Below, piece after piece: positions 1 to 64,000 of a DNA stretch of 64,000 nucleotides. The notes below the pieces were generated by a model. The model worked only from the letters and a program-made list of their open reading frames with translations. It had not been told where the DNA came from and searched no databases. The position numbers and the translations under genes were made by a program. Position 1 is the stretch's first letter. Each line of letters opens with the position of its first letter. Source of the stretch: Xanthomonas arboricola pv. guizotiae (GTDB lineage: Bacteria; Pseudomonadota; Gammaproteobacteria; Xanthomonadales; Xanthomonadaceae). The DNA is taken from NCBI RefSeq assembly GCF_002940205.1, contig NZ_MDSK01000015.1, positions 32,394-96,393 on the forward strand, given 5' to 3'.

Positions 1-398
1 GCCAGGCCTGTCGTAGGAGCGCACTCGTGCGCGACGTGGCTCTCCCGGTAACGCCCTCGCGCACAAGTGCGCTCCTACCCTGCCAACGGAAGGCCAGATG
101 CCGCTGGCCACGCCTGTCGTAGGAGCGCACTCGTGCGCGATGTGGCTCTACCGGTAACGCCCTCGCGCACAAGTGCGCTCCTACCCTGCCAACGGAAAGC
201 CAGATGCCGCTGGCCAGGCCTGTCGTAGGAGCGCACTCGTGCGCGACGTGGCTCTCCCGGTAACGCCCTCGCGCACAAGTGCGCTCCTACCCTGCCAACG
301 GAAGGCCAGATGCCGCTGGCCACGCCTGTCGTAGGAGCGCACTCGTGCGCGACGTGGCTCTCCCGGTAACGCCCCTTCGCGCACAAGTGCGCTCCTAC
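1..398. repeat. Tandem array of four 106-bp REP-like units (GTAG palindromes)
   Basis: The sequence GCCTGTCGTAGG recurs at 6, 112, 218 and 324, an exact 106-bp period. Each unit carries a long inverted repeat that begins GTAGGAGCGCACTCGTGCGC and ends with its near-complement finishing GCTCCTAC; the palindromes span 13-78, 119-184, 225-290 and 331-398, separated by a ~40-bp linker. Units 1-3 differ by only a few substitutions and unit 4 has a 2-base insertion. The GTAG head and hairpin form resemble the SMAG/GTAG REP elements known in Stenotrophomonas and Xanthomonas. No associated RAYT transposase is visible. The array may extend left of the window. Confidence 0.85.
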
Positions 399-860
399 CA
401 ACCCGCGGGTCGAAAGATGTTGGATTGCGTTGCCTGCCACCAGCGATGGCGCTGGTTTTGAGCCGAGGTCTGATCAACACACCCTCAGCCACGCCAGCAG
501 CCATTGCTCCTGTGGAAGCGCACATGCCCGCGATGCTTGCGTGGCGACATCATCGCGGCCAGGGCCTTCGCTGCAGGCAGCATGCACGTTGCCAGCGCGC
601 GCACGTGCCCTGCCGAATCCGCGTACATCATCCGGGCACACCGCTTGACCTCAACCGCGATTGAGGGCTTTGCCGCGCTGGGCGACGATGATGGCTTGTT
701 GATCGTGGTCGATCAGGCGCGGCGCTGGTTTCCGCAGCAGCGGCAGTTGCCGTGGGCCAGCGGCGTGCGGGTCAGCGTGGATGCACCGCAGGCGGGGCTG
801 CGCTTGCGCGATGCGCAGGGCTGGGAGTTGCTGGCGGCGTGATGGCCCACGCCGCGCAGG
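399..860. other. Region without a confident gene
   Basis: Between the REP array and tatD the only candidate is the weak 504-842 frame. I see no tRNA-like cloverleaf, strong promoter or terminator. Confidence 0.5.
504..842 (+). CDS. Doubtful hypothetical protein or gene remnant
   Basis: A 112-codon open frame beginning at TTG, with no convincing Shine-Dalgarno sequence. The first ~45 residues look like random GC-rich translation (Cys/Arg/Ala). The last ~70, from about 'IIRAHRLTST' to 'RDAQGWELLAA', have the hydrophobic and charged pattern of real protein. This may be the 3' remnant of a larger gene disrupted by the REP array at its left, or a non-coding frame. I do not recognise a family. It converges on tatD, with an 18-bp gap. 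Confidence 0.25.
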   Translation: MLLWKRTCPRCLRGDIIAARAFAAGSMHVASARTCPAESAYIIRAHRLTSTAIEGFAALGDDDGLLIVVDQARRWFPQQRQLPWASGVRVSVDAPQAGLRLRDAQGWELLAA

Positions 861-1667
861 TCATGCCGCCGCTGCAGGCGCGGGCAGACGGAAGAACGCC
901 CGCGCCGCCGCAGTGCTGCTGGCCGCGGTCAGCACCATGTCCTCGCCGCGATCGCGTGCGAGTTCTTCGACGATATGCGACAGGAACATCGGCTCGTTGC
1001 GGCGGTCCTTGGGCATCGGCTTGAGCGTGCGCGGCAGCAGGTACGGCGCATCGGTTTCGATCATCAACCGGTTGGCCGGGATGTTGCGCACCAGCTCGCG
1101 CAGATGCAGGCCGCGGCGCTCGTCGCACAGCCAGCCGGTGATGCCGATGTAGTAATCGCGGTCCAGGTAGTCGAACAGTTCTTCGCGGCTGCCGGTGAAG
1201 CAATGCACCACCGCCGGGCCGAGGCGGCCATCGAAGCTGCGCATGATCGACAGGAAATCGTCGTGCGCCTCGCGCTGATGCAGGAACAGCGGCTTGCCGT
1301 TGTCGGCAGCCAGTTGCAGCTGGCGCTCGAAGGCCTTGTGCTGGGCCGGACGCGGGGCGAAATCGCGGAAATAATCCAGCCCGCATTCGCCTACCGCCAC
1401 CACCTGCGGGTGCGCCTGCAGCGTGCGCATTTCGGCCTCGCATTCGGCGGTGAACTCCACCGCGTGGTGCGGGTGCACGCCGGCGGTGGCGTAGAGGAAT
1501 CCGGGATGCTGCTGGGCCAGCTGCAAGGCCAGCGGCGAATGCTCGCGACTGGCACCGGTGATCACCAATTGCGCAACGCCTGCGTCGCGTGCACGTTGCA
1601 GCACGGCGTCGCGGTCGCGGTCGAAGGAGTCGTGGGTGAGGTTGGCGCCGATATCGATCAACTGCAT
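861..1667 (-). CDS. tatD: TatD family metal-dependent 3'-5' exonuclease/DNase
   Basis: 268 residues, the normal length for TatD. The protein starts MQLIDIGANLTHDSF, matching the E. coli TatD N-terminus (FDIGVNLT), where the usual H-x-H of the family is replaced. Further family motifs are 'TAGVHPHH', 'VAVGECGLDYFRDF', 'FLHQREAHDDF', 'VVHCFTGSREE', 'IGITGWLCDERRG' and 'LMIETDAPYLLPR', which hold the metal-binding Glu, His and Asp residues. TatD-type enzymes are cytoplasmic Mg-dependent nucleases that degrade single-stranded DNA/RNA and help in oxidative DNA damage repair. The gene stands alone; an intergenic repeat and the 3' end of a LysR gene lie upstream. Confidence 0.93.
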   Translation of the reverse strand: MQLIDIGANLTHDSFDRDRDAVLQRARDAGVAQLVITGASREHSPLALQLAQQHPGFLYATAGVHPHHAVEFTAECEAEMRTLQAHPQVVAVGECGLDYFRDFAPRPAQHKAFERQLQLAADNGKPLFLHQREAHDDFLSIMRSFDGRLGPAVVHCFTGSREELFDYLDRDYYIGITGWLCDERRGLHLRELVRNIPANRLMIETDAPYLLPRTLKPMPKDRRNEPMFLSHIVEELARDRGEDMVLTAASSTAAARAFFRLPAPAAAA

Positions 1668-1738
1668 GCTGCGGTGTCGTGTGGGGAGAGCCGGGCAAGT
1701 GTAACGAGTGGGGGTTGTGTGCGCTTAGCGCTTCGCGT

Positions 1739-1884
1739 CCCTTCGCCCGCCGGGAGAAGCTGGCGCGTAGCGCCGGATGCGGGTGCGAGCGAAGCCTCGC
1801 ATGACCAACCACCCAATCTGGTTTCGCCCCGTCCCCCTCACCCCAGCCCCTCTCCCGCAGGAGAGGGGCTTTGCTCCGTTCTTC
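1739..1884. repeat. Intergenic repeat, copy A (GGGAGAGGGG / TTCTCCCGGCGGGAGAA family)
   Basis: Begins near CTTCGCCCGCCGGGAGAAGC and ends with a C-rich segment and the hairpin CCCCTCTCCCGCAGGAGAGGGG. The same ends recur in opposite orientation at 15124-15239 and 24870-24998, and half of the element recurs at 8222-8268. The termini are conserved and the centre is variable, as in MITE-like or REP-type dispersed repeats. It lies between the 3' end of the LysR gene and tatD. Confidence 0.7.
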
Positions 1885-1900
1885 CAGGAGAGAGAGGGGT

Positions 1901-2818
1901 TCAACCAATCACCGGCACCACCATCGCATCGATCTTCGCCGCCAGCGCCTGGATCGTCAGTAGCGCCGAGCGCGACAGTTGCCGCTGCGGGGCCACGCAC
2001 AGCGCCAGCGTCATCGGCTTGGTCAGGTGGCGGCGGAACGGCACGAACGCCAGGCGGCCGTCGGCCACATCCGGCGCGGCGTCCAGCCACGACATCAGGC
2101 CCACGCCGGCACCGGCGCGCACCAGCCCGCGCAGCGTGCGCACGTCGTTGCAGTGGGTCAGCCGCTTCACGTCGATGTGTTGGCGTTGGTACAGCACCTT
2201 GGCATGCTCGCCGACGATCAGCGGGGCGGCCGGCAGCAGCAGGCGGTGTTCCAGCGTTTCGCTCAGCTGCAACTCGGTACGGGTGCTGAGCGGGTGGCCG
2301 ACCGGCATCGCAATCCCCAGCGGGATGTCGGCAAAGGCGCGCACCTCCAGGTCCACGCTGCTCACCGGGTCCAGCAGCAGGCCGATGTCCACATCGGCCG
2401 AGGTCACCATTTCCATCACCCGCTGGTTGCGCGCGGTGGACAGGTTGAAGGTGATGCCGGGGTACTCCTGCACCAGCGCCGCCACCGCCTCCGGCACCGC
2501 GCCCTCGCTGAGCGCGTCGATCATGGCGATCTCCACATGCCCGCGGCGCAGCCCCTTGAGCTCGTCGAAGCGCTCCAGGGTGCGGGCGTAGGCCTTCTCC
2601 CAGCCGCGCACGTCCACCAGCAGCAGCTCGCCGGCGGCGGTCAGCCGCAGCCGGCCGGGCAGGCGCTCGAACAGCTGCGCACCCAGCTCCTCCTCGGCCT
2701 TGAGGATCTGCCGGTCGATCGCCGAGGCCGACACGTGCAGCACCTCGGAGGCCTTGCGGATGCTGCCGCAGCGGGCCACTTCGATGAAGTAACGGGTGAA
2801 GCGGGAAAAGGTCAGCAT
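1901..2818 (-). CDS. LysR-type transcriptional regulator of the purine island
   Basis: 305 residues. The N-terminal winged HTH (MLTFSRFTRYFIEVARCGSI, then 'ASAIDRQILKAEEELGAQLFERLPGRLRLTAAG') is LysR-like, followed by a substrate-binding domain ('VEIAMIDALSEGAVPEAVAAL', 'DVDIGLLLDP', 'AGAGVGLMSWL'). The start at 2818 was chosen because it places the HTH at residues ~5-60; an upstream extension would run into the divergent promoter. It is divergent from the Rieske oxygenase gene with a 109-bp shared region that holds a 15-bp palindrome, the classic layout of a LysR activator and its target. In the Klebsiella hpx system a LysR regulator likewise sits by hpxDE. Binding of this protein to that palindrome is inference. 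Confidence 0.85.
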   Translation of the reverse strand: MLTFSRFTRYFIEVARCGSIRKASEVLHVSASAIDRQILKAEEELGAQLFERLPGRLRLTAAGELLLVDVRGWEKAYARTLERFDELKGLRRGHVEIAMIDALSEGAVPEAVAALVQEYPGITFNLSTARNQRVMEMVTSADVDIGLLLDPVSSVDLEVRAFADIPLGIAMPVGHPLSTRTELQLSETLEHRLLLPAAPLIVGEHAKVLYQRQHIDVKRLTHCNDVRTLRGLVRAGAGVGLMSWLDAAPDVADGRLAFVPFRRHLTKPMTLALCVAPQRQLSRSALLTIQALAAKIDAMVVPVIG

Positions 2819-2838
2819 GCGGCGGGGCTCGGTTGGCG

Positions 2839-2853
2839 TTGCATTTTTTGCAA
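2839..2853. promoter_or_regulatory. Candidate LysR operator upstream of hpxDE
   Basis: TTGCATTTTTTGCAA is a perfect palindrome of TTGCA arms around TTTTT and contains a T-N11-A core. It is centred about 36 bp upstream of the -35 box proposed below, where LysR activators usually bind. A copy differing at one base (TCGCATTTTTTGCAA) lies at 15265-15279 in front of the hpxK operon. Confidence 0.65.
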
Positions 2854-2875
2854 TGGCTTGGCTGAAAATCGATGT

Positions 2876-2904
2876 TTGATAACACACCCCCGGCTTCCTA
2901 GAGT
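2876..2904 (+). promoter_or_regulatory. Predicted sigma70 promoter of hpxDE
   Basis: TTGATA at 2876-2881 and TAGAGT at 2899-2904 with a 17-bp spacer. The -10 box begins 58 bp after the start of the GCATTTTTTGCAA core at 2841, exactly the spacing seen at the hpxK promoter. Confidence 0.55.
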
Positions 2905-2927
2905 CAATCCGGCACCGCTCCCGCCCT

Positions 2928-3998
2928 ATGTCAGAGACTGGACCCATGGATGTCGCCGTCCCCGCCCTGCCGCTGCACTGCACCTTCGAGGCCGCCGACT
3001 GGCAGCGCCTGGCCCAGCACTGGCACGCGGTGGCGCTGAGCAGCGAGGTCGGGCAGGCGCCGTTCAAGGCCACCCTGCTGGACGAGCCGCTGGTGCTGTA
3101 CCGGCTGGGCGAGGAACTGGTGGCCGCGCGCGATGTCTGCCCGCACCGCGGCGTGCCGCTGAGCATGGGCACCGCCGATGGCGGCGGCGTGGTCTGCGCC
3201 TACCACGGGCTGCGCTTCGGTTCGGGCGGGCGCTGCAACCACATCCCCGCCAGTCCCAGCCAGAACATCCCGGCCAAGATGCGCCTGCACACCTACGCGG
3301 TGGCCGAGCGCTACGGGTTGATCTGGGTCTGCCTGGCCAAACCGGCCGGCGTCAGCGCGGCCGAGGTGCGGATTCCACCGATGCCCGGCTGGGACGAGGA
3401 CGGCTTCCAGCAGATCGTCTGCCCGGCCTTCGACATCGGCGGCAGCGCCGCGCGCCAGCTGGAGGGCTTCATCGACGTGGCGCATTTCGCCTTCGTGCAC
3501 ACCGCCACCTTTGCCCAGCCGGACAAGCGCGAGGTGCCGGCCTACACCACCACCGAGACGCCGACCGGCTTCAATGCCGACTACCTGAGCTCGGTGGCCA
3601 ATTATTCGGTGGACATGCCGCTGCCGGACGTGGACCCGGATTTCCAGTGGCTGCGCCATTTCGAGGTGCATCTGCCGTTCACCGCCACCCTCACCATCCA
3701 CTTCCCGGTGCCGGGCAAGCGGCTGGTGATCATGAACGCGGCCAGCCCGGTGTCCAAGCACAGGACGCGCCTGCTGGTGCCGATCGCGCGCAACTTCGAC
3801 ACCCATCTGCCGGTGGAGGACGTGCACGCCTTCAATCTGCGCGTGTTCGAGGAAGACCGCGCCATGGTCGAGGCGCAGCGCCCCGAATACCTGCCGCTGG
3901 ACCCGCTGCTGGAGGTGCATATCCCGGCCGACCGCAGCTCCATCGCCTATCGCCGTGGCCTGCGCAGCCAGGGCTATAGCGACTTTTTCCTCCGTTGA
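2928..3998 (+). CDS. Rieske non-heme iron oxygenase, HpxD-like (alternative: VanA-like)
   Basis: 356 residues. The N-terminal Rieske domain has C71-P-H73-R-G and C90-A-Y-H93 as [2Fe-2S] ligands. A mononuclear-iron motif 'FIDVAHFAFVH' gives D183, H186 and H191 as bridge and ligands. Family length and layout match both vanillate O-demethylase oxygenase (VanA) and the HpxD hypoxanthine oxygenase of Klebsiella. The neighbours (adenosine deaminase, nucleoside hydrolase, allantoin and oxalurate genes) favour oxidation of a purine such as hypoxanthine rather than vanillate; that is inference. An alternative start at Met7 (2946) has a nearby GGA and may be used instead. It overlaps or abuts the reductase gene, giving a two-gene oxygenase operon. 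Confidence 0.8.
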   Translation: MSETGPMDVAVPALPLHCTFEAADWQRLAQHWHAVALSSEVGQAPFKATLLDEPLVLYRLGEELVAARDVCPHRGVPLSMGTADGGGVVCAYHGLRFGSGGRCNHIPASPSQNIPAKMRLHTYAVAERYGLIWVCLAKPAGVSAAEVRIPPMPGWDEDGFQQIVCPAFDIGGSAARQLEGFIDVAHFAFVHTATFAQPDKREVPAYTTTETPTGFNADYLSSVANYSVDMPLPDVDPDFQWLRHFEVHLPFTATLTIHFPVPGKRLVIMNAASPVSKHRTRLLVPIARNFDTHLPVEDVHAFNLRVFEEDRAMVEAQRPEYLPLDPLLEVHIPADRSSIAYRRGLRSQGYSDFFLR

Positions 3999-4015
3999 CG
4001 GCCGAGGACTACGCC

Positions 4016-4975
4016 ATGCAGTTGCACGAGGTCCGCGTCGCCGGGGTCTTCGACCAGGGCCATCGCCAGCGCGCGATCCGGCTGGAGCCGGTCGGCGCGC
4101 AATTGCCGGCCTTCGAGGCCGGCGCGCATGTGGACCTGCATCTGCCCGACGGCATGATCCGCCAGTACTCCATCGCCAGCGCACCGCATGTGCGCGACCA
4201 CTATCTGCTGTGCGTGAAGCTGGCCGACGCCTCGCGTGGCGGCTCGCGGCATCTGTGCGAGCAGCTGAGCACCGGCGACCGCCTGCGCATCTCCACACCG
4301 CGCAACCTGTTCCCCCTGCATCCTGGCGAGCGCCACGTCCTGCTGGCCGCCGGCATCGGCATCACCCCGCTGCTGTCGATGGCCGAAGCGCTGGAAGCGC
4401 GCGGCGAGCCCTTCGTGCTGCACTACTACGCGCGCCGGCACGCCGACGTGGCGTTCGGGCAGCGGCTGCAGCAGGGTTTCGTGCATGGCCAGGTGCAGGT
4501 TCATCTGAGCGATGGCGGCGAGAGCCCGCGCGTGCATGTGCCCGAGGAAGTGGGCCAGGCGCGTGCGCGCGACCAGCTGTACCTGTGCGGGCCGGCCGCC
4601 TTCATGGACCACTTCACGCTGCTTGCCAGGGCGCACGGCTGGACGGCGGAGCAACTGCACCGCGAACACTTCGCCGCCGCCGGGCCCGGCATCGCCCACG
4701 ATGCCGACAGCGCCTTCGAAGTGGAACTGGCCGCCAGCGGCCGCGTGGTGCAGGTGCCGGCAGACTGCAGCATCGCCAGCGCCCTGCTGGACGCCGGCAT
4801 CGAGGTGCCGCTGTCCTGCGAGCAGGGCATGTGCGGCGCCTGCCTGACCGGCGTCCTGGCGGGCACCCCCGATCACCGCGACAGTGTGCTCAGCGACAGC
4901 GAACGCGCGCAGAACCGGCAGATCACGCTGTGCTGTTCGCGTAGCCGCTCGCCGCGGCTGGTGCTGGATCTTTGA
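4016..4975 (+). CDS. Rieske oxygenase reductase: flavin plus [2Fe-2S] ferredoxin, HpxE/VanB-like
   Basis: 319 residues in the order flavin-binding beta barrel ('RQYSIAS'), NAD-binding domain ('LLAAGIGITPLLSM', 'LYLCGPAAFM'), and C-terminal plant-type ferredoxin with CEQGMCGAC and a later Cys ('TLCCSRS') as cluster ligands. It passes electrons from NAD(P)H to the preceding oxygenase. I chose ATG at 4016 because GAGG lies at a good distance; a TTG at 3995 overlapping the oxygenase stop is possible and would add seven residues. Same family as VanB and the reductase of the Klebsiella hpxDE pair; context suggests the purine role. Confidence 0.85.
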   Translation: MQLHEVRVAGVFDQGHRQRAIRLEPVGAQLPAFEAGAHVDLHLPDGMIRQYSIASAPHVRDHYLLCVKLADASRGGSRHLCEQLSTGDRLRISTPRNLFPLHPGERHVLLAAGIGITPLLSMAEALEARGEPFVLHYYARRHADVAFGQRLQQGFVHGQVQVHLSDGGESPRVHVPEEVGQARARDQLYLCGPAAFMDHFTLLARAHGWTAEQLHREHFAAAGPGIAHDADSAFEVELAASGRVVQVPADCSIASALLDAGIEVPLSCEQGMCGACLTGVLAGTPDHRDSVLSDSERAQNRQITLCCSRSRSPRLVLDL

Positions 4976-5480
4976 GGTGGCCTGGGTGCGGCGGATGCCT
5001 GTGCAGCGCTGCCGCGAGTGCGGCCATTGCCCCATGCCGACCGTCCTGCCGGTGCGATCGCTAGGCTCCGCAGATGATGATGCGTTGTGCCGCCGATCGT
5101 CATGACCTGCACGCAACCGCAGCGCATCACCCGTACATCGCATGCCCGCTGCCGGAAACGGCCTGGTCGCTGCAACGCGCTTGTCTGCGCTGCGCTGGTG
5201 TGCAGCGTCAGGCCTGGTGTGCCGATGAGCGGGACGCTGCGGGAGATCCGCAAGCGACGAAGCAGCGCTTGTCGATCCGCAGGCATTGATGGCGGCTTAG
5301 TGCCTCATGCAGCACTAAGCCGCCTTGCAACCTCACCCGGGCATCCGCCCATCAACACGACTTTCAGCGTCAGCAAAAAAACCACTCCGGCGCTGGCCGT
5401 CCACCACGCATGCAGGGCATGCTTCGCATCTACCGGCGGCGTAATCGCGCCATTGCCGTTCTTCCCGGGCTTTCCATCGC
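4976..5480. other. 505-bp intergenic region, no gene
   Basis: No frame here shows protein character. It contains a strong hairpin at 5291-5324 (annotated separately) and presumably the promoter of the adenosine deaminase gene. The GCATTTTTTGCAA motif is not present. Confidence 0.6.
5291..5324. terminator. Perfect 13-bp hairpin, terminator-like without T tract
   Basis: GGCGGCTTAGTGC at 5291-5303 pairs perfectly with GCACTAAGCCGCC at 5312-5324 around an 8-base loop. No run of T follows on either strand, so it could be a Rho-assisted 3'-end structure for hpxDE or a dyad operator rather than an intrinsic terminator. Confidence 0.4.
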
Positions 5481-7052
5481 ATGTCCATCGTTCATCGCAG
5501 TCTGATTGTGGCGCTATGCCTGCTGTTGCCCACCGCCGCACCGGCACGCAGCCAAGCCACCCCTGCACAGCAACGCGAGCAGCAGGTGGCGCAGCTGCTG
5601 CGCACCGCCGCCGATCAGCCTGCGCAGCTGCGTGCCTGGCTGCAGGCGATGCCCAAGGGCGGCGACCTGCATAACCATCTGTCCGGCTCGGTGTATGCCG
5701 AGGACTACCTGCAGTGGGCCAGCGAGGATGGCGCCTGCGTGCAACTGGACGACCTGAGCCTGCGCGCGCCGCCGTGTGGCAACGGCCAGGAGCCGGCACG
5801 CGACCTAGCAACGCGCAATGCCGCGCTGTATGGCCGGGTGGTGGATGCCTTGTCGATGCGCAAGTTCCTGCCCAGCCCAGCGCAACCCACCGGACACGGT
5901 CAGTTCTTCGGCACCTTCGGCAAGTTCGACGCGGTGGTGCGCACGCGCGTTGCCGACACCGTGGCCGCGGTGCTGGAGCAGGCCGCACGCGACCGTGTGC
6001 CCTATGTGGAAATCATCGCCAATCCGCCGCAGATGGATGAGGCGGCCAGACAGATGCAGTCCTTGCCCTGGAAGGGCGACGACGACGCGGCCAACCTGCG
6101 CGCCTTGCAGGATGCCTTGCCGCCGCTGGTGCAGGCCGCACAACGCGCGCTTGCCGACACCGATGCCCAGGTGCGCCGCGTGCTGCACTGCGACCAGCCC
6201 GATGCACGTCCCGGCTGCCAGGTCACCTACCGCTACGTGCCTTACGTGCTGCGCGTGTTGCCGCAGCCGATGGTGTTCGGGCAGATGGCGCTGGCGCATG
6301 CGCTGATCGCCGCCGGCGGCAGCCGCGCGGTGGCGTTGAACATCGTCGCGCCCGAAGACAATCCGGTGGCGCTGGCCGATTACGCGCGGCACATGGCGAT
6401 GTTCCGCTTCTTCGCCGAGCGCTATCCCGACGTGCCGCTGTCCCTGCATGCCGGCGAGCTGGCCCTGGGCCTGGTGCCGCCGGCGCAACTGCGCTCGCAT
6501 ATCCGCCAGGCGGTGGACGCCGGTGCGCGCCGCATCGGGCATGGCGTGGACCTGCCTTATGAAGACGACGCCGGCGGCCTGCTGCAGCGCATGCGCCGCC
6601 AGCAGGTTGCGGTGGAGATCAACCTCACCAGCAACGATGTGATCCTCGGCGTCAAAGGCGCCGCACATCCGCTGGCGATGTATCTGCGCGCCGGCGTGCC
6701 GGTGGTGCTGTCCACCGACGATGCCGGCGTCGCGCGCGCGGACATGACCCACGAATATCAACGCGCGATGCAGGAACAAGGCATCGATTACCTTACCCTC
6801 AAGCAGCTCGCCCGCAACGGCCTGACCTACAGCTTCCTGCCGGGCACCAGCCTATGGGATGCCGACGGTAACGCTGCGCAGGCCTGCGCCACTGCGTTGC
6901 AGCGCGAAACCGATGATGGCGTCTGTCGCGCATTCCGCCAGGGCAGCGAGAAGGCCCGGCTGCAATGGCAGCTGGAAACCGACCTGGCCCAGTACGAGCG
7001 CACGTTGTTGCAGGTAGGAGCGCGCCAGAGCGCGAACGGGCTTTACCGGTAA
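5481..7052 (+). CDS. Exported adenosine deaminase-family protein
   Basis: 523 residues with an N-terminal signal peptide (MSIVHRSLIVALCLLLPTAA, then PARSQA). The TIM-barrel deaminase motifs are intact: H64-x-H66 in 'DLHNHLSGS', 'SLHAGE' (H323, E326), 'IGHGVD' (H354) and 'STDDAG' (D413/D414), all of the zinc and catalytic positions. It should convert adenosine to inosine, or a related purine nucleoside, in the periplasm. It is longer than cytoplasmic Add (~330 aa) and has an N-terminal extension like secreted ADGF-type enzymes. The last residues (VGARQSANGLYR) and the stop codon are encoded by a REP-like element that starts at 7014. It lies between hpxDE and a nucleoside hydrolase, consistent with feeding nucleosides into purine catabolism. 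Confidence 0.88.
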   Translation: MSIVHRSLIVALCLLLPTAAPARSQATPAQQREQQVAQLLRTAADQPAQLRAWLQAMPKGGDLHNHLSGSVYAEDYLQWASEDGACVQLDDLSLRAPPCGNGQEPARDLATRNAALYGRVVDALSMRKFLPSPAQPTGHGQFFGTFGKFDAVVRTRVADTVAAVLEQAARDRVPYVEIIANPPQMDEAARQMQSLPWKGDDDAANLRALQDALPPLVQAAQRALADTDAQVRRVLHCDQPDARPGCQVTYRYVPYVLRVLPQPMVFGQMALAHALIAAGGSRAVALNIVAPEDNPVALADYARHMAMFRFFAERYPDVPLSLHAGELALGLVPPAQLRSHIRQAVDAGARRIGHGVDLPYEDDAGGLLQRMRRQQVAVEINLTSNDVILGVKGAAHPLAMYLRAGVPVVLSTDDAGVARADMTHEYQRAMQEQGIDYLTLKQLARNGLTYSFLPGTSLWDADGNAAQACATALQRETDDGVCRAFRQGSEKARLQWQLETDLAQYERTLLQVGARQSANGLYR

Positions 7053-7081
7053 CCCCCCGTCGCGCGCAGGCACGCTCCTAC
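7014..7081. repeat. Single REP-like GTAG palindrome at the end of the adenosine deaminase gene
   Basis: GTAGGAGCGC at the left end and a complementary CACGCTCCTAC at the right end enclose a central region with CCGGTAACCCC, the same arrangement as each unit of the array at 1-398. The first 39 bases are translated and supply the stop codon of the upstream gene. Confidence 0.8.
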
Positions 7082-7140
7082 CAACGCGACTTCCGATCCA
7101 TCGCCGCTGCAATGCCTTCAGCCTTCCACGACAAAACGCA

Positions 7141-8322
7141 ATGACCGACCCACACGCCCCCTCATCCAGACGCCGCGTCATTCTCGAAGACGACATCGAC
7201 GGCTTCACGCCCGCGCAGCTGCTGCTGTTGCAGTCGCCCGAGGTCGAGGTGCTGGGCATCAGCGCGGTCAGCGGCAACATCTGGCGCGACGAAGTGCTGG
7301 CACATAGCTGCCGCCTGCTGGAATTGGCCGGTCACCCCAACATCCCGGTGCTGCCCGGCCCGGTGCATCCGCTGCTCAACAGCGAACTGGCCACCGAGCG
7401 CTGGGAAGCGCTCTACGGCAAGCTGGTCTGGAAAGGTGCCTGGACCAGGCACTGGGTGGATGGCGACACCGTGCAAAGCGCGCCGCGTTATCACGCCCAC
7501 GACGTGGTGCCCGACCTGCCGTTGGGCAATCCCAGCGTGGTGCGCGCGTCCGACGAGCCGGCCGCATTGTTCATGCTGCGCATGGTGCGCCAGTATCCGG
7601 GCCAGGTGAGCATCATTGCCACCGGCCCGTTGACCAATCTGGCGCTTGCGCAGTCGCTGGATCCGACCTTCGCCACGCTGGCGCGCGAGCTGGTCTACAT
7701 GGGCGGCAGCCTCAACCCGCGCCAGCAACGCAACAGCATCAGCGCGCAGCAGTTCGCACGCGAGTTCGTCAACTCGCCACGCCGCGAATTCAATATCCGC
7801 TGGGATCCGGAAGCGGCCAGCATCGTCATGCGCGCCCCCTGGCGCAGGATCACCATGGTGCCGGTGGACCCATCGACCGCGACCGAACTCACGCCCGACC
7901 TGATGGCGCGCATGAGCGCGGCCGACACCAGCATCGGCCAGGCCTTGCGCCGCAGCGAACCGGGCTTTCCGATGTGGGACGAGCTGGCCACCGCGGTGTG
8001 GCTGCGGCCCGAGCTGGCGACACGGACCGAGACGCTCTACGTCGATACCAACACCGCGTTCGATGCCGGATATGGCGACATCCTGTCGTGGGCACCGGGG
8101 TACCAGCCGGGGCTGGGCGAGCAGGCCCAGACCGTGGTGCACGCAGTGGATATCGAAGCGTTCGAACAATTGCTGGTAGACCATCTCACCGCACCGCAAC
8201 CACCAGCAGTCGGCCTGCCGCTCCCCCTTCTCCCCTCGGGAGAAGCTGCCCGAGGCGCGGATGAGGCAGCGGCATCCCAATCCCGAATCCCAAGTAGCGA
8301 ATCCCCGCTCCCAACCAGGTGA
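7141..8322 (+). CDS. Inosine/uridine-preferring nucleoside hydrolase family protein, atypical metal motif
   Basis: 393 residues. The family fold is seen in 'VILEDDIDGFTPAQLLLL', 'VLGISAVSGN', 'IPVLPGPVHPLL', 'SIIATGPLTNLALA', 'LVYMGGSL' and 'FNIRWDPEAASIVM'. Such enzymes split ribonucleosides into base and ribose, which suits a purine salvage or degradation island. The usual Ca-binding signature DxDxxxDD is altered: the first acidic residues are present but the second DD position reads Thr-Pro, so activity or metal binding may differ. The C-terminal ~35 residues ('LPLPLLPSGEAARGADEAAA' onwards) are encoded by a dispersed repeat and are probably not functional. It is five bases upstream of the amidase start, so likely in the same operon. 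Confidence 0.8.
   Translation: MTDPHAPSSRRRVILEDDIDGFTPAQLLLLQSPEVEVLGISAVSGNIWRDEVLAHSCRLLELAGHPNIPVLPGPVHPLLNSELATERWEALYGKLVWKGAWTRHWVDGDTVQSAPRYHAHDVVPDLPLGNPSVVRASDEPAALFMLRMVRQYPGQVSIIATGPLTNLALAQSLDPTFATLARELVYMGGSLNPRQQRNSISAQQFAREFVNSPRREFNIRWDPEAASIVMRAPWRRITMVPVDPSTATELTPDLMARMSAADTSIGQALRRSEPGFPMWDELATAVWLRPELATRTETLYVDTNTAFDAGYGDILSWAPGYQPGLGEQAQTVVHAVDIEAFEQLLVDHLTAPQPPAVGLPLPLLPSGEAARGADEAAASQSRIPSSESPLPTR
8222..8268. repeat. Intergenic repeat, copy B (half element inside a CDS end)
   Basis: CCTTCTCCCCTCGGGAGAAG followed by TGCCCGAGGCGCGGATGAG matches the reverse complement of the right half of copies C and D. It is translated as part of the nucleoside hydrolase C-terminus. 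A second low-complexity segment (AATCCCGAATCCC...) follows. Confidence 0.6.
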
Positions 8323-8326
8323 CCCC

Positions 8327-9787
8327 ATGCAACTCCCAGCGCAGTGGCAGGCCGGCATCGATCGCAATACCGAGGTCCTGCGTGGCCACGCGCAGCTGCT
8401 CGCCAGCTTCAGTGCGCCGCGCCCCGCCGCGCCGGACACCACCACGCCGCGCGGGCTGATCGCCTCCATCGTCAGCACCACCCGCAGCCAGCCCAGCCTG
8501 GCCGCACGCCTTGCCACGCAGACGCTCACGCGCATCAACCAGGCCAACGGCAGCCTGCGTGCGATCACCCGCCTGCTGCCCGCACGCGCCGCCGCCGATG
8601 CCGCGCGCGTGCAGGCCGCGCTGGCCGGCGGCAGCGATGGCGGTGCGTTGGCCGGCGTGCCGTTCGTGGTCAAGGATCTGTTCGACGTCGCCGGCCAGGT
8701 CACCACCGCCGGTGCCGTCATGCGCGCGCACTGCGCGCCCGCCAGCCGCGATGCGGCCGTGGTGCAACGGCTGAGCGACGCCGGCGCGGTGCTGGTCGGC
8801 ACCGCCAACATGGACGAATTCGCCTACGGCTTCGCCACCGTCAACGCGCACTACGGCACCACCGCCAACCCGCACGACCACCGTCATCTGGCCGGTGGCT
8901 CGTCGGGCGGCTCGGCCGCCGCGGTGGCCGCCGGGCTGGTGCCGTTCGCGCTGGGCTCGGACACCAACGGCTCCATCCGCGTCCCGGCCGCGCTGTGCGG
9001 CGTGTACGGCCTGCGCCCCACGCATGGCGCGTTGCCGCTGGATGGGGTGTTCGGCTTCGTCGATGCGCTGGACGTGGTCGGCCCGTTCGCCAGCTCCATC
9101 GCCGACCTGCGCCGCGTCCATGAAGTCATGCTCGGTCGCCCGCTGGCGTCGTGCAATGCCGGCAGCCTGCGCGTCGCCCGCCTGGGCGGCTGGTTCCAGC
9201 GCAACCTGGATCCCGAGCTGGATGCCGGCCTCGGCACGTTGCTGACCGCCTGCAATAGCGTCACCAGCATCGAATTACCCGAAGCAGAACGCGCCCGCGC
9301 CGCCGCCTTCGTGCTCACCGCTGCCGAGGGCGGCCACCGCCACCGCGCCGGCCTGAGCACGCAGGCCGAGTGGTTCGACCCGGCCACCCGCGACCGCCTG
9401 CTCGCCGGCCTGCAACTACCCGCCAGCGCGGTGGCCGATGCGCACCGCTTCGCGCAGTGGTTTGGCGCCGCCATGCAGCGCCTCTGGGACGAGGTGGACG
9501 TGTTGATCGCGCCGGCCACCCCCTGCGTGGCACCGCGCATCGACCAGGACAGCATCCAGATCGACGGCCTGCCAGTGTCCGCACGCGCCAACCTGGGGAT
9601 CTTCACCCAGCCGCTCGGCCTGGCCGCCTGCCCGGTGCTGGCCGCGCCGTTGCCGCGCCCCGGTCGCCTGCCGCTGGGCGTGCAGCTGATTGCCGCACCC
9701 GGCCGCGAAGACCGCCTGTTCGCACTCGCCGCGCAACTCGAACGCGACGGACTGCTCGCCTTCAGCCCCCCGGCGGAGACACGCTGA
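8327..9787 (+). CDS. hpxY: AtzE/HpxY-type amidase with N-terminal HpxX/AtzG-like helix
   Basis: 486 residues. The amidase-signature fold is intact: Lys116 ('PFVVKDLFD'), the cis-Ser in 'LAGGSSGGSAAA' (S192) and nucleophile Ser216 ('GSDTNGSIRVPA'). The first ~40 residues ('MQLPAQWQAGIDRNTEVLRG' then 'HAQLLASF') resemble the C-terminal helix of the small DUF4089/AtzG-HpxX subunit, suggesting fusion of the usual separate partner. In Klebsiella, hpxWXYZ belongs to the hypoxanthine/urate degradation system; AtzE acts on carboxybiuret-type ureides. A ureide such as oxalurate is a plausible substrate, but this is not proved. Its stop overlaps the start of the next gene (TGATG), so the pair is co-translated. 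Confidence 0.75.
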   Translation: MQLPAQWQAGIDRNTEVLRGHAQLLASFSAPRPAAPDTTTPRGLIASIVSTTRSQPSLAARLATQTLTRINQANGSLRAITRLLPARAAADAARVQAALAGGSDGGALAGVPFVVKDLFDVAGQVTTAGAVMRAHCAPASRDAAVVQRLSDAGAVLVGTANMDEFAYGFATVNAHYGTTANPHDHRHLAGGSSGGSAAAVAAGLVPFALGSDTNGSIRVPAALCGVYGLRPTHGALPLDGVFGFVDALDVVGPFASSIADLRRVHEVMLGRPLASCNAGSLRVARLGGWFQRNLDPELDAGLGTLLTACNSVTSIELPEAERARAAAFVLTAAEGGHRHRAGLSTQAEWFDPATRDRLLAGLQLPASAVADAHRFAQWFGAAMQRLWDEVDVLIAPATPCVAPRIDQDSIQIDGLPVSARANLGIFTQPLGLAACPVLAAPLPRPGRLPLGVQLIAAPGREDRLFALAAQLERDGLLAFSPPAETR

Positions 9788-11367
9788 TGCTGCACACCTT
9801 GCGCGCACGCCGCGGCATGATCGTGGCCCCGCACCATCTGGCCGCACAGGCCGGGCGCGATGTGCTGCGCGACGGCGGCAATGCCATCGAAGCGGCCGTC
9901 GCCACCGCCGCCTGCCTGGCCGTGGTCTACCCGCACATGACCGGTATCGGTGGCGACGGCTTCTGGCTGATCCACGACCCCGACGGCCGCGTGCACGCCA
10001 TCGACGCCTGCGGCCGTGCCGCACAGGCTGCGACACTGGAGTTCTATCGCGGCCACCGCAGCATTCCGTGGCGCGGCCCGGGCGCGGCCAATACCGTCGC
10101 CGGCACCGTCGCCGGCTGGGCGCTCGCCCTGCAGCAGGCAGGCGGCAATCTGTCGCTGCAGCGCCTGTTGCAGGACGCCATCCACCACGCCAGCGCCGGC
10201 GTGCCGGTGACGCTGGGCGGCGCGCACATCGCCGCCAGCAAGGGCGCCGAACTGCGCGTGCAGCCCGGTGCCTACGCCGACATCTTCGAACCCCACGGCG
10301 CGCCGCTGCACGAAGGCGCACTGCTGTATCAGACGCAGCTCGCACATACCCTGCAACGGCTGGCCGACCACGGCCTGGACAGTTTCTATCGCGGCGCACT
10401 GGCCGACGACATCGCCGCCGACCTGCAGGCGCTCGGCAGCCCGCTGCGCGCGCACGATCTCGCACGCCACCATGCCGAGCCCAGCGTGCCGCTCTCGGTC
10501 GCCATCCGCGGTGCGCGCCTCTACAACCACGCACCGCCCACGCAAGGCCTCGCCTCGCTGCTGATCCTTGCCTTGTTCGATCGCCTGCAGGTCGAACAGC
10601 CCGACAGCTATGCGCACCTCCATGGCCTGATCGAAGCCAGCAAACAGGCCTTCCTGATCCGCGACGCACACCTCGGCGACCCCGCCTGGATGACGCTGGA
10701 CGCACAGGCGCTGCTCGATGACAGTGGCGCACTGGATGCGCTCGCCGCACGCATCGACATGCGCAGCGCACTGCCCTGGCCGCAGCCCTCGCAGGCCGGC
10801 GACACCGTCTGGTTCGGCGCCATCGACGCGCACGGCCGCGCGGTCAGCTGCATCCAGTCCACCTATTTCGAATTCGGCTCCGGCCTGGTGCTGCCGCGCA
10901 CCGGCATCACCTGGCAGAACCGTGGCTGCAGTTTCCGCCTCGCGCCCGACGGCTGGAACGCGCTCGCCCCTGGGCGCAAACCCTTCCACACCCTCAACCC
11001 GGCGCTGGCCACCTTCGACGACGGCCGCGTCATGGCCTACGGCACCATGGGCGGCGAAGGCCAGCCACAGACCCAGGCGGCGATCTTCTCCCGCTACGCG
11101 CGTTTCGGCGTGCCGCTGCAACAGGCCATCACCACACCACGCTGGTTGTTGGGCCGCACCTGGGGCGAAGACAGCACGTCACTCAAGCTGGAAGACCGCT
11201 TTGATCCAGCGCTGGTGCAGGCACTGCGCGATGCCGGGCATGCGGTGGACGTGTTGCCCGCCTACACCTCGGTGATGGGACACGCAGGCGCGCTGGTGCG
11301 CGAGCTGGATGGCGTGATCGCCGGGGCAAGCGATCCGCGATCCGATGGTGCGGTGGCTGGGTGGTGA
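9787..11367 (+). CDS. hpxW: Oxamate amidohydrolase, gamma-glutamyltransferase family (HpxW-like)
   Basis: 526 residues of the Ntn-hydrolase gamma-glutamyltransferase family. The N-terminal half starts 'RRGMIVAPHHLAAQAGRDVL' and contains 'GGNAIEAAVATA' and 'MTGIGGDGFWL'. The processing/catalytic threonine is most likely T340 in 'AGDTVWFGAIDAHGRAVS', where true GGTs have TTH. The C-terminal half has 'GMGGEGQPQTQ'-like text ('YGTMGGEGQPQTQAAI'). The altered residues around the active site, no signal peptide and the purine context fit HpxW, which hydrolyses oxamate to oxalate and ammonia at the end of the oxalurate route. It is translationally coupled to hpxY by TGATG overlap. Confidence 0.78.
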   Translation: MLHTLRARRGMIVAPHHLAAQAGRDVLRDGGNAIEAAVATAACLAVVYPHMTGIGGDGFWLIHDPDGRVHAIDACGRAAQAATLEFYRGHRSIPWRGPGAANTVAGTVAGWALALQQAGGNLSLQRLLQDAIHHASAGVPVTLGGAHIAASKGAELRVQPGAYADIFEPHGAPLHEGALLYQTQLAHTLQRLADHGLDSFYRGALADDIAADLQALGSPLRAHDLARHHAEPSVPLSVAIRGARLYNHAPPTQGLASLLILALFDRLQVEQPDSYAHLHGLIEASKQAFLIRDAHLGDPAWMTLDAQALLDDSGALDALAARIDMRSALPWPQPSQAGDTVWFGAIDAHGRAVSCIQSTYFEFGSGLVLPRTGITWQNRGCSFRLAPDGWNALAPGRKPFHTLNPALATFDDGRVMAYGTMGGEGQPQTQAAIFSRYARFGVPLQQAITTPRWLLGRTWGEDSTSLKLEDRFDPALVQALRDAGHAVDVLPAYTSVMGHAGALVRELDGVIAGASDPRSDGAVAGW

Positions 11368-11673
11368 TGGTCGGGCGTTGCGCGGTGACGGGCGGACCTC
11401 GCTGCCCGCCGATCGAGCCATCGGGTCGGAGCGTCCGCCTGCACCCCAGCACCGGCTGGCGCTCAGGATCCAGACCCCAGCCGGGTGCGGGCCGACACGG
11501 TAAACATGGCATAGACTCTGGGCATGCTCTCCAAGGCGACGATGGCGGACTCAACCACGCCGATCACTGGACACGACGTCCCGGCTTTCTTGGGCATGCA
11601 AGGCGATGGGTAGGGACTTCGCCACGCTTATTTCGACAGACGCATCACCCGTTCTTCCACCAAGGAGAGCCAT
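11368..11673. other. 306-bp intergenic region
   Basis: No coding frame of protein character and no obvious hairpin terminator. It presumably contains the promoter for the gene at 11674. Confidence 0.5.
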
Positions 11674-12132
11674 ATGACAGAGCAAGAAGACAACCAACCA
11701 ACCCTGGAAGACGTCAAGCTGGCGTTCGACGGCCAGAGCCTGGATTGGTATTTGCAGAAACTGGTCGCAACCGTCAACACCTGGAACGTGCAGTTCGGCA
11801 TCACGCTGTTTGTCGAAGGCATCATCGTGTCCGGCCAGCTGGTCAGCGGCAAGCAATACTTCGAGGCGTTTGCGCAGGAGTTCTCTACCGCCTATCCCGG
11901 CGACGCGGAAGAAAAAGAGGATATCCGCCGTGCGTTTGCCAGCCACGCCAGCATCTACGACACCGAGGAAGATGCGCAGCAAAGCAGCCGGCCGCCGCAG
12001 TTCATCCACCTGATCGAATCGCGTTGCTTCTCGCCCGGCGGCCAGCCCCTGCCCAGCAACCGTGGTGTGCTCTGGCGCGGCAAGATCAATGCCGTGTCCG
12101 GCTTCACCCTGGGCTCGCTGTCGGCCGATTGA
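11674..12132 (+). CDS. GvpU-like protein (function unknown here)
   Basis: 152 residues, acidic and soluble, with a good ribosome site (AAGGAGAGCC). The core 'WNVQFGITLFVEGIIVSGQL' followed by 'VSGKQYFEAFAQEF' resembles the GvpU accessory protein family of gas vesicle clusters. No other gvp gene is present, so a gas vesicle role is unlikely. It stands alone within the purine island, facing the nepI gene tail to tail. The family call is from memory of motif appearance and is tentative. Confidence 0.5.
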   Translation: MTEQEDNQPTLEDVKLAFDGQSLDWYLQKLVATVNTWNVQFGITLFVEGIIVSGQLVSGKQYFEAFAQEFSTAYPGDAEEKEDIRRAFASHASIYDTEEDAQQSSRPPQFIHLIESRCFSPGGQPLPSNRGVLWRGKINAVSGFTLGSLSAD

Positions 12133-12538
12133 GCCTGGCAAGTTCCACGTTGGTATGAGGTGCTCGTCATCGCACATTGGACTGGCGGAGAGAGTGCCAG
12201 GAGCACTCCACCACCGCATAGCAGCCAAGCGTGCCTGCGCTTGCCGCCAACCTTGCGCGCGCCAACCGCTTCGGTTGGTTCCCGGCACCAGAGCGGCGCG
12301 GCTCCAATGGCAGCAGCACCGGCCACGCGGCAATGCCTACGCAGTCACCTCGAGCGTGCGCGGCGAGCTGTCGCCGATGGCGCTTGCGACGGCGGGCAAG
12401 CCGATTGCCGTCCAGGACGCGCGTTCGTGAGCTTCGTGCGCGATGCGCTTGAGCAAAATCCGCTGTTGCCTGCGGCGTCGTTGCGCGACACGAACCGGCG
12501 TCCACGCAATGCGCGCTGCACCGTGCGCTCGCCATCGC
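12133..12538. other. 406-bp convergent intergenic region
   Basis: Lies between the 3' ends of the GvpU-like and nepI genes. It holds a small hairpin, CCAACCG-CTT-CGGTTGG at 12262-12278, that could serve as a weak terminator; no T tract of note. No gene is supported. Confidence 0.5.
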
Positions 12539-13738
12539 TCACGGCTGCAGACGATCGCCCCGGCCTGCAACCAGTGACGAGGCCAGCAGCAACATGCTGG
12601 CTCCGACAAAGGTGGCGCCGATCGACACATGATCCAGCAGCACGCCGCCTGCGGCACCGCCCAGCATGATGGAAAGCTGGATTGCGGCAACCATCAGGCC
12701 GCCACCGCTTTCCGGTGCGTCCTTGACGCAACGGCTCAACCAGGTGGACCAGGCCACCGGCATCGCCGAGTTGAGCGAGCCCCAGGCAATCATCGCCACC
12801 GCCACCGCCCACAGCAGATGCCCGGCCAGCAGCATGCCGATGGTCGCCACGCCCAGCGCGACCGGCAGCACGCCGAGCAGGGTGAACAAGCGCTTCGGCA
12901 CCAGCGCGGTGGCGGCATAGGTACCGACGAATCCAGCCAGGCCCAGGCCGAGCAGCAGCAACGACAGTTGCGAGACATCGACCTGCGCAACGGTTTCCAG
13001 AAACGGGCGGAAGTAGGTGAACGCAGAAAACGCGCCGGCAAATCCGAGCATCACCGCCAGCATGGCGCGCGCCACATAGCGACGCTTCAACAAGGTGACG
13101 CTGCTGCCCAGCGACGTGGCGCCCCGCATGGGCATCGACGGCAGGCTGCGCCATTGCCAGGCGATGGTCAGCGCCACCAGCGGCAGCATGCCCCAGAACA
13201 CCCCGCGCCAGCCGATGCTGGCGCCCACATAGCTGCCCAGCGGCGCTGCGAAGGCGGCAGCGACCGCGTTACCGATAAATATGATGCCCAAGGCCTTGGG
13301 CACCACATGCTCGGGCACGATGCGCATCACCGTGGCGGTGGACAACGCCCAGAAGCCGCCGATGGTGATGCCGAGCAACGCGCGCGCCACCATCAACATG
13401 CCGAAGCTGTGCGCATTGGCGATCGACAGCAGCGACACCAGCATCACTCCGGTCAGGGCGATCAACACATGGCGCCGGTTGAAGCGCGACGACAGCGGTG
13501 CGATCAGCAGGCTGGCGACCACCGCGAACAGGCCGGAGATCGAGATCGCCTGGCCGGCCATGCCGGCACTGGCGTGCAGATCGGCGGCGATCGGCGTGAG
13601 CAGGCTGACCGGCATGAATTCGGAGGCGATCAACAGCGCAACGCAGAGCGACATCGAGCCGACCGCGCTCCAGGTCTGGCGGGTTGCGACGGGTGCGGCA
13701 CGCGAGGATGGATCGGTAGCGAGCGAACTGGCGTGCAT
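12539..13738 (-). CDS. nepI: MFS purine ribonucleoside efflux pump, NepI-like
   Basis: 399 residues with about 12 hydrophobic segments. It matches E. coli NepI closely in many places: 'WSAVGSMSLCVALLIASEFM' then 'PVSLLTPIAADL', 'ARALLGITIGGFWALS', 'PKALGIIFIGNAVA', 'GSYVGASIGWRGVFW', 'PVAWSTWLSRCV' and 'VAAIQLSIMLGGAAGG'. NepI exports inosine, guanosine and toxic purine analogues by proton antiport. The start at 13738 gives a normal N-terminus; an upstream in-frame extension of 52 residues is Arg-rich and not credible. Its place inside the purine island supports a nucleoside substrate, perhaps to relieve overload or export the inosine made by the cell. Confidence 0.85.
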   Translation of the reverse strand: MHASSLATDPSSRAAPVATRQTWSAVGSMSLCVALLIASEFMPVSLLTPIAADLHASAGMAGQAISISGLFAVVASLLIAPLSSRFNRRHVLIALTGVMLVSLLSIANAHSFGMLMVARALLGITIGGFWALSTATVMRIVPEHVVPKALGIIFIGNAVAAAFAAPLGSYVGASIGWRGVFWGMLPLVALTIAWQWRSLPSMPMRGATSLGSSVTLLKRRYVARAMLAVMLGFAGAFSAFTYFRPFLETVAQVDVSQLSLLLLGLGLAGFVGTYAATALVPKRLFTLLGVLPVALGVATIGMLLAGHLLWAVAVAMIAWGSLNSAMPVAWSTWLSRCVKDAPESGGGLMVAAIQLSIMLGGAAGGVLLDHVSIGATFVGASMLLLASSLVAGRGDRLQP

Positions 13739-14175
13739 GTGGAGCCCTTGTGCAAAGTGGGATGCGAGACGAACGCCACGCCGCAAGCGCGCTGACGCCG
13801 CGCTCGATCGCGAACCTGGTGTTCGGAGGGGATGCGCCGCAGGCAGCGATGCACTGCACCGACCTGCCAGCGCAGCGACGCACGCCGGGCGCAATGCAGC
13901 AACGGGTGCTGCGGCTCGGGCATGCGCGTGTCCGAAGGTGCTGCAGCTTACGCAGGCAGTGGGCGGCGATAAAGATGGCGGATCGGCACGGGCTTATGAA
14001 GTCCACTCATCAACCGCGTGTCTGCAGCGTGATGCTGCGCCTTCCACCGACACCGACTTGCGCAAGCGCAGCGCAGACGCGTGCTCGTGCTGCGCTCGCA
14101 GCGGAACGATCGGCCGCTGGGCCTGCATATATGCTGGATTCGCGCACCAATGATGCCGGCAACGCGGCAGATCCT
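13739..14175. other. 437-bp intergenic region
   Basis: Between the nepI start and the 3' end of the second LysR gene. I see no frame, repeat or terminator worth calling; the nepI promoter should lie here. Confidence 0.5.
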
Positions 14176-15069
14176 TCAGCCCTTGTAGCGCAGCGCATCC
14201 ACGACGAGGTTGAAGGCGGGCGAGCAATGGCGGCGGCTGGGGTAGAATGCGTGCAAGCCCGGCCAGGTCGGCGACCAGTCCTTCATCACCCAGCGCAGCC
14301 GCCCGGCCTTGATATGCGGGCGTGCCAGATCCTCCTGCACGAACGCGATGCCGAAGCCGTCCACCGCCGCGTCCAGCGCTTCGTAGGTGCCATTGAAGGT
14401 CAGCTGGCCATCCACGCGCACGATGACTTCGCGTCCGTCTTTCTCCAGCTCCCAGGCGTAGATGCCACCGGCGGTTTGCATGCGCAGGTTGATGCAGCTG
14501 TGCGCGGTGAGATCCTGCGGCGTCCTGGGGATGGGCCGACGCGCGAGATAGGACGGCGCGGCGACGATGGCCATGCGCCTGTCCGGCGCGATGCGCGCGG
14601 CGATCATGTCCTTTTCGACCTGGTCGCCCAGCCGCACGCCCAGGTCGTAACGGTCGGCGACGATGTCGGTCAGGCCGTTGTCGACCACGATCTCGACCTT
14701 GATCTCCGGGTAGTCGCGCAGCAACCCGGACAGCTTGGGCCACAGGATCGCGCGCGCGGCGTAGTCGGTGGCGGTGATGCGCACGCTGCCTGCGGGCGTG
14801 TCGCGCATTTCGCCGAGCGCAGACAGCGCCTGCTCGATTTCGGCAAAGCGCGGCGCCACCGTCTGGATCAGCCGCTCGCCGGCTTCGGTGGGCGCCACGC
14901 TGCGCGTGGTGCGGGTCAGCAGGCGCAGGCCCAGCGTCGCTTCCAGCCCGCGAATGGTATGGCTCAGCGCCGATTGCGAAACGCCCAGCTTGGCGGCGGC
15001 GCGGGTAAAGCTGCCCTCGCGAACGATGGCGATCAGCGCCAGCAGGTCCTTGAAGTTGTCGCGCGCCAT
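14176..15069 (-). CDS. LysR-type transcriptional regulator
   Basis: 297 residues. Starts MARDNFKDLLALIAIVREGS with a canonical LysR HTH ('TRAAAKLGVSQSALSHTIRGLE'... 'LRLLTRTTRSVAPTEAGERL'), then an effector domain ('RITATDYAARAILWPKLSGL', 'DLGVRLGDQVEKDMIAARI', 'GFGIAFVQEDLARPHI'). The Ser-Gln-Ser-Ala-Leu-Ser DNA-reading helix and 'TRTTRSV' wing are typical of the GstR/YafC-like branch. It is divergent from hpxK across a 431-bp region and followed on the same strand by nepI. It might control nepI, but such LysR proteins also regulate unrelated detoxification genes. Confidence 0.85.
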   Translation of the reverse strand: MARDNFKDLLALIAIVREGSFTRAAAKLGVSQSALSHTIRGLEATLGLRLLTRTTRSVAPTEAGERLIQTVAPRFAEIEQALSALGEMRDTPAGSVRITATDYAARAILWPKLSGLLRDYPEIKVEIVVDNGLTDIVADRYDLGVRLGDQVEKDMIAARIAPDRRMAIVAAPSYLARRPIPRTPQDLTAHSCINLRMQTAGGIYAWELEKDGREVIVRVDGQLTFNGTYEALDAAVDGFGIAFVQEDLARPHIKAGRLRWVMKDWSPTWPGLHAFYPSRRHCSPAFNLVVDALRYKG

Positions 15070-15123
15070 TGGTGAATCTCTTTCATGGAATCCACATGAC
15101 TGTAGCAGCCGGTGAAAGAGGAA

Positions 15124-15239
15124 TCCCAAAGCCCCGCTCCTGCGGGAAAGGGGTTGGGGTGAGGGTACGGCTGCTCAGCTGTCTCGACGCTGCCGCACCC
15201 GCATCCGCCCTTCGGGCACCTTCTCCCGGCGGGAGAAGG
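15124..15239. repeat. Intergenic repeat, copy C
   Basis: Begins with a degenerate hairpin (CCCCGCTCCTGCGGGAAAGG), then GGTTGGGGTGAGGG, a variable middle, and ends CACCTTCTCCCGGCGGGAGA. Same family as 1739-1884 (inverted) and 24870-24998 (same orientation). It lies between the LysR start and the hpxK promoter. Confidence 0.75.
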
Positions 15240-15264
15240 AACAAAGCCAGCCACACGCTGCCTG

Positions 15265-15331
15265 TCGCATTTTTTGCAACGCCCGGCCCTAAAAAAACCG
15301 CTTTGGGGTGACGGGGCCGGTTCGTATAGTC
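15265..15331 (+). promoter_or_regulatory. Predicted hpxK operon promoter with the shared 15-bp motif
   Basis: TCGCATTTTTTGCAA at 15265-15279 matches 14 of 15 bases of the palindrome in front of hpxDE. A -10-like TATAGT box begins at 15325, exactly 58 bp after the GCATTTTTTGCAA core begins at 15267, as at the other promoter. The -35 position reads TTTGGG, poor for sigma70 alone, which fits an activator-dependent promoter. Confidence 0.6.
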
Positions 15332-15432
15332 GATTCGACGGCCGCCGCCTGCCGCGCAAGCACCTGATGCCATGGCGAGGCGACCAATGTTGGCGATATC
15401 CGCCCCCTTTCCACACCGCCTGCGGAGGCCTC

Positions 15433-15507
15433 ATGCATCAGTCCCTGTCGCATCGCGGTCCTGGCAGCTCCTTTGCAACAACACACCCGCACGGCACCCC
15501 ATGCTGA
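15433..15507 (+). CDS. Possible 24-residue leader ORF overlapping the hpxK start
   Basis: ATG at 15433 is preceded by GGAGG at 15424-15428. The frame encodes 24 residues (MHQSLSHRGPGSSFATTHPH and four more) and ends with TGA at 15505-15507, inside the ATGCTGA at the hpxK start. The long leader downstream of the predicted promoter and the lack of a ribosome site in front of hpxK make translational coupling possible. It could equally be chance. Confidence 0.3.
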   Translation: MHQSLSHRGPGSSFATTHPHGTPC

Positions 15508-16772
15508 GCGCGCAACGCAGCTCACCCGTCCACAGCTCGGGCGCACGCGCGGTCGCCCGCTGCGACGCCCTGGGTGTTCCGCCCTACAGCGACACGCCCG
15601 GCGGGTTGTTCCGCGCCTGGCTCAGCCCGGCGCATCGCGCCGCCGTCGCACAGGTGGGGGAATGGATGCGCCAGGCCGGCATGCAGGTGCGACTGGATGC
15701 AGCGGCCAACCTGATCGGCCGCTACGAAGGCGCGCGTGCCGACGCACCGGCGCTGCTGATCGGCAGCCACCTGGACAGCGTGCGCGATGCCGGGCGCTAT
15801 GACGGCCCGCTCGGCATCCTGCTCGGCATCGAATGCGTCGCCGCGCTGCATGCCCAGGGCCGGCGCCTGCCGTTCGCGATCGAGGTGATCGCCTTCGGCG
15901 ACGAGGAAGGGTCGCGCTTTCCTGCCTCGATGTTCTGCAGCCGCGCAGTCGCCGGCACGCTCGACCCCGCCATGCTGGCGGTCACCGACGCGGCCGGCAC
16001 CGACGTGGCCAGCGCGCTGGCCGACTGGGATCTGGACATCGCGCACATACAGCAGGCCGCACGCGCGCCCGGCAGCGTGCTGGCCTATCTGGAAACGCAT
16101 ATCGAACAAGGCCCGGTGCTGGAAGCCGAAGGCCTGCCGGTCGGCATCGTCACCGCGATCGCCGCGCAACGGCGCTTTGCGCTGCGCTTCGACGGCCGCG
16201 CCGGCCACGCCGGCACCACCACCATGGCCTTGCGTCGCGATGCATTGAGCGCCGCTGCCGAGGCCTTGCTGGCGATCGAAGGGATTGCACGCGCCGGCAG
16301 CGACGACCTGGTCGCCACGATCGGCAAGCTGCAGGTCGCACCCGGTGCCACCAACGTGGTGCCCGGCCGGGTGGACTGCACGCTGGACGTGCGTGCCGGC
16401 GACGATGCAAGGCGCGATGCGGCAGTGCTGGAGATCGAACGCGCCCTGGCCCGTATCAGCAAAACCCGCAACATCGCCATCGCCATCGACCCGTTGCAGA
16501 CGCTGGCCGCCAGCCCCTGCGCGCCGGCATTGATGAGCCGCCTGGCACACGCAGTCGCCGCACAAGGCATCGTGCCACGCCGGCTGGTGTCCGGCGCCGG
16601 CCACGATGCGATGGTGATGGCCGCGCTCTGCCCCACTGCAATGCTGTTCGTGCGCTGCGCCGGCGGCATCAGCCATCATCCGGACGAACACGTGGCCCCG
16701 GCCGATGCCGAGCTCGCACTGGCGGTCATGCGCCACTTCATCGAACACCTGGGAGATCCCCTTGTCACCTGA
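15501..16772 (+). CDS. hpxK: Allantoate amidohydrolase, M20 family (HpxK/AllC-like)
   Basis: 423 residues, as usual for allantoate amidohydrolase/N-carbamoyl amidase of the M20 family. Metal-site motifs are 'LLIGSHLDSVRDAGRYDG' (H90, D92, D101) and 'AFGDEEGSRF' (E135/E136), and the family text 'ETHIEQGPVLEAEGLPVGIV' and 'GRAGHAGTTTM' is present, the latter in the lid domain. It hydrolyses allantoate to ureidoglycine, CO2 and ammonia. The ATG at 15501 was chosen because it gives the family's N-terminal length; an in-frame start at 15372 would add 43 low-complexity residues. It is first of seven overlapping genes; the next start (TTG 16762) lies inside its 3' end. Confidence 0.85.
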   Translation: MLSAQRSSPVHSSGARAVARCDALGVPPYSDTPGGLFRAWLSPAHRAAVAQVGEWMRQAGMQVRLDAAANLIGRYEGARADAPALLIGSHLDSVRDAGRYDGPLGILLGIECVAALHAQGRRLPFAIEVIAFGDEEGSRFPASMFCSRAVAGTLDPAMLAVTDAAGTDVASALADWDLDIAHIQQAARAPGSVLAYLETHIEQGPVLEAEGLPVGIVTAIAAQRRFALRFDGRAGHAGTTTMALRRDALSAAAEALLAIEGIARAGSDDLVATIGKLQVAPGATNVVPGRVDCTLDVRAGDDARRDAAVLEIERALARISKTRNIAIAIDPLQTLAASPCAPALMSRLAHAVAAQGIVPRRLVSGAGHDAMVMAALCPTAMLFVRCAGGISHHPDEHVAPADAELALAVMRHFIEHLGDPLVT

Positions 16773-18018
16773 TCTGCGTCACCTGCACACCTTCGGCGAG
16801 CTCGATCCCCCGCAACGGCTGTTGATGGGCCCGGGTCCGGTCAATGCGCATCCGCGCGTGCTGCGTGCGATGGCCGCCGATCTGCTCGGCCAGTTCGATC
16901 CGGAAATGACCACCTACATGAACGAGGTGATGGCGCTGTACCGGCCGCTGTTCGGCACCGAGAATCGCTGGACGTTTCTGGTCGACGGCACCGCGCGCGC
17001 CGGCATCGAAGCGGCGCTGGTGTCGCTGGTCAGCCCGGGCGAGCGCGTGCTGGTGATCAACTTCGGCCGCTTCGGCCTGCTGCTCACCGAGATCCTGGGC
17101 CGGCTCGGTGCCGACGTGCACACCGTGGATGCGCCCTGGGGCGAAGTGCTGCCGCTTGCTGCCATTGCCGAGGCGATCGAGCGCGTGGCACCCAAATTGG
17201 TCGCTACCGTGCACGGCGACACCTCCACCACCATGGCCCAGCCGCTGGATGGCCTCGGCGCGCTGTGCCGCGCGGCCGGCGCGCTGAGTTACGTGGATGC
17301 CACTGCCACCATCGGCGGCATGCCCATCGCCAGCGACCGCTGGGACGTGGACGTGGTCACCGGCGGCCTGCAGAAATGCCTGGGCGGGCCGTCCGGCTCG
17401 GCGCCGATCACCGTCTCCGACACGGCGGCCGAGGCGATCTTCGCGCGCCGGCATGTCGAACGCGGCATCGTGCGCGCCGACATCGTCAACGGCAGCGGGC
17501 CGCGCATCGCCTCGAATTATTTCGATCTGGCGATGATCATGGATTACTGGTCGGACAAGCGCCTCAACCACCACACCGAAGCCACCACCATGCTGTACGG
17601 TGCCCGCGAATGCGCACGCGTGGCGCTGCAGGAAGGCCTGGACGCCCGCTTCGCCCGCCACGCTGCGGCCGGGCGTGCGGTCAGCGCCGGCATCCGCGCA
17701 CTGGGGCTGGAGGTATTCGGCGACGATGCGCACCGCATGACCAATGTCACCGGCGTGGTGATTCCGCACGGCATCGACAGCGATGCGGTGCGCCGGCGCA
17801 TGCGCGAGGATTTCGAGATCGAGATCGGCACCGCGTTCGGGCCGCTGCAGGGCAGGATCTGGCGCATCGGCGCGATGGGCTACAACGCGATGAAACACAA
17901 GGTGCTGATCACCCTGGCCGCGCTGGAAGCGGTGCTGCGCGCCGAAGGCTACGCCTGCACACCAGGGCTGGCGGTGGAAGCCGCTCTGGCCGCCTGGCAC
18001 GCGGAGCCGCAGGCATGA
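16762..18018 (+). CDS. hpxJ: (S)-ureidoglycine-glyoxylate aminotransferase (HpxJ/PucG-like)
   Basis: 418 residues, fold-type I PLP enzyme of the serine-pyruvate/alanine-glyoxylate aminotransferase group. Motifs: 'LMGPGPVNAHPRVLRAM', 'VDGTARAGIEAAL', 'HGDTSTTMAQPL', 'YVDATATIGGMPI' and the PLP lysine K205 in 'VTGGLQKCLGGPSGSAP'. Ureidoglycine plus glyoxylate would give oxalurate plus glycine. The start is a TTG preceded by GGGAG at 16751-16755 and lies within the hpxK 3' end; no in-frame ATG fits the family N-terminus. Downstream the ATGA overlap links it to puuE. Confidence 0.85.
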   Translation: MSPDLRHLHTFGELDPPQRLLMGPGPVNAHPRVLRAMAADLLGQFDPEMTTYMNEVMALYRPLFGTENRWTFLVDGTARAGIEAALVSLVSPGERVLVINFGRFGLLLTEILGRLGADVHTVDAPWGEVLPLAAIAEAIERVAPKLVATVHGDTSTTMAQPLDGLGALCRAAGALSYVDATATIGGMPIASDRWDVDVVTGGLQKCLGGPSGSAPITVSDTAAEAIFARRHVERGIVRADIVNGSGPRIASNYFDLAMIMDYWSDKRLNHHTEATTMLYGARECARVALQEGLDARFARHAAAGRAVSAGIRALGLEVFGDDAHRMTNVTGVVIPHGIDSDAVRRRMREDFEIEIGTAFGPLQGRIWRIGAMGYNAMKHKVLITLAALEAVLRAEGYACTPGLAVEAALAAWHAEPQA

Positions 18019-18905
18019 ACGCAGCGCGCGACCTGGTCGGCTATGGCGCCACCCCGCCTGCGGCGCAGTGGCCCGGTGGCGCACGCATCGCGGTGCAGTT
18101 CGTCATCAATTACGAAGAGGGCGCGGAAAACTGCGTGCTCAACGGCGATGCCGGCTCGGAAGCCTTCCTGTCGGAGATGGTCGGCACGCAAGCGCAGCCC
18201 GGCGCGCGTGCCATGGCGATGGAAAGCCTGTACGAATACGGCAGCCGTGCCGGCTTCTGGCGGCTGCATCGGTTGTTCACTGCGCGCAAGGTGCCGGTGA
18301 CCGTATTCGGCGTGGCGCAGGCATTGGCCTCCAATCCCGAAGCGGTCGCCGCGATGCAGGCCGCAGATTGGGAGATTGCCAGCCACGGCCTGCGCTGGAT
18401 CGATTATCAGCATGTGGATGCGGCCACCGAGCGTGCGCATATCGCCGAAGCCATCGCCGTGCACACCCGCGCCACCGGCAGCCGCCCGCTGGGCTGGTAC
18501 CAGGGCCGCACCAGCCCCAACACCGCGCGGCTGGTCGCCGAGGAAGGCGGCTTCGTCTACGACGCCGACAGCTACGCCGACGATGTGCCGTACTACGACC
18601 ATCGGCACGGCCGTGCGCAGTTGATCGTGCCGTACACGCTGGACGCCAACGACATGAAATTCGTCGCCTACAACGGCTTTGCCGATGGCGAGCCGTTCTT
18701 CCGCTATCTGCGCGATGGCTTCGAGCAACTGCGCAGCGAAGGCGGGCGCATGCTGTCGGTCGGCCTGCACGGGCGCATCGTCGGCAAGCCGGCGCGCGCG
18801 GCGGCCCTGGCACGTTTCGTCGATCACGTGCTCGCCAGCGGCGATGCCTGGATTGCGCGCCGCATCGATATCGCGCGGCATTGGCTGCAGGTGCATCCGG
18901 CATGA
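18015..18905 (+). CDS. puuE: Allantoinase, polysaccharide-deacetylase type (PuuE)
   Basis: 296 residues of the metal-independent PuuE allantoinase family (NodB-like fold). Diagnostic text includes 'VQFVINYEEGAENCVLNGDA', 'GSRAGFWRLHRLF', 'EIASHGLRWIDYQ', 'LGWYQGRTSPNTARLVAEEG' and 'DANDMKFVAYNGF'. It opens allantoin to allantoate, one step before hpxK in the pathway. Start ATG overlaps the hpxJ stop (ATGA) and its own stop overlaps the next ATG. Confidence 0.9.
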   Translation: MNAARDLVGYGATPPAAQWPGGARIAVQFVINYEEGAENCVLNGDAGSEAFLSEMVGTQAQPGARAMAMESLYEYGSRAGFWRLHRLFTARKVPVTVFGVAQALASNPEAVAAMQAADWEIASHGLRWIDYQHVDAATERAHIAEAIAVHTRATGSRPLGWYQGRTSPNTARLVAEEGGFVYDADSYADDVPYYDHRHGRAQLIVPYTLDANDMKFVAYNGFADGEPFFRYLRDGFEQLRSEGGRMLSVGLHGRIVGKPARAAALARFVDHVLASGDAWIARRIDIARHWLQVHPA

Positions 18906-19297
18906 GCATCGGCACCGACGACATCGACCTGCCCGAGGTGATCGCGCAAGTGACCGCCGCCTTCCACGCCTACGAACAGGCCCTGATGGACGACGACATC
19001 GCCGCAATGGACGCGCTGTTCCACCCCGCACCCAGCACGGTACGCTATGGCGTGGGCGAGGTGCTGTACGGCATCGAGGCGATCCGCGCCTTCCGCATCG
19101 GCCGCGGCGGCTCGCCGCAACGCCGGCTTGTGCATGTGCAGGTGCATGGCTTCGGCCACGACTTCGCCACCACGCACGCAGAATTCATCCGCGACGGCAG
19201 CAGTGCGCGTGGCCGCCAGAGCCAGAGCTGGGTGCGTTTTGCCGACGGCTGGAAAGTGGTGGCCGCGCATGTCTCGCTGCAGGGGACGCATGCATGA
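18902..19297 (+). CDS. hpxZ: DUF3225/AtzH-like protein (HpxZ-type)
   Basis: 131 residues, a cystatin/SnoaL-like small protein: 'EVIAQVTAAFHAYEQALMDD', 'MDALFHPAPSTVRYGVGEVL', 'GIEAIRAFRIGR', 'TTHAEFIRDGSSARGRQSQS' then 'WVRFADGWKVVAAHVSLQ'. AtzH-like proteins occur with AtzE-type amidases, and HpxZ is encoded with HpxY in Klebsiella. Here it is placed in the allantoin operon while its amidase partner is ~9 kb away in the other operon. Its role in the oxalurate/oxamate step is unproved; an amide hydrolase role like AtzH is possible. Confidence 0.75.
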   Translation: MSIGTDDIDLPEVIAQVTAAFHAYEQALMDDDIAAMDALFHPAPSTVRYGVGEVLYGIEAIRAFRIGRGGSPQRRLVHVQVHGFGHDFATTHAEFIRDGSSARGRQSQSWVRFADGWKVVAAHVSLQGTHA

Positions 19298-19785
19298 GCG
19301 TAACCGACGACAGCGTGCTGGACGATGCCGCCTTCGTGGCGCGCTACCGCGAGCTGTTCGAGCATTCGCCGTGGGTGGTCGAACGCGCTGCGCGGCGGCG
19401 CCCGTTCGCCGATGTGTACCGCGGGCTGATGCAGGTGGTGTTCGACGCGTCGCAGGAGGACCAGGTTGCGTTGATCCGCGCGCATCCGGAGCTGGCCGGC
19501 AAGGCGGCGATCGACCGCACGCTCACCGCCGCATCGGCCGCCGAGCAGGCCTCGGCCGGATTGGACCGGCTCAGCGAAGCCGAATTCAAGCGCTTCCACG
19601 CGCTCAATCAGGCCTACCGCCACCGGTTCGGATTCCCGTTCGTGATCTGCGTGCGGCTGCACGACAAGGCCGGCATCCTGGCCGCGCTGGAACGCCGGCT
19701 GGATGCCTCGCGCAGCGAAGAACTGTCCACCGCCCTCGCCGAGATCGGCAAGATCGTGCAACTGCGCCTGGAGGCACTGCCATGA
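19294..19785 (+). CDS. uraD: 2-oxo-4-hydroxy-4-carboxy-5-ureidoimidazoline (OHCU) decarboxylase
   Basis: 163 residues, the single-domain UraD length. Features: 'ELFEHSPWVVERA' (His near residue 24), 'LIRAHPELAGKAA' (active-site His of the HPxLA motif), 'LSEAEFKRFHALNQAYRHRF' then 'GFPFVICVR'. It converts OHCU to S-allantoin. ATGA overlaps at both ends place it within the operon. Confidence 0.93.
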   Translation: MSVTDDSVLDDAAFVARYRELFEHSPWVVERAARRRPFADVYRGLMQVVFDASQEDQVALIRAHPELAGKAAIDRTLTAASAAEQASAGLDRLSEAEFKRFHALNQAYRHRFGFPFVICVRLHDKAGILAALERRLDASRSEELSTALAEIGKIVQLRLEALP

Positions 19786-21203
19786 GCCTGGCCCAACTCG
19801 AACGCGAGCTCCATCACGACCTGCAACGCCTGGCCCATGGCGGCGATGCATGGACGCAGCCGCGCGTGCATCCGGCCGGGCATGTGTACGACGTGGTCAT
19901 CGTCGGCGCCGGCCAGAGCGGCCTGGGCGCGGCGTTCGCACTGCAACGCGAGCGCGTGCACAACCTGCTGGTCATCGATGAGAACCCGGCCGGGCAGGAA
20001 GGTCCGTGGGTGACCTACGCGCGCATGCAGACCTTGCGCACGCCCAAGCAGATCACCTCGATCGACCTGGGCGTGCCATCGCTGACCTTCCGCGCCTGGT
20101 GGGAGGCCCAGCACGGGGGCGCCGGCTGGGACGCGCTGGACAAGATCCCGCGCGGCCGCTGGATGGACTACCTGCGCTGGTACCGCGCGGTGCTGCGCCT
20201 GCCGGTGCGCAATGCCACCCGGCTGGCGCGGGTGGAGCCGGACGTGGCGCCAGGCATCCATCGCCTGCATCTGGCGATGGGCGCGCCGCTGCTCACGCGC
20301 AAGCTGATCCTGGCCACCGGTATCCAGGGCGGCGGCCAGTGGGTGGTGCCGGACTGGATCAGCCGCGCCCTGCCCGCGCAGCGCTACGCGCACACCTCCG
20401 GCCAGATCGACTTCGCCGCGCTGGCCGGCAAGCGCGTGGGCATCCTGGGCGGGGGCGCCTCCGCGTTCGACAACGCCTGTTTCGCGCTGGATCAAGGCGT
20501 CGCCAGTGCCGAGGTGTTCGTGCGCCGCAGCGCATTGCCGCGCATCAATCCGTTCCGCCACATGGAACAGGCCGGCATCATCCCGCGTTTTCTCGCGCTG
20601 CCGGATGCGGACAAGTACCGGATGATGGCCAGCTTCTTCGCGCACAACCAGCCGCCGACCAACGACACCTTCCAGCGCGCCTGCGCGCATGCCGGCTTCG
20701 CGCTGCACCTGGGCGCACCATGGCTGGAGGTGGCCGAGCGCGATGGCGAGGTGGTGGTGCGCACGCCGCAGGGCGAGCACCGCTTCGATTTTCTGGCCGT
20801 TGCCACCGGCCTGGTCACCGATCCGCAACTGCGCCCGGAACTGGCCGCGCTGTCCGGGCGCATCGCCTGCTGGGGCGACCGCTACCAGCCGCCGCCGGGC
20901 CAGGCCAATCCGGTGCTGGATGCGCATCCCTACCTGGGGCCAGGCTTCGAACTGCTGCCGCGCACCCCCGACGATGCCGCACTGCTGCACGGCTTGTTCG
21001 CCTTCAACTATTCGGCGCTGATCAATCACGGCCCCTCGGCGGCGGCGCTGTCCGGGCTCAAGGTCGCGCTGCCGCGGCTGGCCCGCGCGGTGGCCGACCA
21101 GCTGTTCCTGGACGACCGCCAGGCCATCGTCGACAGCTACCTGGCCTACGACCAGCCCGAGTTCGTCGGCCAATGGCCGCAACCGACCCAGGCAGTGGCA
21201 TGA
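19782..21203 (+). CDS. FAD/NAD(P)-binding monooxygenase-like flavoprotein, candidate urate hydroxylase
   Basis: 473 residues with two Rossmann motifs: FAD site 'VVIVGAGQSGLGAAFALQ' (residues ~38-55) and NADPH-type site 'VGILGGGASAFDNA' (~219-232), plus 'LILATG' at ~175-180. This is a class B flavin monooxygenase layout, distinct from HpxO, a ~380-residue PHBH-type enzyme. It is sandwiched between uraD and uraH, whose substrates follow directly from urate oxidation, and there is no uricase or HpxO gene in the window. A urate-to-5-hydroxyisourate role is therefore a fair inference, not a demonstrated function. No signal peptide; ATGA overlaps at both ends. Confidence 0.75.
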   Translation: MSLAQLERELHHDLQRLAHGGDAWTQPRVHPAGHVYDVVIVGAGQSGLGAAFALQRERVHNLLVIDENPAGQEGPWVTYARMQTLRTPKQITSIDLGVPSLTFRAWWEAQHGGAGWDALDKIPRGRWMDYLRWYRAVLRLPVRNATRLARVEPDVAPGIHRLHLAMGAPLLTRKLILATGIQGGGQWVVPDWISRALPAQRYAHTSGQIDFAALAGKRVGILGGGASAFDNACFALDQGVASAEVFVRRSALPRINPFRHMEQAGIIPRFLALPDADKYRMMASFFAHNQPPTNDTFQRACAHAGFALHLGAPWLEVAERDGEVVVRTPQGEHRFDFLAVATGLVTDPQLRPELAALSGRIACWGDRYQPPPGQANPVLDAHPYLGPGFELLPRTPDDAALLHGLFAFNYSALINHGPSAAALSGLKVALPRLARAVADQLFLDDRQAIVDSYLAYDQPEFVGQWPQPTQAVA

Positions 21204-21532
21204 GCACGCTGTCCACCCATGTGCTGGATACGGCCACCGGCCGCCCCGCCGCCGGCATCGCCTTGCGCCTGTTCGCCGGCGCCACGCTGCACTTCGACGG
21301 GGTCACCAACCAGGACGGACGCTGCCCCGAACTGGCCGCACTCACGCTGCAACCCGGCCGCTACCGGCTGGAATTCGAGGTAGCCGGCTATTGGCGGGCC
21401 GCCGGCACCGCACTGCCCGACCCGCCCTTCCTGGAACAGGTGCCGATCGCGTTCGGCATCGCCGACGACGGCCATTACCACGTGCCGCTGCTGCTCTCGC
21501 CCTACGGATATTCCACCTATCGCGGCAGCTGA
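21200..21532 (+). CDS. uraH: 5-Hydroxyisourate hydrolase (transthyretin-related)
   Basis: 110 residues. The signature elements of the family are present: 'LSTHVLDTATGRPAAGI' near the N-terminus, an Arg in 'PGRYRLEF', 'HYHVPLLLSPYGYSTYRGS' ending in the diagnostic YRGS tetrapeptide. It converts 5-hydroxyisourate to OHCU, feeding UraD. Last gene of the operon. Confidence 0.95.
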   Translation: MSTLSTHVLDTATGRPAAGIALRLFAGATLHFDGVTNQDGRCPELAALTLQPGRYRLEFEVAGYWRAAGTALPDPPFLEQVPIAFGIADDGHYHVPLLLSPYGYSTYRGS

Positions 21533-21636
21533 GCGGCCGCCGGTTCGGCGACGGACCGGCCGGGCACACGCCGCGTTCCGCATCGGCCCCGTAGAATGGC
21601 GCCTTTCCGGCGACAGGCCGGGGCCCCGGAATTGTC

Positions 21637-22110
21637 ATGATCCACAACGATGTACTGCGCAGCATCCGCTACATGCTCGACCTCAGCGACGACAAGGTGG
21701 TGGAGATCACCCACCTGGCCGACCCCGAATTCGCGCTCGACAAGCCGCAGGTACAGGCCTGGCTGAAGAAGGAAGACGAGCCCGGTTTCGAGCCCTGCAC
21801 CGACGCGATGCTGGCGCGCTTCCTCGATGGCCTGGTGCTGCGTTTCCGCGGCCGCGACGGGAGCCAGCCGGTGCGCCCGCTGGAAGCCCGCGTCGGCAAC
21901 AACCTGGTGCTGAAGAAACTGCGCGTGGCCTTCGAGCTGAAAGACGTGGACATGCACGCCATCTTCGCCAGCGCCGGTTTCCCGCTGTCCAAGCCGGAAC
22001 TGTCCGCGCTGTTCCGCCAGCCCGGCCACAAGAATTTTCGCCCCTGCGGCGACCAGCTGCTGCGCGCCTTCCTCAAGGGCCTGACCGCGCGGATGCGCGA
22101 AGCGGGTTGA
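21637..22110 (+). CDS. yehS: DUF1456 family protein (YehS-like)
   Basis: 157 residues with the duplicated DUF1456 motif: 'MIHNDVLRSIRYMLDLSDDK', 'FLDGLVLRFRGRDG' and the second repeat 'NNLVLKKLRVAFELKDVDMH', 'LLRAFLKGLTARMR'. Cytoplasmic, widely conserved in proteobacteria, function unknown. It follows the hpx operon by ~100 bp and is unlikely to belong to it. Confidence 0.88.
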   Translation: MIHNDVLRSIRYMLDLSDDKVVEITHLADPEFALDKPQVQAWLKKEDEPGFEPCTDAMLARFLDGLVLRFRGRDGSQPVRPLEARVGNNLVLKKLRVAFELKDVDMHAIFASAGFPLSKPELSALFRQPGHKNFRPCGDQLLRAFLKGLTARMREAG

Positions 22111-22360
22111 CGCTGTCGGCGCCGGTGTCGTCGATATGCTGTCGACCGGCGCCATCGCAGCACCTGCTCAGGCAATGACGTAGCGCACCCAGACACACGC
22201 ATCATGCGTGTGCATGCAGCGGCGGACCGGCGTTGCTCGACCCTGGCGTGAGAGGTCTCCCACGCAAGAGGCGTTCTCCGCATCGCCGACAGGAACTGGC
22301 AAGTTCCCGACACGCTTCAGACCATCGCACCGGCGCGAGCAGGCCCGTATCCTTCCCGCG

Positions 22361-24862
22361 ATGACCGAGCCTGTCTTCCCCATCGCCCCCCTGTTACCGC
22401 AGATCCGCGACAGCCTGGCCGCCCATCCGCGGCTGGTGCTGGAAGCCCCGCCCGGCGCTGGCAAGACCACCCAGGTACCGCTGGCCTTGCTGGACGCACC
22501 CTGGCTGGCCGGTCGCAAGATCGTGATGCTCGAACCGCGGCGCGTGGCCGCCCGCAGCGCCGCCGTGTTCATGGCGCGCCAGCTGGGCGAGCCGGTCGGC
22601 GAGACGGTGGGCTACCGCATCCGCTTCGAGAACAAGACCTCCGCGCGCACCCGCATCGAGGTCGTCACCGAGGGCATCCTGACCCGGCTGATCCAGGACG
22701 ACCCGATGCTCGAGCACATCGGCGCGCTGCTGTTCGACGAATTCCACGAACGTCATCTGGCCGGCGACCTCGGCCTGGCGCTGGCGCTGGATGTGCAATC
22801 GCAGGTCCGCGAGGACCTGCGCATCGTGGCGATGTCGGCCACGCTGGATGGCGAGCGCCTGGCCGGCTTTCTCGATGCGCCACGGCTAAGCAGCGCCGGG
22901 CGCAGTTTCCCGGTGGAGATTGCGCACTTTCCCGCGCGCCGCGACGAGGCGCTGGAGCCGCAGACCCGGCGCGCGGTGGAACACGCCTTGTCCACCCATC
23001 CAGGCGATGTGCTGGTGTTCCTGCCCGGCCAGCGCGAGATCGCACGCGTGCATAGCGCGCTGCAGGACGTGCTGGACCCAGCGGTACAGGTGCTGCCGCT
23101 GCACGGCGAGCTGGCGGTCGAGGCGCAAAGCCAGGTGCTGCAACCCGACCCGTCAGGGCGCCGCCGCGTGGTGCTGGCGACCAACGTCGCCGAGTCCTCG
23201 GTGACCCTGCCCGGCGTGCGCGTGGTGATCGACAGCGGGCTGGCGCGCGAGCCGCATTACGATCCCAACAGCGGTTTCTCGCGCCTGGACATCACCACCA
23301 TCGCGCAGGCCTCGGCCGACCAGCGCGCCGGCCGCGCCGGGCGTGTGGCCAGCGGCTGGGCCTACCGGCTGTGGCCGCAATCGCAACGGCTGGAACCGCA
23401 GCGGCGCGCGGAGATCACCCAGGTGGAGCTGGCCGGCCTGGCGCTGGAACTGGCCGCCTGGGGCAGCGCCGCGCTGCGCTTCGTCGATACCCCGCCGGCC
23501 GGTGCGCTGGCCGCCGCGCACGAATTGCTGCAGCGGCTGGGCGCGCTCACCGGCAGCGGCGGCATCACCGCGCTGGGCCGGCGCATGCTCGCGCTGGGCA
23601 CCCATCCGCGCCTGGCCGCGATGCTGGCGCAGGCCGGCGATGCGACACGCGTGGCGCTGGCCTGCGACCTGGCCGCCTTGCTGGAAGCGCGCGACCCGCT
23701 GCGTCAGGGCGGCGATGGACTGGCTGCGCGCTGGCGCGCACTGGCCGCATTCCGGCAGGGCCGCAGCGCGCATGATGCCAACCGCGGCGGCCTGGCCGCG
23801 ATCGACAGCGCCGCCAGACAATGGCGCCGCCGGCTGCGCTGCGACAGTGCCCCGCCGGCCAGCGTGGAGGCGCACGCACTCGGCGACCTGCTCTCGCACG
23901 CCTTCCCCGACCGCATTGCCGCACGCCATCCCCACGACCCGTTGCGCTACCTGCTGGCCAACGGCCGCAGCGCCCGCCTATTCGACCACAGCGACCTGCG
24001 CGGCGAACCCTGGCTGGTTGCCAGCGAGTTGCGTTACGAAGCCAAGGACGCGCTGCTGTTACGTGCCGCGCCGGTGGACGAAGGCTATCTGCGCCGCAGC
24101 GTGCCCGAGCGCTTCGTGCAGCAGGATCTGGTGCAGTGGGACGCGGACAAGCGCGCCCTGGTCGCGCGTCGGCAATCCAGCTTCGACCGCATCGTGCTCG
24201 ACAGCCGCCCGGCCGGCCGCGTCGATCCGGCGCAAGCCGCCGGTGCGCTGACCGAGGCGGTGCGGCAGCTCGGCCTGGATGCCTTGCCGTGGACCGACGG
24301 CCTTCGCCAATGGCGGGCCCGCCTGCAGTCGTTGCGTGCCTGGATGCCCGAGCTTGCACTGCCCGATCTGTCCGACGCCGCGTTGCTGGAGACACTGGAC
24401 ACTTGGCTGCGCCCGGCCTTCGCTGGCAAGACCCGCCTGGATGCGCTGGACGAGGCCAATCTGGGCGAGGCGCTCAAGGCCGCCCTGCCGTGGGACCGCC
24501 GCCAGCTGATCGACCGCCATGCGCCCACCCGCATCAGCGTGCCCTCGGGCATGGAGCGGCAGATCGTTTACGCCCTCGACCACGCCGGGCAACCGTTGCC
24601 GCCGGTGCTGGCGGTCAAGCTGCAGGAACTGTTCGGCCTGGCCGAAACCCCGCGCATCGCCGACGGCCGCATCCCGCTGACCCTGCATCTGCTCTCGCCC
24701 GGCGGACGCCCGTTGCAGGTGACGCAGGATCTGAGGAGTTTCTGGGTCACCACGTATCCGGATGTCAGGAAGGAGATGAAGGGGCGGTATCCCAGACATC
24801 CGTGGCCGGACGATCCATGGACCGCGACTGCAACGCATCGGGCAAAACCGCGCGGCACCTGA
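22361..24862 (+). CDS. hrpB: ATP-dependent RNA helicase HrpB
   Basis: 833 residues, usual HrpB length. DEAH-box helicase motifs: 'APPGAGKTTQVPLAL' (motif I), 'LEPRRVAARSAA' (Ia), 'FDEFHERHL' (DEFH, motif II), 'AMSATLDGERL' (III), 'VLATNVAESSVTLPGVR' (V), and 'DQRAGRAGRVASGWAYRLWP' (VI). The C-terminal HrpB-specific domain ('DRHAPTRISVPSGMERQIVY') is present. ATG at 22361 was chosen because it places MTEPVFPIAPLLPQI at the N-terminus; an upstream in-frame extension is not family-like. The name is unrelated to hrp type III secretion genes. A repeat begins eight bases after the stop. Confidence 0.95.
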   Translation: MTEPVFPIAPLLPQIRDSLAAHPRLVLEAPPGAGKTTQVPLALLDAPWLAGRKIVMLEPRRVAARSAAVFMARQLGEPVGETVGYRIRFENKTSARTRIEVVTEGILTRLIQDDPMLEHIGALLFDEFHERHLAGDLGLALALDVQSQVREDLRIVAMSATLDGERLAGFLDAPRLSSAGRSFPVEIAHFPARRDEALEPQTRRAVEHALSTHPGDVLVFLPGQREIARVHSALQDVLDPAVQVLPLHGELAVEAQSQVLQPDPSGRRRVVLATNVAESSVTLPGVRVVIDSGLAREPHYDPNSGFSRLDITTIAQASADQRAGRAGRVASGWAYRLWPQSQRLEPQRRAEITQVELAGLALELAAWGSAALRFVDTPPAGALAAAHELLQRLGALTGSGGITALGRRMLALGTHPRLAAMLAQAGDATRVALACDLAALLEARDPLRQGGDGLAARWRALAAFRQGRSAHDANRGGLAAIDSAARQWRRRLRCDSAPPASVEAHALGDLLSHAFPDRIAARHPHDPLRYLLANGRSARLFDHSDLRGEPWLVASELRYEAKDALLLRAAPVDEGYLRRSVPERFVQQDLVQWDADKRALVARRQSSFDRIVLDSRPAGRVDPAQAAGALTEAVRQLGLDALPWTDGLRQWRARLQSLRAWMPELALPDLSDAALLETLDTWLRPAFAGKTRLDALDEANLGEALKAALPWDRRQLIDRHAPTRISVPSGMERQIVYALDHAGQPLPPVLAVKLQELFGLAETPRIADGRIPLTLHLLSPGGRPLQVTQDLRSFWVTTYPDVRKEMKGRYPRHPWPDDPWTATATHRAKPRGT

Positions 24863-25188
24863 TATGAGCCTCTCTCCCCTCGGGAGAGGGGTTGGGGTGA
24901 GGGTACGGTGCCAAGCCCTCGCGCTGCTCAAGCGCAGGTGGCTTCGGCCGTACCCTCATCCGCCCCTGCGGGGCACCTTCTCCCGGCGGGAGAAGGGAAA
25001 TCAACGTCGACACCGGCCAGGGCAGGCTTCTGCCGCATCAGGTAGATACCGGATCCAGGTAAGCACCGATCACAACGTCACCCCGCACTACTTAACCGCA
25101 ACCCAAACACGCCCTAGCACCGCTAACACCGTCTATACGCAGCAGCCCACACACTGCGGCCCACGTACTCAGAAAGGAAACGCCTCCC
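24863..25188. other. 326-bp intergenic region
   Basis: Mostly taken up by repeat copy D; the remaining ~190 bp, relatively AT-rich for this genome, probably hold the promoter of the small membrane protein at 25189. Confidence 0.6.
24870..24998. repeat. Intergenic repeat, copy D (best preserved)
   Basis: Starts with the hairpin CTCTCCCCTCGGGAGAGGGG, then TTGGGGTGAGGGTACGG, a variable centre, CCGTACCCTCATCCGCCCCT, and ends in the hairpin CTTCTCCCGGCGGGAGAAG. The inner GGGTACGG...CCGTACCC forms a further long-range inverted repeat. Other copies: 1739-1884, 8222-8268 (partial), 15124-15239. Confidence 0.8.
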
Positions 25189-25620
25189 ATGAGCAAGCTG
25201 ACTGTGATCACCGAACGCGCCCTGGAGCGTGCCCTGGAACTGGCTGGCAATGCGGGCGACCATCTGCGTCACGCCGCCTCCAACGCTAGCGATCAGGCCC
25301 GTCATGCAGGCAGCAGCCTGCGTCATTTCGGTCCAGGCGCCAGCGAATGGCTGAAGACCGGTGCTGCCCTGGGTGCCGTGCGCACCGGCGGCAAGGTGGT
25401 CGGCAAAGTGGTCAAGCGCAACCCGGCGGTCACCGTGGCCGCTGCTGTCGCCGGCCTGGGCCTGATCGGTTATGCCGTGTATCGCAAGCGTCAGCGCGAT
25501 CAGCAGGTGCTCGGCAGCAACGTGCACCGTCTGGACCGCGAAAATGCCGGCAACGCCAGCGCTCGTCGCGCCGCCTACCAGCGTCGCGGTGCAGTGACTC
25601 CGAGCGACGGCATCGAGTAA
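25189..25620 (+). CDS. Small hypothetical membrane protein
   Basis: 143 residues with a clear ribosome site (AGAAAGGAAACGCC upstream). Residues 1-75 form an Ala/His-rich amphipathic helical segment ('ERALERALELAGNAGDHLRH'), followed by one transmembrane segment at ~84-100 ('AVTVAAAVAGLGLIGYAVY') and a basic tail. I do not recognise a family. The architecture is like ElaB/YqjD-type stress proteins (helical N-part, single C-proximal TM) but the sequence match is not evident. A strong terminator follows. Confidence 0.8.
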   Translation: MSKLTVITERALERALELAGNAGDHLRHAASNASDQARHAGSSLRHFGPGASEWLKTGAALGAVRTGGKVVGKVVKRNPAVTVAAAVAGLGLIGYAVYRKRQRDQQVLGSNVHRLDRENAGNASARRAAYQRRGAVTPSDGIE

Positions 25621-25645
25621 GCCGTCGTTCCAGGCACAAAACATG

Positions 25646-25678
25646 ACGCCACGGCCCTGCGCCGTGGCGTTTTTGTTT
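25646..25678 (+). terminator. Rho-independent terminator
   Basis: ACGCCACGGC pairs with GCCGTGGCGT (perfect 10-bp stem, loop CCTGC), followed by TTTTGTTT. It ends the 25189-25620 transcript. Confidence 0.9.
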
Positions 25679-26021
25679 GTGGACCACGATTGATGCCACC
25701 GTTAAATCGCCAAGTCATCGATACCCACTCGCGTGGTCGAAGAATGCGGCACTACATGTGCAGGTCCGCGGCGATTAACGATCGCGTGTGATCGCGTTGC
25801 TTGCCCATAGCCGCGCGCTTGTCATTACCGCGCTTGGCCTGACCCGCGCCGTATTGCCGCATCGCAGGGTGGATCGGCCACGCAGGCATGCAACCGTTGC
25901 ATCTGTGCTCGCGTTACCAATCCTGCTGCTCATGCCGCATGAGCGGCTCTGTAAGCAGCGCCGTCCAAAATGCATCGAGCTCAGCGCCGCGTGCGGTGCA
26001 GCGACCGCTGTACCGGATGCA
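25679..26021. other. 343-bp intergenic region
   Basis: Between the terminator and the 3' end of rluE. No protein-like frame, no further terminator identified. Confidence 0.5.
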
Positions 26022-26600
26022 TCAGGCTCCGCGTCGCGTCCTACTTGGACGCGCGCCGCGCGTTTGTTCGATGCGCCACTGGCCCGGCGCGAGCGCATCC
26101 AGGGTCCAGTCGCCGATCGCCACGCGGATCAGACGCAAGGTCGGAAGGCCCACCGAGGCGGTCATGCGCCGCACCTGACGATTACGGCCTTCGGTGATCT
26201 GCAGCTCCAGCCAGGCATCGGGCACCGTCTTGCGCACGCGCACCGGCGGATCGCGCGGCCACAGCTGCGGTGCCGGATCGAGCCTGCGCACTTCGGCCGG
26301 GCGGGTCGGGCCGTCGTTGAGCAGCACGCCATCGCGCAAGGCCTGCAGTTGCGCAGGCTCCGGGTCGCCTTCCACCTGCACCCAGTAAGTCTTGGGTTGC
26401 TTGTGGCGCGGGTCGGTCAAGCGATGCGCCAGTGCACCATCGTCGGTCAGCAGCAACAGGCCTTCGCTGTCGTGATCCAGGCGACCGGCCGCATAGACGT
26501 CGGCCGACAGGCCGAATTCGGCCAGCGTGCGTTTGGGCGGCTGCGAGCGGTCGCTGAATTGCGACAGCACGCCATAGGGTTTGTTCAACAACACCAACAT
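26022..26600 (-). CDS. rluE: 23S rRNA pseudouridine synthase RluE
   Basis: 192 residues from the chosen start. RsuA/RluE family motifs: 'LLNKPYGVLSQFSDR', 'VYAAGRLDHDSEGLLLLT' with catalytic Asp, 'KTYWVQVEGDP', 'NDGPTRPAEVR', 'LWPRDPPVRVRK' and 'EGRNRQVRRMTASVGLPTLR' (RNA-contact segment). All match E. coli RluE (pseudouridine 2457). The start at 26600 gives MLVLLNKPYG; longer in-frame starts exist upstream, e.g. adding 17 basic residues, and RluE of E. coli also has a basic N-terminal extension, so the true start is uncertain. Confidence 0.9.
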   Translation of the reverse strand: MLVLLNKPYGVLSQFSDRSQPPKRTLAEFGLSADVYAAGRLDHDSEGLLLLTDDGALAHRLTDPRHKQPKTYWVQVEGDPEPAQLQALRDGVLLNDGPTRPAEVRRLDPAPQLWPRDPPVRVRKTVPDAWLELQITEGRNRQVRRMTASVGLPTLRLIRVAIGDWTLDALAPGQWRIEQTRGARPSRTRRGA

Positions 26601-26958
26601 GCCAATCCTGTTGCGCAAGGTCGTTGCCGGCCACGCGCGTGGCGCGTGGGTCATGCACCGGGTTGAAGAGGTCGCGCCACCGGCGGCAGGCGATGTGCTG
26701 CTGCATGCAACCGCGTTGCACGCTGACGCAGCCGGCATCGCTACCCGGGGCGGTTGTGCATCAGTGGCCTGACGCATGCAAACCAGCGCAGCGTTGGTCC
26801 AACTGGCCGTCGTTGCGCCGTCCGCGCCGTCCTTACGGTCGTGCAGCCGATTGCGCAGTCATCGCATGCCGCGCGTCAGGCCAGCATCGACGCACCGTAG
26901 CGGGCAGCGCCCAAGACCTGCATGCCGACGCGCGGTGCGTCGGCATGCTGGCCGCGTC
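26601..26958. other. 358-bp intergenic region
   Basis: Between the rluE start and the stop of the methyltransferase gene (both minus strand). Contains the hairpin at 26920-26948 and the rluE promoter; no gene seen. Confidence 0.5.
26920..26948 (-). terminator. Strong hairpin downstream of the methyltransferase gene
   Basis: GCATGCCGACGC and GCGTCGGCATGC form a perfect 12-bp stem around GCGGT, 10 bases past the methyltransferase stop. No T tract follows on the minus strand, so it may act in mRNA stability or as a Rho-associated 3' end. Confidence 0.45.
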
Positions 26959-27813
26959 TCACTGCTTGACGAACTTCAAGGTCATGCGGTCGCTCTCGCC
27001 GATCGCCTTGTACTTGGCATCGTCGGCCTTGTCGTGGTTGTTGCTCGGCGGCAGGGTCCACACGCCACCGGCATAGTCCTTGGTGTCGCGCGGATTGGCG
27101 TTGACCTCGCTCTTGCCGGCGAGCTTGAATCCGGCCGCTTCGGCCATCGCGATCAACTGCGCCTGGCCGACATAGCCGCTCTTGTCGTCGGCCGGCACGT
27201 CGGCCTTGGCACGGTGCTCGACCACGCCGAGCACGCCGCCGGGCTTGAGCACCTTGTAGAAGCCGGCAAACATCGCCTCGGCATTGCCGGCCATGCGCCA
27301 GTTGTGCACGTTGCGGAAGGTCAGCACCAGATCGGCAGAGTTGTCCACGCCGAACGACGGCGTCTTGGGCACATAGGAAACGAACGACGGTTTGCCGTAC
27401 ACCTCCGGCTTTGCGGCGAACTTCTTCTCCAGCTCGTCGCGCCCACGTTGTGCCGAATCGCGGCCGCGCCCCTCCGGCACCGCCGCCGGGTCGACCACCG
27501 CGGCCACGTACTTGCCCTTGTCGCGCAGGTACGGCGCCAGGATTTCCGAGTACCAGCCGCCGCCCGGGGTGATTTCGATGACGGTCTGGGTCGGCTTGAT
27601 GCCGAAGAACGCCAGCGTCTGGCCGGGATGACGATAGACGTCGCGCTGCACGTAGACGCGATCGCGCCAGTTGCCGTCGATGGCTTTTTGCAGCGCCGCA
27701 TCGGGCGCCGGCAAGCTGGCGCTATCGGCCGGTTTGATTGCCATTGCCAGTGGCGCGCTCATCGCCACTGCCATCCCCACCACACATGCACACACCAGCT
27801 TGTTGCGGATCAT
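26959..27813 (-). CDS. Exported class I SAM-dependent methyltransferase-like protein
   Basis: 284 residues with a signal peptide (MIRNKLVCACVVGMAVAMSA, cleavage near PLAMA). The mature part has a Rossmann methyltransferase core: 'TVIEITPGGGWYSEILAPYL' (SAM motif I), 'LVLTFRNVHNW' and 'VLKPGGVLGVVEHRA' (motif III-like). Periplasmic proteins of this kind occur in proteobacteria, with no known substrate; a SAM source outside the cytoplasm is unclear. Start at 27813 is chosen to begin at the signal peptide. Confidence 0.82.
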   Translation of the reverse strand: MIRNKLVCACVVGMAVAMSAPLAMAIKPADSASLPAPDAALQKAIDGNWRDRVYVQRDVYRHPGQTLAFFGIKPTQTVIEITPGGGWYSEILAPYLRDKGKYVAAVVDPAAVPEGRGRDSAQRGRDELEKKFAAKPEVYGKPSFVSYVPKTPSFGVDNSADLVLTFRNVHNWRMAGNAEAMFAGFYKVLKPGGVLGVVEHRAKADVPADDKSGYVGQAQLIAMAEAAGFKLAGKSEVNANPRDTKDYAGGVWTLPPSNNHDKADDAKYKAIGESDRMTLKFVKQ

Positions 27814-28045
27814 CGCAGCGCCCTTTGCGGGAAAAAGTAGCGCGAGCCTAGCATGCGGCCCGAAGCCTGCCATGTGCACGGATCCGTGCGCCGCATGACG
27901 CGCCGCACCAGGCGCGGCGGGCGACATGTTCAGACGACGTGAGTCGATGAGGGCGATCTGCGGAACGCTGAATCCACGCAGGTGTCACACGCAACATCGG
28001 CACGCATGACTATCCTGTCGGCAGTTCGAATCAGGAGCAACCGTG

Positions 28046-29017
28046 ATGACCCACTCCCGCGCGCTAGGCCGCTCCGGCCTGCAGGTTCAACCGATCGTGT
28101 TCGGTGGCAATGTGTTTGGTTGGAGCGCCGACGAGGCGACCTCGTTCGCGTTGCTAGATGCCTTCGTCGATGCCGGCTTCAACCTGATCGACACCGCCGA
28201 TGCGTACTCCGGCTGGGTGCCGGGCAATCGCGGTGGCGAGTCGGAAACCATCATCGGGCGCTGGCTCGCACGCAGCGGCAAGCGCGACAAGGTGCTGATC
28301 GCCACCAAGGTGGCCAAATGGAGCGAGCATCCGGGCCTGTCGCCGGAGAACATCGCCGCCGCGGTGGAGGATTCGCTCACCCGCCTGCAGACCGATGTGA
28401 TCGATCTGTACCAGGCGCACGAAGACGACGAATCGATTCCGCTGGAAGCCACGCTGGCCGCGTTCGGCCGCTTGATCGAACAGGGCAAGGTGCGCGCGAT
28501 CGGCGCGTCCAACTACAGCGCCGCACGCCTGCGCGATGCCCTGGATATCTCCGAGCAGTACACGCTGCCGCGTTACGAAAGCCTGCAACCGGAATACAAC
28601 CTCTACGACCGCGCCGGCTATGAGGCCGAGCTGGAGCCGCTGGTGCGCGAACGCGAACTCGGCGTGATCAGCTATTACTCGCTGGCCAGCGGTTTTCTGA
28701 CCGGCAAATACCGCAGCGCCGACGACGCCGGCAAGAGCAGCGCGCGCGGTGCCTCGGTGGTCAAGCAATACGTCAATCCGCGCGGCCTGCGCATCCTGCA
28801 GGCGCTAGACGATCTGGCGGCCACCCACCGCGCCACGCCGGCACAGATCGCACTGGCCCGGTTGATCGCCCGCCCGGGCCTGACCGCACCGATCGTCAGC
28901 GCCACCAGCGTGACCCAGTTGCACGATGTGCTGGCCGCCGCGCAGCTGTCGCTGAGCGCCGATCAGATTGCACAGCTCGATGCCGCAAGCGCCCCCGAGC
29001 CGGCCGACGCCGCCTGA
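28046..29017 (+). CDS. Aldo/keto reductase
   Basis: 323 residues. The AKR catalytic tetrad is visible: Asp and Tyr in 'NLIDTADAYSGW', Lys in 'VLIATKVAKW' and His in 'DLYQAHEDD'. NADPH-binding C-terminal text 'TAPIVSATSVTQLHDVLAA' is present. The closest look is the YajO/IolS-like group. ATG 28046 is preceded by AGGAG at good spacing; GTG at 28043 is the alternative. Function is general carbonyl reduction; the physiological substrate cannot be read from sequence. Upstream and divergent is the methyltransferase gene. Confidence 0.88.
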   Translation: MTHSRALGRSGLQVQPIVFGGNVFGWSADEATSFALLDAFVDAGFNLIDTADAYSGWVPGNRGGESETIIGRWLARSGKRDKVLIATKVAKWSEHPGLSPENIAAAVEDSLTRLQTDVIDLYQAHEDDESIPLEATLAAFGRLIEQGKVRAIGASNYSAARLRDALDISEQYTLPRYESLQPEYNLYDRAGYEAELEPLVRERELGVISYYSLASGFLTGKYRSADDAGKSSARGASVVKQYVNPRGLRILQALDDLAATHRATPAQIALARLIARPGLTAPIVSATSVTQLHDVLAAAQLSLSADQIAQLDAASAPEPADAA

Positions 29018-29133
29018 CGCATCGGCTTGCGCCGCATACGTAGTCGACCACGCGTGTCTTTCCGCGCGCAGCCGCCATTGCGGCTGCGCTCCCCCGGTCG
29101 CGTACGCGCGGCCCTTTCCGCAAGGAATCCCCC

Positions 29134-30165
29134 ATGACATCAATCACCAATCGCCGCATCGTGCTGGCCTCACGCCCGCTCGGCGAGCCGAGCGCCGACA
29201 ACTTCCGCAGTGAAGACGTCGCCTTGCCGCCCACCGGGCACGACCAGATCCTGGTGCGCAACCGCTTCCTGTCGCTGGACCCGTACATGCGCGGACGCAT
29301 GGACGCAGGCCCGTCCTACGCCGCACCGGTGGAGATCGACGCGGTGATGGAAGGCGGCACCGTCGGCGAAGTGCTCGAGTCGCACCATGCCGGCTATCAG
29401 CCAGGCGACCTGCTGGTACTGCCCGGCGGTTGGCAGAGCCATAGCCTGCTCACGCCCACCGCGCCGTTGCGCAAGCTGCCCAAGGACGATGCCCTGCCGC
29501 TCAGCACCGCGCTCGGCGTGTACGGCATGCCCGGCTTCACCGCCTACGCCGGCCTGCACGAAATCGGCAGGCCGCAGGCCGGCGAAACCCTGGTGGTGGC
29601 GGCAGCCAGCGGGCCGGTCGGCGCCACCGTGGCCCAGCTGGCGCGTCTGCAGGGATTGCGCGTGGTGGCCATCGCCGGGGGCGAGGAAAAGGTGCGCTAC
29701 CTGCGCGAGGTGCTGCGCGTGGATGTGGCGCTGGACCATCGCGCCGACGACTTTGCCGAGCAGCTGCGCGTGGCCACCCCGGACGGGATCGACGTCTATT
29801 TCGAGAACGTCGGTGGCAAGGTGTTCGACGCGGTATTGCCGCAATTGAACGACTTTGCACGCATCCCGGTGTGCGGCGTGATCGCCACCTACAACAGCCG
29901 CGGCCAGGCCTTGCCCGGGCCGGATCGCCTGCCGGAGTTCATGGGCCAGGTGCTGCGCAAGCGGCTGACCGTGCGCGGCTTCATCCAGCACGATTTCATC
30001 CGCCTGATGCCCGCCTTCCTGCGCGAGATGGGCCAGTGGCTGCGCGACGGCCAGATCCAGTACCGCGAACACGTCCTGCACGGCCTGGACAGCGCCCCGC
30101 AGGGCCTGATCAGCCTGCTGCGCGGCGAGAACTTCGGCAAGGCCGTGGTCGCACTGGACCAGTAG
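29134..30165 (+). CDS. Zinc-independent NADPH-dependent oxidoreductase (CurA-like MDR family)
   Basis: 343 residues. Features of the leukotriene B4 dehydrogenase/curcumin reductase group: 'NRFLSLDPYMRGRM', 'LGVYGMPGFTAYAGL', 'VVAAASGPVGATVAQLARLQ' (nucleotide-binding loop), 'VDVYFENVGG'-type motif ('GIDVYFENVGGKVFDAV') and 'CGVIATYN'. It reduces alkenal/alkenone double bonds. No zinc ligands are seen, as is normal here. It lies between two aldo/keto reductases with good ribosome sites on each. Confidence 0.88.
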   Translation: MTSITNRRIVLASRPLGEPSADNFRSEDVALPPTGHDQILVRNRFLSLDPYMRGRMDAGPSYAAPVEIDAVMEGGTVGEVLESHHAGYQPGDLLVLPGGWQSHSLLTPTAPLRKLPKDDALPLSTALGVYGMPGFTAYAGLHEIGRPQAGETLVVAAASGPVGATVAQLARLQGLRVVAIAGGEEKVRYLREVLRVDVALDHRADDFAEQLRVATPDGIDVYFENVGGKVFDAVLPQLNDFARIPVCGVIATYNSRGQALPGPDRLPEFMGQVLRKRLTVRGFIQHDFIRLMPAFLREMGQWLRDGQIQYREHVLHGLDSAPQGLISLLRGENFGKAVVALDQ

Positions 30166-30249
30166 CTCACAGCGCCCCGCACGACATCAGCTGTTGCGAC
30201 TCACGACTCCCCATTCCCGATTCCCCATTCCGATGACCAAAGGAACACA

Positions 30250-31053
30250 ATGACAGTCCCCGCATTCGGCCTCGACACCTTCCGTCTCAAGGGCCAGGTC
30301 GTCATCGACTCGGTACGCAATGCACTGGAGTTGGGCTACCGCGCCGTCGATACCGCGCAGATCTATGACAACGAAGAACAGGTCGGCCAGGCCATTGCCG
30401 CATCCGGTCTGCCGCGCGATCAGCTGTATCTGACCACCAAGATCTGGGTCGACAAGTTCGACCGCAACGCCTTGTTGCCCAGCCTGCAGGAAAGCCTGCG
30501 CAAACTGGGCACCGACGACGTCGACCTGACCCTGATCCACTGGCCTTCGCCCAAGGATCAGGTGCCGATGCGCGACTATCTGGAAGCCTTGAACGAGGCC
30601 CGGCAGCAGGGCCTGACCCGCGCGATCGGCGTCTCCAACTTCACCATCGCATTGATCAAGCAGGCCATCGAGATCCTGGGCGCCGAGGCCATCGCCACCA
30701 ATCAGATCGAAGTGCATCCCTACCTGCAGAACCGCAGCCTGATCGCGTTCCTGCGCGAGCAAGGCATCCATGTCACCTCGTACATGACGCTGGCGGTGGG
30801 CGAGGTGCTGAAGGACCCGGTGATCCAGGCGATCGCCGCACGCCACGACGCCACCCCGGCGCAGGTCACCCTGGCCTGGGCACTGCAGCAGGGCTATTCG
30901 GTGATTCCGTCCTCGACCAAGCGTGACAATCTGGAGAGCAATCTCAAGGCGCAGACGCTGCGCTTGAGCGAGCAGGACATGGCCGAGATCGCCGCACTGG
31001 ACCGCGGGCAGCGGCTGGCCAACCCGAAGGCCATCGCACCCGACTGGGATTGA
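30250..31053 (+). CDS. dkgB: 2,5-didehydrogluconate reductase B (DkgB), aldo/keto reductase
   Basis: 267 residues, the DkgB length. Near-identical segments to E. coli DkgB: 'IPAFGLGTFRLK'-like start ('[20 protein letters not shown]'), '[20 protein letters not shown]', '[11 protein letters not shown]', '[20 protein letters not shown]', 'EVHPYLQNR' and '[20 protein letters not shown]'. Tetrad Asp, Tyr, Lys ('TTKIW') and His ('LIHW') are present. It reduces 2,5-diketo-gluconate and methylglyoxal. Position 7 of the usual 'FGLGTF' is Asp rather than Gly. A short ATTCCCGATTCCCC repeat lies just upstream (30208-30230). Confidence 0.93.
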
Positions 31054-31196
31054 GGTCCCGGCTGCCACGGGTCGGCGCTGTCCGGCCCGTGGCACCACCA
31101 CCGTGACGACCGCTCGTCGTCGCGTGCTGGTTGCATGCGGCAGGCGCTGCTACGGTGCCGGGCACAGGGGGTAGTCTCGGCAACGGAGTCCTACCC

Positions 31197-31499
31197 ATGC
31201 ACAGCGCATCCGTCTTGACCCGCCGCAGCGTCGATCTCGACACCGAGATCGCCTACTGGCGCGGTGTCCACGCCGAAGGCCATCTGGGTGGCTACGCCTT
31301 CGCCGATTATGCCCGGCTACTCACGCTCGGCTACGACATCTATCTGGCCTATCCGCGCGCGACCGAGGCGCAGCTGTATCGCGTGCTGCAGGACGGCTAT
31401 TACCACTATCGACCGCTGCTGTCGGTGCCCTGGGACCAGGCGCGCTGGATCGTGCGGCATGCCTGGCGGCATCTGGAAGAGGCCGCCGTCCGGCATTGA
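31197..31499 (+). CDS. Hypothetical protein
   Basis: 100 residues, Tyr/Trp/His-rich: 'EIAYWRGVHAEGHLGGYAFA', 'DYARLLTLGYDIYLAYPRAT', 'DGYYHYRPLLSVPWDQARWI'. Well preceded by GGAG at 31185 or so. Soluble, no signal peptide. The composition suggests a compact folded protein conserved in Xanthomonas, but I recognise no family. Confidence 0.7.
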   Translation: MHSASVLTRRSVDLDTEIAYWRGVHAEGHLGGYAFADYARLLTLGYDIYLAYPRATEAQLYRVLQDGYYHYRPLLSVPWDQARWIVRHAWRHLEEAAVRH

Positions 31500-31569
31500 A
31501 GCAGGCCTCTGACATGAAGCCAACGCTCGGACGGCAGCACAGCCCGTGCGGCCGCGCAGCGCGGTCAGC

Positions 31570-31980
31570 TCACTGTCCCAGCGCCATCGCCTGGCGGTCG
31601 ATGCGGTGCTTGTCGGCCAGCGCCTGCATGCCTTGCAGTGTCGAGGCGATCAGGCTGGCATAGCGCAGCCGCCACAGCGTGGCGCGGTCGTCGTCGTTTT
31701 GCGTGCTGCCCAGGCCGTCGAGCACCTGCGGCAGACGGCGGTCGGCCAGCGCGGAGGCGGCCAGGTAGGGCTTTTCGGGTGCGATCACATCCACCGGTGC
31801 GCGCCAGTCGTTGGCAACCTGCTGGGAGATGCCGGCCAGGTGCGAGAGTTGGTGCATGCCGATCAGCGTCTCGTGCAGCATCTCGCGGCACGCCCACTGC
31901 CACAGCGCCACCTTCTCCGATGGGTCCTTGGCAATCTCGGTGAGTGCCAGATCAACCTTTTCGATGCGTGAGTCGAGCAT
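31570..31980 (-). CDS. Hypothetical protein, all-helical
   Basis: 136 residues, soluble and helical ('SRIEKVDLALTEIAKDPSEK', 'WQWACREMLHETLIGMHQLS', 'LWRLRYASLIASTLQGMQAL'). The start at 31980 has a GGAGCTCAGCA ribosome site. It converges on the 31197-31499 gene. No family recognised. Confidence 0.65.
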   Translation of the reverse strand: MLDSRIEKVDLALTEIAKDPSEKVALWQWACREMLHETLIGMHQLSHLAGISQQVANDWRAPVDVIAPEKPYLAASALADRRLPQVLDGLGSTQNDDDRATLWRLRYASLIASTLQGMQALADKHRIDRQAMALGQ

Positions 31981-32199
31981 TGCTGAGCTCCGATGCTGCT
32001 GTGCAACATAATTCACACCATACACCGTGAGAATCAAGTGAGCCAGACGTTTGCAAGGTGTCGGCACAGCGATGCCCGACCCGGTTCACGCTTTGCGCCG
32101 TCGCCACTGAGGTGCCGCTGCGGCACCCTGACTTCCTGCCCATGACCGGCCGTGCAGCCGCGCGCCATGCTGCCGCATCACCACTCCCGGGCATCCGTC

Positions 32200-33009
32200 A
32201 TGCGCGTCAGCACCGTCCTGGCCCCGCTCCTGCTGCTGGCGACCTGTAGCGCACAGGCCGCGACCGCCCGGCCGCAGGTATCCGCACAGCAATGCGAGGT
32301 CAGTACCTCCTACGACGTGCTGGCCGACAGCGGCGGCATCTGGCTGCGCCGCAAGCAAGGCGTACCGCGCGAGATTTTCTTCCATGGTGGCGAACTCAAC
32401 ATCGATCGCCAACCGCAAGCGGTCAGCGCTGCCGACGCGCAACGCCTGCGCGAACTCGAACAGGGCGCACGCGCGCTGATGCCGGCCGTGACCGCCATCG
32501 CCCGCTCGGTGGTCGACATCAGCTTCGACGCACTGGCCGGCGTGGTGCAGATGCTGAGCAGCAGCGCGCGCCAGGAGCGCAAGCTGGAGCAGCTGCGCAG
32601 CACCGCACTCGCGCAGGTCGATGCCACGCTGGGGCGTGGGCGCTGGGAACAGGCGCTGTTCGACGAACGTTTCGAAGCCAGTGTCGAACGCGCTGCCGAC
32701 GACCTGGCCGGCAGCCTGACCCGCAGCGTGATGTGGACGGTGATGACCGGACGCGCTGCGCAGCTGGAGCGACGCGGCGCGCAACTGGACGCGCGCATGG
32801 AGCAGCAGATGCAGGTACGCAGCCAGGCGCTGGAAGCACAGGCACGGACGCTGTGCACGCAGGCGCAGGCGCTGTACGGGGTACAGCAGGCGCTGGAATA
32901 TCGCTTCCAGGGGCAGCGGCTGCAGATGCTGGAACTCCACACGCATCAGCAGAAAGACGACGCCGATGCGCCGGTATCCAACGGCGTTGTAGCAACGGTC
33001 GCGCGCTGA
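32200..33009 (+). CDS. DUF2884 family exported protein (YggN-like)
   Basis: 269 residues with a signal peptide (MRVSTVLAPLLLLATCSAQA). The mature part resembles DUF2884/YggN: a beta-rich start ('CEVSTSYDVLADSGGIWLRR', 'FFHGGELNIDRQP'), then long helices rich in Gln, Ala and Arg ('QLERRGAQLDARMEQQMQVR') probably forming a coiled coil. Periplasmic, function unknown. An in-frame start 16 codons upstream would precede the signal peptide and is not preferred. Confidence 0.75.
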   Translation: MRVSTVLAPLLLLATCSAQAATARPQVSAQQCEVSTSYDVLADSGGIWLRRKQGVPREIFFHGGELNIDRQPQAVSAADAQRLRELEQGARALMPAVTAIARSVVDISFDALAGVVQMLSSSARQERKLEQLRSTALAQVDATLGRGRWEQALFDERFEASVERAADDLAGSLTRSVMWTVMTGRAAQLERRGAQLDARMEQQMQVRSQALEAQARTLCTQAQALYGVQQALEYRFQGQRLQMLELHTHQQKDDADAPVSNGVVATVAR

Positions 33010-33264
33010 CGGCGGCGATGCAGCGCAGGCGGCCTTGCACGCCTTGTGGCAGCCCGACGCTGGGCCTTGGCCGGATGGCCGCCGTGACTGGGCAAGACCT
33101 CTTGCATGCATGGATGCAGGCATTGCATATCAGCCGACGCCGCGCTGATCGGTTTCCCAGAGCCCCTGGTTCAAAGCCCCACCAGCACGCACCGGTTGAT
33201 GCCATCCCGCCGCATGGGATCGCACGGCAGCAGGCCTGGCCGGGTCGGCCCGGTCGTCGCGGTA

Positions 33265-33966
33265 TCAGGCGAGCAGCCAGTGCCGCAGTGCCTCCGACAC
33301 CGCCTGCGGCTGTTCCAGCGGCGACAGATGGCCGCACGCTGGCACTTGCACCAGACGCGCCTGCGCTGCCAGTGCGGCCATTTCCTCGTGCAATGCCGGC
33401 GGGGTGATCGCATCGTCCTGGCCGCACAGCACCAGCAGCGGGCCGGCATAGGCGCGCAGCAGCGCGCGGCCGTCTTCCCGCTCCAGCCGGTTCTGCCGCA
33501 GGAACACCTCCACGCCCAGGCGCTGGGTCATGCCACGCACCCGCTCCAGCAAGGCCTGGTCCTGCCAGCGCGAGGGATGCACGTAGTGCCGCAGCAGGCG
33601 TTCGCCGAATCCGTGGAAGGCACTGGCGCCACGCACGCTCGCTTCCTGCGCGCGCCGTTGTGCCGCACGCTCGGGCGAATCGGCACGCGCGGAGGTATCC
33701 AGCAAGGCCAGCCGCTCCACGCGCTCCGGCGCGATACGCAGGATGTCCTGCGCCACGTGGCCGCCCAACGAAAACCCTGCCAGCGCAAACCGCGGCGGCA
33801 TCTGCGCCAGCAGCTGTGTCGCCAGCGCGCGCATGCTCTCGCCCTGGGTGATGTCGCCGACCACGCAGTCGGCAAGCTCGGCCAGGGCCACGCGCTGCGC
33901 CTGCCACAACTGCGCATCGTTGAGCAGACCGGGGAGCAGCAACAAGGTGGGACGCGTTGCGCTCAT
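33265..33966 (-). CDS. Alpha/beta hydrolase
   Basis: 233 residues. Alpha/beta-hydrolase elements: 'TLLLLPGLLNDAQLWQAQ', nucleophile elbow 'LAGFSLGGHVAQDIL', acid in 'LVLCGQDDAITPPALHEEM', and His in 'VPACGHLSPLEQP'. Catalytic triad complete. Similar to small esterase/lactonase-like proteins; substrate unknown. The start at 33966 was picked since upstream in-frame sequence is Arg/His/Cys-rich and improbable. Confidence 0.82.
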   Translation of the reverse strand: MSATRPTLLLLPGLLNDAQLWQAQRVALAELADCVVGDITQGESMRALATQLLAQMPPRFALAGFSLGGHVAQDILRIAPERVERLALLDTSARADSPERAAQRRAQEASVRGASAFHGFGERLLRHYVHPSRWQDQALLERVRGMTQRLGVEVFLRQNRLEREDGRALLRAYAGPLLVLCGQDDAITPPALHEEMAALAAQARLVQVPACGHLSPLEQPQAVSEALRHWLLA

Positions 33967-34171
33967 GCGCAGCAAAGTCCGATCGGGATCGCAGGAGCAG
34001 GCACTGTCATCGCAACAGTGTGGCGCGCGGTGACGCCCATCGCCAGCGCGTGCATGCGCACCAGCACGCGGGTCGCATCGACGCGGTGGCGTCTGCCGCG
34101 TCCATGCCGGGTCGCGCTGGCATGGCGACGCCGGATGCCGATGGTCTTCAGGGCAGCGCTCCTGCTCCCGT

Positions 34172-34204
34172 AACAAAAATCGGCCCGACGCATGCGCCGG
34201 GCCG
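34172..34204 (-). terminator. Rho-independent terminator of ohr
   Basis: CGGCCCG (34181-34187) pairs with CGGGCCG (34198-34204); on the minus strand the stem is followed by ATTTTTGTTA. It lies ~45 bases past the ohr stop. Confidence 0.85.
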
Positions 34205-34248
34205 TTGCTGACTCCACCACGCGCTGGGCGTGGGGATGCTGGCCTGGA

Positions 34249-34677
34249 TCAGGCCAGGGTCAGGGTGACGTCGATGTTGCCGCGGGTCGCGTTGGAGTAC
34301 GGGCAGACCTGGTGGGCCTTGTCGACCAGCGCCTGCAGTTCGGCCTGGTCCATGCCCGGCACGGCGATGCGCAGCTCCACAGCAATGCCGAAGCCGCCCG
34401 GAATCTGGCCGATGCCGACGCTGCTGTCGATGCTCACTTCGCCCGGCAGCTTGAGCTTGTCCTGCGCCGCGACCGCCTTCATCGCGCCGATGAAGCAGGC
34501 CGCGTAGCCGGCAGCGAACAGCTGCTCCGGGTTGGTACCGTCGCCGCCGGCGCCGCCCAGCTCGCGCGGGGTGGACAGCTTGGCGTCCAGCGCCTTGTCG
34601 GACGACACGGCGCGGCCTTCGCGGCCACCGGTGGCGGTGGCGTGGGCGGTGTAGAGGACTTTTTCAGGTGAGGCCAT
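34249..34677 (-). CDS. ohr: Organic hydroperoxide resistance protein Ohr
   Basis: 142 residues, OsmC/Ohr family. The two catalytic cysteines are C61 ('[16 protein letters not shown]') and C125 ('[17 protein letters not shown]'), with the family Arg in 'STPRELGG' and Glu in 'TNPEQLFAA'. Ohr is a thiol peroxidase that reduces organic and fatty-acid hydroperoxides with lipoylated protein as reductant. It follows ohrR by 105 bp on the same strand, the order known in Xanthomonas. Confidence 0.96.
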
Positions 34678-34782
34678 GGTGGTTCTCCAGAATGAGCGCT
34701 GTCAGCGCGTGATGTAGATCGATAGTTGACGATTTGATCGTGTACGACACATTGCGTGGGGCGAGCGTAATGCTGGCTCGGC

Positions 34783-35232
34783 TCACCCCGCGCCGAGGTT
34801 GGAGCGTAAGGTCTCCAGCTGCTGCTTGAGCTGACGCAATTCGTCCAGAGAGCACGCCGAGGCACAGTAGAACTGCTCGGGTACCGCGCCGGCCTTGGCG
34901 CGCAGTGCGCGACCGGCATCGGTGAGCGCGATGATCACCTGGCGCTCGTCGCTGGCGGCACGGGTACGGGTGACCAGTCCGGCAGCCTGCAGGCGCTTGA
35001 GCAGCGGGGTCAGCGTGGCCGAGTCCAGGTACAGGCGCTCGCCGATCTCCGACACGCTGCGGCCGTCGGTTTCCCACAGCACCAGCAGCACCAGATACTG
35101 CGGATAGGTCAGGTCCAGCGTCTTCAGCAGCCCGCGGTAGAGCTTGTGCATCGCCAGATTGGCCGAATACAGCGCAAAGCACAGCTGGTTGTCGAGCTGC
35201 AGCAGCGCGTTGGTCCGGGCGGTGGTGTCCAT
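34783..35232 (-). CDS. ohrR: MarR-family organic peroxide sensor OhrR
   Basis: 149 residues. Starts [20 protein letters not shown] with the peroxide-sensing Cys18 ('[10 protein letters not shown]'), the winged helix ('[20 protein letters not shown]', '[18 protein letters not shown]'), and resolving cysteines near C123/C127 ('[13 protein letters not shown]'). This is the 2-Cys OhrR pattern studied in X. campestris; my numbering is offset by a few residues from published work. It represses ohrR-ohr until oxidised by organic hydroperoxides. A perfect palindrome lies 20 bp upstream of its start. Confidence 0.95.
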
Positions 35233-35252
35233 GCCTGCAATTTACATAGCGC

Positions 35253-35265
35253 GCAATTTAATTGC
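35253..35265. promoter_or_regulatory. Candidate OhrR operator
   Basis: GCAATTTAATTGC is a perfect 13-bp palindrome (GCAATT-T-AATTGC), 20 bp in front of ohrR. AATT-based palindromes are typical of OhrR operators. Autoregulation of the ohrR-ohr pair is the likely meaning. Confidence 0.6.
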
Positions 35266-35361
35266 AAGCGATTTATTGATCTGCCGGGTGACCGGGCACC
35301 ATCGCCGTCCTGGTCGGTCACAATGCTGTTGCGGAATCCGGGCCGGGCCATGCCTGCATGT

Positions 35362-36456
35362 CTAGGCCCGATGCGCAGTCGCCAGGTATTCGGCGCTCTG
35401 CATCTCGATCAGGCGCGAGGCAGTGCGCTCGAAGGCGCCGGCCAGGCGCTGGCCGCTGTACAACGCAGGCGGGGCGTCCTGCGCGGTGCAGACCAGGTTG
35501 ACGTGGCGGTCGTACAGCTCGTCGATCAGGTTGACGAAGCGGCGCGCCGCGTCCTCGTTCATGCGGTCGAAGTGCGGGATGCCGCCCAGCAACACGGTGG
35601 TGAATTCGCGTGCGATCTCGATGTAGTCGCTAGGTCCGCGCGGGCCTTCGCACAGTGCGGCAAAATCGAACCAGGCGATGCTCTTGCCGCGCGCGCGCAC
35701 GGCAATCTTGCGCGCCTCGATTTCGATGTTGCCGCTGCGCGGCTCGGAGTTTCCGCTCAGCTCGCCCCAGCGCTGCGTCAGCCACGCGTCGGCCTGCGCA
35801 TCCAATGGCGCGCGATACACCGGTGAGCGCGTCAGCGCGCGCATGCGGTAATCCTCGGTGCCTTCTGCATAGAGTTCCACGCAGAACTTCTGCAGCAGGC
35901 CGATCGCCGGCATGAAGCTGTCGCGCTGCAGGCCGTTGGCATAGAGGTTTTCCGGCGCGGTGTTGGAGGTGGTCACCAGGGTCACGCCTTCGGCGAACAG
36001 CCGTTCCAGCAGGCGCGCCAGCAACATCGCATCGCCGATGTCGGTGACGAAGAATTCGTCCAGCACCAGCACGCGCAGGTTCTCGCGCCACTGCTGCGCG
36101 ATCTTGGCCAGCGGATCGCTCTGCCCGGCATGCTCGCGCAGTTGCTCGTGCACCCCACGCATGAAGCGATGGAAGTGCGTGCGGTACTTCTGCTTGATCG
36201 GCAACCCGTCGTAGAACAGGTCGACCAGGAAGGTCTTGCCGCGCCCCACTCCACCCCAGAAATACAGGCCGCGCACCGGCTCGGGCTTTTTCCAGAACGC
36301 CGACAGCCGGTCCAGCCAGCCGTCCTGCGCGCTGTCCACCAATGCCTCGTGGATACGGTCCAGCTCCGCCAGGGCGGCCTGCTGCGCCGGGTCGGCGCGC
36401 CAGTCGCCGCGCTGTACGCCGGCGGCGTAGCGCTGCGACGGGGTCATCTCACTCAT
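35362..36456 (-). CDS. zapE: Cell division protein ZapE / AFG1-family ATPase
   Basis: 364 residues. P-loop 'GGVGRGKTFLVDLFY' (residues ~68-82), Walker B 'RVLVLDEFFVTDIGDA', sensor 'VTLVTTSNTAPENLY' and arginine-rich C-part ('RFVNLIDELYDRHVNLVCTA', 'FERTASRLIEMQSAEYL'). ZapE interacts with FtsZ and is needed for division under stress in E. coli. Start at 36456 has GGAGAATGCA upstream. Convergent with nothing close; upstream hydrolase gene is on the same strand with ~78 bp gap. Confidence 0.93.
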   Translation of the reverse strand: MSEMTPSQRYAAGVQRGDWRADPAQQAALAELDRIHEALVDSAQDGWLDRLSAFWKKPEPVRGLYFWGGVGRGKTFLVDLFYDGLPIKQKYRTHFHRFMRGVHEQLREHAGQSDPLAKIAQQWRENLRVLVLDEFFVTDIGDAMLLARLLERLFAEGVTLVTTSNTAPENLYANGLQRDSFMPAIGLLQKFCVELYAEGTEDYRMRALTRSPVYRAPLDAQADAWLTQRWGELSGNSEPRSGNIEIEARKIAVRARGKSIAWFDFAALCEGPRGPSDYIEIAREFTTVLLGGIPHFDRMNEDAARRFVNLIDELYDRHVNLVCTAQDAPPALYSGQRLAGAFERTASRLIEMQSAEYLATAHRA

Positions 36457-36534
36457 TGCATTCTCCGCGGGCCGGCCGCTGCCTGGCCCGCTCAACGGCG
36501 CATCGCCGGGCGATACGCGTGGGCCGTGCCGCGC

Positions 36535-37197
36535 TCAGACGGCGGCCGGCAACCAGCGCCGGACACCATGCTGGATCGCACCGCGCAGGTCGATCAATTT
36601 GCGGTGGAAGAAATGGCTGGTGTCGGGCATGCGCACCAGCTCGGGCTGCTGCTCCAGGGTTTCCAGCCAGTCGTAGACCGCCTGCGGGTCGACGATCTCG
36701 TCGGCATCGCCCTGGATCACCAGCCACTGCGCAGGCGGCTGGATATCGCTGAAATCCCAGCGCCCGGCCGGCGGCGCGATCGAGATCAGCACCTGCGGTG
36801 CGAGCGAGCCGGCGGCGCGCAACGACACATACGCCCCGAAGCTGAAACCGGCCAGCCACAGCGTGTCGCCGGGGCGCTGCGTTCGCACCCAATCGGCAAC
36901 TGCACGCAGATCGTCCTGCTCGCCATCGCCATGATCGAACGCACCGGCCGAGTTGCCGACACTGCGGAAATTGAAGCGCACCACGGTGATCCCCAACTCG
37001 CGCAGCGCGCGCGCAGCCATGGTGACGACCTTGTTGTGCATGCTGCCGCCCTCGGTGGAGAGCGGGTGGCAGACGATGGCGGTGACCGGTTGCACGGCAA
37101 CGTCCGGCTCGGGCAGATCGACCGCGACATCGAGCGGGCCGACCGGCCCCTGCAACGTCAACGCAGACGATTCGGTGGGGAATAAGGGATTGGACAT
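36535..37197 (-). CDS. Alpha/beta hydrolase (COG2945-type)
   Basis: 220 residues. Typical text of the COG2945 group: 'VTAIVCHPLSTEGGSMHNKV', 'TVVRFNFRSVGNSAGAFDHG', nucleophile in 'LWLAGFSFGAYVSLRAA', acid in 'VIQGDADEIVDPQAV' and His in 'TSHFFHRKL'. Cytoplasmic esterase or thioesterase-like enzyme, substrate unknown. It diverges from the transporter gene at 37264, whose start is only 66 bp away, so they share a compact promoter region. Confidence 0.85.
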   Translation of the reverse strand: MSNPLFPTESSALTLQGPVGPLDVAVDLPEPDVAVQPVTAIVCHPLSTEGGSMHNKVVTMAARALRELGITVVRFNFRSVGNSAGAFDHGDGEQDDLRAVADWVRTQRPGDTLWLAGFSFGAYVSLRAAGSLAPQVLISIAPPAGRWDFSDIQPPAQWLVIQGDADEIVDPQAVYDWLETLEQQPELVRMPDTSHFFHRKLIDLRGAIQHGVRRWLPAAV

Positions 37198-37263
37198 AGC
37201 GTCATAATAGCCGCCCCGCCGGCCGCGTTCATCGCCCTGCCTGCACACTTCGTTGCGTTGCCC

Positions 37264-38139
37264 ATGCATTTTCTGCTGTTTGCCGTCGTTTGCAGTGTCC
37301 TGGTGTCGGTGGTTCTCAAGCTGCTGCCGCGCTATCGCCTGGACGCTGCGCAGGCGATCACCTGGAACTACGCCACCGCCGCGCTGCTGGCGTGGCTGAC
37401 CCTGCATCCGTCACTGGACACGCTGCGCGCGCCGACCACGCCCTGGCTGGCACTGTTTGCATTGGCGGTGGCGCTGCCGTCGATCTTCATGCTGCTGGCA
37501 CGCGCGGTCGCCACCGCCGGCATCGTCCGTACCGACATTGCCCAACGCCTGTCGCTCCTGCTCTCGCTGGCGGCGGCGTTTACGCTCTTCGGTGAACCGG
37601 TCAATGCCTGGAAGCTGGCGGGACTGGGCCTGGGTCTGCTGGCCATCGTCTGCATCCTGCAACGGCCACGTCAGGCCGCCGGTGCGGATTCAGCGCCGGC
37701 CTCGATCGGCTGGCCATGGCTGGCAGGCGTGTGGATGGGCTTTGCCCTGATCGATCTGTTGCTCAAGCACATCGCACAGGCCGGTACGCCTTCATTGACG
37801 TCATTGACGCTGTGCTTTGCCCTGGCAGGTGTGCTGATGCTTGGCCTGCAAGTCGTTCGCCGGGGCGGTGTCGCGCGCCTGAGCTTTCGCAACCTGCTCG
37901 CCGGTGTGCTCTTGGGCGCACTCAATTTCGGCAACATCCTGTGTTACGTGCGCGCCCATCAGCTGCTGCCGCACAGCCCGGCCACCGTCTTCGCCAGCAT
38001 GAACCTGGGCGTGGTCATCCTGGGAGCACTCGTCGGCAAGCTGGCATTCGGCGAGCGTATCGGCCGCCGCGGCTGGGTGGGACTGTTGCTGGCGGCGCCG
38101 GCAATCGCAGCGATCGCCTGGGGCATGCAGTCGGGCTGA
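37264..38139 (+). CDS. EamA/DMT-family transporter
   Basis: 291 residues, ten hydrophobic segments in two repeats of five, with loops 'LFGEPVNAWKLAGLGLGLL' and 'KLAFGERIGRRGWVGLLLAA' that are typical of EamA repeat ends. Inner-membrane drug/metabolite transporter; substrate not predictable. ATG at 37264 is used; a TTG two codons earlier is possible. Confidence 0.88.
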   Translation: MHFLLFAVVCSVLVSVVLKLLPRYRLDAAQAITWNYATAALLAWLTLHPSLDTLRAPTTPWLALFALAVALPSIFMLLARAVATAGIVRTDIAQRLSLLLSLAAAFTLFGEPVNAWKLAGLGLGLLAIVCILQRPRQAAGADSAPASIGWPWLAGVWMGFALIDLLLKHIAQAGTPSLTSLTLCFALAGVLMLGLQVVRRGGVARLSFRNLLAGVLLGALNFGNILCYVRAHQLLPHSPATVFASMNLGVVILGALVGKLAFGERIGRRGWVGLLLAAPAIAAIAWGMQSG

Positions 38140-38147
38140 TGGAGGCA

Positions 38148-38208
38148 TTCGGCCGGCGCGACGCCGGTTCGCAACTCGCCTTGAGGCGGACGCAGCGCTG
38201 GCTATCAT
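38148..38208 (+). promoter_or_regulatory. PIP-box-like HrpX promoter of xopR
   Basis: TTCGG (38148-38152), 15 bases, TTCGC (38168-38172): one mismatch from the plant-inducible-promoter box TTCGC-N15-TTCGC bound by HrpX. A -10-like TATCAT (38203-38208) begins 30 bp after the box, the spacing required at functional PIP promoters (about 30-32 bp). Confidence 0.75.
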
Positions 38209-38236
38209 GCGTGCAGACAACCCACGGGAGTGTGTG

Positions 38237-39469
38237 ATGCGCCTGAGTCAGTTGTTTAACAGCCGTAATCGCGTGGCCCCGGAACCGCACGGCGCCAATC
38301 CGACCGAGACGACGCCGTTGACTCCAGGCGCATCGTCGCAGCACCCGCTGTCTCAGGCTCCCAAGTCCGCAGCAGCACAGGCCGCGTCGAAATCCCATCG
38401 CGGCATGCTCGCCTCGGCGCGTAAATCGCTGGCATCGTTACGCAAGCAGTTGCCGTTGACGTGCATGGGCTCTCCAACGCTTGAAACAGTGGAAAGCCCA
38501 CCTGCGCGCACGGCAGCCGTGACGCCCGGTCGCACGCAACAACAGCACGGGACGCAGGCCCGTGTCGATCAGCATCGGCAGCCCCCCATATCCAACGCAG
38601 CGGATCATGAGCGGGCGCAGCGACCGCAACCGCAACCGCAACAGACCCCGCCCACAAGACAGTCGGTGTCGGTTCCACCCAAGCCAGCGCGTGCGCAGCA
38701 GCTGCACGGGCCGCAACGCCCCGTTGACCGGAGAATGCAACCGCCCGTTCCCGAAAGAATGCGCGGTGACGAGGGCCAGCCGCCGCAGCACGGCAAGCCG
38801 GCATCGCCCCCGGTGCAGATCACGCCCGCGCAATCGTCGCTGCCCTTCCCACGTCCCCAGCCCGGACGGCAGCCCTCGTTGCGCCGCCTGGATCTGCAAC
38901 TGGAAGAGATCACCAGGCAGTGCAGCGATATTCAAAAGCAGCTGTTCATGGAGGACCGCGAGGCAACTCCGCAGGAGCAACACCTGCTCAAGACACGTGC
39001 GGCCCTGATCGCGCGGCGCAACGAGGTCCGCGATAGTCAGCTCGAGGCACTGCTGGTCGCACTGGCACCGATGGAAGACATCTGCGCACCGCGCACCACG
39101 AGCAGCGGCCTGGCAATGGTGCAGATGGACGCCATGCAGCACAACCGGCGCGAAGTGCTCAAGGCACGGCGTAAATCCGTCGACAGAGACGCCCTGGCCA
39201 GAAACTACGCACGCGCGCAGCGGCGCCTGGAGTCATTGAAGCAAGGCGACGCACCCAAGGACCAGATACGGCGCCTGCAACGCATGATGCAGGGCTACGA
39301 GAACATGCTTGCGTTGGAACAGATCGTCAGAAGCACCGACGACCAGCTGGAAAGGTTGGGAGCGCCGCGCCTGATGTCCGGCATCCCCACCACCGCCGAA
39401 CAGCGTCGACAGTCGCTCGAAAAAGAAAGAGATACCCATCAAGAGGCAATCGACAACGGCTATTACTGA
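38237..39469 (+). CDS. xopR: Candidate type III secreted effector XopR
   Basis: 410 residues. The N-terminal ~220 residues are disordered and rich in Pro, Gln, Ser and Ala ('RPQPQPQQTPPTRQSV'), as in type III signals and in the phase-separating XopR. The C-terminal ~185 residues are charged and helical ('LRRLDLQLEEITRQCSDIQK', 'ARAQRRLESLKQG'), probably coiled coil. Identification rests on the PIP box, effector composition, starting text MRLSQLF and its location relative to XC_0249/0250 and aceBA homologues, which fits the known gene order (X. citri XAC0277, X. campestris XC_0268 as I remember them). XopR suppresses plant immunity and alters host actin. The start at 38237 is chosen because the upstream in-frame ATG lies in the -10 box. 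Confidence 0.78.
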   Translation: MRLSQLFNSRNRVAPEPHGANPTETTPLTPGASSQHPLSQAPKSAAAQAASKSHRGMLASARKSLASLRKQLPLTCMGSPTLETVESPPARTAAVTPGRTQQQHGTQARVDQHRQPPISNAADHERAQRPQPQPQQTPPTRQSVSVPPKPARAQQLHGPQRPVDRRMQPPVPERMRGDEGQPPQHGKPASPPVQITPAQSSLPFPRPQPGRQPSLRRLDLQLEEITRQCSDIQKQLFMEDREATPQEQHLLKTRAALIARRNEVRDSQLEALLVALAPMEDICAPRTTSSGLAMVQMDAMQHNRREVLKARRKSVDRDALARNYARAQRRLESLKQGDAPKDQIRRLQRMMQGYENMLALEQIVRSTDDQLERLGAPRLMSGIPTTAEQRRQSLEKERDTHQEAIDNGYY

Positions 39470-39488
39470 AGATCCTGGCAGCGCAGCT

Positions 39489-39518
39489 TGCACGTGCACG
39501 TGCACGTGCACGTGCACG
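39489..39518. repeat. Hexanucleotide microsatellite (TGCACG)5
   Basis: Five exact copies of TGCACG directly downstream of xopR. The repeat contains overlapping GTGCAC/CACGTG palindromes and can fold on itself. Not inside a supported gene; in antisense it would read Val-His repeats. Confidence 0.9.
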
Positions 39519-39655
39519 CCGCGCGGCAGCCGCAGGTGAGACATGCGACGCCACCCAGTGCGGCGCATCCGCACGCCGTACTGGGGATGCAAGCCCGCTG
39601 CCGATTGCACCCGGTACCAGGCGAACCGATGTCGACAGCGTGATCCAGTCCGCCA

Positions 39656-40981
39656 TCAACGCTGCCAGTGCGGAAACGGGTCGTCCAGCAGTTGCCATTG
39701 CGCAGGGCCCTGGCGCAGCTCGTGATCGCTGAGCAGGCAGGCATCCAGCGCGGCGCGCGTACGCGGCGCATCCATGTCCACGCCGATCACCGCCAGCTCC
39801 TGGCGACGGTCGCCCCACAGTGGGTGCCACAGCCGCTGCAGCGCGGCGTACTCGCTGGCGTCGCCGACCTCGTGCAGTTGCGGCAGCGGCGCGGTCCAGC
39901 ATTGCGTCTGCTGACGCTGCCAGCCGATATCGGTATACGGCAATGGCGTGATGCTGGTCTGCAGCGGCTCGCCGATGGCGTGCGCATCCACGCGGTGGCG
40001 TGCGGCAAACCAGAAGCCGGCTGCATTGGTCTGGGTCGCGCCACCCACGCTGGACAATTCGCCGACCCAGTCCATGCGGCTGGCCAACCAGAAAAACCCC
40101 TTGCTGCGAATCACCTGCGGCAGCCCGCCTTGCACCATGCGCGCAAAGCGCTGCGGGTGAAACGGCCGGCGTGCGCGATAGACGAAGCTGCTGATGCCGT
40201 ATTGCTCGGTTTCCGGCGTGTGCTGGCCACGCAGTTCCTGCATCCAGCCCGGCGCCAGCTGCGCACGGGTGAAATCGAAGCGGCCGGTGTCGAGCAACTG
40301 GCGCGGCGGCACCTCGCCATGTGCCGCATCCACGATCGCCGCCTCGCGATTGAGCGCACGCAACACCGCGCGCAGGCGTTGCAGCTGCTGTGCATCGATC
40401 TGATCGCACTTGCTGATCACCAGCACGTCGGCGAATTCCACCTGTTCGCCCAGCAACTGCACCAGCCCGCGGCTATCGTCCGGGCCGGCTTGCTGGCCGA
40501 GTTCGGCCAGCGTGGCGGCCGAGCCGAAGTCCTGCAGGAAGCGGCTGCCGTCCACCACCGTCACCATGGTGTCGAGCCGGGCGATGTCGGCCAGGCTGAA
40601 GCCGTCGGCATCGCGCACCGCAAAGGTGGCCGCCACCGGCATCGGCTCGGCGATGCCGGTCGATTCGATCAGCAGATAGTCGTAGCGCTTGCGTTCGGCC
40701 AGCTTGCGCACCTCCTGCAGCAGATCGTCGCGCAGCGTGCAGCAGATGCAGCCGTTGCTGAATTCCACCAGCGTCTCTTCGGTGCGTCGCAATGCTGCAC
40801 CGCCCTCGCGCAGCAGCTGCGCATCGATGTTGACCTCGCTCATGTCGTTGACGATCACCGCCACGCGCAGGCCGTCGCGGTTATGCAGGATGCGGTTGAG
40901 CAAGGTGGTCTTGCCGGCGCCGAGAAAGCCCGACAACACGGTGACGGGCAGGCGTGAATCGCGCGTGGGGGACAGGGACAT
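39656..40981 (-). CDS. COG0523 zinc-responsive GTPase (YciC/ZigA-like metallochaperone)
   Basis: 441 residues. CobW/COG0523 family: P-loop 'LSGFLGAGKTTLLNRIL' (residues 17-33), the metal motif CICC at 78-81 ('SNGCICCTLRDDLLQEV'), Walker B 'YLLIESTGIAEPMPVA' and 'VISKCDQID' (NKxD-like). The CobW C-terminal domain follows. Such proteins hydrolyse GTP and supply zinc to client enzymes when zinc is scarce. The Zur-like box in its promoter supports this. It shares the promoter region with the divergent MerC-family gene. Confidence 0.9.
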   Translation of the reverse strand: MSLSPTRDSRLPVTVLSGFLGAGKTTLLNRILHNRDGLRVAVIVNDMSEVNIDAQLLREGGAALRRTEETLVEFSNGCICCTLRDDLLQEVRKLAERKRYDYLLIESTGIAEPMPVAATFAVRDADGFSLADIARLDTMVTVVDGSRFLQDFGSAATLAELGQQAGPDDSRGLVQLLGEQVEFADVLVISKCDQIDAQQLQRLRAVLRALNREAAIVDAAHGEVPPRQLLDTGRFDFTRAQLAPGWMQELRGQHTPETEQYGISSFVYRARRPFHPQRFARMVQGGLPQVIRSKGFFWLASRMDWVGELSSVGGATQTNAAGFWFAARHRVDAHAIGEPLQTSITPLPYTDIGWQRQQTQCWTAPLPQLHEVGDASEYAALQRLWHPLWGDRRQELAVIGVDMDAPRTRAALDACLLSDHELRQGPAQWQLLDDPFPHWQR

Positions 40982-41005
40982 CCTGAGGGCCTGGCTGGAG
41001 TGAAG

Positions 41006-41020
41006 TGTTACTATATAACA
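41006..41020. promoter_or_regulatory. Zur-box-like operator
   Basis: TGTTACTATATAACA has inverted TGTTA/TAACA arms and closely follows the gammaproteobacterial Zur consensus GTTATANTATAAC (11 of 12 defined positions by eye). It sits between the start codons of the YciC-like (40981) and MerC-like (41043) genes and so can control both. Confidence 0.75.
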
Positions 41021-41042
41021 TCAATTCGATGGGACACCCCCG

Positions 41043-41429
41043 ATGCGCGTTACCGCTTCCGTGCTGGACAACTCGGCCATCGCTCTATCCAGCCTATGCC
41101 TGCTGCACTGCCTGGCGCTGCCATTGCTGGCCGCTGCACTGCCGCTGCTGGGTGCCTGGAGCCGGGCCGAATGGGTGCATGTGGTGTTCGCCACGGCTGC
41201 CGTGCCGCTGAGCGGCTACGCGCTGTGGAGCAGCCATCGCCGGCATGCGCTGCCCGCGCCGGTGTGGGCGCTGGCGGTCTTCGGCCTGGCCGGCCTGGTG
41301 CTGGGCGCCAGCGGGGTTGCCGGCGGCAGTTGGGAAACCCCGATCACGGTGACCGGCAGCCTGCTGCTGGCCAGCACGCACCTGCTCAACCTGCGGCTGC
41401 GCCGCCGTGCCGGGACGTACGCCAGCTAG
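41043..41429 (+). CDS. MerC-domain membrane protein
   Basis: 128 residues with about four membrane segments. MerC features: 'DNSAIALSSLCLLHCLALPL' with the paired Cys/His metal-type positions, 'AALPLLGAW' and 'STHLLNLRLRR' at the end. MerC proteins of mercury operons transport Hg(II); chromosomal MerC-like proteins near COG0523 genes are likely linked to zinc. The Zur-like box supports zinc rather than mercury. There are no other mer genes. Confidence 0.82.
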   Translation: MRVTASVLDNSAIALSSLCLLHCLALPLLAAALPLLGAWSRAEWVHVVFATAAVPLSGYALWSSHRRHALPAPVWALAVFGLAGLVLGASGVAGGSWETPITVTGSLLLASTHLLNLRLRRRAGTYAS

Positions 41430-41433
41430 CGCG

Positions 41434-43152
41434 TTACAGCGAAAAACCCAGCAGCACCGGGTCGTGGTCGGAACTGCGCCACGGGCCGGGTAGATTGCGC
41501 CTGGCATAGCCGGCATCGTCCATGACATCGGCATTGATATGCCATTCCACCGCGCCGCGCAGTTGCCTGGCCATCGCCGGGCTGAGCAGGGCGTGGTCCA
41601 GCCGCCCGCTCACGCCATCGTAGACGTAGCTGTAGGGCTGCTTCACGCCGGCCACCGCAAAGGCGTCCTGCCAGCCGCTGGCGCGCAGGCTGCGCATCGG
41701 CGTTTCCATCGCGTAGGCGTTGAAATCGCCCAGCAATACGGCCAGCTTGGTCTGCGCGCCGGTGGGATCGGTCTGCAGCCACTGGTGCAGGCGCTTGGCC
41801 GATTCGGTGCGGGTGGCGTTCCAGCAGGCCTGGCCATCGCGCTGGTCGGCATCGGCGCCGTTGGCGCTGCCGCAGCCCTTGGACTTGAAGTGATTGGCGA
41901 CCACCACGAAGGTTGCCCCGCGGGTGCTGCGAAACGCCTGCGCCAGCGGCACCCGGCTGTGGCTGTCGAACGGCCCGCCGGTCAGCGTGGCCGGCTTGCC
42001 GACCGGCGTGACCTGCGAACTGCGGTACACGATGCCGACCCGGATCGCGTCATCGCCCGGGCCGCTGCCGGTGTCGACGAACTGCCAGTCCTTGTCCTTG
42101 TCGGCCGCGTTGAGCGCGGCGACCAGTTGCGCCACCGCCGCATCGGCGCCATTGCCGTCGTTTTCCAGTTCCATCAACGCGGCCACATCGGCGCGCAGCG
42201 GCACGATGGTGGACACCAGCTTGGTCAGCTGCGCCTGGAACTGCTCGTGCGTGCGCGCACCGCGCTTGGTCGGAAAGCCGCCGCCGCGGCCATTGCCGTT
42301 GAAGAAATTCTCCAGATTGAACGAGGCGATACGCAGGTCGCCGCCCACCTGTGGCGCCACCGCGGTCGGCATGGCCGGCAGCGTCAACGGACTCAGCACC
42401 TGGATGCGGTAGTTGCCGTCGTAGCGCTGGTCGACGATGCCGTCGACCGACTTGAGCAGGCTGCCGCTGCGCAGTACCGGATCGGCCGGCAGATAGGCCA
42501 CCGTCTTGGGGCTGCGGCCATTGCGCGCGTCGTCCAGCAGCACGCGGCGGCGTGCGTTATCGGCCTCGACTTGCGCGAACCCCGGCGTGCCGGCAGCGGC
42601 CAGCTCGCTCGGCTGCCACAGACGTCCGCCGAACGCGGCGACCAATTCGCCGTACGTATCCAGGCGGTCGCTGCCATTGAGCGTGAGCGCCGCGATGCGC
42701 ACGTGCTCGCCTTCGAGTGCTTCCCAATTGGCCGGCGGGCCGCTGAGCATGCGTACCGGCACCGGCTGGCCGCTGGCGAGCCGCTCGATGCTGCTGGCAT
42801 CTACCGTGGTCAGGCTCGCCTCGCCCCCTGCCGAAACCTCACGCACGGTACCGACGATGCGCACGCGATCGCCCACCGCCACTTCGGCATTGCCGGCACC
42901 GGTGACGAACAGGCCGTGCGAGCGCCGCGGCTCGAAGCCGGGCTGCTGTACGAACAGGCCGGCCAGCCCGAAGCGCGTATCGGCGGTGACGATGCCTTCC
43001 ACCTCGACCACGCGCCCGTCGTACGGGCTGCGCGTGTCTTCGCCTTGCACGTCGGCGATCGAGAGCCGCTGCGGCGCGCCCTCGGCAGCGCTGCAGAGCA
43101 GTGGAGCCAATAGACCAACCAGACCGAGCACAACCAGCGGGCGACGCGACAT
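41434..43152 (-). CDS. Extracellular endonuclease/exonuclease/phosphatase-family nuclease (ExeM/NucH-like)
   Basis: 572 residues with a signal peptide (MSRRPLVVLGLVGLLAPLLC SA region). An N-terminal OB-like domain ('GRVVEVEGIVTADTRFG', 'VAVGDRVRIVGTVREVS') is followed by an EEP domain: 'LRIASFNLENFFNGNGRGG', 'ADVAALMELENDG', 'FVVVANHFKSKGCG', 'VLLGDFNAYAMETPM' and 'SDHDPVLLGFSL' supply Asn, Glu, His and Asp active-site residues. Secreted DNases of this type help degrade extracellular DNA and shape biofilm. Its stop is five bases from the MerC stop (convergent). Confidence 0.9.
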   Translation of the reverse strand: MSRRPLVVLGLVGLLAPLLCSAAEGAPQRLSIADVQGEDTRSPYDGRVVEVEGIVTADTRFGLAGLFVQQPGFEPRRSHGLFVTGAGNAEVAVGDRVRIVGTVREVSAGGEASLTTVDASSIERLASGQPVPVRMLSGPPANWEALEGEHVRIAALTLNGSDRLDTYGELVAAFGGRLWQPSELAAAGTPGFAQVEADNARRRVLLDDARNGRSPKTVAYLPADPVLRSGSLLKSVDGIVDQRYDGNYRIQVLSPLTLPAMPTAVAPQVGGDLRIASFNLENFFNGNGRGGGFPTKRGARTHEQFQAQLTKLVSTIVPLRADVAALMELENDGNGADAAVAQLVAALNAADKDKDWQFVDTGSGPGDDAIRVGIVYRSSQVTPVGKPATLTGGPFDSHSRVPLAQAFRSTRGATFVVVANHFKSKGCGSANGADADQRDGQACWNATRTESAKRLHQWLQTDPTGAQTKLAVLLGDFNAYAMETPMRSLRASGWQDAFAVAGVKQPYSYVYDGVSGRLDHALLSPAMARQLRGAVEWHINADVMDDAGYARRNLPGPWRSSDHDPVLLGFSL

Positions 43153-43185
43153 CGAACGACTCCAGTGAAGTGGATCAAACGCAAA

Positions 43186-43204
43186 CGCCGCCCGGAAGGC
43201 GGCG
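43186..43204 (-). terminator. GC hairpin between cytochrome c5 and nuclease genes
   Basis: CGCCGCC-CGGAA-GGCGGCG; on the minus strand it is followed by TTTGCGTTTG. It could end the cytochrome c5 transcript ~230 bp after the stop, or be a leader hairpin of the nuclease gene. Confidence 0.4.
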
Positions 43205-43430
43205 CGTGATAACTAAAGCGCGGAAACAGGCTAACAAACCGCAGTGACGTGCCGCCAGGCGCTTCGCTTATGGAAGCACGGAGCACACAGTGCCGTGCAT
43301 CGGCGCTCGGCTCTCCATCTCTGCGCCAGTGGTCTGCAAGCAAGACATCCGATCAGACAACGGAAAACGCAGACGCTCACCCGTGCAGGGGGCGAATGCA
43401 CCCAGAGTCCCCAAACAGCTCGCCAGGGTC

Positions 43431-43949
43431 TTACTTTAGATTGCCCAGCATCCAGTCGACGGTGGCGCGCACCTGCTCTTCGGTCAACCCCGGGTTGCCG
43501 CCCTTGGGCGGCATGATGCCGCCATCCGGGCCGGTGTAGCCCTCGATCGCATGCTTGTACAAGGTGTCCTTGCCCTGGGCGATGCGCGCGTCCCAATGCG
43601 AATGGTCCAGCGTCGGCGCCTTGCCGACACCGGTGGTGTGGCAGGCGGTGCAGAGGTTGTCGAAGATGGTCTTGCCGTCGGTGGTACCGCCGTAGGCGGA
43701 CTGCGAGGCGGCCTTGGCCAGTGCTGCAGCCTGGGCGGCGGCCTGGGCGGACGCACCGGTGGCGCCGGCATAGACCGCACCGGCAGGCGCGATGCGTTGC
43801 TGCACGCGTTTGGCGGCAGTGGGCGAGACTTCGTCGGGAATAGCGCGTTGCAAATAGGCTGCCAGGGCGATCAGGCCCAGGGTGATCACCACCAGTAAAC
43901 CGATCACCATCGAGAATTTTTTCAGGAACTCGAGGTCGTAATTCCGCAC
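43431..43949 (-). CDS. Membrane-anchored cytochrome c5-like protein
   Basis: 172 residues beginning at GTG (43947-43949) with a strong GGGGTGAGC ribosome site. One N-terminal membrane anchor (~12-32, 'FSMVIGLLVVITLGLIALAA') and an Ala-rich linker lead to a class I heme domain with C100-T-A-C103-H104 and a distal Met in 'GGIMPPKGGNPG'. The GGIMPP and 'VRATVDWMLG' ends match cytochrome c5 family electron carriers. It acts in periplasmic respiratory electron transfer. Confidence 0.9.
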   Translation of the reverse strand: MRNYDLEFLKKFSMVIGLLVVITLGLIALAAYLQRAIPDEVSPTAAKRVQQRIAPAGAVYAGATGASAQAAAQAAALAKAASQSAYGGTTDGKTIFDNLCTACHTTGVGKAPTLDHSHWDARIAQGKDTLYKHAIEGYTGPDGGIMPPKGGNPGLTEEQVRATVDWMLGNLK

Positions 43950-44150
43950 GCGCTCACCCCTGGCTGTTGGTCGAAGACCTCTGCTAGCGCCGGAGTATAG
44001 AGCACAGTTCAGGCCAGTCTCACCAGCCCGCATGACAGTTTTCGCAGCGATGTACGCTGCGCCTTGACGCGCTGTCGCCTCGCTGCGGACACACGCTCGC
44101 GCCCGCTGCTGAATTGCCGCAACGCCGCATGCGCATTGGTCTCGCCGAAA

Positions 44151-44168
44151 GGAATTGCGTATCATTCC
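44151..44168. promoter_or_regulatory. Possible Fur-like dyad upstream of the DUF4198 gene
   Basis: GGAATTGCGTATCATTCC has GGAAT/ATTCC arms and a TATCATT segment recalling Fur boxes. It lies ~60 bp before the gene at 44229. Weak evidence; kept because DUF3649-PepSY-DUF3325 sets are usually iron-regulated. Confidence 0.35.
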
Positions 44169-44228
44169 CATCAATCCACGGTGATGCGGCCCTCGCCTCG
44201 CCCGGTCCCGTCTTGAGGAGTCGCCGCG

Positions 44229-44873
44229 ATGAAGTCCTTCCTGCTGTCCTGCCTGGCCTTGGCCAGCATCAGTCTGTCTGCCCAGGCCCACGAGATCTGG
44301 ATCGAACGCGACGGCAGCGGCCCGGTACGCATCTACTTCGGCGAGCCTGCGCAGGAGGCCCTGGATCACGGCGAAGACGAGATCAAGCGCGTGGTCAAGC
44401 CGAGCGTGTTCGGCAGCGCCGGCAAGGCTGGCACCCTGCAGCGCGGCAGCGAGTTCCTCACCGCGCCGTTGTCCGGCACCGGCGATGCCTGGCTGAGCGA
44501 CGACAGCGTGTTCGAGCCGTGGAAGGGCGAGGCCGGCGGCTTCGAGACGGTGAGCTACTACGCACGCGCCGGACGCGCCACGCCCGCAGCCAAGCTCGAT
44601 TTCGAGCTGGTGCCCACCGCCGCCCACAGCAATACGCTGACCGTGCTCTATCGCAACAAGCCGCTGCCCAAGGTCGAGGTGACGGTGATCGACCCGCAGA
44701 AATGGCAGAAGACGCTGACCTCCGACGCCAAGGGCCAGGTGACCCTGCCCAAGCTGCGCGCTGGCCGGCACATCCTGGTCGCCACCAACAAGGAGCCGGT
44801 GAAGCGTGAGATCGCCGGCAAGCAGGTGTCGATGATCCATCACATCAGCACGTTGACCTTCCTGGCCGAGTAA
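44229..44873 (+). CDS. DUF4198 family periplasmic protein
   Basis: 214 residues with a signal peptide (MKSFLLSCLALASISLSAQA, then HEIW). The mature N-terminus HEIWIE is typical of DUF4198/NikK-like proteins, in which the N-terminal His can bind metal. The C-terminal half is Ig/CNA-like ('KPLPKVEVTVIDPQKWQKTL', 'GQVTLPKLRAGRHILVAT'). It likely takes part in metal uptake in the periplasm with the genes that follow. Confidence 0.85.
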   Translation: MKSFLLSCLALASISLSAQAHEIWIERDGSGPVRIYFGEPAQEALDHGEDEIKRVVKPSVFGSAGKAGTLQRGSEFLTAPLSGTGDAWLSDDSVFEPWKGEAGGFETVSYYARAGRATPAAKLDFELVPTAAHSNTLTVLYRNKPLPKVEVTVIDPQKWQKTLTSDAKGQVTLPKLRAGRHILVATNKEPVKREIAGKQVSMIHHISTLTFLAE

Positions 44874-44898
44874 GTCGGCCGCACGCCTGGCTGATCCG

Positions 44899-45210
44899 AT
44901 GTCCACCGCACCGCCGCTGCCGCTGCCCTGGTTCAGGCGTCCCTGGCTGGGCGTGCTTGGGCGCACGCTGGCGGCGATGTTTGGCGGCTATGCACTCGCC
45001 AGCGTCACCAATCTGCTGCTGGCGCTGGTGCTGCCGATGCCACGCAGCGAGGCGGTGTTGACCAGCATGCTGGTCGGCATCGTGGTGTGCGCCTGCGCGC
45101 CACTCTGGGCCTTCGCCACCGCCAGCGTGTGGCGCGCCTGGGCCGGCATCGCGGTGCCTGCGGCGCTGATGTTCGCACTGGCCGCATGGCTGCAACGGGG
45201 CGTGGCATGA
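44899..45210 (+). CDS. DUF3649 family membrane protein
   Basis: 103 residues with three hydrophobic segments ('GVLGRTLAAMFGGYALASVT', 'VLTSMLVGIVVCACAPLWAF', 'AGIAVPAALMFALAAWL'). DUF3649 proteins accompany PepSY-TM proteins in siderophore-associated operons. The stop overlaps the next ATG (ATGA). Confidence 0.85.
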   Translation: MSTAPPLPLPWFRRPWLGVLGRTLAAMFGGYALASVTNLLLALVLPMPRSEAVLTSMLVGIVVCACAPLWAFATASVWRAWAGIAVPAALMFALAAWLQRGVA

Positions 45211-46823
45211 AGCAGGGATTCCGCCAGTCGATGGCGTGGCTGCACACCTGGACCGGCCTGCTGGTCGGCTGGGTGCTGCTGTTGATCTTCATGGGCGGCA
45301 CGGCGAGTTATTATCGCGACGAAATCAGCCGCTGGATGCGCCCGGAATTGCCCACCACCACGGTGAGTACCGCCACTGCGCTGCGCAGTGCCGAGCAGTA
45401 TCTGCAGACGCATGCAGCCGATGCGCAGAGCTGGAACATCACCTTGCCGGACACGCGCAATCCGGTCGTCAGCATGTACTGGCAAAACCCTGGGCCAGCC
45501 GATGGCAAACCGGCCAGCCGCCGGCAGATGTACGGCACCGCCATCATCGACCCGGCCACCGGCAGGGAGATTGCCGCACGCGACACCCTGGGTGGCGAAT
45601 TCTTCTACCGGCTGCATTTCGACCTGCATTATCTGCCGGTGATGTGGTCGCGCTATATCGTCGGTTTCTGCGCGATGTTCATGCTGGTGGCAATCATCAG
45701 CGGCGTGATCACGCACAAGAAAATCTTCAAGGATTTCTTCACCTTTCGCCCGGGCAAGGGCCTGCGCTCGTGGCTGGATTTCCACAATGTCAGCGCGGTG
45801 ACCGCGTTGCCGTACCACGCGATGATCACCTACACCGGCATCGTGACCTTGATGTTCATGTACCTGCCGTGGGGCATCAAGGCGCAGTACCCCGACAACG
45901 AAATGCGTTTCTACGAAGAGTCCGCCAACCGGGTGGCCGATACGCGAAGCGCCTCCGGCACGCCGGCGCGCATGCTGCCGCTGGAACAATTCGTGGCGCG
46001 TGCGCGCAGCGACTGGCGTGGCGGCGAGGTGGGCAACGTGGCGGTCTCGCTTCCCAACGACGCGCATGCGGCGGTCGGCGTCACCCAGCGCGCTGGCAAT
46101 CTCTCCACCGATGCGCCGTCCATCCTGTTCGATGCAATCACTGGACAGCGCCTGCAGCGCAGCGGGCCGCCGGGCGGTGCCAGCCAGACGCGTGGGGTGA
46201 TGGTGGGCCTGCATATCGCCCACTTCGCCGGGCCGTGGATGCGCGCGCTGTTCTTCGGCTCCGGCTTGCTCGGTTGCCTGATGGTGGCCAGCGGCGTGGT
46301 GATGTGGGCAGTGAAGGAACGTCCCAAACACCTGAAGGCCGGGCGCATCGGCGTCGGGCTGCGGTTGGTGGATGCGCTCAACATCGGCACGGTCGCCGGC
46401 CTGCCGATCGCCTTTGCCAGTTTCTTCTGGGCCAACCGCCTGTTGCCGGTGAGCCTGGACGCGCGCGCGGCGATGGAGGCCAATGTGTTTTTCGCCGCGT
46501 GGGCCACGGCACTGCTGGCCGCGTTCGTGTGGCCGCGGCGTGCGATGTGGAGCTGGCAGCTGTATCTGGGTGCGGCCTTGTTCGCGCTGGTGCCGGTGGT
46601 CAATGCGATCACCACCGATGTGCATCTGGGCGTGACGTTGCCGGCCGGGCAATGGACGCTGGCCGGGGTCGATCTGGTCTGCCTGTTCCTTGGTGTGTCC
46701 CTGGGGATCGCAGGATGGCGCCTGCAACACTGGAAGGCACCGCAGCCGGCATCGGCGCGACGTGCGCGCGCCACTGCCGCCGCGCCTGCGCAAGGCAGCG
46801 TGCCGCTGCAGGAGAGCGCATGA
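45207..46823 (+). CDS. PepSY-associated transmembrane (PepSY_TM) protein, iron-siderophore related
   Basis: 538 residues. N-terminal 'MAWLHTWTGLLVGWVLLLIF' is the PepSY_TM opening helix, then a periplasmic segment, 'LHFDLHYLPVMWSRYIVGFC' (His/Tyr motif), 'ISGVITHKKIFKDFFTFRPG', 'WLDFHNVSAVTALPYHAMIT' and four C-terminal membrane segments. Several His in membrane helices recall ferric-siderophore reductases (FoxB/PiuB relatives), so removal of iron from siderophores in the periplasm is plausible. Translationally coupled to both neighbours. Confidence 0.87.
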   Translation: MKQGFRQSMAWLHTWTGLLVGWVLLLIFMGGTASYYRDEISRWMRPELPTTTVSTATALRSAEQYLQTHAADAQSWNITLPDTRNPVVSMYWQNPGPADGKPASRRQMYGTAIIDPATGREIAARDTLGGEFFYRLHFDLHYLPVMWSRYIVGFCAMFMLVAIISGVITHKKIFKDFFTFRPGKGLRSWLDFHNVSAVTALPYHAMITYTGIVTLMFMYLPWGIKAQYPDNEMRFYEESANRVADTRSASGTPARMLPLEQFVARARSDWRGGEVGNVAVSLPNDAHAAVGVTQRAGNLSTDAPSILFDAITGQRLQRSGPPGGASQTRGVMVGLHIAHFAGPWMRALFFGSGLLGCLMVASGVVMWAVKERPKHLKAGRIGVGLRLVDALNIGTVAGLPIAFASFFWANRLLPVSLDARAAMEANVFFAAWATALLAAFVWPRRAMWSWQLYLGAALFALVPVVNAITTDVHLGVTLPAGQWTLAGVDLVCLFLGVSLGIAGWRLQHWKAPQPASARRARATAAAPAQGSVPLQESA

Positions 46824-47155
46824 GCGTGTGGCTGTTGTTGGCGCTGAATTTTTCCGGCTTCGCCGCGCTGTGCCTGGCGATGGACAAGCATCAGCAGGAA
46901 GTGCGTGGCCGCACGCTGGGCGCCGCACGTTCGCGGCAACTGCGCGTGCTGGGTTGGTTGCTGTTGCTGCTCAGCTTCGGCCTGGCGGTACACGCGCAAG
47001 GCTGGGGCATCGGTCCGCTGTTGTGGCTGGGCACATTGACCGGCGCAGCCGCGCTGCTGTCGCTGTGGCTGCTGCCGTATCGGCGTGGATTGATTCTGCC
47101 CACGGCTGTGGCCGCGCCGGTGCTGGCGGGTGCGCTGCAGCTGTTGCTGGGTTGA
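46820..47155 (+). CDS. DUF3325 family membrane protein
   Basis: 111 residues with three membrane helices and the family text 'CLAMDKHQQEVRGR' after the first. It ends the DUF4198-DUF3649-PepSY-DUF3325 operon. Its 3' end is 9 bp from the truncated RES gene. Confidence 0.87.
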   Translation: MSVWLLLALNFSGFAALCLAMDKHQQEVRGRTLGAARSRQLRVLGWLLLLLSFGLAVHAQGWGIGPLLWLGTLTGAAALLSLWLLPYRRGLILPTAVAAPVLAGALQLLLG

Positions 47156-47164
47156 CGGACCTCG

Positions 47165-47452
47165 CTACGCCTCGATCGGCGGATCGCCCCAACTGCGGCC
47201 CAGGCGCAGATCGGCCAGCGCCGGCAGGTCGGCGGCGTAACTGACCAGGGTCAATGGCGGCAGGAACAGCGCGGCCTGCGCATATTCGGCGGCAGCGGTT
47301 TCCAGCTGCAGCGATAGATACAGCGCCGGCTGCCCGAAACGATTGAAGCGTCCGCCCGAGCGTGCCGCACCGGCGCCGCTCAGCGGTTCGGCGGCCCAGC
47401 GCGGGGTGAAGGCGCGATACAGCGTGCAGTGCGCCGGGGCGCTCAGCTTCAA
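47165..47452 (-). pseudogene. RES-domain toxin, C-terminally truncated
   Basis: 95 residues, starting at a TTG that overlaps the antitoxin stop (TTGA). It opens with a good RES domain: 'LYRAFTPRWAAEPLSGAGAA', 'GGRFNRFGQPALYLSLQLET', 'AAEYAQ', with the Arg, Arg and Glu residues that bind NAD. RES toxins are usually ~145-160 residues; here the frame stops after 'LADLRLGRSWGDPPIEA', so about the last third, including the Ser-containing C-terminal segment, is missing. No continuation is seen before the abutting DUF3325 gene. RES toxins degrade cellular NAD. Confidence 0.65.
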
Positions 47453-47823
47453 CCGGCGGCCCCCGAGACGACGGTGCGCAGATAGGTCAACGCATCGTCG
47501 GTGCGGCCCTGTTTGACCACTTCCAGCAAGGTGGCGAATTCGAACGCGGCGATCGGGGTGTTCTTGAGGTGGAACACCACCTGGCGTTCGTCCGGCTGGA
47601 GCTGCGTCATCGCCACCAGCAGGCGCGACAGGTTGCGCAGCAGGTCCTGCACGCGCGGGCTTTCCGGATGCACGCGCAGGCTGTTGCGATGCACACCGGC
47701 CAGCTCGGCCAGCTCCTGCTGCGACAGATCCAGCAGGCCAGCCATGGCCGCAGGCGACAGGATGGTGCGATCCGGTACGCGCAGGCGTTCGGTCAGGGCC
47801 AGGGGATTGAGAACGGCGACCAT
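47449..47823 (-). CDS. Xre/MbcA/ParS-type antitoxin (DUF2384)
   Basis: 124 residues. An N-terminal Xre-like HTH ('MAGLLDLSQQELAELAGVHR') and the DUF2384 toxin-binding region ('FHLKNTPIAAFEFATLLEVV', 'DDALTYLRTVVSGAAG'). It neutralises and autoregulates with the RES protein encoded just downstream, which is coupled by a TTGA overlap. Start at 47823; an upstream 18-codon extension is not likely. Confidence 0.85.
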   Translation of the reverse strand: MVAVLNPLALTERLRVPDRTILSPAAMAGLLDLSQQELAELAGVHRNSLRVHPESPRVQDLLRNLSRLLVAMTQLQPDERQVVFHLKNTPIAAFEFATLLEVVKQGRTDDALTYLRTVVSGAAG

Positions 47824-47909
47824 CGCACGGCTCCAGCAGGATGAGTGCACAGTATATGCACAGTCAGCGGCATCCATACAGCCCAGTTGGACACTCGGTC
47901 AGTGCACTG

Positions 47910-48530
47910 TCAGACCGCCGCCTGGGGCGCACCCACCGCGCGCAGGCAGAACCCGCAGATCGCCTCGACCAGTTGCTCGCCCTGTTGCGGGTCGCCGCGA
48001 CTGGGTGCGATCGGTCCCACCAGCGCCTCGGTGAAGGCACCGACGATGCAGGCCGCCGCAGCGTCCAGCGACTGCGGCGGGAACTCGCCGGCCGCCACAC
48101 CTTCGGCGAGCAGCTGACGGAACACTTCGCCGAACAGGCGGCGGCCACGGATGCGCTCGGCATCCACCTCGCCTTCCACCGGCTCGGCGATGAAGGCGTA
48201 CGCCAACGCCGGGCCGGCCAGTGCGCGCCGCACAAAGGTGGCGATCGCATTGCGCAGGCGCTCGGCGGCGCTGGCCTGGGTGGTGGCGATGGCGCGCAGG
48301 ATGGTCATCTCGCGCTGCACTGCAGCATTGAGAACTTCCACGAAAAGCTCGGCCTTGGACGGGAAGTGCCGGTAGATCTGCCCGGTGGACACACCGGCGG
48401 CGGCGGCGACGGCGGTCACCGGGGCGTTGCGGTAGCCGCCTTCGGCGATCAGCGCGCGGGCCGCGTGCAGGATGCGTTCGCGATTGCCGGCCAGGCGTTC
48501 TTCCATCAGGGCGGAGCGTCGATAAGCCAT
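47910..48530 (-). CDS. TetR/AcrR-family regulator of the liu genes
   Basis: 206 residues with a canonical TetR HTH ('ILHAARALIAEGGYRNAPVT', 'AVAAAAGVSTGQIYRHFPSK') and a ligand domain. Divergent from liuA with a palindrome in the 128-bp intergenic region. TetR-type regulators commonly repress leucine/isovalerate degradation genes. That it controls liuABD is inference from position. Confidence 0.87.
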   Translation of the reverse strand: MAYRRSALMEERLAGNRERILHAARALIAEGGYRNAPVTAVAAAAGVSTGQIYRHFPSKAELFVEVLNAAVQREMTILRAIATTQASAAERLRNAIATFVRRALAGPALAYAFIAEPVEGEVDAERIRGRRLFGEVFRQLLAEGVAAGEFPPQSLDAAAACIVGAFTEALVGPIAPSRGDPQQGEQLVEAICGFCLRAVGAPQAAV

Positions 48531-48544
48531 GGTGTGACTCTGGG

Positions 48545-48557
48545 TTCAATATTTGAA
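48545..48557. promoter_or_regulatory. Candidate TetR operator
   Basis: TTCAATATTTGAA is a perfect TTCAA-TAT-TTGAA dyad in the TetR/liuA intergenic region, in an unusually AT-rich stretch (about 48545-48580) that also has a GTTCA direct half-site. Confidence 0.55.
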
Positions 48558-48658
48558 TTTTAGTTCACTTTTTCATTGCGGACCGCTAGGCTGCGCACAA
48601 ACGCCGTGCGGCCTGCCCGCTCCCACCCGGCACATCCCGATCCCTGCGGAGTCGCTCC

Positions 48659-49822
48659 ATGCACGTGCCGTCCCTGAATTTTGCGCTTGGCGAAGACATC
48701 GATCTGCTGCGCGAAAGCGTGGCGGCCTTCGCCAGCCACCATATTGCCCCGCTCGCCGCCGCGGCCGACCAGGACAATGTCTTCCCTGCCCAGCTGTGGC
48801 GCCTGTTCGGCGAGCAAGGCCTGCTCGGCTTGACCGTGGAAGAAGAGTACGGCGGCAGCGGCATGGGCTACCTGGCCCATGTGGTGGCGATGGAAGAGAT
48901 CTCGCGGGCCGGCGGGGCCATCGGCCTGTCCTACGGCGCGCATTCCAACCTGTGCCTCAATCAGCTGCGCAAGAACGCCACGCCGGAACAGAAGCAGCGT
49001 TACCTGCCCAGGTTGTGCAGCGGCGAGCATGTCGGCGCGCTGGCGATGAGCGAGGCCGGCTCCGGCTCGGATGTGGTGTCGATGAAGCTGCGCGCCGATG
49101 CGCGCGGCGACCGCTATGTGCTCAACGGCAGCAAGATGTGGATCACCAACGGCCCGGACGCCGATGTGCTGGTGGTGTACGCCAAGACCGACCCGGAGGC
49201 CGGCGCACGCGGCATCACCGCCTTCATCGTCGAGAAGGGCATGCCGGGATTCTCCACCGCGCAGAAACTCGACAAGCTGGGCATGCGCGGCTCCAACACC
49301 TGCGAGCTGGTCTTCACCGACTGCGAAGTACCGGCCGAAAACGTGCTGGGCACGCTCAACGGCGGCGTGCGCGTGCTGATGTCCGGGCTGGATTTCGAAC
49401 GTGTGGTGCTGGCCGGTGGCCCGCTGGGCTTGATGGCCGCGGCGATGGACGTGGTGCTGCCGTACGTGCACGAGCGCAAGCAGTTCGGCGCGCCGATCGG
49501 CAGCTTCCAGTTGATGCAGGCCAAGCTGGCCGACATGTACGTCGGGCTCAACGCCTGCCGCGCGTATGTGTATGCGGTGGCGCGCGCCTGCGATGCCGGG
49601 CTGACCACGCGCCAGGATGCGGCCGGCGCGATTCTCTACGCCGCCGAAAAGGCCACCTGGCTCACCGGCCAGGCGATCCAGGTGCTGGGCGGCAACGGCT
49701 ACATCAACGACTACCCCACCGGGCGCCTGTGGCGCGATGCCAAGCTGTACGAAATCGGCGCGGGCACCTCGGAGATCCGACGCATGTTGATCGGCCGCGA
49801 GCTGTTCGAACGCACCGCCTGA
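48659..49822 (+). CDS. liuA: Isovaleryl-CoA dehydrogenase
   Basis: 387 residues, acyl-CoA dehydrogenase fold. Signatures: '[20 protein letters not shown]', '[20 protein letters not shown]', the IVD-type catalytic Glu in '[20 protein letters not shown]', '[20 protein letters not shown]' and '[19 protein letters not shown]'. It oxidises isovaleryl-CoA to 3-methylcrotonyl-CoA in leucine degradation, reducing FAD. First gene of liuA-liuB, ten bases apart. Confidence 0.93.
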
Positions 49823-49832
49823 CGGAGCCACC

Positions 49833-51443
49833 ATGAGCGCGATCACCAGCCAGCTGCAGGTCAGCGGCGAGAGCTTCCAACAAAACGCTGCCGCGATGCG
49901 CACCCTGGTCGAGGATCTGCGCCGCACGCTGGCGCAGACCGCGCTGGGCGGCAGCGCCGCCGCGCGCGCCAAGCACAGCGCACGCGGCAAGCTGCTGGTA
50001 CGCGAGCGCATCGATGCCTTGCTGGATCCGGGCAGCGCCTTGCTGGAAATCGCGCCGTTGGCCGCGCACGGCATGTACGACGATCAGGTGCCGTGCGCCG
50101 GCGTGGTGGCCGGTATCGGGCGCGTGTCCGGGGTGGAATGCGTGATCGTGGCCAACGATGCCACCGTCAAGGGCGGCACCTATTACCCGATGACGGTGAA
50201 GAAGCATCTGCGCGCGCAGGAAATCGCGCAGCAGAACCGCTTGCCGTGCATCTACCTGGTCGATTCCGGCGGCGCGTTCCTGCCGCTGCAGGATGAGGTC
50301 TTTCCCGACCGCGATCACTTCGGGCGCATCTTCTACAACCAGGCCAATCTCTCGGCCAACGGCATCCCGCAGATCGCCTGCGTGATGGGCTCGTGCACCG
50401 CCGGCGGCGCCTACGTGCCGGCGATGAGCGATGAGACGGTGATCGTGCGCGAGCAGGGCACGATCTTTCTCGGCGGCCCACCACTGGTCAAGGCGGCCAC
50501 CGGCGAAGAGGTCAGTGCCGAAGAACTCGGCGGTGCGGATGTGCATACGCGCATCTCCGGCGTGGCCGACCACGTTGCCGACAACGATCTGCAGGCCCTG
50601 GCGCGCGTGCGCGCCATCATCGCGCAGCTCAACTGGCGCAAGCCGCCTGCATCGCTGGCACTGCAGGCACCGCTGCCGCCGCGCTACATCGCCGACGAAC
50701 TGTATGGCGTGATTCCCGCCGATACGCGCAAGCCCTTCGATGTGCGCGAGGTGATCGCCCGCATCGTCGACGACTCGCAGCTGGACGAATTCAAGCCGCG
50801 CTACGGCAGCACCCTGGTCACCGGCTTTGCGCATCTGCACGGCTACCCGGTGGGCATCATCGCCAACAACGGCATCCTGTTTTCCGAATCCGCGCTCAAG
50901 GGTGCGCACTTCATCGAGCTGTGCACGCAACGCGGCATTCCGCTGGTGTTCCTGCAGAACATCACCGGCTTCATGGTCGGGCGCAAGTACGAACATGGCG
51001 GCATCGCCAAGGACGGCGCCAAGCTGGTGATGGCGGTGGCATGCGCCAAGGTGCCCAAGTTCACCGTGGTGATCGGCGGCTCGTTCGGTGCCGGCAATTA
51101 CGGCATGTGCGGCCGCGCATACTCGCCGAACTTCCTGTGGATGTGGCCGAATGCGCGCATCGGCGTGATGGGCGGCGAGCAGGCCGCCAGCGTATTGGCC
51201 AGCGTGCGCCGCGACGGGATCGAAGCCAAGGGGGGCGCCTGGTCGGGCGAAGAGGAAGCTGCATTCAAGGCGCCGATCCGTGCGCAGTTCGAGCAGCAGG
51301 GGCATCCGTATTACGCCAGTGCACGCTTGTGGGACGACGGCATCATCGACCCGGCCGATACCCGTCGCGTGCTGGGGCTGGGACTGTCGGCCGCAGTGAA
51401 TGCACCGATCGAGACAACACGCTTCGGCGTGTTCCGGATGTGA
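49833..51443 (+). CDS. liuB: 3-Methylcrotonyl-CoA carboxylase, carboxyltransferase (beta) subunit
   Basis: 536 residues, the normal length. Text: '[20 protein letters not shown]', '[20 protein letters not shown]', '[20 protein letters not shown]', '[20 protein letters not shown]', '[20 protein letters not shown]' and '[20 protein letters not shown]'. With the biotin subunit encoded downstream it carboxylates 3-methylcrotonyl-CoA. No liuC hydratase gene follows, unlike the Pseudomonas liu operon. Confidence 0.93.
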
Positions 51444-51685
51444 GGTGGTGATGTCCGCTTGCAGGTGTTGCTCTTGGCTGTCTTGCGGTGCACACGCATC
51501 TGCAAGCAAGGTGTTGCGTGTCGTCTGGAGCATTGCATGAGGCCGGGCGCGTTGCCTGCGTCGAGTAGCGCATCGCGCTGGGGCGCAGCGGCGTCAGCTG
51601 CCACCGCACGGCGTGCCGCGCAATCCATGCAACCGTCTTTCCATCGCAGTGCCCGCCAGCATGGCGGCGTGCAGAGAACTTCGTC

Positions 51686-53713
<2,028 letters not shown>

Positions 53714-53815
53714 CGGCACCTGCCGGCGTGACCAACGGCACGTCCGCAACGGCCGGCCTTGGCCCTAGCGTAGGGACAGCGGCTGGAGTGGCCGCGCCCC
53801 AGACCGGAGACGTCC

Positions 53816-55903
53816 ATGCAACGCCTGCTTCTTGTTTCCAGCATGCTGCTCGCGCTGTCTGCCTGCAGCGACAACGCCGCGCCCACCACCGACAAGGCTG
53901 CCACGCCGGCCCCGGCCGCTGCGCAAGCACCCGCGGCGCCACCCGAACTGATCACCCGCGAGGCGCTGTTCGGCAACCCGGAACGGGCGAACGTGAGCAT
54001 CAGCCCGGACGGTAAATACCTCAGCTGGGTCGCGCCGCTGGAGGGCGTGCTCAATGTCTGGGTCGCCCCGGTGGATGCACCGGATCAGGCGCGCGCGATC
54101 ACCAAGGACAGCGCACGCGGCATCCGCAATTATTTCTGGACCTATCAACCCAACACGCTGCTGTACCTGCGCGACAACGGCGGCGACGAGGACTTCCATC
54201 TGTTCTCGGTGAATCTGAGCGATGGCAGCAGCAAGGACCTCACCCCGTTCAAGGAGACCAACGCCGAGGTGTATCGCGTCAGCGCGCAGCACCCCGAGTC
54301 GATCATGGTCGGCATGAACGACCGCGATCCCAAATGGCATGACCTGTATCGGGTGGACCTGGCCTCGGGCAAGCGCAGCCTGGTGCAGCAGAACACCGAC
54401 AGCCTGGCTTCCTATCTGCTCGACGGCAACTACCAGCTGCGCTACGCCACGCGCGCCACCGACGATGCCGGCAGAGAATTGCTGGTGCCGGACGGCAAGC
54501 GCTGGAAGAGCGTGGACCGCATCCCGTTCGAGGACGTCAGCAACACCTCGCCCGACGGACTGACCGACGACGGCAAGACGCTGTACATGCAGGATTCGCG
54601 CAATCGCGACACCGCGGCGCTGTATGCCATCGACACCGCCAGCAATGCGCGCACGCTGCTGTTCGAAAACCCGCGCACCGATGTCGGCGCCACCTTGGAC
54701 GACCCCAGGACCGGCGTGGTGCAGGCCGTGTCCACCGACTACTTGCGCGAGGAGTGGAAGGCGCTGGACACCAGCATTGCCGCCGACCTGCAGAAGCTCA
54801 AGTCGCTGGGCAGCGGCGATGCCAGCGTTGCCGCACGCACGCTCGACGATCGCATCTGGATCGTGGGGTATTCGGCGGCAGAGACGCCGCTGAGCTACTA
54901 CCGTTACGACCGTGCAGACGGCGGCAAGCTGACCAAATTGTTCTCCGCCCGCCCCGCGCTCGACGGCAAACCGCTGGTCCCGATGTGGCCGCAGGAACTG
55001 ACCGCGCGCGACGGCCTCAAGCTGGTCAGCTATCTCACCCTGCCCGCCGAGGCCGACGCCAATCACGATGGCAAGGCCGACAAGCCGGTGCCGCTGGTGC
55101 TGTTCGTGCATGGTGGCCCATGGGGGCGCGACAGCTACGGCTACGGGCCGTATGAGCAGTGGCTGGCCAATCGCGGCTATGCGGTGCTGGCGGTGAATTT
55201 CCGTGGCTCCACCGGCTTCGGCAAGGCCTTCACCAATGCCGGCAACGGCGAGTGGGCCGGCAAGATGCACGACGACCTGCTCGACGCCGTGCAATGGGCG
55301 GTCAAGCAAGGCGTGACCAGGCCCGAGGACGTGGCGATCATGGGCGGCAGCTACGGCGGCTACGCCACGCTGGTCGGCCTGACCTTTACCCCGGACGCGT
55401 TCAAGTGCGGGGTGGACATCGTCGGCCCGGCCAACCTCAACACCCTGCTCGGCACCGTGCCGCCGTACTGGGCCAGCTTCTACAAGCAGCTGACCAAACG
55501 CATCGGCGACCCGGCCACCGAGGCCGGCAAGCAGTGGCTGACCGAGCGCTCCCCGCTCAGCCATGTCGACAAGATCAGCAAGCCGCTACTGATCGGCCAG
55601 GGCGCCAACGACCCGCGCGTCAAACAGGCCGAGAGCGACCAGATCGTCAACGCGATGAAGGCCAAGAACATCCCGGTCACCTACGTGCTGTTCCCCGACG
55701 AAGGCCACGGCTTCCGCCGCCCGGAAAACAGCAAGGCCTTCAACGCGGTGACCGAGGGGTTCCTGGGCCAATGCCTGGGCGGCCGCGTACAACCGATCGG
55801 CGACGACCTGACAGGCTCCAGCATCACCGTGCCGGAAGGCGCCGACAAGGTGAACGGTCTGAGCGATGCGTTGAAGGCGCATACGCAGGCGATTCGGCGG
55901 TAA
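53816..55903 (+). CDS. S9-family prolyl oligopeptidase/dipeptidyl aminopeptidase, lipoprotein
   Basis: 695 residues. Lipoprotein signal with lipobox LSAC (MQRLLLVSSMLLALSACSDN). An N-terminal beta-propeller (~55-400) and a C-terminal peptidase domain: nucleophile in 'IMGGSYGGYATLVGLTF', Asp in 'LIGQGANDPRVKQAE' and His in 'FPDEGHGFRRPEN'. Oligopeptides are the likely substrate, at the periplasmic side of a membrane. Stand-alone gene. Confidence 0.92.
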   Translation: MQRLLLVSSMLLALSACSDNAAPTTDKAATPAPAAAQAPAAPPELITREALFGNPERANVSISPDGKYLSWVAPLEGVLNVWVAPVDAPDQARAITKDSARGIRNYFWTYQPNTLLYLRDNGGDEDFHLFSVNLSDGSSKDLTPFKETNAEVYRVSAQHPESIMVGMNDRDPKWHDLYRVDLASGKRSLVQQNTDSLASYLLDGNYQLRYATRATDDAGRELLVPDGKRWKSVDRIPFEDVSNTSPDGLTDDGKTLYMQDSRNRDTAALYAIDTASNARTLLFENPRTDVGATLDDPRTGVVQAVSTDYLREEWKALDTSIAADLQKLKSLGSGDASVAARTLDDRIWIVGYSAAETPLSYYRYDRADGGKLTKLFSARPALDGKPLVPMWPQELTARDGLKLVSYLTLPAEADANHDGKADKPVPLVLFVHGGPWGRDSYGYGPYEQWLANRGYAVLAVNFRGSTGFGKAFTNAGNGEWAGKMHDDLLDAVQWAVKQGVTRPEDVAIMGGSYGGYATLVGLTFTPDAFKCGVDIVGPANLNTLLGTVPPYWASFYKQLTKRIGDPATEAGKQWLTERSPLSHVDKISKPLLIGQGANDPRVKQAESDQIVNAMKAKNIPVTYVLFPDEGHGFRRPENSKAFNAVTEGFLGQCLGGRVQPIGDDLTGSSITVPEGADKVNGLSDALKAHTQAIRR

Positions 55904-56052
55904 CGCCATTGCGAAGTGATTGCTTTGGATCGACGTCAGCGCTCGCCTGCAACGACGAGTGCTGACGGTTGTAGCCAGGTTCTCCAACTAGCCGGCATGC
56001 CTGACTTCCCTCGCCAAGCGGTCCAGATCGAAAGATGTGTGATGGTCTCTCG

Positions 56053-57261
56053 CTAATGGGATCCGATGTCCTTGGCCGCCTCTGGATCACGACCAGCCGG
56101 CCACACTGCCCCGCCGGGATCCAGCTCGGTACTGTTCATTTCCTCGCCACGCCAACCGAATCCGCAGATGGCCAGTGGGCCGTCCTGCAGGCCGTCCAGG
56201 CCAAGCGCCTGTTCAATGTCCACCTCGTTGATCGCCGAGGTGACAAACGCTCCCAGCCCCAGGTCGGTTGCGCTCAGATAAAGTGTCTGCGCGATATGGC
56301 CGACATCCAGAATCATCGCGCGGTAGGCCTTGGCGTGGTTTCGATATTTCCAGAAGCTGCGTAAAAACCGCGGTACCAGGATCACCAGCACCGGCGCATC
56401 GGCAAACCAGTGCTGCCCGGACACGGCGCGACGCGCGAAGTCCACCAGCGGTTGCGATGGCGACTGCAATGGCTGCAAAGCATGATCGACAGGGCGATAG
56501 TGATAGAGACCGCTCGTCATTCCCTCGACACGCTGGACCAGCAAGTAGGTTTCGGTGGGATGGAGACTACCCCCCGACGGTACCGGCTTCTTCAAGAATG
56601 CGGTGTCGTGCCCCACTTCGATGCGCGCGCTTGCCATGACGCTGCGCTCAAGCATCTGGCCGAGCAAGATGGATGACAGTGGACGCTGCGTATCGAAATT
56701 GCGACAGGTGACGCGACGCGACAGTAGCTCATCGAACGTGCCCGGGGTTGACCGCGGCAAGGCAATGCGCGCTTCGACGCCACCCTCGCCTCGGTCTACG
56801 ATTTCTGCCGGGGGGGCGCCCAGTCGGCCGACCATGCCTTCTGCAGTTGTCAGGCCATGCGCTTCCATGGTGGCCACGCTGTCTTCGCCACTCCAGCGCG
56901 CGGATCGATGCCACAACGCAGCCAATGGCCACCAGCGCTGCTGCTGCACGCACTCGTCGTTGCGGCGGTGCTGAACATGTTGTGGTTGATCGCTGATCAC
57001 AAGACCTTGCTCGATCAAACGCTCCGCCCAGATTGGCAACGGATGCACCTGATCGATGGACTGCCAGCGCGAGGAACTCAACTCGCCCAGCCATTCGCGC
57101 TCTTCCTCTGAAACCTCCACCTCCGCCTCAAGATGAGGCGCGAGCGCCAGCCATCGTGTGCGGCGACGCAGGCCATCGCCCCCGGCAAGCAATCGTGCAA
57201 GATCAAACACCGAATCGTCGCGCAGTTCAAAAAACAACGTGGTACAGCGACGAATTTGCAT
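56053..57261 (-). CDS. Putative peptide maturation dehydrogenase, SagB/ThcOx-type nitroreductase
   Basis: 402 residues. The C-terminal ~230 residues are the SagB-like FMN nitroreductase: 'RRVTCRNFDTQRPLSSILLG', the diagnostic 'VPSGGSLHPTETYLLV', 'YRAMILDVGHIAQTLYLSAT' and 'LGLGAFVTSAINEVDIEQAL'. The N-terminal ~170 residues are unlike known cyclodehydratases and could bind the leader peptide. Proteins of this form (which NCBI labels putative peptide maturation dehydrogenase) co-occur with the NHLP-related precursor and the cyclase beside it. SagB enzymes oxidise azolines to azoles; no YcaO partner is seen here. The ribosome site is weak. Confidence 0.82.
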   Translation of the reverse strand: MQIRRCTTLFFELRDDSVFDLARLLAGGDGLRRRTRWLALAPHLEAEVEVSEEEREWLGELSSSRWQSIDQVHPLPIWAERLIEQGLVISDQPQHVQHRRNDECVQQQRWWPLAALWHRSARWSGEDSVATMEAHGLTTAEGMVGRLGAPPAEIVDRGEGGVEARIALPRSTPGTFDELLSRRVTCRNFDTQRPLSSILLGQMLERSVMASARIEVGHDTAFLKKPVPSGGSLHPTETYLLVQRVEGMTSGLYHYRPVDHALQPLQSPSQPLVDFARRAVSGQHWFADAPVLVILVPRFLRSFWKYRNHAKAYRAMILDVGHIAQTLYLSATDLGLGAFVTSAINEVDIEQALGLDGLQDGPLAICGFGWRGEEMNSTELDPGGAVWPAGRDPEAAKDIGSH

Positions 57262-57356
57262 AGGAACATCTCAAGGACGCATGAGTACGGTCGATATTGT
57301 GTCAGGTCCCACGTCATACGACAGCACACTCCCTCACCTTCCAGGCAAGCCACACC

Positions 57357-57695
57357 ATGACTGACGCAGCCAATGACACCCATCTCCCGTTTGATGCATC
57401 CACAGCCGACAAGCTGCTGGAGCTACTGGCAACCGATGACGACTTCCGCGACTGCTTTCAATGCAATCCGGCGCAGGCGCTTGCCCAGATCGGCGCACCT
57501 GGCGTGAGTGCGGACAACGCCGTCCCCGGCGTAGGAGAGGCTTATTACTGCATGAACACCAATCAGCTCGCATCCAAGCAGGACATTGCAGCGGCTCGCG
57601 CCGAGCTGCAGAGCTACCTGACCGAAAAGGCCAATCACACCGTGATCTTCGCCTTCGAATCGGACAGCATGCGTTCGACCCTGTTACGCAAGTAA
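57357..57695 (+). CDS. NHLP-related RiPP precursor peptide
   Basis: 112 residues. Residues ~10-47 ('LPFDASTADKLLELLATDDD', 'FRDCFQCNPAQALAQIGAPG') have the nitrile-hydratase-like leader pattern LLxxLxxDxxFRxxFxxxPxxALxxxG. The following part has 'AYYCMNTNQLASKQDIAAAR' and 'ELQSYLTEKANHTVIFAFES' before a basic end (...STLLRK). Family members are annotated as NHLP-related RiPP peptides in Xanthomonadales; core boundaries are unknown. The single Cys residues in the C-terminal half, plus Ser and Thr, are candidate modification sites. ATG at 57357 gives the typical start; a longer in-frame one exists at 57297. Its last 61 bases overlap the cyclase gene in antisense. Confidence 0.8.
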   Translation: MTDAANDTHLPFDASTADKLLELLATDDDFRDCFQCNPAQALAQIGAPGVSADNAVPGVGEAYYCMNTNQLASKQDIAAARAELQSYLTEKANHTVIFAFESDSMRSTLLRK

Positions 57696-60295
57696 GCAGG
57701 CAGACTCGGTAAAGGCCAGGCGCGCGCAAATGCCTGGGCCTGTTCGCGCGCCTCTTGGCTACGGCCGAGTGCGTGCAGCGATTCGGCCATCCAGAGCTGG
57801 GCCAGACGCGCATCGGCAACATTGAGCGGCTGCAGCGTTTGCGACGCATTTGCTTCGATGTAGGCACGCCCGCGATGGAGAAGCAGCCAACGTGCCTGTT
57901 GCAACGCTTCAGCGTGCCGACCGCTGTCGTGCAACAGCGTGTACAGCGTCACGCGTGTCTGGAAAAGATCATCGTCATTGACCGGCAGGCGCGCGATGGC
58001 TGCTGCACGGTCGCCCGACAGTGCCAGCTGCTGGGCTTCGACAATGGCGCGCAGGTCGGCAAGCACCGGTGTTTCATGCACAAGCGCCGGCTTGATCGCC
58101 GCAAGCGCGTGGGCGGTGAGGCTGTTATCGCCGCTCCGCTGCGCCTGGCTTGCGAGGATCAATACCATCGCGGCATTGTCCTGCAGGTTTACCGTTGCCG
58201 ACCCGTCGTCAATGACAGCCGACACCAGCCGATCGAACGTCGGCTTGAGCGCTGCCGCCGTCGCCAGGGACGGATCGACCAACGCATCGGTTGTCACCGC
58301 AATGACCGAGAACTGGCGACGGTTGAAATCGTCGCCTTGCTTGCTGCGCGTCAGACCTTGTGCGATCGCTGCACGTGCAGCGCTCCAGTCGGCCTGATCG
58401 ATTGCGATGCTGGTGCGATCGATCAATGGCACCACATCGTCGTTGGCATAGCCTTGCTCGATGATCCTGTCGAGCGTTTGCTTCGCTTCGACATGGCGGT
58501 TCAACACCGCAAGCGCGTTCGCCTGGCGCCGCAGCGGGCCGGCGCGATCGGCATCGCCGGGAATGGCAAAGCGCTGCAGTGCGGCTTCGGCCTTTCCCTG
58601 TGCCAGCAAAATGCGTCCAACCCGATCGGTCGCGATCGCGCGCAGCGGGTCCTGCGGAACATCGGCCGCCTGCGCGTACGGCAACGCGTCGGCAAAACGA
58701 TTGGCAACGAACAGGTGCCACGATGCGTTCGCGGTGCCGGCAAAATTGTCCGGGTAGAGCGAGGCCAGCGTTCTCCACAGCGTCAATGCCTTGTCGGGTG
58801 CTAGCAACTCGGCTGCCCATGCATCCATGTACAACTGGTCACGCTCAGGCAAACGCTGACGGAAACGAATTGCCTTCTCCAGGTACGGAAGCGCACCACG
58901 GCGATCGGAGATAGCCACCTTGATGCGTGCCGCCCCCAGATACGCGAGCGCAAATTCCGGATCGATGGCCACCGCGCGCTCGAACAGTTCCAGCCCTTCT
59001 TTCCATTGGCCTTTCGCCGTTGCGTCGACCCCCAGGGCATAAGCCCGCAGCGCATCCAGGCTGGACGTGGTCACGGCGGGTAACGGCACGGAATTCTTGT
59101 CGATCGAGGCCACCACCTCACCCAGCCCCTGCCTGAGCTTGCGGGTCACCTGATCCACCGAGGACAGTGCCGATGGCAAGCCATCGCCTTGCACAAACTC
59201 CGAGTAAACCGTGGTCTGGGTCCGCGGATCCACCAACTCAACGCTGAAACGAAGCTTGCCGCCAATCTCCGCGACAGTCGGCAGCAGCACAGCGCTTGCA
59301 CCATCGCGCAGCGCCACTTCCGAGGCGATCGCGCGATCGACGATTACGCGATCAGGATCGCGCTTCATCCGCGCCATGGTGTCGCGCACTTTCATCTCAC
59401 TCAGGACATTGACGTAGCGCGACTGCTCCAGGCTGATGCGCAGCGCCTGGTCGAGCGAACTGTCGAGCAACGTATTGCCGGTGAGATTACGTAGATCTCC
59501 GACCACCACCCACCCACGTTCGGAGAACGCAATGGCTGGCTCGGAACGGGTGAAAAACCACGCCGACACGCACACGGCGACGACCAAGGCAGTTTCCGCC
59601 AACAGTGCCGCCGGCCGCCGCCACAGCGGAATATCCCGCCATGCCTTCGGCGAATGTTTCGGCGCGCGCAATGGCGTGACATCGATCTCGCCGACCTCAT
59701 AGATCTCCATCGGCGTGGGCACGCCCTTGAAGCGCCAGCGGCCGTGGGATTTCCACAGGATGCGTTCGCCGCGTTCGCCCAGTTCGCGCGCAGCGCGGTG
59801 GGTCAACGACTCGGCCACCGCCGACAACAGGACCTGCCCGGGTCGCGCCATCGACATCAGGCGTGCGGCGGTGGGCTTGGCCAGGCCTTCGACTTCCAGC
59901 GGTTTGGCGCCGATGCTGACCGCTTCGTCGCTGTTGCGCCAGGTCAGCACTTCGCCAACGTGAAGGCCCTGCCGCGCGCACAGCGTGAGCGCGCGGGCAT
60001 CGCCCATCGCCTTGAGGCCACGGGCGTAATCCAGCGCAAAGCCCAGGCCGTCGATGGGGCGATCGAACAACAGCAACAATCCGTCCGAGCGGTCGATCAG
60101 CCGGCCACGCCATTGCTGCTGCAGTTTGACCACCAGCCGGTCGTGCTCGCGAAACAGCGCGGCAGCGGCGTTGTCACCGATGCGCTCGACCAGCGCGGTC
60201 GAGTCGCACAGGTCGGTCAGCAGCAAGGTGCGCAAGCGCGGCGCCTGGATCGCTTCCGACGACGCATCCTTGCGTGCGTGGGTACGGGCGCTCAT
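57635..60295 (-). CDS. Membrane class III nucleotidyl cyclase with TPR repeats (peptide modification system cyclase)
   Basis: 886 residues. N-terminal class III cyclase domain (~20-200): metal Asp D28 ('LLTDLCDSTALVERIG') and D71 ('DRSDGLLLLFDR'), 'ARQGLHVGEV', and 'KPTAARLMSMARPGQVLLS' with Arg145, but Pro where the usual transition-state Asn lies two residues before AAR. One transmembrane helix (~229-248), then a FlgO/TolB-like segment and many TPR-type repeats to the C-terminus. The homologue in X. campestris (XC_0250, from memory) makes cGMP and acts with the cNMP-GGDEF protein encoded next to it. NCBI models class this as a putative peptide modification system cyclase. Only three bases separate it from the upstream GGDEF gene. 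Confidence 0.85.
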   Translation of the reverse strand: MSARTHARKDASSEAIQAPRLRTLLLTDLCDSTALVERIGDNAAAALFREHDRLVVKLQQQWRGRLIDRSDGLLLLFDRPIDGLGFALDYARGLKAMGDARALTLCARQGLHVGEVLTWRNSDEAVSIGAKPLEVEGLAKPTAARLMSMARPGQVLLSAVAESLTHRAARELGERGERILWKSHGRWRFKGVPTPMEIYEVGEIDVTPLRAPKHSPKAWRDIPLWRRPAALLAETALVVAVCVSAWFFTRSEPAIAFSERGWVVVGDLRNLTGNTLLDSSLDQALRISLEQSRYVNVLSEMKVRDTMARMKRDPDRVIVDRAIASEVALRDGASAVLLPTVAEIGGKLRFSVELVDPRTQTTVYSEFVQGDGLPSALSSVDQVTRKLRQGLGEVVASIDKNSVPLPAVTTSSLDALRAYALGVDATAKGQWKEGLELFERAVAIDPEFALAYLGAARIKVAISDRRGALPYLEKAIRFRQRLPERDQLYMDAWAAELLAPDKALTLWRTLASLYPDNFAGTANASWHLFVANRFADALPYAQAADVPQDPLRAIATDRVGRILLAQGKAEAALQRFAIPGDADRAGPLRRQANALAVLNRHVEAKQTLDRIIEQGYANDDVVPLIDRTSIAIDQADWSAARAAIAQGLTRSKQGDDFNRRQFSVIAVTTDALVDPSLATAAALKPTFDRLVSAVIDDGSATVNLQDNAAMVLILASQAQRSGDNSLTAHALAAIKPALVHETPVLADLRAIVEAQQLALSGDRAAAIARLPVNDDDLFQTRVTLYTLLHDSGRHAEALQQARWLLLHRGRAYIEANASQTLQPLNVADARLAQLWMAESLHALGRSQEAREQAQAFARAWPLPSLPAYLRNRVERMLSDSKAKITV

Positions 60296-60298
60296 TGC

Positions 60299-61375
60299 TC
60301 AGCGATTGTCCGACGTGGCTGCGTTGCCGGGTGGCTGCGTGCTGCCCGACCCCAGCGCTTCATGCATGCACAGCACATTGCCGCCTTGCCGCTTTGCTTC
60401 GTACAGCGCGCTGTCGGCCAGCGTGTACCAATCGTTCCATGCCGCGTCGGCATCGATCATGCACAGGCCCAGGCTCACCGAGCAGCCCTGCTCACTCTGG
60501 CCGTTGCAAAGCCGCGCTTCCACTGCGCGCACGATGCATTCGCCGATGTGGTGCAGCAGCTCCCGGGTGCCCTGCGCGACCAGCACACAGAATTCGTCGC
60601 CGCCTAGCCGGCAGGCCAGATCACCGTCGGCGATCACCGAACGCAGCGCATGGGCGACGTTCTGCAGCACGCGGTCGCCAGCGAGATGGCCGAATTCGTC
60701 GTTGATGCGCTTGAAGCGGTCGCAATCGATCAGGATCAGGCCCACCCCGGGCACGTGGCCGGCGCGCCGGCATTCCTGCAGATGCAGGGCGAGCCCGCGG
60801 CGGTTGTGCAGGCCGGTGAGTTCGTCGGTGCGGCTGAGTTCTTCGGTGTGGTTGAGCTGGTGCGAGGTGACGTAGAGGTTGTCCAGCGCCGCTTCCAGGT
60901 CGTGGTTGCGCCGACGCAACTGGCGGATCAGCAACTGCTCGTTATTGACCACACGCACGATGGAGCGGCGCAGGAAATGCGCCACCATCGACGGGTCGTG
61001 ATCGACCAGGCGCTGGAAGTCCTCGTGCGCCAGTTCGATCAGACGGGTGTCGGTGGATGCAGTGGCGCCGGCACTGCGCGCATGGTCGCCGATCAACAGG
61101 CCAAGTTCGCCGAAGAATTCGCCCGGACCAAGGTGCTTGAGCATCAGGTCTTCGCCGAAATCCAGATCGATCTGGCCACTGACCACGATGAACATCTGCG
61201 TGCCCACTGCACCGCGCTCGAACAGCGCCTGGCCGGCAGCCAATTCGCGGGCGCGGCCGAAGCGGGCGAAAAACGCCAGCTCTTCGGCAGTCATCAGCGC
61301 ATGCAGCCCATCCGACAGCGTCTTTGCAACGCTCCCCGTCGGCTCCACTGCGCCGGCAGTGTTATGGCACGTCAT
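60299..61375 (-). CDS. Cyclic nucleotide-binding diguanylate cyclase (cNMP-GGDEF)
   Basis: 358 residues. A cNMP-binding domain (~30-140: 'ELAAGQALFERGAVGTQMFI', 'GEFFGELGLLIGDHARSAGA') is joined by a helix to a GGDEF domain with the signature RLGGDEF (GGDEF at 258-262). No RxxD inhibitory site lies before it. Its homologue XC_0249 in X. campestris binds cGMP, which activates c-di-GMP synthesis and so biofilm and virulence (established work, recalled from memory). Start at 61375 chosen for domain fit; an in-frame upstream ATG would add 27 residues. Operon with the cyclase gene. Confidence 0.92.
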   Translation of the reverse strand: MTCHNTAGAVEPTGSVAKTLSDGLHALMTAEELAFFARFGRARELAAGQALFERGAVGTQMFIVVSGQIDLDFGEDLMLKHLGPGEFFGELGLLIGDHARSAGATASTDTRLIELAHEDFQRLVDHDPSMVAHFLRRSIVRVVNNEQLLIRQLRRRNHDLEAALDNLYVTSHQLNHTEELSRTDELTGLHNRRGLALHLQECRRAGHVPGVGLILIDCDRFKRINDEFGHLAGDRVLQNVAHALRSVIADGDLACRLGGDEFCVLVAQGTRELLHHIGECIVRAVEARLCNGQSEQGCSVSLGLCMIDADAAWNDWYTLADSALYEAKRQGGNVLCMHEALGSGSTQPPGNAATSDNR

Positions 61376-61496
61376 TCCCAAATCCCTTAGACCGACCTGC
61401 AGCGCCGGCCTGCCCTGGCATCGTACAGGAGCGCTTTGTTCAGCACCAGGCCACACTCCATCTCATGAAACGTGAGACGAAATGACGGGTATCGGC

Positions 61497-61524
61497 AAAA
61501 AAAATCGGCCCGGTTTCCCGAGCC
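61497..61524 (-). terminator. Rho-independent terminator of aceA
   Basis: On the minus strand GGCTCGG-GAAA-CCGGGCC (one G:T pair) is followed by GATTTTTTTT. It lies ~165 bp after the aceA stop, between aceA and the promoter of the GGDEF gene. Confidence 0.85.
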
Positions 61525-61687
61525 CTTCTTTCCACTTCCGGCAGAGCCCGCCAATCATCTCTGCCAGACCACGTACCGCTCCAGTGCTGTGCTGCGTCGC
61601 CGACAGGGCCTGCCGGCGGTTAAGGATCGCAGGCGCCGAGCCGACCATCGGCCAGCCGGCACGCATCCGCGGCGCCTGTGCACTGGG

Positions 61688-62983
61688 TTACGCGGCCTTT
61701 TCGCCGTGAAACTGCTCTTCCTCGGTCGAGCCACGCAGCGCGGTGGTGGACGATTGGCCCTGCTGGATCGCCTGCGTCACCGCGTCGAAATAGCCGGTGC
61801 CCACCTCGCGCTGATGCTTGACCGCGGTAAAGCCCATCTCGGCCGCCGCGAACTCGGCCTGCTGCAGCTCGACGAAGGCGCTCATCTGGCGACGCGCGTA
61901 GCCATGCGCCAGGTTGAACATGCCGTAGTTCAGGGCATGGAAGCCGGCCAGGGTGATGAACTGGAATTTGTAGCCGTAGCTCGCCAGCTCGGCCTGGAAT
62001 CTGGCGATGGTGGCGTCGTCCAGGTTCTTCTTCCAGTTGAAGCTCGGCGAGCAGTTGTAGGCCAGCAACTTGCCGGGGAATCTGGCATGGATGGCTTGTG
62101 CGAAGGCGCGCGCAAACTCCAGATCCGGCTTACCGGTCTCGCACCAGATCAGATCCGCGTACGGCGCATAGGCCAGACCGCGGCTGATCGCCTGATCCAG
62201 CCCGTTGCGGGTCTTGAAGAAGCCTTCGACGGTGCGCTGCCCGGTGGTGAACGGCTGGTCGTTGGCATCCACATCGCTGGTGATCAGATCGGCCGCCTCG
62301 GCATCGGTGCGCGCGATCAGCAGCGTGGGCACGCCCAGCACATCGGCCGCCAGACGTGCGGCGTTCAACTTTTCGATCGCCTCGCGGGTGGGCACCAGCA
62401 CCTTGCCGCCCATGTGGCCGCATTTCTTCACCGATGCCAGCTGATCCTCGAAGTGCACGCCGGCCGCGCCGGCCTCGATCATCGCCTTCATCAGCTCGAA
62501 GGCGTTGAGTACGCCGCCAAAGCCGGCTTCGGCATCGGCCACGATCGGCTGCAGGAAGTCGATGTCGTCGTTGCCTTCGGCGTGATGCAGTTGATCGGCA
62601 CGCAACAAGGTGTTGTTGATGCGCTTGACCACCGCCGGCACCGAGTCGGCCGGATACAGCGACTGGTCCGGATACATCTGCCCGGCCAGGTTCGCATCGG
62701 CGGCGACCTGCCAGCCGGACAGGTAGATCGCCTTCAACCCGGCCTTGACCTGCTGCATCGCCTGGTTGCCGGTCAACGCGCCCAGCGCATTGACGAACGG
62801 CGTGGCGTGCAACGCGTTCCACAACTTGTCCGCGCCCAGCCGCGCCAGCGAATGCTCGACATGCACGGTGCCGCGCAAGCGCACCACGTCGGCGGCGGTG
62901 TAGTTGCGGGTGATGCCAGCCCAGCGCGGGTTGCTGGCCCAGTCTTGCTGGATCTGTTCGGCGGTCTGCAGTGTGCTGCTCAT
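61688..62983 (-). CDS. aceA: Isocitrate lyase
   Basis: 431 residues. The catalytic Cys188 lies in '[17 protein letters not shown]'; further motifs '[20 protein letters not shown]', '[16 protein letters not shown]' and '[15 protein letters not shown]' are as in AceA. It splits isocitrate into succinate and glyoxylate. AGGAGAACGCACC precedes the start. It follows aceB on the same strand. Glyoxylate from this reaction could also supply HpxJ. Confidence 0.97.
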
Positions 62984-63161
62984 GGTGCGTTCTCCTGGCA
63001 GGGATACGACGGATGCAACGAGGAAGGAAGGGGCGCATTGATACGCGCCGGGCATGGCAAGGCCGTCGTTGCGCGTATGGGCGCAACCGGCGGTGTGGTG
63101 CATGACGTGGATGGATTGCAGCGACAGCGCGCGTGCGCTGGCGTGTCGCTGCAGCATTGGC

Positions 63162-64000
63162 TCAATCGATCAGGCGATATGCCGGCACGGTGAGGAAGTC
63201 GGCCAGCGCATCGGCACGGCTGAGCGTGTCCAGCAGTGCAATGGCGTCGTCGATGCGCGCGGCGCCCGGCAGTGCATCGGTCGCGCCCAGGCGTGCCGGC
63301 AGCGCACGCAACGTGGCCTGCAACAGGGGCTGATCGATCGCAGTGCCGTCGTCCAGGTGCTGGCCGTGATGCAACCACTGCCACAGCTGCGCGCGGCTGA
63401 TCTCGGCAGTGGCGGCGTCTTCCATCAGGTTGTGGATGGGCACGCATCCATTGCCGTCCAGCCAGGCGGCCAGATAACGCACGCAGACTTCGACATTGCC
63501 TTCGAACCCGGCGCGGGTGACGGTGCCTGGCGAAGGCGCGATCAGCATGTCGCGCGTCACCTGCACGTCGTTGCGCAAGACATGCTGCTGATGCGCGGTG
63601 GGCATGTGTTCGTCGAAGATCTTCATCGCCACCGGAATCAACGCCGGATGCGCCACCCAGGTGCCATCGTGCCCGGCGCTGACTTCGCGCAGCTTGTCGG
63701 CACGCACGCGCGCCATCGCCTGCTCGTTGGCGGCCTCATCGTGATTGATCGGAATCTGCGCGGCCATGCCGCCCATCGCATGCGCGCCGCGGCGATGGCA
63801 GGTCTTGATCAACAGTTCCGAATAGGCCTTGAGGAAGGGCTGGGTCATGGTGACCTGGCCACGTTCGGGCAGCACGCGGTCGCGATGCGCGCGGAAGGTT
63901 TTCAGATACGAAAAGATGTAGTCCCAGCGGCCACAATTGAGCCCGACGATGCGCTCGCGCAGCGCGTGCAGGATCTCGTCCATCTCGAACACCGCCGGCA
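63162..64000 (-). CDS. aceB: Malate synthase A (C-terminal part; gene continues past the window)
   Basis: About 279 residues of the 3' part are inside the window. Text: '[20 protein letters not shown]', '[20 protein letters not shown]', '[20 protein letters not shown]', '[20 protein letters not shown]' and '[20 protein letters not shown]' are diagnostic of AceB. It condenses glyoxylate with acetyl-CoA. The start codon is beyond 64000. Confidence 0.95.

Follow-up and report, generated by a model that had tools for sequence, protein, structure and literature searches.

Pherotype-type peptide signaling is known mainly from Gram-positive bacteria. In ComQXPA, the modifier, the peptide, and the sensor half of the receptor vary, and the output half is conserved. 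In the RRNPP receptors (Rap, PlcR, and ComR), also of Gram-positive bacteria, signaling peptides are bound by TPR-type domains, the receptors being cytosolic and the peptides imported. In Xanthomonas, raxX encodes a sulfated peptide with exporter genes of its own, and we know of no receptor half exchanged along with it. The NHLP and SagB families, for their part, are familiar chiefly from RiPPs of the bacteriocin type. As described in the available text of the respective studies, ComQXPA combines a modifying enzyme, a pre-peptide, and a membrane receptor, with distinct communication groups (PMC4408185), and raxX-raxSTAB is a modified peptide locus whose variation and inheritance have been studied (PMC6637879).

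The XC_0250/XC_0249 pathway of Xanthomonas campestris comprises cGMP synthesis, cGMP binding, and the stimulation of c-di-GMP synthesis, with phenotypes in biofilm formation and virulence, according to the available text of the study describing it (PMC3770947). The cyclase domain on its own is active and restores biofilm formation, so that sensor-dependent activation does not follow from that text (PMC3770947). There, the TPR region is called uncharacterized, no input signal is named for the pathway, and the words "operon," "neighbour," "XC_0251," and "membrane" are absent from the main text; the genomic context is drawn in Figure 1A, so that neighbors may appear there (PMC3770947).

An earlier sequence-only reading of the window—that is, the whole 64-kb stretch of DNA analyzed here—had named four adjacent genes, all of which were confirmed. 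These encode a SagB-type peptide maturation dehydrogenase (402 aa; 56053–57261, minus strand), an NHLP-related precursor peptide (112 aa; 57357–57695, plus strand), a transmembrane guanylate cyclase (886 aa; 57635–60295, minus strand), and a cNMP-binding GGDEF diguanylate cyclase (358 aa; 60299–61375, minus strand). In NCBIfam profile searches, the first three scored 565 bits against TIGR04511 (cut-off 240), 112 bits against TIGR04509 (cut-off 34), and 1196 bits against TIGR04510 (cut-off 400), respectively, all far above the curated cut-offs and in agreement with the families proposed for them. The fourth was identified from Pfam matches (cNMP_binding, 69 bits; GGDEF, 131 bits) together with individual residues. 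No Pfam cyclase domain was detected in the window's cyclase protein at an E-value of 0.01, and PF00211 matched 13 of 46 aligned relatives. The term "operon," which had been applied to the locus, does not hold for the precursor: because the precursor gene is encoded on the other strand, runs divergently from sagB, and overlaps the cyclase gene 3′ end to 3′ end (57635–57695; 61 bp), the four genes are not one operon. The conserved flanks are a putative isocitrate lyase gene (aceA; 61688–63157, minus strand) and a putative S9-type peptidase gene ("dpp"; 53816–55903, plus strand). Among the papers searched, none contained the accessions TIGR04509, TIGR04510, and TIGR04511 or two of the family names, and none dealt with NHLP-type RiPPs or nitrile hydratase leader peptides in Xanthomonas.

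The cyclase and the cNMP-GGDEF protein are the orthologs of XC_0250 and XC_0249, in line with the sequence-only reading: all 13 of the residues checked are present at the published positions in the window's proteins (D41, D71, L73, A150, L157, and A161, and F73, E90, L91, H98, V142, N145, and E146), the cyclase has the length of 886 aa given in the available text (PMC3770947), and PDB 5h5o, which we infer to be XC_0249, shares 94.6% identity over 129 residues with the cNMP domain. D28, D41, D71, and R145 are invariant in 46/46 aligned cyclases. A single predicted membrane segment (residues 230–248; 59552–59608, minus strand), with basic residues on its N-terminal side, divides the cyclase into a catalytic half predicted to be cytoplasmic (approximately residues 1–210; 59666–60295, minus strand), conserved between allele types, and a TPR-containing sensor half predicted to be periplasmic (residues 259–886; 57638–59521, minus strand), which differs between them. 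A hydropathy peak starting at residue 216–245, with more K/R before than after it, was observed in all 102 cyclase rows (90 distinct). The earlier reading had missed this segment.

On balance, we consider it probable that these genes form a ligand–receptor (pheromone-type) system, in which a SagB-tailored peptide is sensed by the transmembrane guanylate cyclase. The NHLP-type precursor would consist of a leader and a C-terminal core of ~20–33 residues; the SagB-type dehydrogenase, working without YcaO, would oxidize the core; the mature peptide would reach the periplasm and bind the TPR sensor half of the cyclase; and this binding would set cGMP synthesis, with cGMP then acting through the cNMP-GGDEF protein on c-di-GMP. 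We infer the core–sensor binding, the modification and export of the peptide, and the sign of its effect on the cyclase.

The co-occurrence of the three families, which the sequence-only reading had offered as a check on itself, was borne out in 61 genomes, namely the window's own and 60 relatives. The cyclase (over its cut-off) and its GGDEF partner are found in the identical 34 of the 61, the precursor in those 34 and as one decayed remnant (G007), and sagB (over its cut-off) in 33 of the 34; a chance neighborhood was rejected on these grounds. Gene order is alike in loci from several families, at a common chromosomal place. The cNMP-GGDEF gene lies on a separate contig in two genomes (G048 and G057), and 20 of 80 named loci are without a GGDEF match of 200 bits, nine of these being from Oxalobacteraceae and some ending at contig edges. 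In 2 of 28 Xanthomonas genomes (G030 and G033), sagB is broken and the precursor and cyclase genes are intact. Five Xanthomonas genomes are without the system; the dpp flank was found in two of them, with the cassette genes absent from the 7 kb beyond dpp in one (G012) and the contig ending inside dpp in the other (G004). That the sagB–precursor pair is simply an unrelated RiPP cluster lying beside the cGMP pair is disfavored and extremely improbable: the families are indeed separate, with models of their own, and the precursor is on the other strand, but the genes share the same 34 of 61 genomes, keep the same order in several families, and are exchanged as one block.

This exchange is a new finding of the present analysis: the locus is allelic. 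A block of 3–4 kb, comprising the sensor half of the cyclase, the precursor, and sagB, exists in six types in 28 Xanthomonas genomes. Between types, the sensor half is 25–56% and SagB 31–66% identical, versus 80–100% for the cyclase domain, 80–99% for GGDEF, 86–98% for isocitrate lyase, and 79–99.6% for dpp; sliding identity drops already at approximately cyclase residue 210–240. In the extreme pair, G034 and G015, the sensor (28.3%) and SagB (32.6%) stand against dpp (99.6%), GGDEF (99.4%), the cyclase domain (100%), and isocitrate lyase (91.3%), and DNA identity is 97–100% beside the block on both sides and 25–60% within it. In the window, the block (55903–59279, unstranded) is the sole stretch of >1 kb not aligned to the DNA of G001; in comparison with G014, there is one further such stretch (399–22319), one strand having been searched in both alignments. 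Fast divergence in place was rejected on the identities of this pair and on the lack of a second unaligned stretch of >1 kb in the one-strand comparison with G001. Mapped onto a phylogeny of the conserved neighboring genes, allele type requires 12 changes, versus a mean of 12.2 for shuffled types, and a single clade was rejected for types 1 and 2. In the three Xanthomonas types with more than one genome, core and TPR keep together in all 25 genomes.

Allelic blocks exchanged by recombination also fit toxin/immunity systems, and this, together with the bacteriocin-type RiPP background of the NHLP and SagB families, would accord with an antimicrobial or kin-recognition peptide, the polymorphic sensor seeing self or competitors and raising cGMP/c-di-GMP (competition sensing). 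We regard this as improbable, as the allelic block of the window showed neither an immunity gene nor a transporter or protease, the co-varying partner is a signaling receptor, and the published output, in the available text, is the regulation of biofilm formation and virulence (PMC3770947).

With borders that we set ourselves, the precursor consists of a leader (~14–47), a second helix (~70–88), and a variable C-terminal core (~89–112). Between allele types, the leader is 47%, the C-terminus 19%, and the linker 12% identical; within types, the values are 84, 86, and 65%. The pattern is RiPP-like, with a conserved leader and a variable core, although the linker is yet more variable, and in type 1 conservation is equal for core and leader (85% each). 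By eye, no residue common to the cores was seen as a modification site. SagB carries a nitroreductase-fold domain (residues 181–370) that matches McbC, CyaGox, and BmdC. In Pfam searches at an E-value of 0.5, this domain was present in 48/48 proteins, other matches being weak and confined to one or two proteins each; its Lys–Tyr pair (Lys305–Tyr306 in the window) is likewise found in 48/48 aligned proteins. The absence of a YcaO partner, already remarked on in the sequence-only reading, extends to the whole genome (no matches at an E-value of 0.001). An azoline substrate is therefore not expected, and azole formation through a YcaO partner was rejected.

In the Stenotrophomonas maltophilia complex, a smaller unit is replaced. 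Among 10 genomes in two groups, alpha and beta, 195 of 200 fixed differences fall in 1.24 kb (7262–8501 of locus L046), running from cyclase codon 458 to its end and through the last 33 codons of the precursor; what is exchanged is the TPR sensor together with these 33 codons, and sagB, lying outside this unit, does not vary with the core. For the flanks, alpha as a clade was rejected (AU p = 6e-14), but in the tract the group is cleanly split off. In partial Mantel tests over 54 loci, the core correlated with the TPR part at a partial r of 0.52, versus 0.20 for SagB, 0.19 for the leader, and 0.01 for the cyclase domain, SagB and the leader likewise exceeding all 999 permutations; in plain Mantel correlations, the leader (0.88) is close to the TPR part (0.90). 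The earlier suggestion that the peptide may be the cyclase's signal or its output gains strong comparative support in its "signal" part: core and TPR sensor co-vary, the cyclase domain, GGDEF, and flanks do not follow, and the families co-occur.

Because the gene order is convergent and the 3′ ends encoding core and TPR are neighbors, one recombination tract can move both without any binding. The sensor could then be diversifying for an unrelated environmental ligand, with the precursor's 3′ end carried on the same tracts. The coding ends are indeed adjacent or overlapping in the window, and the S. maltophilia tract covers both. We nevertheless hold this reading to be improbable, since the tract stops inside the precursor, near the leader–core border; core and TPR stay together in 10/10 S. 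maltophilia-complex genomes as in the 25 of Xanthomonas, sagB separating in Stenotrophomonas; the genes co-occur; and in Oxalobacteraceae the same peptide system is paired with a different receptor.

In that family, the sagB–precursor pair adjoins a beta-propeller hybrid kinase at all eight loci that are long enough (8/8), and this neighboring receptor has a beta-propeller/Y_Y_Y input, a type that is periplasmic. An exporter gene was not evident at the locus itself. A general C39-type exporter was rejected, since 7 of the 34 system-positive genomes are without a C39 peptidase match (an eighth, G029, has one below the cut-off) and the copy in the window's own genome sits beside candidate substrates of its own. 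Alternatively, the precursor might never be exported but act as a small partner protein that, possibly after redox modification by SagB, attaches to the cyclase's TPR half inside the cell, in which case core and TPR would co-vary because they form a protein–protein interface. This would agree with the missing exporter, with the seven genomes lacking a C39 match, and with the fact that no signal peptide was noticed by eye in the precursor. It is still unlikely, although worth keeping in mind, as the membrane segment and its positive-inside flanks in 102/102 cyclase rows place the TPR half, by prediction, outside the cytoplasm, and the Oxalobacteraceae receptor has the beta-propeller/Y_Y_Y input.

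If the pheromone-type system exists, it would provide the input that the XC_0250 cGMP pathway has so far lacked, and the cyclase would be, to our knowledge, the first bacterial nucleotide cyclase to serve as a peptide-pheromone receptor. The allele structure provides a candidate ligand (the precursor C-terminus) and a candidate receptor region (the TPR half), and the input is therefore directly testable, with the allele types supplying naturally occurring pairs, both cognate and non-cognate. The chances seem to us about even that the locus belongs to a previously unrecognized family of Gram-negative peptide communication systems, with a ribosomal peptide tailored by a SagB-type flavoenzyme acting without YcaO, interchangeable receptors sensing it in the periplasm, and pherotypes exchanged by recombination; equally balanced is the assignment of these receptors, namely the TPR guanylate cyclase in Xanthomonadales and the beta-propeller hybrid kinase in Oxalobacteraceae. 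Such a family would extend pherotype-type signaling to Gram-negative bacteria and cyclic-nucleotide receptors; it would also assign a role to SagB-type dehydrogenases working without YcaO.

Compared with known systems, the window's genes are, by score, members of the "putative peptide modification system" of TIGR04509, TIGR04510, and TIGR04511; these model names refer to peptide modification, and a receptor role for the cyclase is absent from them. Two of the genes are the orthologs of the X. campestris XC_0250/XC_0249 pair. With McbC and CyaGox, azoline dehydrogenases of the SagB family, the enzyme shares the nitroreductase fold and the retained Lys–Tyr pair; unlike in their setting, there is no YcaO, and some precursors (those of Oxalobacteraceae) have no Cys in the aligned part. 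Like raxX-raxSTAB, the locus would encode a modified peptide in the same genus, whereas sulfation and exporter genes differ from what is found here. TPR-type domains are shared with the RRNPP receptors, but those of the present locus have a predicted periplasmic location and are linked across the membrane to a cyclase. In its workings, the proposed system would resemble ComQXPA of Bacillus subtilis: both would combine a modifier, a pre-peptide, and a membrane receptor, with the peptide, modifier, and sensor half polymorphic as a block (the modifier being outside the block in S. maltophilia alpha/beta) and the output half conserved. The differences lie in the parts, with a nitroreductase-fold dehydrogenase in place of a prenyltransferase, an NHLP-type leader, Gram-negative hosts, and, as the receptor, a class III guanylate cyclase rather than a histidine kinase, a kinase being found only in the Oxalobacteraceae version.

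Within the window, the four cassette genes lie at the coordinates proposed in the sequence-only reading, that is, sagB (56053–57261, minus strand), the NHLP-type precursor gene (57357–57695, plus strand), the TPR guanylate cyclase gene (57635–60295, minus strand), and a gene encoding cNMP-binding and GGDEF domains (60299–61375, minus strand). The first three are members of TIGR04511 (565 bits), TIGR04509 (112 bits), and TIGR04510 (1196 bits), respectively, all far above the NCBIfam cut-offs. The precursor gene points away from sagB and towards the cyclase gene, and overlaps the latter by 61 bp. The proposed correspondence of the last two genes to XC_0250/XC_0249 was upheld, with all 13 of the published residues that were compared found at the same positions (PMC3770947). 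XC_0250 is 886 aa long (PMC3770947); among 28 Xanthomonas genomes, the cyclase has 883–886 aa in allele type 1 and 827–843 aa in the other types.

In Xanthomonas loci, the cassette is positioned between the isocitrate lyase gene and a peptidase gene (dpp). The comparison covered 28 genomes—the 29 positive ones minus G028, with its fragmented cassette—with 26 rows for sagB and 22 for dpp. Clustering of the sensor half of the cyclase (from residue 259, predicted periplasmic) at 65% gave six types of 15, 4, 6, 1, 1, and 1 genomes, with median identities of 79.7% within and 36.4% between types. The corresponding SagB values were 81.3 and 46.0%, and because the two classes are disjoint (at least 73.1% within types, at most 66.3% between them), SagB follows the sensor type across the 26 rows, three types being single genomes. 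Medians within and between types were 93.8 and 92.9% for the cyclase domain, 91.8 and 90.5% for GGDEF, 90.6 and 90.3% for isocitrate lyase, and 91.1 and 90.1% for dpp. The extreme pair, genomes G034 and G015, shares 99.6% identity in dpp, 99.4% in GGDEF, 100% in the cyclase domain, and 91.3% in isocitrate lyase, with 28.3% in the sensor and 32.6% in SagB; in 150-base windows, their DNA is 97–100% identical adjoining the block on either side, 25–60% within it, and 91–100% farther out, in isocitrate lyase. In the five pairs compared, the edge on the cyclase side fell at about residue 180–265; in four of them the other edge lay between the sagB and dpp ends, the fifth having sagB split there. In a search of one strand, 55903–59279 is the sole window stretch of >1 kb lacking alignment in G001, where the DNA replacing it is of nearly equal length; in the same one-strand search against G014, the block is unaligned, as is 399–22319. 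On a tree of four adjoining conserved proteins, which is not a species tree and lacks dpp in six rows, the type label changes 12 times, against a mean of 12.2 after shuffling (116 of 200 shuffles needed no more), and monophyly is rejected for types 1 and 2 (p 2e-86 and p 3e-4, respectively). Broken Xanthomonas cassettes were also seen: L134 (G028) is in many pieces, L141 (G007) is nearly completely lost, L136/L137 (G030) has sagB split by 13.5 kb, and L139 (G033) carries a deletion from sagB into dpp.

The precursor, located in 28/28 Xanthomonas genomes, has mean identities within and between types of 84 and 47% in the leader, 65 and 12% in the linker, 84 and 45% in the second helix, and 86 and 19% in the C-terminus. 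The C-terminus is the most conserved part in types 2 and 3 (96 and 91%, leader 83%), and equals the leader in type 1 (85%). Three precursors accompany a single cyclase at each of L067, L069, and L072, which might represent several signals for one receptor.

Larger replacements recur in Stenotrophomonas, where loci L059 and L089 share isocitrate lyase (99.3%), GGDEF (98.0%), and the cyclase domain (71%), and have a sensor and SagB of 29 and 50% identity. The clearest case is a smaller tract delimited in ten distinct S. maltophilia-complex genomes, divided into alpha (L046, L052, and L059) and beta (L048, L049, L050, L051, L095, L149, and L150) groups; L151 and L152, second copies of L051 and L050, were left out, and more distant loci, such as L153 and L154, are neither alpha nor beta. 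Of 200 alignment columns with fixed differences over 6.6 kb, 195 lie in L046:7262–8501, spanning cyclase codon 458 to the end and the precursor's last 33 codons, with two outside (5349 and 9710) and three at L046 gaps. The TPR part is 61–63% identical between the groups and 91–97% within them, and the leader, SagB (94–98%), cyclase residues 200–440 (96–100%), and GGDEF do not follow the tract. In the flanks, where alpha L052 and beta L051 are sisters, alpha forms no clade (AU p 6e-14); the tract tree separates alpha from beta with full support. Core and sensor are co-inherited.

Across 54 hand-picked loci of several genera, mostly with a single clear precursor, distance in the core (the variable C-terminal part of the precursor) tracked that of the TPR part (r 0.90, partial r 0.52) more closely than that of SagB (r 0.83, partial 0.20), the leader (r 0.88, partial 0.19), the cyclase domain (partial 0.01), or the middle of the sensor (partial −0.28). 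In Mantel permutations, which leave shared ancestry in place, 0/999 were as high for TPR, SagB, and leader each, and 394/999 for the cyclase domain. Since the core and TPR ends are neighbours, linkage alone could hold them together.

The families do occur together, as the sequence-only reading required: across the window's own genome and 60 relatives (61 in all), the cyclase (above cut-off) and the GGDEF partner (E ≤ 1e-40) were found in one identical set of 34, and the precursor in these plus G007, where only remnants persist. SagB was above cut-off in 33 of the 34, the exception being G033 with a truncated gene; two genomes, G048 and G057, carry the GGDEF gene on a different contig from the cassette. 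Among the best 80 of 115 places from a separate SagB scan, 79 matched a precursor model iterated on loci of this analysis, the 80 among them, 70 matched the cyclase, and 60 the cNMP-GGDEF protein at at least 200 bits. Of the ten without a cyclase, L087 stops at a contig edge and nine are from Oxalobacteraceae; one of the nine (L098) stops right after sagB, leaving eight usable, seven named Duganella. In 8/8, the precursor adjoins sagB and an approximately 1,800-aa protein (tblastn), a probable second type of receptor, with Reg_prop, Y_Y_Y, HisKA, HATPase_c, Response_reg, and Hpt domains in the two scanned with Pfam; a GGDEF gene lies within the stretch examined in 6/8.

In all 102 cyclase rows of at least 780 aa (90 distinct), the hydropathy peak begins at residue 216–245, with Lys/Arg more frequent before it than after. 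Domain matches in aligned relatives were TPR_19 (42/46), PF00211 (13/46), and an LpoB model (2/46). D28, D41, D71, and R145 are invariant in 46/46 cyclases; the XC_0250 paper assigns D41 and D71 as metal aspartates in a domain from residue 32 (PMC3770947). By eye, the usual transition-state Asn position is Pro141 in 44/46. D28 and D71 are 43 residues apart, a spacing that fits the usual class III pair better. In the published work, the isolated cyclase domain synthesises cGMP, XC_0249 binds cGMP tightly with stimulation of its c-di-GMP synthesis, and the pathway has biofilm and virulence phenotypes (PMC3770947). In the GGDEF domain at 60299–61375, ADGD occupies the place of the RxxD inhibitory site, which seems to be absent (by eye). 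Directly after sagB, L057:11083–13008 holds an open frame of 641 aa that has a membrane segment and a sensor half and lacks a cyclase domain; it could be either an orphan receptor or an exchange leftover. At L156 and L082:11210–11712, a tandem pair of full cyclases (G364) and additional precursor-like frames downstream of sagB were seen, an arrangement to be expected were new alleles inserted next to existing ones.

SagB matches the CyaGox, BmdC, and McbC structures, and a Lys-Tyr pair, which has a role in azoline dehydrogenases, is kept in 48/48 aligned proteins. The absence of YcaO and transporter partners noted earlier held, with zero YcaO matches in the whole genome and no exporter seen at the locus. 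Since some precursors (those of Oxalobacteraceae, in the aligned part) lack Cys, our guess is that SagB would catalyze α,β-dehydrogenation or another oxidation. SagB may be dispensable, or the loci decaying, in G030 (sagB split, its two pieces separated by 13.5 kb) and G033 (sagB broken by deletion), where precursor and cyclase remain. For the C39 peptidase, 7/34 positive genomes gave no match and an eighth only one below cut-off. Elsewhere in the window's own genome (contig C53, L148:4777–10883), HlyD-like and C39 ABC transporter genes, adjoined by two frames whose starts are nearly identical (MREL[TN]..EELFLVAGAAAAADV), probably form a separate microcin-like export system.

Overall, the evidence best fits a peptide signal that has a cognate sensor and feeds the known cGMP–c-di-GMP pathway; within this reading, binding of core to sensor, modification and export of the peptide, and the direction of the response are what we infer. 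Among the matches listed from the open-access literature, titles and abstract beginnings describe no such link of a peptide to the cGMP pathway. The proposed layout, a peptide signal together with its cognate sensor, resembles that of ComQXPA.
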